Virus record (IMG/VR): IMGVR_UViG_3300037087_000086
Span: 1 to 34,376 of that record
Origin: a virus
Length of the DNA stretch: 34,376 nt
Reading direction: 5' to 3' (one strand)
Part shown: positions 1 to 34,376 of the stretch, one piece after another
How the letters are laid out: each line of letters starts with the position of its first letter
Numbering within the stretch: the stretch's first letter is position 1
The notes under the pieces: generated by a model
The model's database searches: none
The model's input: only the letters and a program-made list of their open reading frames with translations
Told to the model about the DNA's origin: nothing
Program-made: the position numbers and the translations under genes

Positions 1-63
1 CATGTGTCGCAGCCTCGCATCTTTTCACCTGCGGAAAGTTTTCATCTAAGTTAATCACCGCGC

Positions 64-93
64 TTGTTAACCTGCGCTTCTCCGTGTTACGTT
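64..93 (+). promoter_or_regulatory. Candidate promoter of the packaging operon
   Basis: A sigma70-like pair is visible: TTGTTA at 64-69 and TACGTT at 88-93, 18 bp apart. The start codon of the small terminase begins at 100, only 6 nt after the -10 box, so transcription would begin at or next to the ATG. Both hexamers are imperfect and the assignment assumes a standard sigma70 consensus. Bases 1-63 hold no gene that I can see. Confidence 0.5.
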
Positions 94-106
94 GTGCATA
101 TGGTAG
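87..106. promoter_or_regulatory. Operator-like dyad, site A
   Basis: The site reads TTAC-GTT-GTGCAT-ATG-GTAG and fits the pattern YTAC-N3-RTGCAY-N3-GTAR seen at three other promoter-like sites in the window. It covers the -10 box, the predicted transcription start and the ATG of the small terminase gene, so a bound protein would block initiation. The binding protein is not known; the two small XRE proteins encoded here are the obvious candidates. Confidence 0.6.
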
Positions 107-738
107 CAGCAGCAGAGAAGATCATCGCATCAGAGCTTGCCAAGCGAAAGGGCGTATCGAAGGCCACCGTCAGCCAGATGACAAAGCGCGGGAAACTTCA
201 CCGCGCCCGCGACGGCACCTACGACCTGTCGCACCCCGACAACGCCAGCTATCTCGCCAATGTCCGCCGCCAGCAGCGCAAGCCTCCCCGTCCTGGGGCT
301 GTCGCACTTTCGGCGGCAATTCCCGAGCACAGAGCGCCGACGTCCGTGACTGAGCGGAAATCTGTGACCATTTCTCAGGAACGAACCGTCTCCAGCGAAG
401 AGACGCCGAAAGTCGACGGCCTCACCATCACCGAATGGGAATTGAGAAAGACATCCGCACAGGCAAAGCAGGTCGAACAGAAAACGGCAATCGAGCGCGG
501 TGACTACGTGCTGCGCTCCGAGGTCCGCATGGTGATCGGCCAGCTCGACGGGATCCTGTCAGGGGAAATCGGCACACTCGACCAGCGCATCGCATCAAAC
601 ATAGTCGCGCAAGAAGGATTGCCGGCAGAACGTGAACCGATGATCGCCGCGGTCATAAAGGATCGCTCCCTCGGTGCAATCTCTCAGATCAAGACGCTGC
701 TCAAGCAATACGTGCAAGGATTGGAGTCGAACGAATGA
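100..738 (+). CDS. Terminase small subunit (Nu1-like), putative
   Basis: A 212-aa protein. An N-terminal helix-turn-helix (about residues 8-35, with GVSKATVSQMTKRGKL) would recognise the packaging site. A polar linker follows (about 55-105), then a helical part from about 115 containing KTAIERGDYVLRSEVR, a pattern typical of Nu1-type small terminases that precedes the contact region for the large subunit. It lies directly before the large terminase with a 4-nt ATGA overlap. The ATG at 100 is preferred over a TTG at 64 because the TTG coincides with the -35 box. There is no Shine-Dalgarno sequence before 100; with a promoter 6 nt upstream a leaderless mRNA is predicted. The terminase role is inferred from position and pattern; the HTH is clear. 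Confidence 0.72.
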   Translation: MVAAAEKIIASELAKRKGVSKATVSQMTKRGKLHRARDGTYDLSHPDNASYLANVRRQQRKPPRPGAVALSAAIPEHRAPTSVTERKSVTISQERTVSSEETPKVDGLTITEWELRKTSAQAKQVEQKTAIERGDYVLRSEVRMVIGQLDGILSGEIGTLDQRIASNIVAQEGLPAEREPMIAAVIKDRSLGAISQIKTLLKQYVQGLESNE

Positions 739-2711
739 TTGCCTCTGACATAGCCTTCTGGTTTGCCACCGCCGACACCCTGCACGACTACCAGGCTCCG
801 CGCCTGATCAGCTCTTACGTCGACGGCCACCGCAGCATGCCCAAAGGCATCAGCCGATTTCCGGGTCTCTGGGACACGCGTCGATCCGAGTATAGCCGCG
901 AGATCATGGACGACATGAGCCCGTTCTCCGGCATCCAGGTGAGCGTCACCATGAAAGGCAGAAAGCTCGGCATCACCGCGGCCGCGGAGAACGTCGTCGG
1001 CTATTGGATGTCCGCAAACCCGGCATCCCTTGAGTACATCACCGCTACCGACGACCTCGCCAAAGACTGGAGCATCAAACGCCTTGAGCCGCTCATCGAT
1101 TCCCTTGGCTTCCGTCATAAACTGACTCATGAGACTACGAACAAGAAAACGCGCAGAACAGGCGACACCGTTTTTCAAAAGCAGGTCATCGGAGGATTCC
1201 TCGACATCATCAGCGCAGGCTCATCCATGGCGCGCCGCGCGGGAGATATCCGCGTGCTTGTCATCGATGAGATCGACGGCCGCGATGCAACGCTGACCAC
1301 GGGAGAAGGCTACTGGCTGGACATCCTTGAGGCGCATACCTCATCGTGGGGAACGCTGAAAAAGATCATGGAGTTCTCCTCTCCCACCACGACGGAGAAC
1401 AGCGAAATCTATCGCAAGTACCTCATGGGCGATCAGCGCAAGTTCATCATCCCGTGCCCTGCATGCAATATGGGGATTGAATTGATTCATGATGAAAAAT
1501 CAAAGGGCGGAATCACGGGTATTTTGAAAGACGGCATATTCGATCACGCGATCTATGTCTGCCAGGAATGCGGCGCCGAGCTCGTCGAAGCGGACAAGGA
1601 GCGCATGATCCCTTTTGGACACTGGGAACCCACGGAGAAGCCTATCCACCCCGCTGTCCGTTCGCGGCAGATCAGCACCCTCTACTCTCCCTATGGCATG
1701 TACTCATGGACCGAGTATTGGCGCGATTGGCTCACGGCGAAGGACGACCCCGAAAGCGAGCGCACATTCACCAATATCCGCAAGGGCCTGCCCTACGAGG
1801 AAACCGGAAATCAGCCGACCCTTGAAACGGTCACCTCGAGAATCGGATCCTATCACGAGGGGGAGATCCCCAGCGGAATAATATGGCTTTCCGCAGGCAT
1901 CGACGTGCAGCAGGGCAAACGCGCATGGCAGACCCTGGACGAGGGCCCCCGCCTTGAGATGGAAATCCTCGGCCACGGCGAGGGCTACTCAACATGGTCT
2001 ATCTGTTACAAAAAGTTCTACGGCCCGGTCCGTGATCCCTATGCCGGTGCATGGGAAAAGCTCACCGAGTGGTGGGATCATGCAGACGAACGCCTTCCGC
2101 AAAAAGGCGATGGCATGTGCAACTTCGGCAGTAATTTCCCCGTCCGCTTCGTATTTGTCGACTCAGGCGACGGCGAGCTCATGGATGTCGTCTACCGATT
2201 CTGCGGAAGGTATCCGCAGGTTTTCCAGCCATGCAAGGGAACGGGATGGGTCACGCCCGACAAGCTCAAGGCAAAGGGCGACGTTGCGGGCCCGATGAAC
2301 TTCAAGCACTTCAACGTATCTCAGGCGCTCCCCGGCCAGGCGCTCTATCTGATCAGCACCAACTACTACAAAAATGAGCTCTATAACCGCCTCGCCATCC
2401 CGCGCAATCCCGATGCCGCTACCACCCCGGGCTACTGCGATTTCCCGGCTGAATACAGCAACAGGCCCGAGTATTTCCAGCAACTCCGGGCAGCCAGCCG
2501 TCACGCGGACGGTTCATTCCACAGCAAGGGAAGGGACGAGGCCCTCGACTGCCGGGTCTACGCCATGTGCGCGGGCGAAGCCTATGCCATGTGGTTTTAC
2601 GACTCGGTGATAAAGCAGAAGCGCAAGGAGGGGGCGACAGAGCAAATGGTCCGAGAATATACCCTGTCAAGATTTCTCCACGATTGGGCGGCAAACATAA
2701 GGAGCAAATAG
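735..2711 (+). CDS. Terminase large subunit, GpA family
   Basis: A 658-aa ATPase-nuclease that would cut concatemeric phage DNA and pump it into the prohead through the portal. A divergent Walker A-like stretch, TMKGRKLGIT, lies at about residues 72-81; the Walker B VLVIDEID is at about 174-181. A zinc-binding pair CPAC (241-244) and CQEC (276-279) follows, as in GpA proteins. The nuclease half begins near AGIDVQ, and the C-terminal GRDEALDCRVYAM matches the end of the GpA nuclease domain. Length is normal for the family. It overlaps the small subunit gene by 4 nt and is followed by a promoter-like intergenic gap. Confidence 0.95.
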   Translation: MIASDIAFWFATADTLHDYQAPRLISSYVDGHRSMPKGISRFPGLWDTRRSEYSREIMDDMSPFSGIQVSVTMKGRKLGITAAAENVVGYWMSANPASLEYITATDDLAKDWSIKRLEPLIDSLGFRHKLTHETTNKKTRRTGDTVFQKQVIGGFLDIISAGSSMARRAGDIRVLVIDEIDGRDATLTTGEGYWLDILEAHTSSWGTLKKIMEFSSPTTTENSEIYRKYLMGDQRKFIIPCPACNMGIELIHDEKSKGGITGILKDGIFDHAIYVCQECGAELVEADKERMIPFGHWEPTEKPIHPAVRSRQISTLYSPYGMYSWTEYWRDWLTAKDDPESERTFTNIRKGLPYEETGNQPTLETVTSRIGSYHEGEIPSGIIWLSAGIDVQQGKRAWQTLDEGPRLEMEILGHGEGYSTWSICYKKFYGPVRDPYAGAWEKLTEWWDHADERLPQKGDGMCNFGSNFPVRFVFVDSGDGELMDVVYRFCGRYPQVFQPCKGTGWVTPDKLKAKGDVAGPMNFKHFNVSQALPGQALYLISTNYYKNELYNRLAIPRNPDAATTPGYCDFPAEYSNRPEYFQQLRAASRHADGSFHSKGRDEALDCRVYAMCAGEAYAMWFYDSVIKQKRKEGATEQMVREYTLSRFLHDWAANIRSK

Positions 2712-2716
2712 CCCAC

Positions 2717-2746
2717 TTGCAAACTACGGCATGCACGTAGTAGTAT
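2717..2746 (+). promoter_or_regulatory. Candidate promoter before the head operon
   Basis: TTGCAA at 2717-2722 and TAGTAT at 2741-2746 are separated by 18 bp in the gap after the large terminase. The predicted start, near 2753, lies just before a strong GGGAGGGG ribosome binding site and the TTG start at 2765. The spacer is almost entirely filled by an operator-like dyad. Confidence 0.6.
2724..2743. promoter_or_regulatory. Operator-like dyad, site B
   Basis: The site reads CTAC-GGC-ATGCAC-GTA-GTAG. The outer arms CTAC/GTAG are perfect inverted repeats and the centre is nearly so. It occupies the space between the -35 and -10 boxes, a classic position for repression. Confidence 0.65.
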
Positions 2747-2764
2747 TGACAGCGGGAGGGGCAA

Positions 2765-3082
2765 TTGTCCGATCTGAGCAACCTTCCGCCCGTCACGCTC
2801 AAACCGCTGTCGCGCCTTCCGACCGACAAGCGCAACCTCTATCTCCTGCGTCTCACCTCTATCGACGCGCGCCTCACCGCACTTGAAAAGCAGTACGACT
2901 CCATGATGGCATCCCCCGTCGAGTCCTATTCGTTCAGCGCAGGCGAGGGCCAGCAGCAGGCGAAGCGGAGGTCTCTGAAAGACGTGGCCGACCAGATCCA
3001 GTATTGGACCTCGCAGTACAATTTCTATTGGAACAAGCTCAACGGCTACGGCAACGTCACCCTCACGCTGAGGCGAAGATGA
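2765..3082 (+). CDS. Small head protein, gpW-like head-tail joining candidate
   Basis: A 105-aa protein with a TTG start chosen because GGGAGGGG lies 4 nt upstream and no ATG fits. The first half is helical and polar. The second half contains ESYSFSAGEGQQQAKRRSLK followed by an amphipathic helix and ends in a basic LTLRRR. A serine/aromatic segment followed by an R-rich helix of this kind is common in small gpW-like connectors coded between terminase and portal. The role is inferred from position and pattern and the assignment is modest. The 3' end overlaps the next gene by 4 nt (ATGA). It is the first gene behind the site B promoter. Confidence 0.5.
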   Translation: MSDLSNLPPVTLKPLSRLPTDKRNLYLLRLTSIDARLTALEKQYDSMMASPVESYSFSAGEGQQQAKRRSLKDVADQIQYWTSQYNFYWNKLNGYGNVTLTLRRR

Positions 3083-3348
3083 AACTGCCTCGCATCACGA
3101 GCGAAGATATCTTCGGTATGGATCTTTCAACGCACCCCCGCGAGATCGAAATCACGTCCTTCGTCGACCTACCCGTCGCGCAGATTGCCCCGGCCCGCTT
3201 CCCCCGCGAGACCATCGCAGATATCGAGCGCGCCATCGTAGACCGCGGCTGGCGATACGGTGCCCGCAAATGCCGCATCACCGTCGAGCGTGTGCTCTCC
3301 GCAAAGCGCCCGACGACCCGCATGAAAGCGAGTATTGAATATGTCTGA
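3079..3348 (+). CDS. Hypothetical protein, 89 aa
   Basis: I do not recognise a family. The ATG at 3079 overlaps the previous stop by 4 nt, which decides the start. The protein is charged, without membrane segments, and contains ARFPRETIADIERAIVDRGW and an R/K-rich C-terminal half. It is followed by an 8-nt overlap (ATGTCTGA) with the next gene. It lies between the connector candidate and the portal, a place where phages often carry small non-structural genes. Confidence 0.6.
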   Translation: MKLPRITSEDIFGMDLSTHPREIEITSFVDLPVAQIAPARFPRETIADIERAIVDRGWRYGARKCRITVERVLSAKRPTTRMKASIEYV

Positions 3349-3622
3349 ATGGATCAGCGTCAAGGATAGACTGCCTACCGAAGAAGACTCGAAACCTTGG
3401 GCAACGTTCCTTGTCGTATGCCGGACTCATGGCGGCTACGACGGGGCGTACGTCTCCGTCCAAAAAGCATCTTTCTACCCCGACCGACCGGCTGGGGAGA
3501 GTTATCCCGAAGAGAAAGCAACCGATCATTACTGGGAGGTGGATTTCGGTTGTGGTGACAGAATTCCCTTCGATGTGACTCACTGGATGCCGCTACCGGA
3601 GCCTCCTAATGCCGAAACTTGA
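3341..3622 (+). CDS. DUF551-type protein
   Basis: A 93-aa protein opening MSEWISVKDRLPTEED and closing with VTHWMPLPEPP, the two hallmark ends of the DUF551 family found in many phages and prophages; the function is unknown. The ATG at 3341 gives the canonical N-terminus and is preferred over a TTG two codons upstream. It overlaps the preceding gene by 8 nt and the portal gene by 14 nt. Base composition is somewhat less GC-rich than the neighbouring terminase and portal genes, in keeping with an acquired accessory gene. Confidence 0.8.
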   Translation: MSEWISVKDRLPTEEDSKPWATFLVVCRTHGGYDGAYVSVQKASFYPDRPAGESYPEEKATDHYWEVDFGCGDRIPFDVTHWMPLPEPPNAET

Positions 3623-5720
3623 CCGCGCCGCCCGCGAGGCGGTAATCGCCGCAGAATCCAACCGCCTGAAAGCCGAGTACATCGCCCGCATGCGAGAGCA
3701 GTCCCTTCCCCGACTCCGCGCCGACTCCTCCTACGGCTACACCGGCATCGGCATGGGCCAGTCCCGCGCGTCGGGCGCGAAGTGGGCCGGCGGCCTCTCC
3801 AAGCCCATCGGCGGGCGCCTCACCTGGCATTGGGGCCTCGCGCAGCAGGCACGCGATATCGCCGAGGACTCTATTGACGCCTACAACCTCATCCACCGCA
3901 AGGCGGATGCCGTCATCGACCAGGGCCTCACGCTTTCCGCAACCCCCATGGCCGACGTCCTGGGCATGACCGACGAGGAGGCGCAGGCGTGGGCGCGCAA
4001 GGTGACGCAGGGCTTCGACCTCTGGCAGTCCTCTACCCGCCAACACCGCTCGGGGCAGTTCAGTTTCAAGCAGGCGCAGCACCAGCTTGAAGTCGGAAAG
4101 GCCCGCGATAACGACGAGTTTGTCCGTTTCTACTACTCGGGCAAGTCCGACCTCATCTCCCCGCTGCAGTGGGAGATCATCGACCGCAACCAGATCCGCG
4201 GCGACGCACTGACCGCCACGAACCTCATGCCGATCAAGTACTTCGACGGCATCGAGCGCAACCCCGACGGCACCGAGCGCGCCTACAAGATATGGACCCA
4301 GCCTCCGAGCACCTCGACCGCCCCGTCCCCCGCACTTGTCGAGCTCACCATTCCGCGCATCGGCGAGAAGAGCGGCCGCCTGATGATGATCCACGGCTTC
4401 CAGCCCGAGTACGCGGGGCAAGGCCGCGGCTACTCGCAGCTCGGCGTGTCCATGCAGGAGTGGGAGAACCTGGAGGACCTGCGCCTTTCGGTGATCAAGA
4501 AGTCGATCAACCAGAGTCAGCTCGTGGCGGCCATCGAAAACAAGCAGATGGCGCCGACCAACCCCTTCGAGCAGAATGGCATGCCCCCGGCGGGCCCGCA
4601 GGTAGTGCAGGCTTTCGGCGCGACACCGGCCGGCGGCGGCCTTGCCATCGCGGGAAGCGTCTCCCAGGACAACCGCACGTCATTCGTGCCCATGGAGGAG
4701 GCCGCTTTCGGAATCCCCGGCTCAACGCTTGTCGCCAGCATGCAGCAGGGCGACGAGATGAAGTACCTGCAGAACACCGCGCCGCTCCCCGACTTCGAGA
4801 AGTTCCTTGAAAGCATGCTCACCCCGATGGTGGGATCGCTGGGCATGTCCCTTGAGCTGTACAAGATCAAGTTCGACTCATCGTATTCCGCGGCCCGCGC
4901 AGGGCTCGCAATCGTCTGGCGCGCAATCCGCATGGAGCGCCAATGGCTTGATACCTGGTGCCTGTCCAAAGCCTTCGAGGCGTGGCTTTCCTGCGAGATC
5001 GCCGCCGGCCGCATCTCCTGCCCCGGCTGGTATGACCCCCGCATGCGCGAAGCCTACCTCTGCCACCGCGTCATCGGAACCCCGCCGATCCAGGTTGACC
5101 CCGAGAAAGAGGCCTCGGCGAACATGAAGAACCTCGACATGAGCATCACGACGCTGGAGTCCCTCACCCACGAATACGGCACGGGTGACCTTGAGGATAA
5201 CATCGCGCGGAACAAGCGGCACGCCGGGGAGATAGCCGTATTCCCATGGGCGATGAAGGCCGCACAGGCCGCACCGGTCAAGATCGTCGACGGCACACAG
5301 CAGGGCGTGATGGAGCCTCCGAAGCCCGCCGGATTTCCCGCAAAGCCCGGGCAGAACGGCAACGGCAAGCCGCCGGTGAAAGCAGAGACCGTCGTACTTG
5401 AGCCCGTCGATCAGACCGCGAAGATGGCCGCCGCCCTCTCCCGCACGATCATGGACCAGGGCAAGGACACCGCCGCCGCCCTGCAATCTCTCTCCGACCG
5501 CGTGGAGGCCGTGCAGGCAATCGCAACCGCCAAGCCCACACCGCAGCCGATCACCGTGCACTCCCCGCCGGTCACGATCAACGAAAAGCCGATGACCCTT
5601 GAGGTGCATATCCATAACGACGGCGCCACGGAAACTACGGTGGAGAACGTAGAACTCACGCCGCAGGGCGATATCAAGAGCGCGACCATGACCAAGCGCC
5701 CCGTGAAGGTGGACAAATGA
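3609..5720 (+). CDS. Portal protein, lambda gpB family
   Basis: A 703-aa protein forming the dodecameric DNA channel at the capsid vertex and the docking point for terminase and tail. The body matches lambda-type portals: GRLTWHWGLAQQARDIAEDS near residues 60-90, DNDEFVRFYYSGK near 160, and LQWEIIDRNQIRGD, all in the usual order, then SSYSAARAGLAIVWRAI near 425. Lambda gpB is about 530 aa; here roughly 150 further residues follow, with a proline/lysine-rich linker, a predicted coiled coil (ALSRTIMDQGKDTAAALQSL), another proline-rich stretch and a short beta-rich tail. The role of this extension is unknown. It overlaps both neighbours in frame-shifted 4-14 nt overlaps. Confidence 0.93.
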   Translation: MPKLDRAAREAVIAAESNRLKAEYIARMREQSLPRLRADSSYGYTGIGMGQSRASGAKWAGGLSKPIGGRLTWHWGLAQQARDIAEDSIDAYNLIHRKADAVIDQGLTLSATPMADVLGMTDEEAQAWARKVTQGFDLWQSSTRQHRSGQFSFKQAQHQLEVGKARDNDEFVRFYYSGKSDLISPLQWEIIDRNQIRGDALTATNLMPIKYFDGIERNPDGTERAYKIWTQPPSTSTAPSPALVELTIPRIGEKSGRLMMIHGFQPEYAGQGRGYSQLGVSMQEWENLEDLRLSVIKKSINQSQLVAAIENKQMAPTNPFEQNGMPPAGPQVVQAFGATPAGGGLAIAGSVSQDNRTSFVPMEEAAFGIPGSTLVASMQQGDEMKYLQNTAPLPDFEKFLESMLTPMVGSLGMSLELYKIKFDSSYSAARAGLAIVWRAIRMERQWLDTWCLSKAFEAWLSCEIAAGRISCPGWYDPRMREAYLCHRVIGTPPIQVDPEKEASANMKNLDMSITTLESLTHEYGTGDLEDNIARNKRHAGEIAVFPWAMKAAQAAPVKIVDGTQQGVMEPPKPAGFPAKPGQNGNGKPPVKAETVVLEPVDQTAKMAAALSRTIMDQGKDTAAALQSLSDRVEAVQAIATAKPTPQPITVHSPPVTINEKPMTLEVHIHNDGATETTVENVELTPQGDIKSATMTKRPVKVDK

Positions 5721-5878
5721 ACTACGAGCTGAAAGCAGAGACCGGCTTCCTGAAACTCGAATCCGTTACCCCCGAAAGCCGCATCCAGGCGTGCGAGCGC
5801 GATATCGCCGCGGCCCTTGAGAAGTACGGCTGCATCCTCATCGTGCAGGTGGCCGCGAAACCCGAGGCGCCGAAATGA
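5717..5878 (+). CDS. Small hypothetical protein, 53 aa
   Basis: This short gene starts with an ATGA overlap on the portal stop and ends with an ATGA overlap on the next gene, so translational coupling on both sides supports it. The product begins MNYELKAETGFLKLES, contains two cysteines and a hydrophobic ILIVQVA near the C-terminus, and has no recognised domain. Its place behind the portal suggests a small structural or assembly factor, but that is inference only. Confidence 0.65.
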   Translation: MNYELKAETGFLKLESVTPESRIQACERDIAAALEKYGCILIVQVAAKPEAPK

Positions 5879-6300
5879 CAGCCCCTTTCAACAAGTTCAA
5901 CATCTTCCTTGAGAACCTCGGCAACAAAACCGAAAGCCTGAAAAATGGCGGCGATGTCATCAAGATCTATCTCACCGATGCCGCACCCGTTGCCACCAAC
6001 ACCGTGTTCGGAACGCCCGCTGACCTCACCGCTGGAAACGGCTACACAGCAGGAGGCAACGCGGCAACCGTCACCTCGTGGACGCAGACCTCGGGCACCC
6101 TGAAATGGATCGTCGCCTCCCCCACGCTCTGGACGGCGGGACCTGCGGCGATGGCGCAGTTCCGCTATGCGGTGCTCTACAACTCCACGACCACGCGCTT
6201 GATCGGCTACTACGACTATACCGCCGAAATAAATATGCTCGTGGGCGACACCTTCACCGTTACCCTCGACGGCACGAACGGCGTGCTACAGATAGCGTGA
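5875..6300 (+). CDS. Phage structural protein of unknown role, 141 aa
   Basis: The protein contains FNKFNIFLENLGNKTES, LTDAAPVATNTV, GNGYTAGG and FRYAVLYNSTTTRLIGYYDY, ending in GDTFTVTLDGTNGVLQIA. I know this pattern from conserved proteins of unknown function coded in head-gene clusters of many tailed phages; they are probably beta-rich virion proteins. It is coupled by ATGA to the preceding gene. No membrane segment or signal peptide is seen. The exact function is not known. Confidence 0.7.
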   Translation: MTAPFNKFNIFLENLGNKTESLKNGGDVIKIYLTDAAPVATNTVFGTPADLTAGNGYTAGGNAATVTSWTQTSGTLKWIVASPTLWTAGPAAMAQFRYAVLYNSTTTRLIGYYDYTAEINMLVGDTFTVTLDGTNGVLQIA

Positions 6301-6301
6301 T

Positions 6302-6934
6302 ATGGCCGACACGAAGATCAGTGCGTTGACCGCCGCAGCTGCGGTCGCAGACGCGAACGAGATCCCGATCAACGAGGCGGGGACGACGAAGAAGATCACG
6401 GCGCTCCAGCTACGCGCCTATTCGGGAGACGGGCTTTTCAACGCATCGGTAGCAGATCAGGCCATCAGTGCGACAACGGCCTATGTTGCGGGATCGAATA
6501 TAGCTGTTCCCGTTGGCCTTCTTCGGATCAAAACAGCTTTCCGATGGACGTTGCACGTAACAAAGTCTGCGGCTGGCGTGACGGCAGGTTGCGCTATTCT
6601 TTTCAAACTCGGAACCCTTGGAACGACGGGCGACGCGACTATCCTGACGTTCACCTTTGGAACTCCAACGGGAGTAGCCGACACCGCGATATTCGACGTA
6701 CTGGTCATTATCCGTGGTCCCCTCTCTGCATCATGCATCGCGACGGGTGCGGCGAACATGGCGCATAACCTTGCGGCAACGGGATTTTCAACCCTCCCGA
6801 ATGAATCAAAGCAGGCGACGTCCGGCACATTCAACGCGACAACCGCGAACCTGATCGCTGGACTTACGATCACCACGACTACACTGTCAGTGTGGACCGT
6901 GACCGGCTGTTACGTGGAGGCGATGAACCTGTAA
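6302..6934 (+). CDS. Beta-rich virion surface protein, copy 1
   Basis: A 210-aa protein that opens ADTKISALTAAAAVADANEI, an N-terminal attachment-like motif common at the start of phage structural proteins, and continues with a beta-rich domain (LLRIKTAFRWTLHVTKSAAG, then alternating G/S/T strands, ending in TVTGCYVEAMNL). The domain resembles those of 15261-15788 and 16964-17551 in length, strand pattern and final aromatic strand. I infer a family of capsid decoration or fibre-like proteins. The start at 6302 lies 1 nt after the previous stop; the following ATG overlaps its TAA. Confidence 0.65.
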   Translation: MADTKISALTAAAAVADANEIPINEAGTTKKITALQLRAYSGDGLFNASVADQAISATTAYVAGSNIAVPVGLLRIKTAFRWTLHVTKSAAGVTAGCAILFKLGTLGTTGDATILTFTFGTPTGVADTAIFDVLVIIRGPLSASCIATGAANMAHNLAATGFSTLPNESKQATSGTFNATTANLIAGLTITTTTLSVWTVTGCYVEAMNL

Positions 6935-8175
6935 TGGCTGACCGGCTGCTGCTCGAATACCCTACCAAGATCCTCCTCGAAACGGCAGACAGCCTTCTTC
7001 TTGAGGACGGCACATTCCTCCTCAACGAGGCATCTGCTGCATCGGCCACGGACGCGGTCCAGCTCCAGGACGCCAGCGGCGTCATCCTCCTTGAAGGCGC
7101 AACGACTGTAGCCTACACCCTCACCGCGCAATTCGGCGCTTTCGCCTTCTCCTCGCAAACCGCCGGCCTCGTCGTCGCACGCACACTCTCCGCGTCTCAG
7201 GGCTCCTTCACCCTCACGCCGAAAACCGTCACGCTTACCGTCGCCCGCAAAGTAACGGCTACCTTCGGCGCATTCGTCCTCACGAGCGAGACCGCATCCC
7301 TAACTGTCGCCAGACTTCTTTCAGCCTCCTATGGCGCTTTCACGCTGACGCCCGAGACCGCAGGACTGAAAGCCGCGCGAACGCTCACGGCTACCTTTGG
7401 CGCGTTCACCTTCACCGGAGAATCCGCTACGCTCCTCTGGGCTACGGCCTCGCACGCCTATGAGCTGACCTCACTCTACGGCTCCTTCGCGCTCACCGCG
7501 GAGAACGCTACCCTTGCCGTGGCCCGCCTCGTGTCCGCTACTTACGGCTCTTTCACGCTTTCCGCGCAGACCGCGGGTATCACCGTTGCGCGCACGCTGT
7601 CCGCGGCTTATGGTGCATTCGCCCTTTCCTCCGAGACCGCCGAACTCTCCGTCGGCCACTGGCTGAACGCCGCCTACGGAGCATTCACGCTCACCGCTGA
7701 GTCCGCGGACCTCTCCGCTGCCCGAATCCTCACCGCCGACTACGGAGCCTTCACCCTATCCGGCCAGGATGCGGCGCTCACTTATCACTCGGCAAGCCAG
7801 GTCGACTACGTGCTGGACGCCGAGACCGGATACTTCACGCTGTCGGGCTCCGACGCGGGACTCATGTACGGCGCGCTGCCCGCTGCCGTCAAGCCTCCGC
7901 GCGAGGAGGGCATCCCCGATTCCTTCTCCCGCGGCCTTCCGAGCCTCCCCTTCCGCCCGCGGCCCCGGGAGGCAGTCCTCTACGCGCTCAAGGCAAAGAC
8001 CGGACGCCTGCACCTCACCGGCCGCCCGGCAACGCTCGGCCTCGGCCGCACGCTTTGGACGACCGGCGCCCGCTACACGCTCAAGGGCAATGACGCTGAG
8101 CTTTCCATCACGCGCAAGGCTCCCCAGCGCGCGCGACAGCTCGCCGCACTACTCAGACTTACGGAGGCCGCATGA
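6934..8175 (+). CDS. Tandem 22-residue beta-repeat protein
   Basis: A 413-aa protein. An N-terminal part rich in LLLE/ILLE motifs (about 1-55) is followed by eleven tandem units with the approximate consensus R-x-L-[ST]-A-x-[FY]-G-[AS]-F-x-L-[ST]-x-[EQ]-[ST]-A-x-L-x-x-A (about residues 61-312). Units 5 and 10 carry 5-6 residue insertions that end in a Ser/His-containing turn. A proline/arginine-rich linker and two degenerate units close the protein. The repeats predict a solenoid of short beta strands, suggesting a surface or fibre-like virion component; no enzymatic motif is seen. The ATG at 6934 overlaps the previous TAA by 1 nt. Confidence 0.75.
   Translation: MADRLLLEYPTKILLETADSLLLEDGTFLLNEASAASATDAVQLQDASGVILLEGATTVAYTLTAQFGAFAFSSQTAGLVVARTLSASQGSFTLTPKTVTLTVARKVTATFGAFVLTSETASLTVARLLSASYGAFTLTPETAGLKAARTLTATFGAFTFTGESATLLWATASHAYELTSLYGSFALTAENATLAVARLVSATYGSFTLSAQTAGITVARTLSAAYGAFALSSETAELSVGHWLNAAYGAFTLTAESADLSAARILTADYGAFTLSGQDAALTYHSASQVDYVLDAETGYFTLSGSDAGLMYGALPAAVKPPREEGIPDSFSRGLPSLPFRPRPREAVLYALKAKTGRLHLTGRPATLGLGRTLWTTGARYTLKGNDAELSITRKAPQRARQLAALLRLTEAA
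7114..7869 (+). repeat. Coding repeats, eleven units of about 66 bp
   Basis: These bases encode the eleven 22-residue units of the protein above. The GAF/GSF core (for example TATGGAGCATTCACG-type codons for YGAFT) recurs every 66 bp, with two longer units of about 81-84 bp. Units differ at many synonymous positions, so the array is old or has been diversified rather than freshly duplicated. Confidence 0.75.
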
Positions 8176-8453
8176 TGTCCTGGGAATCGATCACCGCAAT
8201 CGCAACCCTTGTCCTCACCATAGGCGCGTTGATCGCATTCTACATGCGGCAGGGGAGCCTTATGGCAACAGTGCAATCCGATCTTACCGCACAGGAAAGA
8301 CGGACCAATGAAATAACGGTGACCTTGAAGGATCAGGGTCTCCTCATCGCAGCACACGCGACGTCTATCACCGCGCACGAGGGGAGCTTCAAGGTGATCG
8401 ATGTGAAGCTCGATAACATCAAGGAAGCCGTCGACAAGCTGGGGTGCAAATGA
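8172..8453 (+). CDS. Membrane-anchored small protein, holin-accessory candidate
   Basis: A 93-aa protein with one clear transmembrane helix near the N-terminus (about residues 6-24, ITAIATLVLTIGALIAFYM) followed by a helical, probably coiled-coil C-terminal region (SDLTAQERRTNEITVTLKDQ onward). The arrangement resembles small phage membrane proteins found next to endolysins. It overlaps the repeat-protein gene by 4 nt (ATGA) and is coupled in the same way to the candidate lysis enzyme that follows. A role in lysis is inferred from position; a purely structural role is possible. Confidence 0.55.
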   Translation: MMSWESITAIATLVLTIGALIAFYMRQGSLMATVQSDLTAQERRTNEITVTLKDQGLLIAAHATSITAHEGSFKVIDVKLDNIKEAVDKLGCK

Positions 8454-9025
8454 GCGACCGCCTCGTCATCCGTATCACGCGCTCCCGCCTCTCCCTGCAG
8501 CCCCTGCGCGATCCCTTGAAGCCTCCCGCGTGGGACAACAACGACGGCAACAACTCCCTCGATCAGTTCGGCCTCTACGCGGACGACGGCGTGGCGGGCA
8601 ACCGCTACATCCCGCTATTCACCTGCCGCGCGCAAACCGTGTGCAATCTCGAAGGACTCGCCGCAGGCTCGCAGTCGGTTGACGCGCACTACTCCGACAC
8701 CATCGCGCCCGGCCCCTTCCAGCTTCGCGCATTCGTCGACCCGCGCGCCTTCTGGTGTACCCCGCACGGCGTGTGCAACACGCAAACCCTTGCCGGTGAC
8801 ACCATCGGCCCCAACTGCGTCACGCGCACGAATCCCAACCGCTGGCTGATGCACGACTGGCGCAAGCTCAAGCCGCAGCCAGACGCACAGGATTGCCGCG
8901 TGGCATGGAGCGCCGGGTGCATCGTGGTAGCCGACGCGGACCTCGAGCGATTCTCGCAGCTTCTCCTTCACCACGGAATCACCCCCGGCGACCTGATCTC
9001 GGGGGAAATCATCATGGAGGCATAG
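8450..9025 (+). CDS. Candidate peptidoglycan-active lysis enzyme (SxGC-type)
   Basis: A 191-aa protein starting with the ATGA overlap at 8450. It contains HYSDTIAPGPFQLRAF in the middle and a C-terminal block with MHDWRKLK, then DCRVAWSAGCIVV. The spacing of a histidine and an S-x-G-C motif recalls the L,D-transpeptidase/YkuD-like active site. Six cysteines are present, which could mean periplasmic disulfides, but no signal peptide is evident. It sits among small membrane proteins in a likely lysis block. I infer a cell-wall enzyme acting as endolysin; no standard lysozyme or amidase motif is present, so the call is tentative. Confidence 0.45.
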   Translation: MSDRLVIRITRSRLSLQPLRDPLKPPAWDNNDGNNSLDQFGLYADDGVAGNRYIPLFTCRAQTVCNLEGLAAGSQSVDAHYSDTIAPGPFQLRAFVDPRAFWCTPHGVCNTQTLAGDTIGPNCVTRTNPNRWLMHDWRKLKPQPDAQDCRVAWSAGCIVVADADLERFSQLLLHHGITPGDLISGEIIMEA

Positions 9026-9029
9026 AGAG

Positions 9030-9326
9030 ATGAGTGACCCTGTTTCAAAAGCGGAGGCGACAATCGTGAAAGACGCGAAAGTCGCATGGGCGCGCCTGAA
9101 AGCGCTCTGGGCATGGATCTACCGAGAGGCGGGCCTTGTGCTTTCCGTGTTCAAGGTGCCCGACAAATCCAAGTACAGCGCCAAGCGCGTGATCGCCCTC
9201 GGCCTCGCGGTGGACGCCATTTTCTTCACCGGCTTCTCCAGCGAGGTTTACGCGATCATCATCGTCTCGGCAAAGCTCGCGGTGGCCGCCGGCCTCATGG
9301 TTCTGGCCGAAGTGACCAAGACATGA
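9030..9326 (+). CDS. Two-helix membrane protein, holin candidate
   Basis: A 98-aa protein with a polar, basic N-terminal half followed by two predicted membrane helices at about 53-68 (RVIALGLAVDAIFFTGF) and 73-94 (YAIIIVSAKLAVAAGLMVLA). Small two-helix proteins beside an endolysin are typical holins or antiholins. The start has the RBS GGAG upstream (at about 9016-9019), and the end overlaps the next gene by 4 nt. No family is recognised. Confidence 0.55.
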   Translation: MSDPVSKAEATIVKDAKVAWARLKALWAWIYREAGLVLSVFKVPDKSKYSAKRVIALGLAVDAIFFTGFSSEVYAIIIVSAKLAVAAGLMVLAEVTKT

Positions 9327-9583
9327 TCAGAACCATCCTCAAGACGCTCGGGGACTTCTTCCTCGACAGGAACGGCGACGGCGACGAGAAGCGCTTCTGG
9401 GGCAACGTCCTCATGGTGTGCGTCGTCTATGTCGTTGTCATGAACAAACCTGGTCCCGAGATGTGGGCGACGGCAGGCGGACTCCTTACCGCGGCCTCCG
9501 CTCTTCTCTGGAAAGCATCCAGCGCCGACAGCAAGGCTCCGCCGAGTGCGCCGAGCAATCCGACGCAGGGCCAGGTCGGCTGA
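9323..9583 (+). CDS. Small membrane protein, second holin candidate
   Basis: An 86-aa protein starting at the ATGA overlap with the previous gene. It has a polar N-terminal segment with DRNGDGDEKRF (about 15-25, resembling a calcium-loop sequence but unpaired), then two hydrophobic stretches at about 29-41 (VLMVCVVYVVVM) and 48-66 (MWATAGGLLTAASALLW), and a proline/serine-rich tail. The topology and placement suit a holin/antiholin partner. The stop overlaps the ATG of the next small gene (TGATG). Confidence 0.55.
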   Translation: MIRTILKTLGDFFLDRNGDGDEKRFWGNVLMVCVVYVVVMNKPGPEMWATAGGLLTAASALLWKASSADSKAPPSAPSNPTQGQVG

Positions 9584-9678
9584 TGGACATCCCCACCCTG
9601 CTTTTCGTAAGCGGCTTCACTCTCGGCGCCCTTCTTATGCTCGCGGCATTCGTCTTGAAAGATAGGGGGAAACCTTGA
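9583..9678 (+). CDS. 31-residue single-helix membrane peptide
   Basis: A very short gene bounded by overlaps on both sides: TGATG at its start and TTGA at its end. The product is a hydrophobic helix (about residues 4-25, PTLLFVSGFTLGALLMLAAF) followed by a basic tail KDRGKP, so it would insert with the positive end in the cytoplasm. Its place in a chain of lysis-like genes suggests a lysis accessory peptide. The function is unknown. Confidence 0.55.
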   Translation: MDIPTLLFVSGFTLGALLMLAAFVLKDRGKP

Positions 9679-10079
9679 AAGGAAAATGGTATGAGTACCT
9701 TGCGTGCATTGCTCTTGGCGTTGTGCTTTGCTTTTTCGTCTCTCTCGGTGCAAGCGCAAAGCTCCGCTCCGATCTTGCCGGGGTCCGAACTTCTTTGGAG
9801 CAATCTCAACGGGATCGCGCTGACCTTGCCGACAGCCTACGACTCGTTCATAGCCAGCTTGACCGGGCAAATCAACTTTCTGGCGCTCAACAATCAGAGC
9901 TTGCAGGACAGCAACGCACAATTAGCGGGCAGCAACAAATCATTGACGCTCAGAAACGCGGACTTGCAAAACTCGCTGGCGATCTCGCAAGCGCAGGTAG
10001 TGACATCGGAAAACAAATCCGCGCTTTTGCAGAAGGCTTTAGACGACTCTATAGCATATACCATCCAGGCGGAAAATGA
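9675..10079 (+). CDS. Rz-like inner-membrane spanin candidate, overlapping gene
   Basis: A 134-aa protein from a TTG start (TTGA overlap with the previous stop; AGGGGG lies 5 nt upstream). It has a short cytoplasmic N-terminus, one membrane anchor (about 8-28, YLACIALGVVLCFFVSLGASA) and a long helical, Q/R/L-rich periplasmic domain that should form a coiled coil, as in Rz-type i-spanins. Most of the gene (9691-10079) is also read in the +1 frame by the next gene. Lambda Rz/Rz1 has the same +1 nesting. Spanins join inner and outer membranes at the end of lysis. The family assignment rests on topology, not on sequence match. Confidence 0.6.
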   Translation: MKGKWYEYLACIALGVVLCFFVSLGASAKLRSDLAGVRTSLEQSQRDRADLADSLRLVHSQLDRANQLSGAQQSELAGQQRTISGQQQIIDAQKRGLAKLAGDLASAGSDIGKQIRAFAEGFRRLYSIYHPGGK

Positions 10080-10218
10080 CGCGAAGGCGATGGGCCTGCA
10101 GCTCGGCATCTGGCGCGGGGTGGCGGTCGTCGTAGGCATCGCGGCGGCCGACGGGGCGGTGAAGATTTTCACGGGCAAGGATGCCGTGGAGTGGTTGATC
10201 TCGCTTTTCAGGAAATAG
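9691..10218 (+). CDS. Secreted coiled-coil protein read in +1 frame over the spanin gene
   Basis: A 175-aa protein with a strong RBS (AAAGGA at 9678-9683, 7 nt before the ATG). A type I signal peptide is visible (residues 1-23, ending SVQAQ). A long N/Q/S/L-rich helical region follows (about 60-125), and a hydrophobic helix lies near the C-terminus (about 142-160, GVAVVVGIAAADGAVKIF). Periplasmic rod plus C-terminal membrane helix is the topology of unimolecular spanins, but there is no proper lipobox: the only cysteine near the start is in LALC, with leucine at -1. It shares 389 bp with the spanin-like gene in another frame. Partner spanin is the best guess. Confidence 0.6.
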   Translation: MSTLRALLLALCFAFSSLSVQAQSSAPILPGSELLWSNLNGIALTLPTAYDSFIASLTGQINFLALNNQSLQDSNAQLAGSNKSLTLRNADLQNSLAISQAQVVTSENKSALLQKALDDSIAYTIQAENDAKAMGLQLGIWRGVAVVVGIAAADGAVKIFTGKDAVEWLISLFRK

Positions 10219-10227
10219 GGAGGGCAT

Positions 10228-10653
10228 ATGTCACGTTACTCAATGGGGTTTCGCACGACGGCAACCGCAAACGCAGTCCTTGAAATCATTGGAGGGGTCG
10301 GCTCCCGTTCCAAGCTGGTAGAGATCGGACTCACGATCAACGCGCAGACGCTGACGCCGGTCGGCATCGGATACCCCGCTGCAATCGGGATTACGCCGAC
10401 AACGCCCGTGACCCTTCTCTCGGAATCCAACAATTCCACCATCTCCGTCACGAGTGCGCTGGCATGGGCGACGCCTCCCACATCCCCGACGTATTTCTAC
10501 CGCCGCGCAACACTCGGCCTCGGCAGCGATGAAATCGTCTGGCGCTTCGAGGATGAGGGCGGCGGACTGCTCCTGCTTCCTGCCACTTCAATTGTGCTTT
10601 GGTTATTCGCAACAGGCTCCGTCCTCGACGGCTGGTACACGGTCGAGCAGTGA
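10228..10653 (+). CDS. Phage structural protein of unknown role, 141 aa
   Basis: RBS GGGAGGG precedes the ATG. The protein is beta-rich and hydrophobic, with FRTTATANAVLEIIGG, SKLVEIGLTINAQTLTPVGIG and an aromatic C-terminal strand (DEIVWRFEDEGGG and later GSVLDGWYTVEQ). This pattern, an N-terminal FR-x-A segment followed by a glycine/proline turn-rich domain, occurs in conserved small virion proteins of environmental phages. No precise function is known. Its stop overlaps the GTG of the next gene. Confidence 0.6.
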   Translation: MSRYSMGFRTTATANAVLEIIGGVGSRSKLVEIGLTINAQTLTPVGIGYPAAIGITPTTPVTLLSESNNSTISVTSALAWATPPTSPTYFYRRATLGLGSDEIVWRFEDEGGGLLLLPATSIVLWLFATGSVLDGWYTVEQ

Positions 10654-11159
10654 GCGAGCCGCGCCTCCTCATGTTCCATGACGCCGCGGAGGCCGAGCGC
10701 TGGCAGGATGCCCTCGACTTCGCCGGCCTTCCCGCCCAGTGCGCGGTATACGACGATCCGTTCAAAGACGACCGCGGCTACTGGCAGCCTCCGCGATGGC
10801 ACTGGCATGAGATCGAACGCGACGGCTACACTAAGCGCGTCTACATCATCGACGGCGGCTGGTACCGGACGAACGTCGACAACAATTTCGACGGCGGTGG
10901 CAACCACGGCGCTTACCCCGAAATCCCTCCCGATTGCATCTATGTCGAAGCCAACAACGATGAGGGGCAATGGGATGCCGCGATCATCGGCGACCACCAC
11001 GAGACGCCCGAGGACATCCGCATGGCCGACGACTGGCAGCAGAACTACGAGGAGGCGCACGGCCACGCCATCACCGAGGAGCGGGCGCAGCGTGATCCTC
11101 TGCGCGACCCCCGCGTGATCGCCGACCCCGGGGTATCATCAGGTGAGAACGCATCATGA
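10650..11159 (+). CDS. Acidic hypothetical protein, 169 aa
   Basis: The GTG at 10650 is chosen because it forms a GTGA overlap with the preceding stop and gives VSEPRLLMFHD; a longer in-frame version would run back through the previous gene. The protein is rich in D, E, W, H and Y (for example PRWHWHEIERDGYTKRVYII and EGQWDAAIIGDHHETPEDI). No family is recognised and no membrane segment is seen. It is coupled by ATGA to the small regulator gene that follows, so the two are probably co-translated. Confidence 0.6.
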   Translation: MSEPRLLMFHDAAEAERWQDALDFAGLPAQCAVYDDPFKDDRGYWQPPRWHWHEIERDGYTKRVYIIDGGWYRTNVDNNFDGGGNHGAYPEIPPDCIYVEANNDEGQWDAAIIGDHHETPEDIRMADDWQQNYEEAHGHAITEERAQRDPLRDPRVIADPGVSSGENAS

Positions 11160-11320
11160 CCGCAGAAGATATCAAAGCGCTCCGCGAACGCCTTGACCTT
11201 TCCCGCCGCGAGCTTGCCGCGCAATTGGGCGTAGCCAAGCGCACCGTCGACCGATGGGAACAGGGGTATGGAAATCCGAATTGTTCGGCCGAAAAAATCC
11301 TCGAATCACTCGATAGATAA
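11156..11320 (+). CDS. Tiny XRE-family regulator, 54 aa
   Basis: A one-domain helix-turn-helix protein: MTAEDIKALRERLDLS, recognition region ELAAQLGVAKRTVDRWEQG, then a short helix. This is the core XRE/Cro fold with nothing added. It resembles the - strand regulator at 32935-33120 (20 of 54 aligned positions identical by eye, no gaps). It overlaps the previous gene by ATGA, so it would be made together with structural and lysis proteins. Directly downstream (11348-11367) lies an operator-like dyad before the protease gene. I infer that it binds this dyad family, perhaps as a late repressor or a Cro-like switch; the sequence does not show which. Confidence 0.8.
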   Translation: MTAEDIKALRERLDLSRRELAAQLGVAKRTVDRWEQGYGNPNCSAEKILESLDR

Positions 11321-11340
11321 CCCTGCGCAGTTTGCGTATC

Positions 11341-11370
11341 TTGTAAACTACCCCGTGCACCGTGTAACTT
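11341..11370 (+). promoter_or_regulatory. Candidate promoter of the protease-capsid operon
   Basis: TTGTAA (11341-11346) and TAACTT (11365-11370) are spaced by 18 bp. The ATG of the protease gene is at 11380, 9 nt after the -10 box, and no Shine-Dalgarno sequence lies between. The spacer is an operator-like dyad. Confidence 0.5.
11348..11367. promoter_or_regulatory. Operator-like dyad, site C
   Basis: The site reads CTAC-CCC-GTGCAC-CGT-GTAA. Its left part, including 2 preceding bases, is identical over 15 bp (AACTACCCCGTGCAC) to site D in front of the - strand XRE gene 22 kb away. It lies 28 bp behind the stop codon of the 54-aa XRE gene. Confidence 0.7.
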
Positions 11371-11379
11371 TCTCTCAAC

Positions 11380-12759
11380 ATGCGCGAGCAACTGTACGCT
11401 TGCGAACCCAACCATCTTCTCGCCTACCTTGAGCGAATCGAAAACGCTTCCGATGCCGACGTCAAGATAGCGGCCGCCTATGGCAACCATGACGAGGACG
11501 ATCCCCTTGACGATATCTACCAGGAGGACGGCGATGAAGCGACCGTAAAAGTCACGGGCATGCTGACACAGGGCCCGTTCCCGTTTATCGCGCGCCTGTT
11601 CGGCATCGAGGGCACCAGCTACCAGACCATCGGCGCCGCGCTGGACAAGGCGAAAACCAACCCCGTCATCAAGCGCCTGCACCTTGCGGTGAACTCTCCC
11701 GGCGGCGAGGCGGGCGGAGGCCTCGATCAGCTCTGGGGCAAGATCCGCGCATGGGGCAAAAACTGCCGCGCGACCAACCTCTCCCTTTGCGCATCCGCCG
11801 CCTACTACCTCGCCTCAGCCTGCGACAAGATCAGCGCCGCATCGCCCATGTGCGAGCAGGGATCAATCGGAATCATCGCCGCGGGCATCGACGACAGCGA
11901 GGCGATGAAGCGCGACGGCAAGAAGAAAATCACGCTCACCTCGAAGAACGCCCCGAACAAGGCAATGGGCTTCGACTCGAAGGACGGCCGCGACCGCCTG
12001 CAGGCCCGCATGGACGCCCTTGAAGGCATGTTCCTTGCGCGCGTATCCGAAGGCCGCGGGCTTCCCGTCGACTACATCAAGGCGAACTTCGGACAGGGCG
12101 CCGTGATGATGGCCGAGCACCCGAAGGGCAGCGACGCCTACGACAGCCCGTGCGCGCTTTCCGTGCGCATGATCGACTCGGTGGGCTCACCAGCCATCCC
12201 CGACAGCAACTCTCGAAAAATGGGCATGCAGATGCACGCCTCATCCAACGGAGGGAAGAAAATGAACCTGAACGAATTGTTCGCGGCCAACCCCGACGCC
12301 AAGGCCGAGTTCGACACGGCAATCTCGGCCGCAACAGCCGCGGGCGCCAAGAGCGTGCAGGCGCGCATCGATGCCGCCAAGCCCTTCCTCGCCTTCCAGG
12401 TGACCAAGGATGGCTACAACGAAGCCGAAGTAGACCAGATCGCCAAGTGCGCCATCGAAGTGATGGCAGGAGTAGAAGAGCCTTCCGGTCTTCGCAGCTT
12501 CGTGCGCATGGTTGATCTCCAGAAATCACAGCGCATCCAGGCCGCCGCGGAGGCCGAGACCCATGAGCAGGGGGAAACCCCGGGACACCTTTCCACCCCC
12601 GACGATGCGCTCATGGCCGAGGCCGCGAAGTTCAAGATCGACGTCCCCGCTTTCCTCAAGGCGTGTGCCGATCAGAAGCTCGACCCGGTAACGGCGCTCA
12701 CCGCCGAGATCGAAAACGCCAGGCGCTCCGCGGAGCTCGCGCTCAAGGCGCAGGGGTAA
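11380..12759 (+). CDS. Head maturation protease (S49/gpC type) with C-terminal scaffold
   Basis: A 459-aa protein with the SppA/S49 fold of lambda gpC: NSPGGE at residues 105-110, the likely nucleophile Ser139 in LCASAAYYLAS, and GSIG at 161-164; Lys189 in TSKNAPNK is a candidate base. It would cleave scaffold and other head proteins inside the prohead. From about residue 295 the protein becomes a helical, Ala/Glu-rich scaffold domain with its own internal start (next entry), as in lambda C/Nu3. The ATG at 11380 lacks a Shine-Dalgarno and sits 9 nt after a -10 box, so a leaderless message is predicted. The N-terminus (REQLYACEPNHLLAYLERIE) is a usual gpC-type start. Confidence 0.9.
   Translation: MREQLYACEPNHLLAYLERIENASDADVKIAAAYGNHDEDDPLDDIYQEDGDEATVKVTGMLTQGPFPFIARLFGIEGTSYQTIGAALDKAKTNPVIKRLHLAVNSPGGEAGGGLDQLWGKIRAWGKNCRATNLSLCASAAYYLASACDKISAASPMCEQGSIGIIAAGIDDSEAMKRDGKKKITLTSKNAPNKAMGFDSKDGRDRLQARMDALEGMFLARVSEGRGLPVDYIKANFGQGAVMMAEHPKGSDAYDSPCALSVRMIDSVGSPAIPDSNSRKMGMQMHASSNGGKKMNLNELFAANPDAKAEFDTAISAATAAGAKSVQARIDAAKPFLAFQVTKDGYNEAEVDQIAKCAIEVMAGVEEPSGLRSFVRMVDLQKSQRIQAAAEAETHEQGETPGHLSTPDDALMAEAAKFKIDVPAFLKACADQKLDPVTALTAEIENARRSAELALKAQG
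12262..12759 (+). CDS. Nested capsid scaffold (Nu3-like)
   Basis: An in-frame internal gene in the protease: ATG at 12262 is preceded by GGAGGG at 12250-12255 with a 6-nt spacer, far stronger than chance within a coding region. The product is 165 aa, begins MNLNELFAANPDAKAEFDTA and is mostly helical. In lambda the scaffold Nu3 is made in the same way from the 3' third of gene C. The scaffold would direct coat assembly and later be degraded by the protease. Confidence 0.75.
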   Translation: MNLNELFAANPDAKAEFDTAISAATAAGAKSVQARIDAAKPFLAFQVTKDGYNEAEVDQIAKCAIEVMAGVEEPSGLRSFVRMVDLQKSQRIQAAAEAETHEQGETPGHLSTPDDALMAEAAKFKIDVPAFLKACADQKLDPVTALTAEIENARRSAELALKAQG

Positions 12760-12762
12760 GCT

Positions 12763-13344
12763 ATGAACCTCGTCAACACATACGGCCCCGTCGCCAACAG
12801 CGAATGGGATATCGTCAAGGCCCCCGCCCCTTGGGGCATCTTCAAAGCCTACCTTCTCGTCGCCGACGCCGTGACGGTGAAGGTTCCCGACACCTCGATC
12901 GTCCCGGTGCTCTACAACCCGCCGACCTCCGGGGTCGTGTTCCAGATCCTCCGCGTCCACTGGGGCGTGACGGGCGGCACGATCATCGTGGCGGCCGAGG
13001 AGTACGCGCTGGCAAACGGCGTGACGCATTCCTCGACAACCGACGGTCCGGCACCGATCAACATGGCCTACGGGCACGGAACGCAGTTCCTCGGCAACTG
13101 GTACAAGGTGACGACGATGAGCGCGGCCTCGACGACGATCCTTCCCTACGGCGGAAACTCAGGAGGGGCAAGCGCGGCCGGTGCACGGTCCAACGAGCGA
13201 TACGACGAGGGCCGCATCTACCTGTACCCGGGCGGAACCTTCATCCCCGTCACCGCATCAGGTGCTCTCGCGGCGACCGTCATCCCGATGGTCGAGTTTC
13301 TCCAGATGCCTCTTTCGGCGGTCACACCCGCCCTGCCTCAGTAA
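12763..13344 (+). CDS. Beta-rich head-associated protein, 193 aa
   Basis: No family is recognised. The protein begins MNLVNTYGPVANSEWDIVKA and is made of short strands and turns with many T, V, G and P (for example YNPPTSGVVFQILRVHWGVT and GRIYLYPGGTFIPV). It lies between scaffold and decoration genes, so a capsid decoration or vertex protein is likely. A weak CAGGGG lies upstream. There is no signal peptide or membrane helix. Confidence 0.6.
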   Translation: MNLVNTYGPVANSEWDIVKAPAPWGIFKAYLLVADAVTVKVPDTSIVPVLYNPPTSGVVFQILRVHWGVTGGTIIVAAEEYALANGVTHSSTTDGPAPINMAYGHGTQFLGNWYKVTTMSAASTTILPYGGNSGGASAAGARSNERYDEGRIYLYPGGTFIPVTASGALAATVIPMVEFLQMPLSAVTPALPQ

Positions 13345-13356
13345 AGGAGTAGGCGC

Positions 13357-13851
13357 ATGGCAATCCAGAACAGCGGAATCAATACCACATACCCGTTCAT
13401 TCTCTACCAGGACGGGAACGCGCATATCCGCGATAACGAGACGCTCCTCACGGACGGCGCGCGCACCGTTGCACTCGCGCAGTTCACGATCATGTCATAC
13501 ATCCCCGCGGCGACCGCGGCGCTCTCGAAATGGGTGCCGTGGACGAGTGATCACCTCGCGGGCACCACCGGCACACAGCGTCCGCGCGGCATCCTGATGT
13601 CGGACACCGTGACCGCCGCGCAGCTTGCGGCAGGCGACGTGACGGGCATCTCGATCCTCACGATGGGGCCGATCACTATCGACGCCTCACAGCTCGTGTT
13701 CGATGCGGGGTCCACGGGGATTCTCGCGCTGAATACTCTGTACTCGATTCCGACGGTTCCGACGAACAGCGCGCTGAACGCCGAGGACTACCTGAATATG
13801 TTCGGGATATTCTGCGCCACTACGCGCCAGGCCACGATCCACGAGAATTAG
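13357..13851 (+). CDS. Head decoration protein, gpD-like
   Basis: A 164-aa protein with RBS AAAGGAG. The central part GTQRPRGILMSDTVTAAQLA, followed by AGDVTGISILTMGPITIDASQLVF, fits the pattern of lambda gpD-type decoration proteins, which trimerise on the expanded capsid and stabilise it. It lies directly before the major capsid gene, the standard D-E order. The first 90 residues are longer than in lambda gpD (110 aa in total). Confidence 0.75.
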   Translation: MAIQNSGINTTYPFILYQDGNAHIRDNETLLTDGARTVALAQFTIMSYIPAATAALSKWVPWTSDHLAGTTGTQRPRGILMSDTVTAAQLAAGDVTGISILTMGPITIDASQLVFDAGSTGILALNTLYSIPTVPTNSALNAEDYLNMFGIFCATTRQATIHEN

Positions 13852-13863
13852 GGGGAAACGAAA

Positions 13864-15093
13864 ATGCCTACACCGATTGTCTTTGATGCCTTCTCACGGA
13901 TCATGGCGAACGGCTTCTACGAGGTGGACTACATCCACATGCCCACCTTGTTCCTGTCGTTCTTCGGCCGTCCCGAGACCGGATCCTTCACCGTGTTCTC
14001 ACCCGACGCCAACGTGTTCGACATCGAGATCACGCGCGGAGACGAGCGCCTTGCGGCCCTTGTCCAGCGCGGGATCGGCTCACGCTTCGGCGGCACGCGG
14101 CACGAGGACACGAAGATGGGCGAGGGCACGACGTTCTCCCGCAAGTATCCGCTCATCGAGGAAAGCGGCAACATCGGCGCCGACGAGCTCAACAACCGCG
14201 TGATCCCCCTCGAGCCTCCCTACGGAGGGTGGACGCGCGAGGAGCGCGCGATGTACAAGGCGCGCCAGCTCTACCTCCAGATGGTGCGGCGCACGATTCG
14301 CCTCATGGAGTACCTCGCCGGGCAGTCGATCCAGCTCGGCGTGCAGTCCACCATCGACATCACGGACGTCACGACGCAGATTTACGACTGGAGGCGGGCC
14401 GCGGCCAATACCATCACCCCCGCGCACGGCTGGGGTAACGCGGCGGGCGTTCCGATCACTGACCTCGACGCCGCTTGCGCGATCCTCCGCTACACCTCCC
14501 GTGGCGCGGCGGGCTACCCCGACGGTGTGCTCATGGGCGGGACGGCGATGACCTACTTCCTGGCCAACGCGCAGGTTTCGACGAACTACGCCAACCACCT
14601 GTACTTCGACCTCATGCAGTTCTCGAACACCTTCAAGCCGAATCCGAAGTTCGACCGCTTCGTCCGCGCAGGGGCCATCCCCTTCGGCGTGCTCCGCCTC
14701 CCTTCGGGCTACGAGCTGACCGTGTTCACCTACCCCGAAATCTACTGGAACAGCGCAGGGGCTGCGGCCTACTACCTGAACCAGACCCGCGCGGTGGTGT
14801 TCTGCAGCGGCGCCCGGTGCGACCGCTACTTCGGCCCCCCCGAGCAGCTCACGCTCACCTCGCAGGATCAGGCGCGGATGATGGAGCGCTTCGGCTTCAA
14901 CCCCGCCGCCCCGATGCTCCCGATGAACATCCAGGACCCCGGATCCACGGTGCTCCCGCAGATGTTCTACCCGGATGCCTACGAAAGCGACAGCCGCAAA
15001 AACATGACGGTGCGCGTGCAGTCCGCCCCGGCATTCGCCACCACGATGACCGACGCCTTCGCCACCCTCGTAGGCGTGGGGACCACCACATGA
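13864..15093 (+). CDS. Major capsid protein, gpE family
   Basis: A 409-aa coat protein with the HK97 fold as found in lambda gpE relatives. Visible family patterns are VDYIHMPTLFLSFFGRPETG near the N-terminus, then EPPYGGWTREERAMYKARQL, a long helix with MVRRTIRLMEYLAGQ, and the C-terminal FYPDAYESDSRKNMTVRVQS. RBS GGGGG precedes the ATG. It follows protease, scaffold and decoration genes in the expected order and ends with a 4-nt overlap on a small gene. It is probably among the most expressed genes here. Confidence 0.92.
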   Translation: MPTPIVFDAFSRIMANGFYEVDYIHMPTLFLSFFGRPETGSFTVFSPDANVFDIEITRGDERLAALVQRGIGSRFGGTRHEDTKMGEGTTFSRKYPLIEESGNIGADELNNRVIPLEPPYGGWTREERAMYKARQLYLQMVRRTIRLMEYLAGQSIQLGVQSTIDITDVTTQIYDWRRAAANTITPAHGWGNAAGVPITDLDAACAILRYTSRGAAGYPDGVLMGGTAMTYFLANAQVSTNYANHLYFDLMQFSNTFKPNPKFDRFVRAGAIPFGVLRLPSGYELTVFTYPEIYWNSAGAAAYYLNQTRAVVFCSGARCDRYFGPPEQLTLTSQDQARMMERFGFNPAAPMLPMNIQDPGSTVLPQMFYPDAYESDSRKNMTVRVQSAPAFATTMTDAFATLVGVGTTT

Positions 15094-15245
15094 CAGGCTG
15101 CATCCCCGTGAAAGTCGTCAAGGGCGTCGTCCGTGACGAACGCGGAAAGGAAATCGCCGGGCCGGGTGACACCCTGCACGTCGATCATCTCATGGCCGAA
15201 CGACTCGTAGGGGAAGGCACAGCAGTCTATCCCCCGCGCAGATAG
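15090..15245 (+). CDS. Small post-capsid protein, 51 aa
   Basis: A short gene starting with ATGA overlap on the capsid stop. The product contains VKVVKGVVRDERGKEIAGPG followed by DTLHVDHLMAERLVGEGTAV. The pattern (basic strand, PGD turn, helix ending in LV-x-x-G-x-A) is common in small phage proteins between capsid and connector genes. Two later genes (17577-17960 and 17965-18126) show a similar layout. The function is unknown; a role at the head-tail interface or regulation of assembly is possible. Confidence 0.65.
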   Translation: MTGCIPVKVVKGVVRDERGKEIAGPGDTLHVDHLMAERLVGEGTAVYPPRR

Positions 15246-15260
15246 AGAAGGAGAGAACAC

Positions 15261-15788
15261 ATGCCTATTCCCTGGAGCCAGACCCTTTACAGCATGCCCG
15301 CCACGGCGGCGGCCGTTACCGCGGCATCGGATACCGAGCTTGTTCCGAATGCGGTGGTGACCTTCCAGCCGAACTTCTTCCATATCGGAACGAAGCTCCG
15401 CATTCACGCCTCGGGAGTGATCTCCACCACGTCGGGATCGAACACCATGACGTTCACCCCGAAGCTCGGAACCGCCGCCATCTGCGCATCGTTCGGCGCG
15501 ATCACCATGATTGCTTCGCAGACCACGCAGAAGTGGTGGCTGGACCTCGTCATCGAATGCCGGGCGGAAGGTGCAGGAACCTCGACCACGTTCGTCGGCA
15601 CGGGCCTGTTCTGCGCTTCCGTCGCCCTGTTCGCAAGCCCCGCGGTGCTTCCGGTATCGGGTGCGATTGCCGCAGGCACGGGCGTGGACGGGACCGCGAG
15701 CCTCGCGTTGCACCTGAACGGTACATGGTCGGCGGTCTCCAACTCGATCACCGTCGAGCAGTACGAGGTCGTACTGATCCAGTCGTAG
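15261..15788 (+). CDS. Beta-rich virion surface protein, copy 2
   Basis: A 175-aa protein, RBS AAGGAGAG. It contains the strand series FFHIGTKLRIHASGVISTTS, FTPKLGTAAICASFGAITM, QKWWLDLVIECRAEG and ends SNSITVEQYEVVLIQS. This order (G-x-K-L/M-R-I-x-A, then a GAIT strand, then a W/V-LDL strand, and a final aromatic strand) is also seen in 16964-17551 and, less closely, in 6302-6934. I infer paralogous jelly-roll-like decoration proteins. It lies in a block of virion accessory genes after the capsid. Confidence 0.7.
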   Translation: MPIPWSQTLYSMPATAAAVTAASDTELVPNAVVTFQPNFFHIGTKLRIHASGVISTTSGSNTMTFTPKLGTAAICASFGAITMIASQTTQKWWLDLVIECRAEGAGTSTTFVGTGLFCASVALFASPAVLPVSGAIAAGTGVDGTASLALHLNGTWSAVSNSITVEQYEVVLIQS

Positions 15789-15797
15789 GAGGGGCAC

Positions 15798-16967
15798 ATG
15801 CCCTATATCCTTCTGGGGCCGGGACAGGAGCCGGGCGATCCGCCGATCTTTCGCGGACCGCTCGACGTCCTGCCGATCCGCGGACTACAGACGCCGCCTG
15901 ACTACGCGACGGTAAACATCTACCCGCGAAACGGCACCGACCGGACCAACTACTACTCGGACATCTGCCCCAATTGCGGCCTCGTGCACCACCTGTACAG
16001 CATCCAGCCGTACCTCTGTTACGCGGGAACTGTGTGGGGCAAACCGTTTCTCACAAATGTCGTGCTCTCCGATATCCCCTCGGGTGACCTTATGGGCATC
16101 GTATGGGGGAAAAGCAACTACGTAGCCGTCGGCGCGAATTGTTGCGTCACAGCACCCGATGCACAGACGTGGACGCTCCGCAAGATCCCGAACGGCAATT
16201 GGCAGCGCGTGGCCTTCGGCGGCGGCAAGCACGTCGCAGTCGGCTACACCGATGCCTACGACGGCATCATCGCCTACTCCTCGGACGGCGGCCTCACGTG
16301 GACCGTTGCTCAGACGCTCACCGGGAACTCCTGGTCACCGCTTGCCGACGTGATCTGGGACGGGGCGCAGTTTGTCACTTCGGGCTATAACTGCGTCTAC
16401 ACCTCCTCCGACGGCATCACATGGACCGAGCGCAGCGTGCCCGCCGGGATCTGGAAGGCCCTCGCCTACAACGGCACCAACCTCTATATCGCCGTTGACG
16501 GACAGAAAGCGCAGGCCATGACCTCGGCCGATGCCGTGACATGGGCGCTGGCAACCGTTGGCGCCGCCAACCTTCCCGTCGCGCTGAACGCGCTCACCTA
16601 TGGCCGCTCGGTGTTTGCGGGCGTCGGGGCAAGCGTCTGCTACACGACCGTCGACGGTGTGACCTGGACAAGCCGCACAATAGGCGCAGGCACCTACTAC
16701 GGCATCACGGCGACCACCGCGAACCTCATCACAGTCGGGACGGGAGTCGGTGCATACTCGACGGACGGCACAACGTGGAACGCGATGACCATGCCATCGG
16801 CCACTGCGAAATATCAGGGGATTTCCGCTGACCCCGCCGCCTCGATAACGGCCGCCATCGGCCTCAGCGCGGTAGGCGCATACTCCACCAACCTCACGGC
16901 ATGGACGGCATCGACACCGAAATGCGGCTATGAGTACGTGCGCGCGGGAAAGGTGGTCGAGTCATGA
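15798..16967 (+). CDS. Seven-unit Asp-box beta-propeller virion protein
   Basis: A 389-aa protein, RBS AGGAGGGG. After an N-terminal region of about 85 residues with CPNC (58-61) it has seven Asp-box-like units: PDAQTW (about 120), SSDGGLTW (161), SSDGITW (203), SADAVTW (243), TVDGVTW (284), STDGTTW (331) and STNLTAW (373). The spacing of 40-47 residues predicts a seven-bladed propeller. Propellers of this kind often bind glycans; sialidase catalytic residues are not evident. It is flanked by two paralogous beta-rich proteins, overlapping the second by ATGA. I infer a virion surface attachment protein. Confidence 0.75.
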   Translation: MPYILLGPGQEPGDPPIFRGPLDVLPIRGLQTPPDYATVNIYPRNGTDRTNYYSDICPNCGLVHHLYSIQPYLCYAGTVWGKPFLTNVVLSDIPSGDLMGIVWGKSNYVAVGANCCVTAPDAQTWTLRKIPNGNWQRVAFGGGKHVAVGYTDAYDGIIAYSSDGGLTWTVAQTLTGNSWSPLADVIWDGAQFVTSGYNCVYTSSDGITWTERSVPAGIWKALAYNGTNLYIAVDGQKAQAMTSADAVTWALATVGAANLPVALNALTYGRSVFAGVGASVCYTTVDGVTWTSRTIGAGTYYGITATTANLITVGTGVGAYSTDGTTWNAMTMPSATAKYQGISADPAASITAAIGLSAVGAYSTNLTAWTASTPKCGYEYVRAGKVVES

Positions 16968-17551
16968 GCGTCAGCCAGCTCCCCATCGTCGAGCAGGGAC
17001 TCGGGACCTCCTTCGGCAGCTATACCACGGCCAAGAGCATAATCAACGCCGCCTCCGTCGTGAAGCTGGACCCGAACAAGTGGTACGTCGGCAAGAAGAT
17101 GCGGATCACCGCGCTCATGGGGCTCTCGAACCTGATCACCGCGCAGTGCACATTCACATTCCTCGTGATGGGCGGGCCGACCTCGAACATCATCCTCTGG
17201 TCGAGCGGGGCCATCACGACGACGAACATCGCGCATACCGGCGTCCCCGTCAAATGCGTGGTCGATCTCTGCTGTGCAACGGTCGGGGCCACGACTACCG
17301 CCAACGTCACGGCAATCGGTGAGATCACCGGACGGTGCTTTACGATCTCGGGAAACGTAGCGGACCCCACGCTCAGCGACTGCAAGCTCCTGCTCCCCGC
17401 GGCCACCATGGCGAATCCTTCATCGGGTGCGGCGGGCTTTGATTCCACGGCCGCCACGGTGATCGACTTCTTCTGCGGCATCCAGACAAACGACCCGGGC
17501 AACGCGATCCGTATCTGGGAATACTACGTCGAGGACCTGAATGGCCCCTGA
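16964..17551 (+). CDS. Beta-rich virion surface protein, copy 3
   Basis: A 195-aa protein coupled by ATGA to the propeller gene. It shares with copy 2 the series NKWYVGKKMRITALMGLSN, a TFTFLVMGG strand, SSGAITTTNIAHTG, VKCVVDLCCA and an end with AIRIWEYYVEDLNG. The N-terminus (SVSQLPIVEQGLGTSFGSYT) may bind a virion partner. The tight association with the propeller suggests that both form one appendage or decorate the capsid together; this is inference. Confidence 0.7.
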   Translation: MSVSQLPIVEQGLGTSFGSYTTAKSIINAASVVKLDPNKWYVGKKMRITALMGLSNLITAQCTFTFLVMGGPTSNIILWSSGAITTTNIAHTGVPVKCVVDLCCATVGATTTANVTAIGEITGRCFTISGNVADPTLSDCKLLLPAATMANPSSGAAGFDSTAATVIDFFCGIQTNDPGNAIRIWEYYVEDLNGP

Positions 17552-17576
17552 CGGCGAAAGGTGAGAGGTGAGAGAA

Positions 17577-17960
17577 ATGGCAAAGCAGTTCAGGATTTTG
17601 CGCGGGTGCCTTCCGATCACGGTGAACGATGTGACCACGGTCTACGGGCCGGGCGACACCGTGAAAGACAAGGCGCACCTTGAGGCGCTGGGCGACGCGC
17701 GCATCGCGCTCATGATCGAGGAGGGCTTCGCGGAAACCGTGACCTTCGTCGAGGGCGTGCTCAACGCGGTCAAGCCTGCGGAGAACGTCATGCCCCCCGA
17801 GGAAAAAAAGACGGTGACCGAGACCTTCGACACCGCCTCCAAGCAGAGCAAGGCCAAGCAGTCACTCGCCTCCGCGCGCGCCAAGGCCGACAAAGAGGCG
17901 GGCGTGCAGACGGCGGGCCCCGTGCTCGTCGCCCCTTCGGGAACCGCGGTCAGGAGCTGA
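17577..17960 (+). CDS. Small phage protein, 127 aa, with charged tail
   Basis: The ATG at 17577 is preferred over a GTG three codons earlier because AGGTGAGAG lies just upstream. The N-terminal half (KQFRILRGCLPITVNDVTTV, then YGPGDTVKDKAHLEALGDAR and MIEEGFAETV) repeats the strand, PGD turn and helix layout of the 51-aa post-capsid protein. The C-terminal half is a K/A/T-rich, probably disordered tail. The function is unknown. Confidence 0.65.
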   Translation: MAKQFRILRGCLPITVNDVTTVYGPGDTVKDKAHLEALGDARIALMIEEGFAETVTFVEGVLNAVKPAENVMPPEEKKTVTETFDTASKQSKAKQSLASARAKADKEAGVQTAGPVLVAPSGTAVRS

Positions 17961-17964
17961 GGCG

Positions 17965-18126
17965 ATGATGAAAATCCCCAACGGCATGGCCTTCCATGGC
18001 CACGGCTACCACCTGGAGGCGGGCGACGACATCCCCGAGGAGTTGCTCGAGCGCCTCCCTGACGACCACCCGCTGAAAACAGCACAGGCGCCGAAGCCCC
18101 GCGCGCTCCCCGACAAGGGGAAATAG
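17965..18126 (+). CDS. Small protein of the post-capsid family, 53 aa
   Basis: A short gene 4 nt behind the previous stop, with GGAG upstream. The product begins MMKIPNGMAFHGHGYHLEAG, followed by DDIPEELLERLPDD and a basic proline-rich tail. It looks like a shorter version of the strand, GD turn and helix layout of the two proteins above. The TAG stop is directly followed by the ATG of the connector gene. The function is unknown. Confidence 0.65.
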   Translation: MMKIPNGMAFHGHGYHLEAGDDIPEELLERLPDDHPLKTAQAPKPRALPDKGK

Positions 18127-18516
18127 ATGGCAGGGGAAGCGTGGACGATGATGGAGACTGACCTCGGGATATCGGTAGAAGGCGATTTCGCCGCCCCCGT
18201 TACGCTCGTCACCCCCGACGGAATCACCATCAACACCTCGCTTCACGGCGGCGCGCTGTACGGCAAAGTACAGTACGACTTCCGCGAGGAGTCACCCGGC
18301 GGGGAGATCATCATCGTCAACCAGCCGCTGCTCGTGCTCCGCCTGTCCTCGCTCTCGCGCATCCCGAAGGCCGGAGAGAAGTGGCTGGTGTATATCCCCA
18401 CCTCCCCGAGTGACCCGACGCCGCACATGTTCGTGCTCGGCGCAACGCGCGCCCCGAAACTCATGGCCACCATCGGCGTCATCCGTCTCTACCCGCAGAA
18501 GCCGGAGCAAGCCTGA
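18127..18516 (+). CDS. Head-tail connector, gpFII-like candidate
   Basis: A 129-aa protein. DFAAPVTLVTPDGITINTS at about 20-38 and VNQPLLVLRLSSLSRIPKAG followed by EKWLVYIP (about 63-90) reproduce the layout of FII-type head-tail joining proteins: a short helix, an FAVPVTY-like strand, and an (A)P-x-L-x-x-R-x-x-D/S-x-P-x-x-G-D block. These seal the portal-tail junction after packaging. Position before a tail-completion gene and the sheath agrees. The stop overlaps the next ATG (TGATG). Confidence 0.7.
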   Translation: MAGEAWTMMETDLGISVEGDFAAPVTLVTPDGITINTSLHGGALYGKVQYDFREESPGGEIIIVNQPLLVLRLSSLSRIPKAGEKWLVYIPTSPSDPTPHMFVLGATRAPKLMATIGVIRLYPQKPEQA

Positions 18517-19154
18517 TGGCCGGCTTCACCAAGATGCCCGTGGTCCGCGAGGCCCTGAAATCCATCCTCGGGGCGGCCGCCGGCGGTCGCTACACCGTCG
18601 AGGGCTTCCAGCGGCAGGCACACGGCGCGGAGGAGATCGTCGGGAACCTCCGGCATGTCACGGTGTTCTACCGCCAGGGCGCATTCGACCGCTCGCGCTC
18701 GGGGTGGCTCCAGGGCCCGTTCCAGCACGGCATGACCTTCGCCGTGCAGCTCCAGCTTGCAGCGCCCGCCAAGATCGACGTGGCCTCCATCGAGAACGCC
18801 CAAAGCGCGCAGGAGTTCATGTCCGCCCTCGGCGGCATGGAGGAAGCCGCGGCCAACGCCGACGCCCTCTGGGATGAGCTCTCCGGCATCGTCTACGGCA
18901 TCCTCATGTCACCGCTGAACCTGATCCCGGGAACCGCCGACCGCTGGATCTCCTCGATCCAGAAGGACAACCCGGCACCGCGCGGCGAATACGTGCTCCT
19001 CACGGGCACCATGGACTACACATGCGCCGGCCCCGAGACCGTCACGGGCGCCGTCGGGGTAGCGCCCACCGAGGGCGTCGATATCGACCTGCAGGCGACC
19101 GCGGACATCACCGGCGCCACCGTGGACCCGGCAAAGGCCGGGGCGAAAGTATAG
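18516..19154 (+). CDS. Tail completion or terminator protein candidate, 212 aa
   Basis: No domain is recognised with certainty. The protein contains VVREALKSILGAAAGGRYTV near the N-terminus, a strand-helix middle with MTFAVQLQLAAPAKID, and an acidic D/E/T-rich C-terminus, with no membrane helix. Its place between the connector and the sheath gene is where contractile-tail phages code the terminator/completion protein. The role is inferred from position only. Confidence 0.55.
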   Translation: MAGFTKMPVVREALKSILGAAAGGRYTVEGFQRQAHGAEEIVGNLRHVTVFYRQGAFDRSRSGWLQGPFQHGMTFAVQLQLAAPAKIDVASIENAQSAQEFMSALGGMEEAAANADALWDELSGIVYGILMSPLNLIPGTADRWISSIQKDNPAPRGEYVLLTGTMDYTCAGPETVTGAVGVAPTEGVDIDLQATADITGATVDPAKAGAKV

Positions 19155-19163
19155 GAGGCACAC

Positions 19164-20774
19164 ATGCCCATCACCTCATCGAGCCTTGCAGTCGCGCGCG
19201 GCGCCGGGGTCCAGAATCAGGCATTCACCCCGACGGCCCAGGACATCCCGAGAAACGTCGTCATCGTCGGAACCTTCAACCCGTCCCTCGCGGGTGGGCT
19301 TACGGCAGAAACCATCTACGGCCCGTACTCAAACGCCGCACAGGTAGGTCTGGCATTCGGGCAGGGGTTCATGCTTCACCGCCTCGCAGTAGGCGTGTTC
19401 ACCGGAGCGCCCTCGGGGGGCATCACCGTGTGGTGCATCCCGCAGGCGGAAGTCGGAGGAGCGGCGGCAACCTCGGCGACCTTTGCGATCACCGGCCCCT
19501 CCACGGCAGCCGGCACCCTTGCGGTGTACGTCGACAATATCCGCTATGCGATAAGCGTCGCCTCCGGTGACTCAGCAGCCACCATTGGTACCGCGCTGAC
19601 CGCGGCAATCACGGCTGACGCCAATTGTCCCTGCACGGCGACCGGCACCGGCACTGTATCCCTTACCGCCAAGTCGAAAGGCCCGTGGGGGAACTCGATC
19701 CCTGTGGCCGTGAACATCCAGGCAGGAGACGCAACACCCGCGGGCGTCGCTTGTGCCGTGACCGCACTCGCCGGCGGCACCGGCGTCCCCACCATTGCCA
19801 ACGCCCTGAACGCGCTCGGCACCGGCTCGAACGCGAACACCCTTCCCACCGGATGGTGGATGACCGACCTCGTGCACGGCTACCTTGCCACGGCCACCGT
19901 CATGGCGACAACCGCACAGGATCAGACCACGATCACGGCGATCTCGACCTACAACGGCCTTGCCTCATCCAACCCTCCGACGGGTTGCTACGATCACAAC
20001 GTCGGCAAGCCCTTCCGCTGCATCAACGGCGATACGACGAACAGCGCAAGTGTACCGGCCGCGCTCATCTCATTCGCCAGCACCAACAAAACCGACGACC
20101 GCACCGACGCCCTGCTCTGTGTCCCCGGCAGCCGCACGCATCCCTGCGAGATCGCGGCGGTGGCGACCGGTGCCATAAACGTCCGTGCAGGCTCGGCGGC
20201 CCTTCGCCCCTATGACGGCATCACGCTCCCGGGCGTGGACCCCGGCCCGATCCTCATGTGGGCGACCGACTACACCAACCGGGACACGGCGGTCAAGGCG
20301 GGACTCTCCCCCACTATCGTTGTAGGGGGCGCCGTGCAGCTCCAGAACGTTGTGACGTTCTACAGCGCCAACACCGGAGTTCCGCAGACCTCAAACGGCT
20401 ACCGCGAATGGGTGAACCTCTGCAAGCTGCAGAACATCATCGCCTCGATCCTCTCGAACTTCCGCGGGCCGAAATGGCAGGGCTTCACAATCGTCTCCGA
20501 CGTGACGACGGTCACCGATGTCGTGGCCAAGCAGTACGTGCGCGATGTCAACGCGGTCATCGACGACCTCGTGGCCCTTGCGAAAGCGTGGTACTCGAAA
20601 GGCTGGATCTACTCGGCCGACTATGTGATCGCCGCACTCCAGGCGGGCGGGGCGGTCACCGCGCGCACCGCAGGGGACGGATTCACCGCCGTACTCCCCG
20701 GGATCCTCTCGGGCATCGGCAACATCATCGACGTGACCTTCAACTTCGATATCTCTCTCGCGGGGGTGACATAA
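19164..20774 (+). CDS. Contractile tail sheath protein, Mu gpL-like
   Basis: A 536-aa protein with RBS AGGAGG. N-terminal part: AVARGAGVQNQ followed by PRNVVIVGTFNPSLAGG and YGPYSNAAQVGLAFGQG, the usual sheath opening, including the reference to volume or crowding loops. The middle has repeated T/A/G-rich inserted strands (about 115-200) and a domain with TDDRTDALLCVPGSRTHPC. The C-terminal part, NGYREWVNLCKLQNIIASIL and DVNAVIDDLVALAKAWYSKG, matches Mu-type sheath C-termini. It forms the outer layer that contracts during injection. Very short spacing to the tube gene. Confidence 0.88.
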   Translation: MPITSSSLAVARGAGVQNQAFTPTAQDIPRNVVIVGTFNPSLAGGLTAETIYGPYSNAAQVGLAFGQGFMLHRLAVGVFTGAPSGGITVWCIPQAEVGGAAATSATFAITGPSTAAGTLAVYVDNIRYAISVASGDSAATIGTALTAAITADANCPCTATGTGTVSLTAKSKGPWGNSIPVAVNIQAGDATPAGVACAVTALAGGTGVPTIANALNALGTGSNANTLPTGWWMTDLVHGYLATATVMATTAQDQTTITAISTYNGLASSNPPTGCYDHNVGKPFRCINGDTTNSASVPAALISFASTNKTDDRTDALLCVPGSRTHPCEIAAVATGAINVRAGSAALRPYDGITLPGVDPGPILMWATDYTNRDTAVKAGLSPTIVVGGAVQLQNVVTFYSANTGVPQTSNGYREWVNLCKLQNIIASILSNFRGPKWQGFTIVSDVTTVTDVVAKQYVRDVNAVIDDLVALAKAWYSKGWIYSADYVIAALQAGGAVTARTAGDGFTAVLPGILSGIGNIIDVTFNFDISLAGVT

Positions 20775-20775
20775 C

Positions 20776-21159
20776 ATGGCAGACGTAACCCTTTCACCGT
20801 CGTTTATCGACGGCAGCGTGCTTCGCGCCAAGGGCTGGATTCACATGGACAACTGGGAGAGCGAATCCGGAAAGCTCACGATCTCGGCCATCCCCCGTGA
20901 CAACAGGTGGAGCGTGTTCGCCGGACAGTACCCCGACACCGTGGGCACTATGAGGGGCATGGTGATAAACGGCGTCCCCTACCGCACGTCGGGGGATTGC
21001 AACGTCGCCGTCCCCCCGGGCTACAAGAACGAGGCGCAGGAAACGAGCGGCGCGAACATGCGCAAGATGACCAAGCAGGCGCGGGCAATCACGGGCATCG
21101 TGCTCGTCGTGAACCTCACGGAGTACGAAACCTTGCGCACCCTCGCCGACACGCCGTAA
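20776..21159 (+). CDS. Tail tube protein, Mu gpM-like
   Basis: A 127-aa protein starting 2 nt after the sheath stop. It carries GWIHMDNWESESGKLTISAI and YRTSGDCNVAVPPGYKNEAQ, beta-rich stretches like those of Mu-type tubes, which stack as rings inside the sheath. It ends in LADTP with the stop inside a 16-bp repeat that recurs behind the next small gene. Order sheath, tube, small gene, chaperone agrees with a myovirus tail module. Confidence 0.75.
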   Translation: MADVTLSPSFIDGSVLRAKGWIHMDNWESESGKLTISAIPRDNRWSVFAGQYPDTVGTMRGMVINGVPYRTSGDCNVAVPPGYKNEAQETSGANMRKMTKQARAITGIVLVVNLTEYETLRTLADTP

Positions 21160-21160
21160 C
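21145..21160. repeat. 16-bp direct repeat, left copy
   Basis: GCCGACACGCCGTAAC covers the last four codons and stop of the tube gene. The identical sequence occurs at 21402-21417, 257 bp away, over the end of the following gene. The two copies bracket a gene with different base composition. Confidence 0.8.
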
Positions 21161-21176
21161 GCACAAGGAGGGCAGA

Positions 21177-21416
21177 ATGGTCCGAGCAAAGTTCAAGGTC
21201 ACACAGGTTGGAATGCCATATGGGGAAGTCAGGACTGTGGTCCTCACCCCTCAGTATGACACCAGCATCGAAGAGGACAAACGCTTCGCAAAGGCGTCTC
21301 CCTCTGGAAGGCTGGAGATAACCATCGACAATCCACCGGCTGCCGCAGAGCTGGCGGTTCTCGGCAAGGATTTCTACATCGATTTCACAGAAGTCCCCAA
21401 GGCCGACACGCCGTAA
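21177..21416 (+). CDS. Small conserved phage protein, 79 aa
   Basis: The ATG at 21177 follows AAGGAGGG. The product has VRAKFKVTQVGMPYGEVRTV, then VLTPQYDTSIEEDKRFAKAS, PSGRLEITIDNP and a C-terminal KDFYIDFTEV. I know this pattern as a small protein of unknown function seen scattered in phage genomes, with invariant FAKATPSG-like and Y-x-DF blocks. Here it sits between tube and tail chaperone genes, is less GC-rich than both, and ends in the same ADTP codons as the tube gene through a 16-bp direct repeat, so it looks like an inserted cassette. Confidence 0.72.
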   Translation: MVRAKFKVTQVGMPYGEVRTVVLTPQYDTSIEEDKRFAKASPSGRLEITIDNPPAAAELAVLGKDFYIDFTEVPKADTP

Positions 21417-21417
21417 C
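21402..21417. repeat. 16-bp direct repeat, right copy
   Basis: Identical to 21145-21160 over all 16 bases and in the same reading phase relative to the stop codon. The bases on either side differ, so the identity is limited to this block. Confidence 0.8.
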
Positions 21418-21446
21418 CGATCCGACCGATACCATGGAGGTGAGAC

Positions 21447-21881
21447 ATGGCATGGAAGCTGACACGACCTGATTCGAAAGTCTCGGAGGAGGTCGCCCGC
21501 GCACAGGTGCAGGCGATCCTCGACCACTATCAGATCGACGTCGAAGGCATCCCCGACGGAGACATCAAGCGCGGCACCGAGGGCGCACTGGAGAAGCTCG
21601 TGTCCTTCGCGCGGCAGGGACTCTTCGAGGTCACGCCCTCTCCCTTCAAGATCACGCAACACCTCAAGGCGCCCCCCGGGGAAATCAAGGATATCGCCTA
21701 CCCCGAGCTCGGCGGCCGTCATAAGGTGGCCATGGACGCCTACGAGCCGAAAGCGATGTACAAGCGCATTCAGGGCCTGATGGGCGCCATGTGCGAGCTT
21801 GGCGACGACGCCATGCGCAAGCTCAACGGCGTGGATATGTCGGTCATGGAATGCCTCGGCATGCTTTTTCTCAGTGCGTAG
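21447..21881 (+). CDS. Tail assembly chaperone (gpG-like)
   Basis: A 144-aa protein with a strong GGAGGTGAG RBS. It is helical in the C-terminal half (KVAMDAYEPKAMYKRIQGLM, then CELGDDAMRKLNGVDMSVME). It lies between tube and tape-measure genes, where phages with long tails code a chaperone that binds the tape measure during tail assembly. A second open frame at -1 continues across its stop and gives a plausible C-terminal extension, as in lambda G/GT and Mu-type phages. The role is inferred from position and this architecture. Confidence 0.75.
   Translation: MAWKLTRPDSKVSEEVARAQVQAILDHYQIDVEGIPDGDIKRGTEGALEKLVSFARQGLFEVTPSPFKITQHLKAPPGEIKDIAYPELGGRHKVAMDAYEPKAMYKRIQGLMGAMCELGDDAMRKLNGVDMSVMECLGMLFLSA
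21864..21870 (+). promoter_or_regulatory. Possible -1 frameshift site in the chaperone gene
   Basis: CTTTTTC lies five codons before the chaperone stop. In the zero frame it reads CTT TTT C. A slip of one base back lets the TTT codon re-pair perfectly, but CTT would not, so this is not a standard XXXYYYZ heptamer. It is the only homopolymer run in the overlap of the two frames. Confidence 0.4.
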
Positions 21882-22042
21882 AGCGGTTGCACCAGCCCAT
21901 GGGCAACCTCTTTTACCGCGGGGCTACGCCGACAGAGATCGAGTCCATGGGCTGGGCGTCAATCATGTACTGGGGTCGGTGGGCCGAGATCATGGCCAAG
22001 GAAGAGAAGCGCGCCGCGCAGAAAGCAGGGGCGACGGAATGA
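21867..22042 (+). CDS. Tail chaperone T extension, read by -1 frameshift
   Basis: After the suspected slip the reading frame continues to TGA at 22042, adding about 57 residues with QCVERLHQPMGNLFYRGATP, IESMGWASIMYWGRWAEIMA and a K/A-rich end. The stretch is clearly protein-like, with W and Y in the pattern seen in GT-type extensions, and has no RBS or good start of its own near the beginning. Its stop overlaps the HNH gene by ATGA. Independent translation from an internal ATG near 21899 is an alternative. Confidence 0.6.
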
Positions 22043-22449
22043 ACGAAATAGCCAAAGCGAAAGCGCATTTCTACCGCAAACAGAAAGACAAGGAAAAGCA
22101 GGATCGGTACTACGAGAGATTCCCCGATAGAAACCTGAACTGCCAGCGCGACACGAGAAGCCGATACAAAACTCTGGTGTTCGATCACTACGGAAGGGAA
22201 TGCGCCTGTTGCGGAGAGACGGAACCTGAGTTCCTGAGCATCGACCATATGGACGGAGGAGGAAAAAAGCATCGAAAAGTGATCGGACAGAGTTCCAGAG
22301 AGTTCTACAAGTGGCTAATCGACAACAATTTCCCTCCCAACTTTCAGACCCTTTGCATGAACTGCAATCATGCCAAAGGTCGGAATGGTGGAGACGGTCT
22401 CTGCCCTCACGAACGCGAACGGCGGAGATTCTTCAAAATAGGAGGGTAG
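22039..22449 (+). CDS. HNH endonuclease, homing-type
   Basis: A 136-aa protein. A lysine-rich N-terminus is followed by the zinc pair CACC (55-58), the catalytic SIDH (67-70) with MDGGGKKHRK, Asn101, and LCMNCNHAKG (105-114), the second zinc pair. This is the arrangement of free-standing phage HNH homing enzymes. It interrupts the usually adjacent chaperone and tape-measure genes, and its base composition is clearly poorer in GC than both. It starts on an ATGA overlap with the frameshifted chaperone frame, and its last codons supply the GGAGGG ribosome binding site for the tape measure. Confidence 0.88.
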   Translation: MNEIAKAKAHFYRKQKDKEKQDRYYERFPDRNLNCQRDTRSRYKTLVFDHYGRECACCGETEPEFLSIDHMDGGGKKHRKVIGQSSREFYKWLIDNNFPPNFQTLCMNCNHAKGRNGGDGLCPHERERRRFFKIGG

Positions 22450-22453
22450 AGCC

Positions 22454-23950
22454 ATTCCCGATTGGGCTACAACAGCATTCTTCAAAGCCAACGCCAGCAA
22501 CTGGATCGGGCAGGTCGGCCGCATGCACGACAAAATGGCGGGCTTCCTCGGCGCGGTGAAGATGAACGCCGAGCGCGCGATCCCTGGCCTGAACATGATG
22601 AAGAAGGCCTTCGGCTCTATCGCGGGGCAGGTGGCCATCGGCAATCTCGTGGGCATGGGCATCCAGCGCGCTATGCGCGGCGCCATTGACCTCGTGAAGT
22701 CGGTCCCCGAGTTCGCAGAGCGCGCACAGCAGATCGGGCGCACTGCGACCATCGTCGGGACCTCCGCGGAATCCTGGCAGCGCCTGGCCTACGCCGCGAA
22801 AATGACCGACACCTCAACCGAGGGCCTGCAGGGGGCGATGCAGAAGCTGAACCGCAACATGGCCGACCTCTCAACGGGCCGCGGCACCCTCATGGACATC
22901 GTGAAGTTCGGCCCGCCGGGCCTCGGCGCGATGATCCGAAAGACGCACGACAGCGGGGAAGCTCTGATGCTCCTCGCCGATGCCTTCCAGCGCACGAAGG
23001 ATCCGCAGGTCCGCGCCCGCATGGCCGTAGCCGCCTTCGGCAAGGCCGGGCAGGAAATGATCCCGATGCTCGCCCGGGGACGTGCCGGCCTGCAGGAGCT
23101 GATGAAGGCCGCAAACAACGTCATATCCGACAAGGCGATCACCTCGGGCGAGGCCTTTGATGACAATATGAAGCGCATGCGCGCCACCATGGACGGCCTG
23201 AAATCCTCGATCCTCGGCACCCTCGTGCAAGCGGCCGCGCCATGGGTGGAGAAGCTCGCCAACTGGGCGGCCGCCAACAAGGACCTCATCGCGGCGAAGG
23301 TGACGACGTGGATCGAGAACCTCGGCCGCGGCTTCCAGCAGGCGCTCCCGTTCCTCGAAATGGTGGTCAAGGGCGCGGGCTGGCTCATCAAGAATTGGCC
23401 GCTTCTCCTGCTGGTATACGTCGGCTGGACCGCTGCACAAATCGCGCTGAACGTGGCCCTTGACTCCAATCCGATCGGCGCGGTCATCATCGCCCTTGAG
23501 GCCATGATAGCGGCCGTCATCATCGTCATCCACTACTGGCACGAGATCACGTCCGCCCTGCAATCGGCATGGAACTGGTTCAATAACCTCTACGACAAGT
23601 CCCTGCTCCTTCGAAACGCACTGTTTTTTCTTGCCTCCCCGATCTGGGTCATCGTGCAGGCCGTGCGCACGCTCATCGACCTCCTCGAAGGCCGGGGCCT
23701 GAAATCCTTCCAGAACTTCATCCCGCCGTGGCTCAAAGGCGCAACCGACGCCATGGGCCTGACGAAAAACGGCGGCGGCCAGTGGAATGAAAGCCTCGCG
23801 CCCAACGCCGGGGCCAGCGGGACAAACATCAACCTCATCAACCGCATCAACGTCGACAACTCCCGCGCCCCCGGCACTACCTCCGGCGTTCGCGTCGCGC
23901 CTCCCTTGAGCGGCCGCCAAGGCGCGCAATTCGGATTTGCGGGGGGATGA
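22454..23950 (+). CDS. Tape measure protein, probable ATT start
   Basis: A 498-aa protein that would set tail length (about 75 nm at 0.15 nm per residue). ATT at 22454 is chosen because GGAGGG (22441-22446) lies 7 nt upstream and the frame encodes IPDWATTAFFKANASNWIGQ, a reasonable N-terminus; the first ATG is 23 codons later with no RBS. ATT is a rare start codon. The protein has long helical regions, hydrophobic stretches at about 318-335 and 340-361 (NWPLLLLVYVGW, then GAVIIALEAMIAAVIIVI) and a glycine/asparagine-rich C-terminus. It overlaps the next gene by 4 nt. Confidence 0.82.
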   Translation: MPDWATTAFFKANASNWIGQVGRMHDKMAGFLGAVKMNAERAIPGLNMMKKAFGSIAGQVAIGNLVGMGIQRAMRGAIDLVKSVPEFAERAQQIGRTATIVGTSAESWQRLAYAAKMTDTSTEGLQGAMQKLNRNMADLSTGRGTLMDIVKFGPPGLGAMIRKTHDSGEALMLLADAFQRTKDPQVRARMAVAAFGKAGQEMIPMLARGRAGLQELMKAANNVISDKAITSGEAFDDNMKRMRATMDGLKSSILGTLVQAAAPWVEKLANWAAANKDLIAAKVTTWIENLGRGFQQALPFLEMVVKGAGWLIKNWPLLLLVYVGWTAAQIALNVALDSNPIGAVIIALEAMIAAVIIVIHYWHEITSALQSAWNWFNNLYDKSLLLRNALFFLASPIWVIVQAVRTLIDLLEGRGLKSFQNFIPPWLKGATDAMGLTKNGGGQWNESLAPNAGASGTNINLINRINVDNSRAPGTTSGVRVAPPLSGRQGAQFGFAGG

Positions 23951-25221
23951 TGAGTGATTGGCTGGGGCGCCTCCGACCATCGATCTCCCTGACCTCACCC
24001 GACGGCGCGCAGTTCACCGCAGTCTGGCGCGGCAACGATATCACGGGGGCAATTCGCGTCGGGCAGTTCAACGTCCCGCTTGTCGACGGCACCATCGCGC
24101 AGCCCATGGGCGCCAACGGCCTTAACTTCCCGCTGACCCTGTACTTCGAGGGAGCCGACAACGATACCGCCGCCATGGCATTCCTGCGCGCCCTCTGCGC
24201 ATCCCGCGGCGCATGGACGGTCGTTCACCCGCAGTTCGGAACCCTGAACCTTCAACCGCTTGGCAATCCCACGCTTTCCGCCGACCCTACCGACAGCGGA
24301 AACATCACGAAGGTCGAAACGACATGGCTTGAGGTGACCTCGCAGATCGCAAGCAAATCCACCGCACAGCTTGGCGGGGACGTCAACGCGCAGGTCGACA
24401 CGGCAAACGCGGCCATCGGCGGACAGTTCGAGGATGCCGTGAATACCACGGACCCCGAGGCGCAGGCAGCGGCAGGGGCGGCAGGCACACGCAATCTCGG
24501 CGCGTTCCTTTCCAGCAAGCTCGCCTTCGTCCAGGAGTCGGCCGCCGATATCCAGGCAGCATTCACCGCCGCCTACAATTCCGCCTTCGGCGCCATCACC
24601 GAAACGGTGTGGGATGCTACGCAAATCTACACGCAGGTTCAGGCGATCCTCGATCTCCCGGCAGTAGTCCAGGCGGACCTCACGATGAAGCTCGCCGCCT
24701 TCACGGATTTCGTCGACCGCGTGATCGAGTACATCGACCCCGATGCGGGCAAGTCCCCCGCCGTGATGAATGAGCTTTTCCTGTCCTCGGCGATGGCCGC
24801 CGCGGTTCTTGCAACGACCGTGAACCCTCCGACCAACCGCGATCAGGTGATCGTCGCCATCAATTCCCTGAACGATATGTTCACCGCGATCACCGACGCC
24901 CTTGACTCCGTGCAATCGGCAACCGAGACCGACAGCATCACCGAGCAGTACTTCTCTAACGGCTTGAGCTATCACGAGCTCGCGCGCCTTGTGTCCCTCG
25001 GCATCGCCTTTCTCTCGCGCCTGATCTTCGACCTCAAGATCGCCAAGCGTTTCACCCTTGACCGACCGCGCCACCCCGGGGAGATCGTCGTCACGGAGTA
25101 CTCACCCGCCGACTCCTCGACCTATGACGCGCTATATGACCTGTTCATTGCCTCAAACAACCTGATCGGAAACGACATCATCCTATTGCCCGCAGGCCGC
25201 GAGGTGGTGGTCTATGTCTGA
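23947..25221 (+). CDS. Mu gpN-like baseplate protein (DNA circularisation N-terminal domain)
   Basis: A 424-aa protein. Residues 1-130 (MSDWLGRLRPSISLTSPDGA, VPLVDGTIAQPMGANGLNFP and GAWTVVHPQFGTLNLQPLGN) fit the N-terminal domain named for DNA circularisation, which in Mu gene N relatives is a tail/baseplate component. The rest is largely helical and ends near a short strand region with a possible wall-contacting domain (LIGNDIILLPAGREVVVYV). The ATG at 23947 overlaps the tape-measure stop; a second ATG is one codon later. It overlaps the hub gene by 8 nt. Confidence 0.8.
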   Translation: MMSDWLGRLRPSISLTSPDGAQFTAVWRGNDITGAIRVGQFNVPLVDGTIAQPMGANGLNFPLTLYFEGADNDTAAMAFLRALCASRGAWTVVHPQFGTLNLQPLGNPTLSADPTDSGNITKVETTWLEVTSQIASKSTAQLGGDVNAQVDTANAAIGGQFEDAVNTTDPEAQAAAGAAGTRNLGAFLSSKLAFVQESAADIQAAFTAAYNSAFGAITETVWDATQIYTQVQAILDLPAVVQADLTMKLAAFTDFVDRVIEYIDPDAGKSPAVMNELFLSSAMAAAVLATTVNPPTNRDQVIVAINSLNDMFTAITDALDSVQSATETDSITEQYFSNGLSYHELARLVSLGIAFLSRLIFDLKIAKRFTLDRPRHPGEIVVTEYSPADSSTYDALYDLFIASNNLIGNDIILLPAGREVVVYV

Positions 25222-26389
25222 CGTCGCCTCCATCCGCGAGCGCGCAGCCCGTGACTCCACGCTTTCGGGCAAGGCCGCGAATGCCGTCACCTTCATCATC
25301 GAAGGCCGCGAGATCCCCGTGCTTTCCGCGCACATATCCCGCTCGATCGATACCGTGGCCGACGGCTGGACGTGCGAAATCGAATGGATTCCCGGACGCG
25401 ACGCCGAGCTTGACCGCCGGGTAGGCCCCTACACGTACGCGCGGGCGCAAATCTACATCGGCTCACGCCTCGTGAACACCGGCCGTATCTATAACGTGAA
25501 AAACCGATTCGCCAAGGCGGGGCTGACGAAGGTCCTTGAATGCTACAGCTATACCGCGAACCTCGTGGACTCCGACCTTCCCTCAAGCGGGCAGACGTGG
25601 CAATGGCAGAACTCGAGCATAGACGCCATAGCGCGGAGCGTCTGCGGAACCCTCGGCGGGACCCCGGCAATCACCGTCGGCATCGGCTCGGCGATCTATA
25701 ACCAGGGCGCCGCGGGCCGCGTTAGTGAGCCTTTCGATTTCGTGCAGGCCTCTCTCACCGACTCCTGCTCGGACATCTTCACCAAGCTCGCCTTCCAGCG
25801 CGGGGCACTCATCACCAACGACCGCTACGGGATGCTCCTGATCACGATGGGCGCCAGCAAGGGGCCGATCATCGCATCCCTGGGCGAGGGTGACCTTGCC
25901 GCATACCGCGCGAATCAGGCGACGCAGAACGCGAAAAGCGAGGGCTGGGAGGCCACCTTCAACGGCCGCGAACGCTGGAACGAGTACAATGTCTATAGCC
26001 AGTCGGGAGACGGCGCGCCGATCATGGGCCAGTCTACCGACGCCAAGGTCATCACCGGGCGCGTCACGAACATCGTAGTCAACGACAACGGGGGCGGAAA
26101 CGTCGGGATCACGGCCGCATGGCACCGATCGCGGCAGGTCGTGAAGGCGCTGACCATCCCCTTCCCCGTGATCGGCTTCTACACGCCGGACGGAGCGCTC
26201 TGGAACCCGAACGACCTCGTGATGGTGCAGGCGCCGTCGCTGGATATCTCTACCGCAACAAGATTCCTCGTCCGCCAGATCGATTATGAGCACACCGCCG
26301 AAAGCCAGACCGGCACTCTGTATCTCGTCCCGCCGGAGGTATTCACGGGCGAAACTGTCCGGGAACCGTGGACCGGGAGGTGGACGTGA
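25214..26389 (+). CDS. Baseplate hub protein, Mu gpP-like
   Basis: A 391-aa protein with the layout of gp27-like hub proteins: VTFIIEGREIPVLSAHISRS at the start, RAQIYIGSRLVNTGRIYNV in the first domain, the FDFVQASLTDSCSDIFTKLA helix in the middle and PFPVIGFYTPDGALWNPNDL in the second half. The hub joins tube, spike and baseplate wedges. It starts with an ATGTCTGA overlap and ends with TGATG on the spike gene, preceded there by GGGAGG. Confidence 0.82.
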   Translation: MSDVASIRERAARDSTLSGKAANAVTFIIEGREIPVLSAHISRSIDTVADGWTCEIEWIPGRDAELDRRVGPYTYARAQIYIGSRLVNTGRIYNVKNRFAKAGLTKVLECYSYTANLVDSDLPSSGQTWQWQNSSIDAIARSVCGTLGGTPAITVGIGSAIYNQGAAGRVSEPFDFVQASLTDSCSDIFTKLAFQRGALITNDRYGMLLITMGASKGPIIASLGEGDLAAYRANQATQNAKSEGWEATFNGRERWNEYNVYSQSGDGAPIMGQSTDAKVITGRVTNIVVNDNGGGNVGITAAWHRSRQVVKALTIPFPVIGFYTPDGALWNPNDLVMVQAPSLDISTATRFLVRQIDYEHTAESQTGTLYLVPPEVFTGETVREPWTGRWT

Positions 26390-26967
26390 TGGCAGACGTG
26401 ATGGTCGGGATCGTGAAGGGCCTGGCGCCTGTCGACGCGCAGGGACAGCCTACCCTCCTGGGAGTGGGAGCGCCTAAAAACTCAAAGAGTGGCAAAGCGC
26501 GGCTCCTGCAGGTCCAAGTCGGTCCCGCCTTGAAAACGGTGCAGCTCGTGACCCCGGCGGGCGAGGATTTTTCTCCCCCCGACGGCAGCGTGATCCTCCT
26601 TATCGGCGACGGCTGGAAGTACGGATTTCCCGTCCGCGACGACGTGCCCCCGGACCCGAACCTGAACCCCGGGGAATGGATCGCACGCGCTACCGACGGA
26701 TCGGGGACGAAGCGCGGGCGGGTGAAGCTCAAGCAGAACGGCAAGGTGTACGTGGGCAACGCCACCCAGAACCTGCGCACGCAACTGGACAACCTCCTGC
26801 AGGCGCTGAACACCTTCTGCGGGAGCGCAGCGCAGTCGGCGATATCGACGGGCGGGAGCAGCTCGGCGGCGCTGGCGGCGGCCATCGTGGCGCTGATGAT
26901 CCCGCTTTTCAACTCGGTGGTGAGCGTGACCACGGCGATCGACGCGCTACTGGATACGACAGAATGA
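26389..26967 (+). CDS. Baseplate assembly/spike protein, Mu gp45-like
   Basis: A 192-aa protein with MVGIVKGLAPVDAQGQPTLL (OB-like strand), LLQVQVGPALKTVQLVTPAG, GSVILLIGDGWKYGFPVRDD, then KRGRVKLKQNGKVYVGNATQ, a beta-helix-like stretch, and a helical C-terminus (LDNLLQALNTFC and an A/S-rich helix). This fits Mu gp45/P2 gpV-type spike proteins. The ATG at 26389 overlaps the hub stop (TGATG). It overlaps the next gene by ATGA. Confidence 0.8.
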   Translation: MADVMVGIVKGLAPVDAQGQPTLLGVGAPKNSKSGKARLLQVQVGPALKTVQLVTPAGEDFSPPDGSVILLIGDGWKYGFPVRDDVPPDPNLNPGEWIARATDGSGTKRGRVKLKQNGKVYVGNATQNLRTQLDNLLQALNTFCGSAAQSAISTGGSSSAALAAAIVALMIPLFNSVVSVTTAIDALLDTTE

Positions 26968-27257
26968 TAGTTTCGTCAGCGGTTCGACTTACCGACGGCG
27001 AGGTGGTGAAGGGATTTCGTCACTGGCAGGCCTTCGTCCTCACGCACTCCAAACGGAAAACCTACAAGCATGCCGAGCAGGGATTCGTCACTGATCGCGG
27101 CCGCTTTCTGAATCGTCGAGATGCGGCGCGTCATGCTCTGCGGTGTGGGCAGATTCCACGATTGCGCTATACCAAGGGCATCCTCTACAGCGAGGATGTG
27201 TGGCCCCACGATCTCCCCGAGTGGGGAACTCGCCCTCCGCTATGGAGGCTATGGTGA
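26964..27257 (+). CDS. Conserved phage protein of unknown function, 97 aa
   Basis: A 97-aa protein with IVSSAVRLTDGEVVKGFRHW, then AEQGFVTDRGRFLNRRDAAR, HALRCGQIPRL and YTKGILYSEDVW. The block QGF-x-T-x-x-GRF-x-x-R-x-x-A and the end LYSEDVW occur in a small family of phage proteins of unknown function that travels among different phage modules. It is wedged between the spike and gp46 genes, with overlaps on both sides (ATGA and GTGA), so it is co-expressed with the baseplate. It is basic and without membrane helices. Confidence 0.7.
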   Translation: MIVSSAVRLTDGEVVKGFRHWQAFVLTHSKRKTYKHAEQGFVTDRGRFLNRRDAARHALRCGQIPRLRYTKGILYSEDVWPHDLPEWGTRPPLWRLW

Positions 27258-27691
27258 CATCCGACCGATTCTCCGGCGATCCTCGGCTCCTCCTCACGCC
27301 TGCCGGGGCGGACCTCGACTACGAGGGCGGGCAGCCGGTCATGGACCAGGGGCTGGAGAATCAGGTGCTGGTCGCGCTTTTCACGCGCCCCGGCTGGTGC
27401 GGGAACCTGTTCCTTCCTACGGCCTCGCAGATCGGGAGTGACTTCCTTGACGCCTGCTCGGCGCCGATCACGCTTTCCAGCCTTGCCGACATCCAGAACG
27501 CGGCCGTGCGCGCACTTGCCTCCGACCTCTTCGGGGAGGTGACGGTGACAGTGACAAACCCCACCTCGTGGGACCTCTCGGTTGTGATCACGATCTCGGG
27601 GCGCACGCTCAGCTTGAATCGCCGCGGGATGCTCTGGAGCAATCAAAGCGAGAACCCGGCGCACGCACGGCTCGTGAAGGCGGAGGGGTGA
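27254..27691 (+). CDS. Baseplate protein, Mu gp46-like
   Basis: A 145-aa protein; GTG at 27254 is chosen since GGAGG lies 5 nt upstream and GTGA overlaps the previous stop; an ATG one codon earlier is possible. It has GGQPVMDQGLENQVLVALFT, then RPGWCGNLFLP and RALASDLFGEVTVTVTNPTS, the W/G pattern and C-terminal strand typical of Mu gp46/gp25-like baseplate components. It precedes the gp47-like gene, as in Mu. Confidence 0.82.
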   Translation: MTSDRFSGDPRLLLTPAGADLDYEGGQPVMDQGLENQVLVALFTRPGWCGNLFLPTASQIGSDFLDACSAPITLSSLADIQNAAVRALASDLFGEVTVTVTNPTSWDLSVVITISGRTLSLNRRGMLWSNQSENPAHARLVKAEG

Positions 27692-27707
27692 GCAGAATGG
27701 AGAGGGC

Positions 27708-28883
27708 ATGCCGATAGTACAGCTCACCACGCAGGAACAGGTCGATCAGAACATCGCCAACCTCGAATCGCGGCTCAATCAGACCACCCCGGCCGCGGAC
27801 AAGGCCTATAATCGCGTCATCGCCACCATGGAGGCGCAGGGGCAGACCGCGCTTGCCAAGTACGCCGCCGACCGAATCCTTGCGGTGCTCGCGCAGACGG
27901 CGAAGGGCGCCGACCTCGATCTTCTCGGCGGTGAGTACGATACCCTGCGCCATCAAGCGACGGCCGCGGTCCTCTCGGTCACGCTCACCGGCACAAACGC
28001 CACGGTCATCCCGGTCGGCACGATCATGGTGGGACTGCCGAACTCGGCGCTGTACACGGTCACCACGGGCGGCACCATCGCACTCGGGACCGTCACCCTT
28101 GCCCTTACCGCGCAGGCGGCAGGGTCCTCGGGTAACCTGAACAACGCCGACACCCTGACCTTGCAATCGGCTATCGCGGGCGCTTCGGGGATCCCCACGG
28201 TTGCCTCCACCACTACCACCGGCGCCGACGTCGAAACCGACGACGCCTACCGGCCGCGTGTGCTTGACGCCCAGCGCGCGCAAGCCACGGGATCGAATGC
28301 CGCAAGCTACCGCCTGTGGGCGCAGGGGGTATCGGGTGTAGTTCGCGCATACCCCTACTCAGGGGCGCCGACCGGCGTGAATCCTTCGGAGCCTCCGATG
28401 CGCACCGTGTACGTCGAATGCGACACGAGCATTCAGGCGGACGGAATCGCCCCCGGGGGCCTCATCACGCAGGTACGCACGGCGATCACCACCGACCCGA
28501 ATACCGGGCTTGCCCGGCAGGACCTCGGGCTCACCGATGGCACGCTCTACGTCCAGGCGATCACGCGCACGGCGATCTACGTTCAGATCACGGGTCTCAA
28601 CGTCCCCTCGGGCCAGATTGCGGCCTGCCAGACGGCAATCGCGGCAGCACTCACCACGTACCTTCTGGCGGTCACCCCGTTTGTCACGGGCGTCGATCCT
28701 ACCTTCGGCAGAAACGACTCGATCACGAACCTCTCGATCTCGAAGGTCGTGCAGGCGGTACTCATCGCCTACGGCGCCGCGGCGTCTAACATCGGATTCG
28801 GGTTGACGGCGATCACCTTCTCATCGACGTACACCGTCGGGCAGGGGGAAAAGACGAAGCTCGGAGCGGTCTCATATGTCTGA
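27708..28883 (+). CDS. Baseplate J-like protein, Mu gp47-like
   Basis: A 391-aa protein. Visible: N-terminal helical part with KYAADRILAVLAQTAKGADL, a strand with AAVLSVTLTGTNATVIPVG, the EPPMRTVYVECDTSI segment and the C-terminal NDSITNLSISKVVQAVLIAY, in the order seen in baseplate J/gp47 wedge proteins. It follows gp46 and overlaps gp48 by 8 nt (ATGTCTGA). RBS is GGAGAGGG just before the ATG. Confidence 0.88.
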   Translation: MPIVQLTTQEQVDQNIANLESRLNQTTPAADKAYNRVIATMEAQGQTALAKYAADRILAVLAQTAKGADLDLLGGEYDTLRHQATAAVLSVTLTGTNATVIPVGTIMVGLPNSALYTVTTGGTIALGTVTLALTAQAAGSSGNLNNADTLTLQSAIAGASGIPTVASTTTTGADVETDDAYRPRVLDAQRAQATGSNAASYRLWAQGVSGVVRAYPYSGAPTGVNPSEPPMRTVYVECDTSIQADGIAPGGLITQVRTAITTDPNTGLARQDLGLTDGTLYVQAITRTAIYVQITGLNVPSGQIAACQTAIAAALTTYLLAVTPFVTGVDPTFGRNDSITNLSISKVVQAVLIAYGAAASNIGFGLTAITFSSTYTVGQGEKTKLGAVSYV

Positions 28884-29724
28884 TACCCTCATGCGCGCGT
28901 TCCTTGACGCGGTGCTGCCGCCGGGCACAATCTGGCAGCCTGCGCCTGCGGAGGACTTCGATCACTTTCTTGACGCGCTCGGCGACAACCTGCAATCGGT
29001 GCACGACGCCTGCGAGGCCCTTGCGCATATCCGGGACCCCGCGACTACCCCATACCTGGAGGAGCTTGAGCGCGAGTACGGGATCACGCCCAACACGCAA
29101 CTCACGGATGCCCAGCGGCGCGCGGTGCTGGCGCTGGTGAAATACAAGCGTAACGCGAAAAGCACGCTGGACACCCTGCAGACCGCTCTCGATAGCGCAG
29201 GCCTCGGCGTAGGCGGCTACGGCCTGCTCGTGTTCGCCAACGATCCCCCGGTAGACCCCAACCAGTTCATCATCGGCACCTACCAGATGTACCTCGGGGG
29301 ACCGAATCAGTACCTCGGATATAACACCGGCGGGGTGACGCGCTCGTTCTTCGGGCAGGCGACGGGCGGCGGGCTATGGATCATCAACGGCGACGTGTTC
29401 ACGGCGACCCCGAACTATGAGGCGCAGCTCGGCGGCGCGCAGGCATATCTCAACTATCAGGTATTGGGATCGCCCGGCGGCTTCTACCTCGGAGAGTTCT
29501 ACACGATCAGCTATACCCCGGCCGTGATCACATCGCCCGCAGACTCGTGGGCGTGGCCGCTTGTTTTCTTTCTCGCCACCTCGGCGACGAAGGACGGGAG
29601 CGGCTATATCACGGCACTCGGGCAGGCCGCGATCCCCGGCAACCTGCGGCAGACGCTGATAGAAATCGTGATGCGGGTAAAGCCTATACATACTTGGTGC
29701 GTGCTGATGGCGCAATTCTCATGA
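28876..29724 (+). CDS. Baseplate/tail protein, Mu gp48-like with enlarged middle
   Basis: A 282-aa protein. The first about 115 residues (MRAFLDAVLPPGTIWQPAPA, DALGDNLQSVHDACEALAHI and LTDAQRRAVLALVKYKRNAK) match DUF2313/gp48 proteins, and the end (LIEIVMRVKPIHTWCVLMAQ) is the standard family end. Between them lies a glycine/tyrosine-rich stretch of about 115 residues (for example YQMYLGGPNQYLGYNTGGVT) that the Mu protein lacks. The insertion may contact the fibre. It is followed 20 bp later by the fibre gene. Confidence 0.8.
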   Translation: MSDTLMRAFLDAVLPPGTIWQPAPAEDFDHFLDALGDNLQSVHDACEALAHIRDPATTPYLEELEREYGITPNTQLTDAQRRAVLALVKYKRNAKSTLDTLQTALDSAGLGVGGYGLLVFANDPPVDPNQFIIGTYQMYLGGPNQYLGYNTGGVTRSFFGQATGGGLWIINGDVFTATPNYEAQLGGAQAYLNYQVLGSPGGFYLGEFYTISYTPAVITSPADSWAWPLVFFLATSATKDGSGYITALGQAAIPGNLRQTLIEIVMRVKPIHTWCVLMAQFS

Positions 29725-29743
29725 TCGGAAACGGAGGACTTCG

Positions 29744-30601
29744 ATGAAGGATTTTCACGACATCACAAACGTGCTGAACGCATTCCCCTCGGTGCTCTCG
29801 AAAGACTGCTCGGGTGCAGGATCAACGGACGGGACGCCTGCAATCGCCGCATGGGTGAACAACTTCTGGGGGATGTTTCAGACCATGCTCAACCGTGCGG
29901 GGGTAACGCCCTCGGGCACCCTTGAGGCATGGGGGGCGGAGGTTGCGTTCTCGCACAGCTCGCCCGGAGAAACCACGATGCGGCGTGCGGCCGGCCAGTT
30001 CCTTTCTGCGCTCCAAATGATTCACGGTTCCCCCGGTGAGCTCGTGCTCTGGTCCCGCAGCCAGGCACCGGCCACTGTCGGCGCACGCGTGCTCCTCCTT
30101 CAAGGACAGACGATTGCCGTCGCCTCCTATCCCGACCTCTGCAACGCGGTGTACGTGGGCGATGCCCTGAACAACACCGCAGGCGTGCCCTTCTACCTGT
30201 CCTCGGACAGCGGAGGCGTGACGCGCTCTACCACCGGCGCCTATCTCACACTCCCCGATGCCCGAGGCGTGACCATCCGCGGCATCGACACAGCGCAGGC
30301 CCGCGACCCTCTGGGCAACTCACGCGGAGGCGCGGCAGGTGCCGCCAACGGCAGCATCGAGCTGGATGCGCTGCAGGGGCATCAACATGCAAATTATGTC
30401 ACAAGTACCAATTCGGACGGCACACTCGGAATTCGCGGTGCTGGTCTTTATAGTGGTGGTGTGCTTGCAACAAATCAAGACATAAGACTGCCCGTCACCG
30501 ACGGCGGAGTGACCTATGAGGGCAAGGTCAACGCGGCGGTGCGCCTGGCCGTGGAGACCCGCATGATCAACATGGCAACGTATTTAGGAATTAGATATTA
30601 A
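29744..30601 (+). CDS. Tail fibre protein with collar-type C-terminus
   Basis: A 285-aa protein with GGAGG 8 nt before the ATG. N-terminal attachment part (about 1-110), then SQAPATVGARVLLLQGQTIA, YLTLPDARGVTIRGIDTAQA, the EL-x-ALQGHQHANY segment with an HxH metal-type motif, and a C-terminal NAAVRLAVETRMINMATYLG ending in IRY, the collar/fibre tip pattern. It would recognise the host surface. The tip segment coded by about 30385-30490 is clearly poorer in GC than the flanks, a sign of exchange in the receptor-binding part. Confidence 0.83.
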   Translation: MKDFHDITNVLNAFPSVLSKDCSGAGSTDGTPAIAAWVNNFWGMFQTMLNRAGVTPSGTLEAWGAEVAFSHSSPGETTMRRAAGQFLSALQMIHGSPGELVLWSRSQAPATVGARVLLLQGQTIAVASYPDLCNAVYVGDALNNTAGVPFYLSSDSGGVTRSTTGAYLTLPDARGVTIRGIDTAQARDPLGNSRGGAAGAANGSIELDALQGHQHANYVTSTNSDGTLGIRGAGLYSGGVLATNQDIRLPVTDGGVTYEGKVNAAVRLAVETRMINMATYLGIRY

Positions 30602-30615
30602 AGGAGAGGTGAGAA

Positions 30616-31443
30616 ATGAAAACCATTTTCCATGCGAACGTTGACGGGCAGGAGGTCGTGACCGGCTTCGGGGAGGCCGCAGGGCTGATTGACCCCGTGG
30701 CAACCGAAATCAAGATCGCCCCGCTGCTTGCTGCGGCATCCGAGATGCAGCAGCTCAAGGCGCTGAACGCGCAAGTGAACGCCGCGCGGCAGACCGCAAT
30801 CCAGGCGCTGACCTTTGCCGAGCAGGCGCGCCTCCGTGGCGACAGCGGTACGATGGTCCGGCAAAACGCCGAGTACCAGGCGCAGATGGCGGTGGTCGCC
30901 GACCTCGAGAAGCAGTTCCCGCCGCTCGTAGGCGCATTCGAGGTGATGCGCGCGAAAGTCACGGAGGCGAATGCCGCATACTTCACGCCCGCACCGGGTG
31001 AATCGTTGATCGACGACGCACAGGCCTCCGACCTGCAGGCGAAGCATGCGGCCACACCCTCGGGCAAGGCGCTACTCCTCACGGGCGAGTATATCACCGA
31101 CCTCCGAGGCCGCGACTTCTGGCTCACCTCACCGTGGGCGCACAAGGTCATTGACTCACTCGGCGAGGACTTCCCGAAAGGCGCCATCACACCCGACGCC
31201 CTCACCGATGCCCAGCGCGCGGAGATCGCTGTGCAGCAGGAATCCGACCGGGTGGCGGCGCTCTCACCCGCCGACCGTGCAGCGGAGGCCGCGCAGGCGC
31301 AGGCACAGGCGCAAACGGATGCCGCGGCGCTCAGGAGCAAGCTGGAGATCACGGGGGATGCGAAGGCACTGGCGAAGGCGCAGGCGGCGTATGCGGACGG
31401 CTTATCGGAGGTGAACGCGAAGTACGGCACGGATCTGGCATAA
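30616..31443 (+). CDS. Fibre-associated hypothetical protein, 275 aa
   Basis: RBS AAAGGAGAGG precedes the ATG. The protein is mostly helical: a short beta N-terminus (KTIFHANVDGQEVVTGFGE), a long Q/A-rich helix (about 30-100), a globular part with RDFWLTSPWAHKVIDSLGED and an alanine/glutamine-rich C-terminal helix (SPADRAAEAAQAQAQAQTDA). Position after the fibre is that of a fibre assembly chaperone or second fibre part. No family is recognised. It is the last rightward gene, followed 1 nt later by the terminator. Confidence 0.6.
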   Translation: MKTIFHANVDGQEVVTGFGEAAGLIDPVATEIKIAPLLAAASEMQQLKALNAQVNAARQTAIQALTFAEQARLRGDSGTMVRQNAEYQAQMAVVADLEKQFPPLVGAFEVMRAKVTEANAAYFTPAPGESLIDDAQASDLQAKHAATPSGKALLLTGEYITDLRGRDFWLTSPWAHKVIDSLGEDFPKGAITPDALTDAQRAEIAVQQESDRVAALSPADRAAEAAQAQAQAQTDAAALRSKLEITGDAKALAKAQAAYADGLSEVNAKYGTDLA

Positions 31444-31480
31444 AAAAAGCGCCGACTCTGAGCTCACCTCTCATCGGCGC
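31442..31480 (-). terminator. Rho-independent terminator of the lysogeny module
   Basis: GCGCCGA (31449-31455) pairs with TCGGCGC (31474-31480). On the - strand this hairpin is followed by seven T residues (A at 31442-31448). It ends the leftward transcript; together with the neighbouring hairpin it forms a compact convergent terminator. Confidence 0.8.
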
Positions 31481-31483
31481 CCT

Positions 31484-31517
31484 GCCCCCGTCAGCGATGG
31501 CGGGGGCTTTTTTATTT
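31484..31517 (+). terminator. Rho-independent terminator of the late operon
   Basis: GCCCCCG (31484-31490) pairs with CGGGGGC (31501-31507), followed at once by TTTTTTATTT. It closes the long rightward transcript behind the fibre genes. Its T tract includes the last codons of the leftward gene ending at 31512. Confidence 0.85.
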
Positions 31518-31721
31518 GGCCTTGGCACCCTTGGGAACGTAGTGCAATTTTGCTACATATCGTCCCGGACTGTCTTCATCGAGGACATACTTTGCGATGT
31601 GCATTTCGTCCCCGGGGCTTAGACCATAAGCCGCGCCATCGAGAGAATCAGACGCCTCGATGTTGAAACCATCAGTTCTCTCGTCCAACCAAACGAAAAT
31701 CTCTTTCGGAAACTTCGGCAT
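31512..31721 (-). CDS. Small protein at the end of the lysogeny module, 69 aa
   Basis: The ATG at 31721 is chosen because AGGAGGG lies 6 nt upstream on the - strand; a longer form would reach into the lipoprotein stop region. The product begins MPKFPKEIFVWLDERTDGFN and has GDEMHIAKYVLDEDSPGRYV, a small alpha/beta protein without signal peptide. I do not recognise a family. It lies 14 bp behind the lipoprotein gene and in front of the terminator. Confidence 0.7.
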   Translation of the reverse strand: MPKFPKEIFVWLDERTDGFNIEASDSLDGAAYGLSPGDEMHIAKYVLDEDSPGRYVAKLHYVPKGAKAK

Positions 31722-31735
31722 TTCTGCCCTCCTTT

Positions 31736-32938
31736 TCACTTCATCACCCACATCTGCTGGTCGGCGCTGAAACTGCTGACGATTGTGCTTGCCGTATCCA
31801 TCTGCCAGAGCGTGCCCGCCTGATGATAGTATAGCGCGCCCTCGATCAGCGACGGCTCAAGGGTGACCGCCTGCGCCATGCCCGTCGTTCGGTACCCGTC
31901 ACCCTGATAAAGAGGAGTAGCAGTGTGAAAGTTCACACCATCATTAGTTTCAAGGGGTGCAAGAGTATCTGTAATTGGTGTGTATTTAATGAGAAATCCA
32001 GAGACGCACTCAATAAAGTAAATGGAGTCTGAATCCGAATACGCAGAGAGCATAACGGGTGATTGCCCGCCATCATGATAGATAAATCCAGTGGCGGTCA
32101 CAAGTGGAGGAAATGTGCTTGCAAACTGCTTGAGCGCATTCGCGTAGGTCGTGAAGGTATGCGCGGTCGGGTTCCACATCTGCCCGATGCCATCGTACCA
32201 ATTGCCGTCGGCGGCCTGTATCCACGGCTGCCCGCCCCAGTCATTCACGTTGCCCCCGGTCGCGGTCACCGAATGCGAGCCCGTCTCATCGTAGACCGTG
32301 AGCGTGTTCGGAGTGCCCATGTCGGGGACGTAGAACAGCGGCCCGTCGGGGATCGCCCACTCGATTTGCGCATCGGTGAGCGCGCGGCTGATGTCGTGGA
32401 AATTGCCCTGATTGTCCACGGCGATGATATCGCCATTTTCCACGGTGTAGCTGTGGTCGTAGAACCACTTGCGCGTGTGCCAATCGCCTGACTCCACGCC
32501 GTCCTGCCAGATGCGCGTGTACCCTCCCCCTGACTGCGGAGGGGAGTAATCAAGGGCGAAGGCATCGGCGTTGGATATCGTCTGGAAGGTATAGACCACC
32601 GGGTCCCCGACGACGGCCACACCCGAGGGATCGGCGGGGAGGTTCATGGAGGAAGTCACACCCCCCGCGGCATCCAGGAAGTACAGCGTCTTGTCGACGG
32701 CGATCTTGCGCCCATTGCCGTGGACTGCCGCACCTGTTTTCCATGTCACCGCGTGCGTGCCATCCCAGAGCCTGACCGTGGACCCGTCGTAGAGCGCGGC
32801 GAGCACGGGACCTGTCAGACCTGCAGGAGGCGGTACCACGGGAGTTGTGGGCGGAGGTGTAGGCGGGAGAACGTTGATGATGGGCGCGGGGCACCCTACG
32901 ATGGCGAGAATGCAGACGATTCCAAGAATCCACTTCAT
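31736..32938 (-). CDS. Phage-encoded lipoprotein, beta-propeller-like
   Basis: A 400-aa protein that starts MKWILGIVCILAIVGC: a lipoprotein signal with lipobox IVGC at Cys16. A proline-rich linker (about 17-45) follows, then short strand-turn units with W/D/G (STVRLWDGTHAVTWKTG, KWFYDHSYTVENGDIIAVDN, GQPWIQAADGNWYDGIGQMW, YYHQAGTLWQMDTAS) that suggest a propeller. The ATG overlaps the XRE stop by 4 nt, with AAGGAAG upstream, so it is made in the lysogen with the regulator. Bases about 31917-32112 are much richer in A+T than the rest. I infer a lysogenic conversion or superinfection-exclusion lipoprotein; no known toxin or enzyme motif is seen. Confidence 0.78.
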   Translation of the reverse strand: MKWILGIVCILAIVGCPAPIINVLPPTPPPTTPVVPPPAGLTGPVLAALYDGSTVRLWDGTHAVTWKTGAAVHGNGRKIAVDKTLYFLDAAGGVTSSMNLPADPSGVAVVGDPVVYTFQTISNADAFALDYSPPQSGGGYTRIWQDGVESGDWHTRKWFYDHSYTVENGDIIAVDNQGNFHDISRALTDAQIEWAIPDGPLFYVPDMGTPNTLTVYDETGSHSVTATGGNVNDWGGQPWIQAADGNWYDGIGQMWNPTAHTFTTYANALKQFASTFPPLVTATGFIYHDGGQSPVMLSAYSDSDSIYFIECVSGFLIKYTPITDTLAPLETNDGVNFHTATPLYQGDGYRTTGMAQAVTLEPSLIEGALYYHQAGTLWQMDTASTIVSSFSADQQMWVMK

Positions 32939-33120
32939 GATTTCCTTCCTTTCGATTCGTCGTCGATCATCTTCAGGAGGATCAGGGACGAGCCTTTCGG
33001 GTGCGCGACATCCTGCTCCCATGACTGAACGGCGCGGATGCTCGTACCCAGTTTACGCGCAAGTGAAACCTGCGTATATCCCCCGCGCTTCCGTATGGCC
33101 TTGATCTCTTTTCCTGTCAT
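32935..33120 (-). CDS. XRE-family regulator of the lysogeny module, 61 aa
   Basis: A one-domain helix-turn-helix protein: MTGKEIKAIRKRGGYTQ, recognition region SLARKLGTSIRAVQSWEQD, then HPKGSSLILLKMIDDESKGR. It resembles the 54-aa regulator at 11156-11320 (20 of 54 aligned residues identical by eye). It lacks the protease-like C-terminal domain of LexA/CI repressors, so induction by self-cleavage is not expected. No Shine-Dalgarno precedes the ATG; a TAGTAT -10 box lies 6 nt upstream, so its mRNA should be leaderless. It is coupled by ATGA to the lipoprotein gene. A repressor role is inferred. Confidence 0.85.
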   Translation of the reverse strand: MTGKEIKAIRKRGGYTQVSLARKLGTSIRAVQSWEQDVAHPKGSSLILLKMIDDESKGRKS

Positions 33121-33126
33121 GGGTTG

Positions 33127-33155
33127 ATACTATCGCTTATTGTCAGTCCCGTCAA
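33127..33155 (-). promoter_or_regulatory. Promoter of the XRE-lipoprotein operon
   Basis: On the - strand TTGACG (33155-33150) and TAGTAT (33132-33127) are separated by exactly 17 bp, the best promoter in the window. Only 6 bases separate the -10 box from the ATG at 33120. Confidence 0.75.
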
Positions 33156-33175
33156 CTACCCCGTGCACTCTGTAG
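33156..33175. promoter_or_regulatory. Operator-like dyad, site D
   Basis: The site reads CTAC-CCC-GTGCAC-TCT-GTAG, with perfect outer arms and a perfect GTGCAC core. It lies directly upstream of the -35 box of the leftward XRE promoter, a position more usual for activation than for blocking, unlike sites A-C. Confidence 0.7.
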
Positions 33176-33192
33176 CAAAATATGTTTCCGCG

Positions 33193-33381
33193 TCATTTTG
33201 ACGGCTTGGCACGCTTCTTTCCCTCCTCCTCCCATGCCTTGTCTGCCGCGCTCTTCATTTTCCCCTTGCGCTTGCCATCATAGGCTGAGAGCAGCTCGCG
33301 GTATTCCTTCTCTGACAGCGCCACCGGGCGCCCGCCGATCCACACCACGCGCGAGCCGGGGATGCGGGGCGGCTTAGGCAC
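33193..33381 (-). CDS. Small basic hypothetical protein, 62 aa
   Basis: A GTG start at 33381 overlaps the end of the preceding small reading frame. The product has PRIPGSRVVWIGGRPVALSE, a short helix, and a lysine-rich tail (KGKMKSAADKAWEEEGKKR). It is strongly basic. No family is recognised. It lies between the recombinase group and the XRE promoter. Confidence 0.55.
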   Translation of the reverse strand: MPKPPRIPGSRVVWIGGRPVALSEKEYRELLSAYDGKRKGKMKSAADKAWEEEGKKRAKPSK

Positions 33382-33457
33382 GTCGCGCCTCAGCGAAATC
33401 GGGGAGCGTCAAAAACTGCTTGAATGTGAGATCGGGCCACGCATCTCGGATGTTCAA
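33374..33457 (-). CDS. Possible 27-aa peptide
   Basis: A frame ending at 33374 and overlapping the next GTG start encodes NIRDAWPDLTFKQFLTLPDF. The TTG at 33457 is the nearest start; GGAGGT lies 12 nt before it, which is rather far. Overlap with both neighbours supports it, but it may be an untranslated remnant or begin elsewhere. Confidence 0.35.
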   Translation of the reverse strand: MNIRDAWPDLTFKQFLTLPDFAEARRA

Positions 33458-33467
33458 GAATGTGCTG

Positions 33468-33743
33468 TTACCTCCGCTTTGTCGCCGAGTAGCGAATGTC
33501 GCGGAAACTCCGCATCGCGGCGAGCCTCCCCTCCTCCGTGCATCGGTACCAGTGATAGGCCGTGTCGGAATCCTCCGTCCTGTATTGTTCGACAAGCCCG
33601 GCGGCATCCATGGCAACAAACTCGGGGTCGCCAGGATTCACGGCCGCGTAATCTCGGTACGGCTTCGGGACGCGCTTCGACGGATCGTTGATACCAAGCA
33701 TTTGGCGAAGGGTGTGCAACTGCTCTTTCGTCGGTTCACTCAT
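33468..33743 (-). CDS. Conserved phage hypothetical protein, 91 aa
   Basis: A protein beginning MSEPTKEQLHTLRQMLGIND, with PKPYRDYAAVNPGDPEFVAM, AGLVEQYR and an aromatic HWYRCTEEGRLAAMRSFRDI. The same layout (helix LR-x-MLGI, RDY motif, late YR-x-TEEG) is familiar from small phage proteins of unknown function. Its ATG overlaps the recombinase stop by 4 nt. No membrane segment. Confidence 0.7.
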   Translation of the reverse strand: MSEPTKEQLHTLRQMLGINDPSKRVPKPYRDYAAVNPGDPEFVAMDAAGLVEQYRTEDSDTAYHWYRCTEEGRLAAMRSFRDIRYSATKRR

Positions 33744-34255
33744 TTCACGTCCCCCCATTCAAGATCGTCGTGCACGTACAGGTCCCCGGTGATCGCCACG
33801 CTCGAATGCCCAAGGTAGCGGCTGACCGCCGTCAGGCTCTTGCCCGCCGCTATCATGCGCGTTGCAAACGTGTGCCGCATCGCGTGCGCCGACAGCGTGC
33901 GCCCAAGTGCCCTATGACTTGCCCGCCGTATGCGGTTCGTGATCGCCGTGCGGCTGCCGTGGCCCGTGAAATCCACCACCCGGTCATAGTACACCGTCCG
34001 CACCTTGCTGCCCTTGCCCAGAAGGCGGATGGCGTAGTGATCGCCCACGGGTGCGATGTCCTCGGCCCTGATGCCCAGAGCCTCGCTGATCCGCGCGCCC
34101 GTCTCCAGGAGAAAGCGCACAAGCTCCCGATCCCTCCGCGATAGCACGCGCAGAAGCCGCTTCTCCTCGGATGCGGAGAGCACCTTCGCCGTGCCCACGC
34201 CCTTGTTTGCGCGCCGTGCTTTCTTTTTCCTATGCTTCCAAAACGCCAGTTTCAC
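33740..34255 (-). CDS. Minimal tyrosine recombinase (integrase), 171 aa
   Basis: The catalytic domain of the tyrosine recombinase family: Arg55 in TGARISEAL, Lys81 in LLGKGSKVR, His124 and Arg127 in LSAHAMRHTF, His150 in LGHSS and the nucleophile Tyr160 in DLYVH. All catalytic residues are present, but only a basic 25-residue N-terminus precedes the domain; the usual core-binding and arm-binding domains (150-200 aa) are missing. It starts with GTG; AAGGA lies 9 nt upstream. It would catalyse site-specific integration or resolution. The att site is not recognisable. It leads the leftward gene group. Confidence 0.87.
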   Translation of the reverse strand: MKLAFWKHRKKKARRANKGVGTAKVLSASEEKRLLRVLSRRDRELVRFLLETGARISEALGIRAEDIAPVGDHYAIRLLGKGSKVRTVYYDRVVDFTGHGSRTAITNRIRRASHRALGRTLSAHAMRHTFATRMIAAGKSLTAVSRYLGHSSVAITGDLYVHDDLEWGDVK

Positions 34256-34318
34256 CCGTCACATTCCTTCAATTTTGTCACATGATGTATTGTTTCGCGT
34301 AACACTTCCCACGGCTAC

Positions 34319-34347
34319 ACCGTAGCACCACGTGCACCCGGTGTCAA
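34319..34347 (-). promoter_or_regulatory. Promoter of the integrase group
   Basis: On the - strand TTGACA (34347-34342) and TACGGT (34324-34319) are exactly 17 bp apart. The predicted start leaves a leader of about 55 nt before the GTG at 34255, with AAGGA inside it, so this message is not leaderless. Confidence 0.65.
34325..34344. promoter_or_regulatory. Operator-like dyad, site E (weaker)
   Basis: The site reads GCAC-CAC-GTGCAC-CCG-GTGT. The GTGCAC core and N3 spacing are those of sites A-D, but the outer arms are CAC/GTG rather than TAC/GTA. It fills the spacer of the integrase promoter, as site B does in its promoter. Confidence 0.45.
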
Positions 34348-34376
34348 GAAAAATCACTTGTCGCCGTCCCGGTAGG

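Follow-up and report, generated by a model that had tools for sequence, protein, structure and literature searches.

Two long open reading frames in the lysis block of a phage fragment share most of their DNA, and the question they raise is whether both are genes and, if so, what two proteins encoded by nearly the same letters would do in lysis. The window, that is, the whole stretch of DNA analysed, is the 34,376-nt IMG/VR virus record fragment IMGVR_UViG_3300037087_000086, from a phage that has genes for tail sheath, terminase and portal. Frame 1 (9675..10079, + strand) has a TTG start and encodes an i-spanin-like type II protein of 134 aa, and frame 2 (9691..10218, + strand), in +1 relative to frame 1, has an ATG start and encodes 175 aa. 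The first-pass annotation had placed two such ORFs here, with 389 bp in common and a good ribosome binding site for each, and the sequence agrees on both points. The dual-coding overlap (9691..10079, + strand), constrained in both frames, takes up 96% of frame 1, an AGGGGG box precedes the TTG of frame 1 and an AAAGGA box lies 8 nt 5' of the frame 2 ATG. The TTG overlaps the TGA of a small upstream ORF (9583..9678, + strand; 31 aa, single TM) as TTGA, possibly reflecting translational coupling, and the start-stop overlap was seen again in three homologous contigs, as GTGA in L004 and L015 and as ATGA in L003. In two others, L002 and L012, the chosen frame 2 start lies 5 bases before frame 1, and later TTG/GTG starts are possible there.

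Scans of viral contigs, which reached saturation, found the same gene pair in six other contigs (L002, L003, L004, L012, L014 and L015), which with the window make up a small family of uncultured phages. Their identity to the window protein was 44–64% for frame 1 and 40–58% for frame 2. Both frames are open over 389–435 bp in all seven independent contigs, the window included, and homologs with one frame broken, which had been named as the observation that would speak against two genes, numbered zero among the six. No relatives of either protein were found among annotated phages and plasmids, nor any homologs of frame 1 in GTDB genome contigs. Four matches of frame 2 among annotated phages, Lactococcus tail proteins with E about 1, were dismissed.

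In the window alone, the second frame being open is only moderately unlikely and by itself weak evidence: frame 2 stays open in 7–44% of random synonymous recodings when frame 1 is fixed, and frame 1 in 1–4% when frame 2 is fixed. In the conservation test one protein alignment was fixed, the codons were resampled (30% kept at conserved residues) and the similarity in the other frame was scored. The other-frame identity was above the null by z = 4.5–8.2 in both directions for all nine pairs tested, the observed identity was reached in 0/2000 simulations, and the conservation of frame 2 equalled that of frame 1. Also fourfold-site identity within the overlap was high, 52–92% in all comparisons versus 32–41% in neighbouring-gene controls, the compared contig pairs not being phylogenetically independent. 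Between L004 and L015 it was 0.92 in frame 1 (p=6e-10), 0.76 in frame 2 (p=1e-4) and 0.38 in the flanking genes, a control in which the holin-like gene compared is that of L004/L015 but the endolysin that of L014/L015. The window and L014 gave 0.65 (p=0.002) and 0.72 (p=4e-4) for frames 1 and 2 and 0.32 for the endolysin, the window and L002 gave 0.77 and 0.79 with their own tail as control at 0.36, and L002 and L012 gave 0.69 and 0.52 (the latter not significant) with a control of 0.41. The synonymous-rate check suggested by the first-pass annotation came out with fourfold sites suppressed in both frames, consistently in frame 1, and in frame 2 significantly in the three closer comparisons and weakly in L002/L012. 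Because the conservation of each frame goes past what the other demands and fourfold sites are suppressed, the overlap is genuine dual coding, as well shown as sequence permits. Bearing on which frame is the older, high GC was seen at position 3 of frame 2 and position 1 of frame 1 in all seven loci, a hint of more ordinary codon usage in frame 2, but high GC at first positions is normal too.

In the window, a candidate endolysin and genes for three small membrane proteins precede the pair. The endolysin candidate (8444..9025, + strand) belongs to the phrog_26752 family and has a weak YkuD (L,D-transpeptidase fold) match. Besides the 31-aa protein, the small membrane proteins include two holin candidates, one of 98 aa (9030..9326, + strand) that weakly matches a family of phage membrane proteins (E 0.16), the other of 86 aa (9323..9583, + strand), proposed from its sequence and having no PHROG match. 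Homologs of the candidate endolysin occupy the equivalent position in L014 and L015, and directly upstream of the pair in L004 an M15 endolysin is clear (3e-25) and a small membrane protein matches a holin family weakly. By position, the locus is thus supported as a lysis cassette, most firmly in L004, the window endolysin being putative; the earlier placement in a lysis block holds chiefly through the M15 endolysin and the weak holin match of L004. Other genes were noted in the same region. A 93-aa protein with an N-terminal TM and a coiled coil (8172–8453; phrog_1009) lies upstream of the endolysin in the window, and similar small TM proteins are found at its position in L002, L003 and L004. 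It is preceded by a 427-aa protein of many LSAxYGAFTLTxExA-type repeats (6892–8175). A DUF261 protein (Pfam 3e-10) occupies the endolysin position in L002 (2247–2687) and possibly represents an unrecognised cell-wall enzyme family.

The description of frame 1 as i-spanin-like, with an N-terminal membrane anchor and a coiled coil, was borne out. A single N-terminal TM at about residues 7–27 (hydropathy 2.0–2.6) is found in all seven members, at about 9–27 in the window, and predicts a type II (N-in) topology with a periplasmic rod; AF2, run as single-chain models with low pTM (0.32), predicted a continuous helix over residues 5–129. The rod ends in a strongly conserved cationic amphipathic C-terminus, SDIGKQIRAFAEGFRRLYSIYHPGGK, which is DIGKQIRAxAEGFxRLYxIYHP-like in six members and diverged in L012, and its hydrophobic moment is 0.59–0.73 in 7/7. 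Members match the Rz-like spanin families phrog_214, 89, 739 and 1152, the best at 3e-4; these scattered matches are weak, a tape-measure family scores similarly, and they may reflect generic coiled coil. A cysteine sits midway in the frame 1 TM (window 9675–9760) of all seven members; it may have a function of its own or simply follow from the codons of the frame 2 signal peptide. The reading of frame 1 as a lipoprotein was rejected, because the residue at -1 to this cysteine is Leu in 6/7 (VVGC only in L002) and mostly hydrophobic residues continue past it.

For frame 2, the first-pass annotation had proposed a signal peptide, a rod, a C-terminal membrane helix and no lipobox, together with the label of a unimolecular spanin; the anatomy stood, with the proposed membrane helix as a C-terminal hydrophobic segment, and the label did not. 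The signal peptide is of the cleavable type and has SPase I-like sites at or near Q-S-S-x-P, and the single-chain model consists of one long predicted helix at 30–160, ~130 residues. The C-terminal segment has a hydropathy peak of at least 1.5 in 5/7, is under the applied cut-off in the other two, L004 and L012, and in the window is only moderately hydrophobic (KD 1.59). A lipobox is absent in 7/7 members. Likewise, neither protein has periplasmic cysteines in any member, all cysteines lying in TM or signal segments. Once cut by SPase I, frame 2 would sit in the inner membrane as a type I protein and has no known anchor in the outer membrane. A fold search with the frame 2 model gave no match and a search with only its tail module nothing convincing; frame 2 showed no homology to known spanins.

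To our knowledge, every recognised spanin system uses a lipid anchor. Since the lipobox is absent from all homologs, frame 2 lacks both the defining mark of an o-spanin and the lipoprotein signal of a u-spanin, and for this reason the pair is called a spanin-like variant and placed in neither class. The arrangement itself, a gene pair overlapped in +1 in 7/7 and placed in a lysis cassette by the context in L004, is that of two-component spanins. In 507/528 known two-component systems one partner or both have a periplasmic cysteine (PMC6139136), a feature that this pair does not share. As in lambda Rz/Rz1, a type II inner-membrane coiled-coil partner is combined with a second protein in +1 carrying an export signal, and the pair follows the endolysin. 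The lambda partner, however, starts 40–50% into the first gene, whereas frame 2 starts at about 4% of frame 1. Unlike Rz1, frame 2 outruns frame 1 and exceeds it in length, has no lipobox and ends in a putative C-terminal hydrophobic anchor, and unlike Rz/Rz1 the pair is without periplasmic cysteines in both frames. With the P2 LysB/LysC-type it shares a second gene that starts within the first in +1 and ends beyond it, but here the overlap is 96% of the first gene and the lipoprotein is absent. For its three analysed families, the 2018 survey gives overlaps of 70–155 bp. No report of a comparable lipid-free dual-coding pair was found in the open-access papers searched.

The best reading of these sequences is that the pair without lipobox would be a variant of the spanin strategy, extreme in the extent of its dual coding; in lysis it probably carries out the outer-membrane step, as a two-component spanin variant free of lipid. 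The N-terminus of frame 1 would hold this protein in the inner membrane, its rod and cationic amphipathic C-terminus extending into the periplasm, while frame 2 would be exported via its cleaved signal peptide and held by the C-terminal hydrophobic segment, its rod running opposite to that of frame 1. Pairing of the two rods would take place in the periplasm, where each has about 100 residues and, if helical, would measure roughly 150 Angstrom. On removal of the peptidoglycan by the endolysin, the free rod tips, namely the C-terminus of frame 1, GKQIRAFAEGFRRLY, and the N-terminal segment of frame 2, QSSxPI..SEPLWQALLPIAQTLP, would be brought against the outer membrane, which they would then disrupt or fuse with the inner membrane. 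We infer the rod pairing, the orientation, the tip action and the disruption of the outer membrane by the pair and also, both proteins being inner-membrane anchored, its contact with the outer membrane. More tentatively, the pair could represent a third spanin architecture, in which type II and type I inner-membrane-anchored helical rods with no outer-membrane lipid anchor are encoded by almost wholly the same DNA and disrupt the outer membrane with their tips.

Of 677 phages in the 2018 SpaninDB survey, 91 yielded no spanin (Kongari et al. 2018; PMC6139136), and a survey in 2025 again dropped spanin candidates without a lipid box (PMC12596118). A lipobox is a requirement of spanin searches. 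A conserved pair under selection that lacks one but fills the spanin slot would provide a search template for "spanin-less" phages and a concrete candidate for the way in which some of them breach the outer membrane. The pair is also a clean example from nature of two proteins, probably acting together, whose dual coding is near-complete.

The main rival to the two-component variant is that frame 1 is a conventional i-spanin with a lipoprotein partner elsewhere in the genome, frame 2 then being a separate overprinted lysis factor, for instance a membrane protein or a regulator. Frame 1, with the canonical layout of a type II i-spanin and its Rz-like matches, agrees with this, as does a 117-aa lipoprotein ORF 3.8 kb upstream of the pair in L004 and L014, and the window is a fragment from which a partner could be missing. 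We nevertheless regard it as unlikely: in the window the surroundings of the pair contain no lipoprotein ORF, the sole lipoprotein-like ORF in the 34-kb window is distant, on the opposite strand and 400 aa long, and no lipoprotein common to all loci was found in the seven contigs. Furthermore, frame 2 lies in +1 within frame 1, like embedded o-spanins, and is conserved equally with frame 1. The opposite-strand protein, of 400–428 aa (31736–33022, - strand), has a good lipoprotein signal (LAIVG↓C), a proline/threonine-rich start and no PHROG match.

Small coiled-coil membrane proteins of lysis blocks include regulators, and the pair has no direct functional homology; both points would fit a role in the lysis block other than at the outer membrane, for example holin/antiholin timing control or envelope protection. 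Such a role appears improbable, as the long rod-like periplasmic domains, and a position right after the endolysin and holin candidates that is kept through endolysin swaps, suit the spanin slot better.

That frame 2 alone is a unimolecular spanin, with frame 1 as an accessory, is slightly more improbable still. A u-spanin is defined by an outer-membrane lipoprotein signal together with a C-terminal TMD (PMC6139136). Frame 2 does have a signal peptide, a periplasmic domain and a C-terminal hydrophobic segment, and like u-spanins it has no periplasmic cysteines (PMC6139136). In particular, T1 gp11 shares with it the N-terminal export signal, the C-terminal membrane segment, a putative one in frame 2, and the lack of periplasmic cysteines. 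The u-spanin of T1 has a lipobox and a beta-rich domain, however, whereas frame 2 is an all-helical rod lacking a lipobox, and unlike gp11 it is co-encoded with an i-spanin-like protein. The absence of the lipobox in 7/7, the helical instead of beta-rich rod at 30–160 and the equal constraint on frame 1 speak against the earlier label. That one frame is the gene and the other a by-product of composition is hardly credible: a single contig could without great improbability have its second frame open, but the reciprocal conservation tests and the fourfold-site suppression in both frames contradict it.

Within the gene pair, the part of frame 2 beyond the overlap was the more changeable. This tail (10084..10218, + strand), a C-terminal hydrophobic/amphipathic module, occurs among the homologs in two exchangeable types, FTGKDxxEWxxSLFKK and YEGGxALxWW. 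The overlap is 99% identical between L004 and L014, yet only 12/37 tail residues match and their endolysins are different; because of this contrast, the frame 2 tail and the endolysin are regarded as exchangeable modules round a fixed dual-coding core. The comparison of L004 2992–3544, with its M15 endolysin, and L014 4001–4529, with a YkuD-like one, indicates recombination at both edges of the overlap.

Follow-up and report, generated by a model that had tools for sequence, protein, structure and literature searches.

Five copies of an 18-base palindrome, TACnnnGTGCACnnnGTA, occur in the window, which is the entire IMG/VR record of 34,376 bases, and sites of the same kind recur at matching positions in related phages. 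As judged from gene order, promoter-like sequences and conservation, there is about an even chance (probability near 0.5) that these palindromes are the operators of one phage repressor circuit acting over the late promoters. Two very small XRE proteins of 54 and 61 residues, encoded near such sites, are the candidate readers. In those temperate phages that are best understood, early promoters are silenced by the lysogeny repressor, and an activator or an antiterminator then brings on the late genes. Here the late promoters themselves seem to bear a common operator, in seven related records, together with putative minimal repressors of 54-61 residues. If this is true, late-gene timing would become directly testable by means of a single short DNA element and a pair of very small proteins; the palindrome would also be a marker for the same circuit in other metagenomic phages.

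The Two Small XRE Genes and Their Neighbors

The genes considered here, including the putative promoter of the second XRE gene, are the following:

10650 to 11159, plus strand: gene for a 169-aa protein, GTG start, ATGA overlap with orf54
11156 to 11320, plus strand: orf54 (XRE1), 54-aa single-domain Cro/CI-type HTH protein
11380 to 12759, plus strand: S49-type head maturation protease (phrog_53), first gene past site A
31736 to 32938, minus strand: lipoprotein-like gene downstream of orf61, its start overlapping the orf61 stop
32935 to 33120, minus strand: orf61 (XRE2), 61-aa single-domain Cro/CI-type HTH protein
33127 to 33155, minus strand: putative orf61 promoter TTGACG-17-TAGTAT, 9/12, six bases before the ATG
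33740 to 34255, minus strand: tyrosine recombinase of 171 aa, downstream of site C

The original prediction of a 54-aa XRE gene coupled to a hypothetical gene has been borne out. The orf54 reading frame closes the gene block that begins behind promoter E, its ATG overlaps the stop of the preceding 169-aa gene (ATGA at 11156), and its product scores 40.1 bits with Pfam HTH_3 (PF01381), above the gathering cut-off of 23, while orf61 scores 34.5 bits against the same cut-off. Both proteins have the same best PHROG, phrog_2104, whose function is not annotated. An AlphaFold2 model of orf54, the one XRE protein modelled, agrees with the expected fold, being a compact four-helix HTH (predicted helices 3-13, 17-24, 28-35, and 43-53; mean pLDDT 92.4), and P22 c2, HigA2, and MqsA are among its structural matches. 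Against a phage collection, orf54 gave one weak match (E 0.1), and a genome scan with orf54 and the L003 sequence returned 53 loci, all or nearly all of them actinomycete HTH proteins matched over some 43 residues; three of these were entered in the tree described below and fell in a different group. As single queries in viral_contigs, the protease, the 61-aa XRE protein and the 169-aa protein found no relatives.

Pfam, PHROGs, and NCBIfam contain no family that matches the 169-aa protein with an E of 1 or less, and the structure predicted for it (mean pLDDT 43) was set aside. The protein carries a conserved stretch, YEEAHGHAITEER. An HExxE metalloprotease-like motif, seemingly common to this protein and its L003 counterpart, was discarded as it fails to line up in a three-row alignment. 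The 171-aa tyrosine recombinase apparently lacks most of the ordinary phage integrase N-terminal domain, and early genes are missing at the right end of the window.

The Palindrome in the Window

The five copies begin at 88 (D), 2725 (E), 11349 (A), 33157 (B), and 34326 (C), with no strand assigned:

88 to 105: site D, TACGTTGTGCATATGGTA, 1 mismatch, over the TerS gene start (GTG at 94 or ATG at 100)
2725 to 2742: site E, TACGGCATGCACGTAGTA, 1 mismatch, in the gap between TerL and the gpW-like gene, flanked by TTGCAA (2717-2722) and TAGTAT (2741-2746)
11349 to 11366: site A, TACCCCGTGCACCGTGTA, in the gap that separates orf54 from the protease gene
33157 to 33174: site B, TACCCCGTGCACTCTGTA, whose end lies one base ahead of the -35 in the putative orf61 promoter
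34326 to 34343: site C, CACCACGTGCACCCGGTG, 2 mismatches, inside a possible integrase promoter, TTGACA-17-TACGGT

The operator-like dyad that had been predicted 28 bp past the orf54 stop is thus present as site A, and it has AACTACCCCGTGCAC in common with site B. At up to 2 mismatches, TACnnnGTGCACnnnGTA is found in six places in the window (88, 2725, 11349, 28394, 33157, and 34326); the match at 28394 lies within a gene and scores under 9, while all five sites scoring at least 9 are intergenic or at a gene start, against a null of 6 per Mb. With simple longest-ORF gene calls, the gaps between called genes total just 630 bases in the window, and four of the six gaps of at least 50 bases contain a site. 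As for the other two, gap 1-63 directly precedes site D over the TerS start, and gap 31444-31511 resembles a terminator and has no site.

Sites with at most 1 mismatch number four in the window, compared with a mean of 0.025 (maximum 1) in 40 dinucleotide shuffles for this particular motif. For a motif not named beforehand four is unexceptional, as in the shuffles the top-scoring palindrome out of 4096 has 4.1 such sites on average and at most 5, and at 3 mismatches there is a modest excess (14 against 7.4 expected, with 1 of 100 shuffles as high). Statistics of the window alone are insufficient for a post hoc motif, and recurrence in relatives is decisive. Among the papers listed, searches of the literature text returned no occurrence of TACNNNGTGCAC, GTGCACNNNGTA, or TACN3GTGCAC, matches to CCCCGTGCAC that look unrelated by title, and none for GTGCAC combined with "LexA-binding motif"; titles and the starts of abstracts held no description of such an arrangement.

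Measured from the contig end, site D occupies 88-105 in three cases (the window, L094, and L095) and 87-104 in L099. This near-constant distance suggests that a physical genome end is probably where these contigs begin. The TerS gene probably starts at 94 or 100 rather than at the TTG at 64.

Placement of the Sites Within Promoter-Like Sequences

The elements of the putative promoter A are:

11341 to 11346, plus strand: -35-like TTGTAA, separated from the -10 by an 18-bp spacer filled by the palindrome
11365 to 11370, plus strand: -10-like TAACTT

A promoter leading into the protease gene had been proposed at this point. Taken alone, TTGTAA-18-TAACTT is a weak candidate, with 7/12 matches and no promoter found at 9/12 in 11000-11600, but its position is backed by the relatives. 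Eleven sites in front of gpW-like and protease genes were examined (two in the window and nine in relatives). In eight of them a TT-type -35 starts 7-8 bases ahead of the palindrome, and a TAnnnT -10 has its last base 4 bases past it, the two hexamers being 17-18 bp apart. The exceptions are the E promoters of G007 and G006, which are better 11-12 bases downstream (TTGTGC-17-TATCTT), and site A of G019, which has no acceptable -35. The same rule is obeyed by site F of G019 and the divergent B2 of G007, and C differs slightly. In most such promoters the start codon follows 6-9 bases after the -10 (exceptions are G019 A, at +71, and the E gene of the window, at +23 from the site), and the sequences suggest that the mRNAs may be nearly leaderless.

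Site D is placed differently, covering the presumed -10 and the start codon, and in L093, L095, and L099 TerS begins GTG-CAC-nnn-GTA. The orf61 promoter is covered in two phages, the window and G007, and in each the last base of the palindrome is one base ahead of TTGACG. The spacers are of ordinary length, 16-18 bp, which favors repression over activation of the MerR type.

An alternative in which the palindromes are activator sites, with a small XRE protein turning the late promoters on, has been considered here. The poor -35 hexamers (TTGYAA) next to better -10s would suit it, and other phages do have late-gene activators that use dyad sites. A protein bound within these spacers, or at D over the presumed -10 and start codon, would nevertheless block the polymerase, and we regard activation as improbable.

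Recurrence in Related Phages

Relatives were recruited by terminase similarity and not by the motif, an alignment of four terminases leading to 43 loci. Exact sites were found in L093 (601, 3355), L094 (88, 3049), L095 (88, 3023, 11578), and L099 (87, 3043), at the positions seen in the window, namely the TerS start, the TerL-gpW gap and, where covered, ahead of the protease. Terminase similarity alone was sufficient to find G005, G006, G007, and G011 (G006 and G007 were reached via the motif as well), while G019 and G020 were recruited through a motif scan of viral_contigs, their other sites lying outside the seed match. Altogether, 23 sites are distributed over seven records (window 5, G007 5, G019 4, G006 3, G005 2, G011 2, and G020 2), with matching positions at the TerS start, the TerL-gpW gap, the head-protease gap and the promoter of the tiny XRE gene. 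The weight matrix used for scoring was trained on 21 of these 23 sites, so that independent support comes from the siteless relatives and a Markov null. Further matches scoring at least 9 are at 32694 in G007 (9.1), 742 (11.6) and 31425 (10.3) in G019, and 2004 in G011 (10.1).

Whole-record scans of 16 records placed exact sites only in G005, G006, G007, and G011. G010 and G004 have one place each at 1 mismatch; at 2 mismatches G013, G014, G016, and G017 have one place each and G018 two, all of this being about the level of the reversed control. G001, G008, G009, G012, and G015 have none at up to 2 mismatches, and no match scoring at least 9 was present in the examined stretches of 10 other terminase relatives or in the entire G001 (L066), in which the 139-base Rz-protease gap holds neither XRE1 nor a site.

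Of the 18 loci found on scanning viral_contigs for the pattern, four (L070, L076, L077, and L079) are relatives of this phage. The other 14 (L071-L075, L078, and L080-L087) were rejected as a coding coincidence: their contigs are unrelated by terminase, and the exact pattern probably falls by chance within coding regions, mostly of one conserved family, a large MSLHKFAEQ/MSLHALAT-type gene. The "inside a gene" flags of that scan include spurious antisense ORFs, since the gene calls were simple longest ORFs.

The XRE gene of the head cluster recurs in G006, G007, and L003. A homologue of the 169-aa gene precedes it in L095 (70% identical) and L003 (distant), while in G006 the gene overlapped by XRE1 is an unrelated one, with no 169-aa gene beside it. 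In L003 the only good site, TACGACGTGCACATGGTG at 3085-3102 (score 20.1), lies within an apparently coding region, and there is no gap behind XRE1. The same gene pair, which the original proposal suggested looking for in related prophages, is seen in G007, where XRE1 (49% identical) stands before the protease and overlaps a homologue of the 169-aa gene, XRE2 (38%) is upstream of the lipoprotein gene (56%) and preceded by an 86-aa ORF, and sites lie beside both XRE genes, one of them at 13569 by the divergent gene next to XRE2. By sequence, the XRE1/XRE2 pair is conserved between the window and G007. Where the leftward early block of G007 begins, no site is present even when 2 mismatches are allowed. 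The four exact sites of G019 are at D, E, A, and a further place, but neither XRE1 nor any HTH_3 match was found in its 38 kb; this record ends before the orf61 region.

Relationship Between orf54 and orf61

The two proteins align without gaps, as claimed, with 20 of 53 positions identical. Recent paralogy is not supported, given that orf61 is 45% identical to plasmid HTH/NadS-family proteins and 45% to a Pantoea phage cI, against 38% to orf54. Within XRE1, the window protein is 76% identical to that of L003 and 49% to that of G007, and the two XRE2 proteins are 38% identical. XRE1 of G007 is 38% identical to XRE2 of the same phage and 35% to orf61, while orf54 and XRE2 of G007 gave no alignment. 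When 20 short sequences were placed in a tree, XRE1 (88/91) and XRE2 (80/87) each formed a group. The two groups are not sisters in the best tree, although a joint clade is not rejected (p-AU 0.25). The phylogeny thus separates them weakly, and sisterhood of orf54 and orf61 is neither supported nor rejected by it. In an earlier tree of 22 rows, Aca2 of ZF40 grouped weakly with XRE1 on a long branch.

Resemblance to Known Regulatory Systems

The best sequence-profile match of orf54 (2e-12) is HigA2 of Vibrio cholerae (PDB 5j9i, 5jaa, and 8a0x), to which the model is also structurally close (TM 0.93, rmsd 0.9, 33% identity), and the two have a similar recognition helix, R-T-(L/V)-(E/D)-x-W-E-Q-G. 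The HigA2 operator begins downstream of the -35 and extends across the -10, and in this it is like the sites described here (PMC11006873). It differs from them in sequence and spacing (TGTACGC-N5-GCGTACA) and is a single operator rather than one of many, and HigA2 has a disordered toxin-binding N-terminus where orf54 consists of the HTH alone. MqsA (TIGR03830) and NadS (NF041265) are the top NCBIfam matches of both window proteins, with scores that fall short of the curated cut-offs (40.3 for orf54 and 32.6 for orf61 against 61.8; 34.1 and 31.8 against 60), and neither window protein has the zinc domain; no toxin partner emerged for either.

An antitoxin role for orf54, with the overlapping 169-aa gene ahead of it as toxin in the manner of HigBA or MqsRA, would accord with the gene order and 4-base overlap in the window, L095, and L003, and with nearest solved structures that include the HTH domains of the HigA2 and MqsA antitoxins, but we consider it very improbable, as in G006 XRE1 follows an unrelated gene and the constant toxin neighbor is thus lost, the 169-aa protein has no family match and orf54 has no toxin-binding extension.

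The likeness to lambdoid Cro/CI lies in two small HTH proteins near a common family of palindromic operators in one phage. The difference is that the genes, at 11156 (plus strand) and 33120 (minus strand), are some 22 kb apart rather than adjacent and divergent, and that the apparent targets are the late operons and the integrase, not early promoters. A classical switch of this type acts at early promoters. A split Cro/CI-like pair, as originally suggested, is plausible with regard to function, at late rather than early promoters, but finds no support in ancestry or layout. Cluster A mycobacteriophages offer another parallel, with one repressor type and many genome-wide sites (PMC9283540, PMC6550527). 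Their stoperators are asymmetric and stop elongation, while the sites considered here are palindromic and in core promoter-like positions, which sets them apart from stoperators. The Aca autorepressors, which are anti-CRISPR-associated (PMC9410906), resemble orf54 in being small phage HTH proteins that end the operon they would control; Aca2 and Aca10 are among its structural matches. The presumed targets in the present case are several late promoters.

Proposed Circuit and Candidate Readers of the Sites

In the proposed repressor circuit, a small XRE dimer would occupy the core promoter of each late operon and of the integrase gene, thereby blocking RNA polymerase. The targets would be TerS (D), the gpW/portal block (E), the protease/head-tail block (A), and the integrase (C). 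The orf54 protein would be a minimal repressor whose gene closes the block that promoter E drives. As late transcription builds, it would fill these sites too, so that late expression is damped or timed, like Cro or an Aca-type autorepressor. The likely lysogeny-side partner is orf61, with its own promoter, and a dimer at site B, just upstream of the -35, need not block that promoter and might even help it. We infer binding by either protein, repression and the division of labor from the placement and conservation of the sites. The most specific version, in which the late genes of a group of phages from uncultured bacteria are controlled directly through an operator in nearly leaderless core promoters, read by orf61 in lysogeny and by orf54 from the late operon as a split Cro/CI-like pair, is tentative and judged possible, at clearly less than even odds.

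The evidence as to which protein reads the sites is divided, and for this reason confidence in the repressor circuit is no higher than one half. In favor of orf54, its gene adjoins a site A-type palindrome in three records, and XRE1 retains both R29 and an acidic residue at position 32, which are aligned to the DNA-contacting Arg68 and Glu71 of HigA2; against it, G019 has sites without XRE1. From alignments and the HigA2 text, HigA2 residues R68, E71, N72, and R77 map to R29, D32, R33, and Y38 of orf54, the same positions being R, E, F, and R in XRE1 of G007, R, Q, S, and V in orf61, and A, R, A, and A in XRE2 of G007. In favor of orf61 is the fixed site at its promoter in the window and G007, and against it is that the presumed contact residues vary while the operator stays constant. 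One operator-like family of sites does lie near both genes. The palindrome is not a private operator of orf54, as its five copies in the window lie mainly at late operons.

It is conceivable, if somewhat doubtful, that only orf61 reads the palindromes, repressing the late genes in lysogeny and controlling itself through site B, and that orf54 is an accessory protein with another target (the 169-aa gene or a host gene) whose position is incidental. The persistence of sites in G019 in spite of the missing XRE1, the identical geometry of site B at the XRE2 promoter in the window and G007, and the lack of the orf54 block at the equivalent place in L066 would all fit. It is opposed by the presumed contact residues, which are conserved in XRE1 and not in XRE2 across phages with the same operator, and by L066, in which a small HTH-like ORF lies by the integrase and yet neither sites nor XRE1 are present.

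It is unlikely that the sites belong to a host-encoded regulator, such as a SOS repressor of the LexA type, or to a phage regulator outside the contig, the XRE proteins being unrelated to them. Such an owner would explain why sites persist in G019 without a recognized HTH_3 protein, and the window does lack early genes. Nonetheless, 11 terminase relatives lack the sites, in the whole record or in the stretches examined, and both tiny XRE genes have sites beside them in the window and in G007.

One terminase relative has a repeated element of another kind at the corresponding gaps. In L066, 3110-3174 (TerL-gpW gap) and 7865-8003 (Rz-protease gap) have their own common element, TTTTTTGACGTTTGCTCTTGA, one copy of which carries an inverted arm, and a different regulator may act at those operons.
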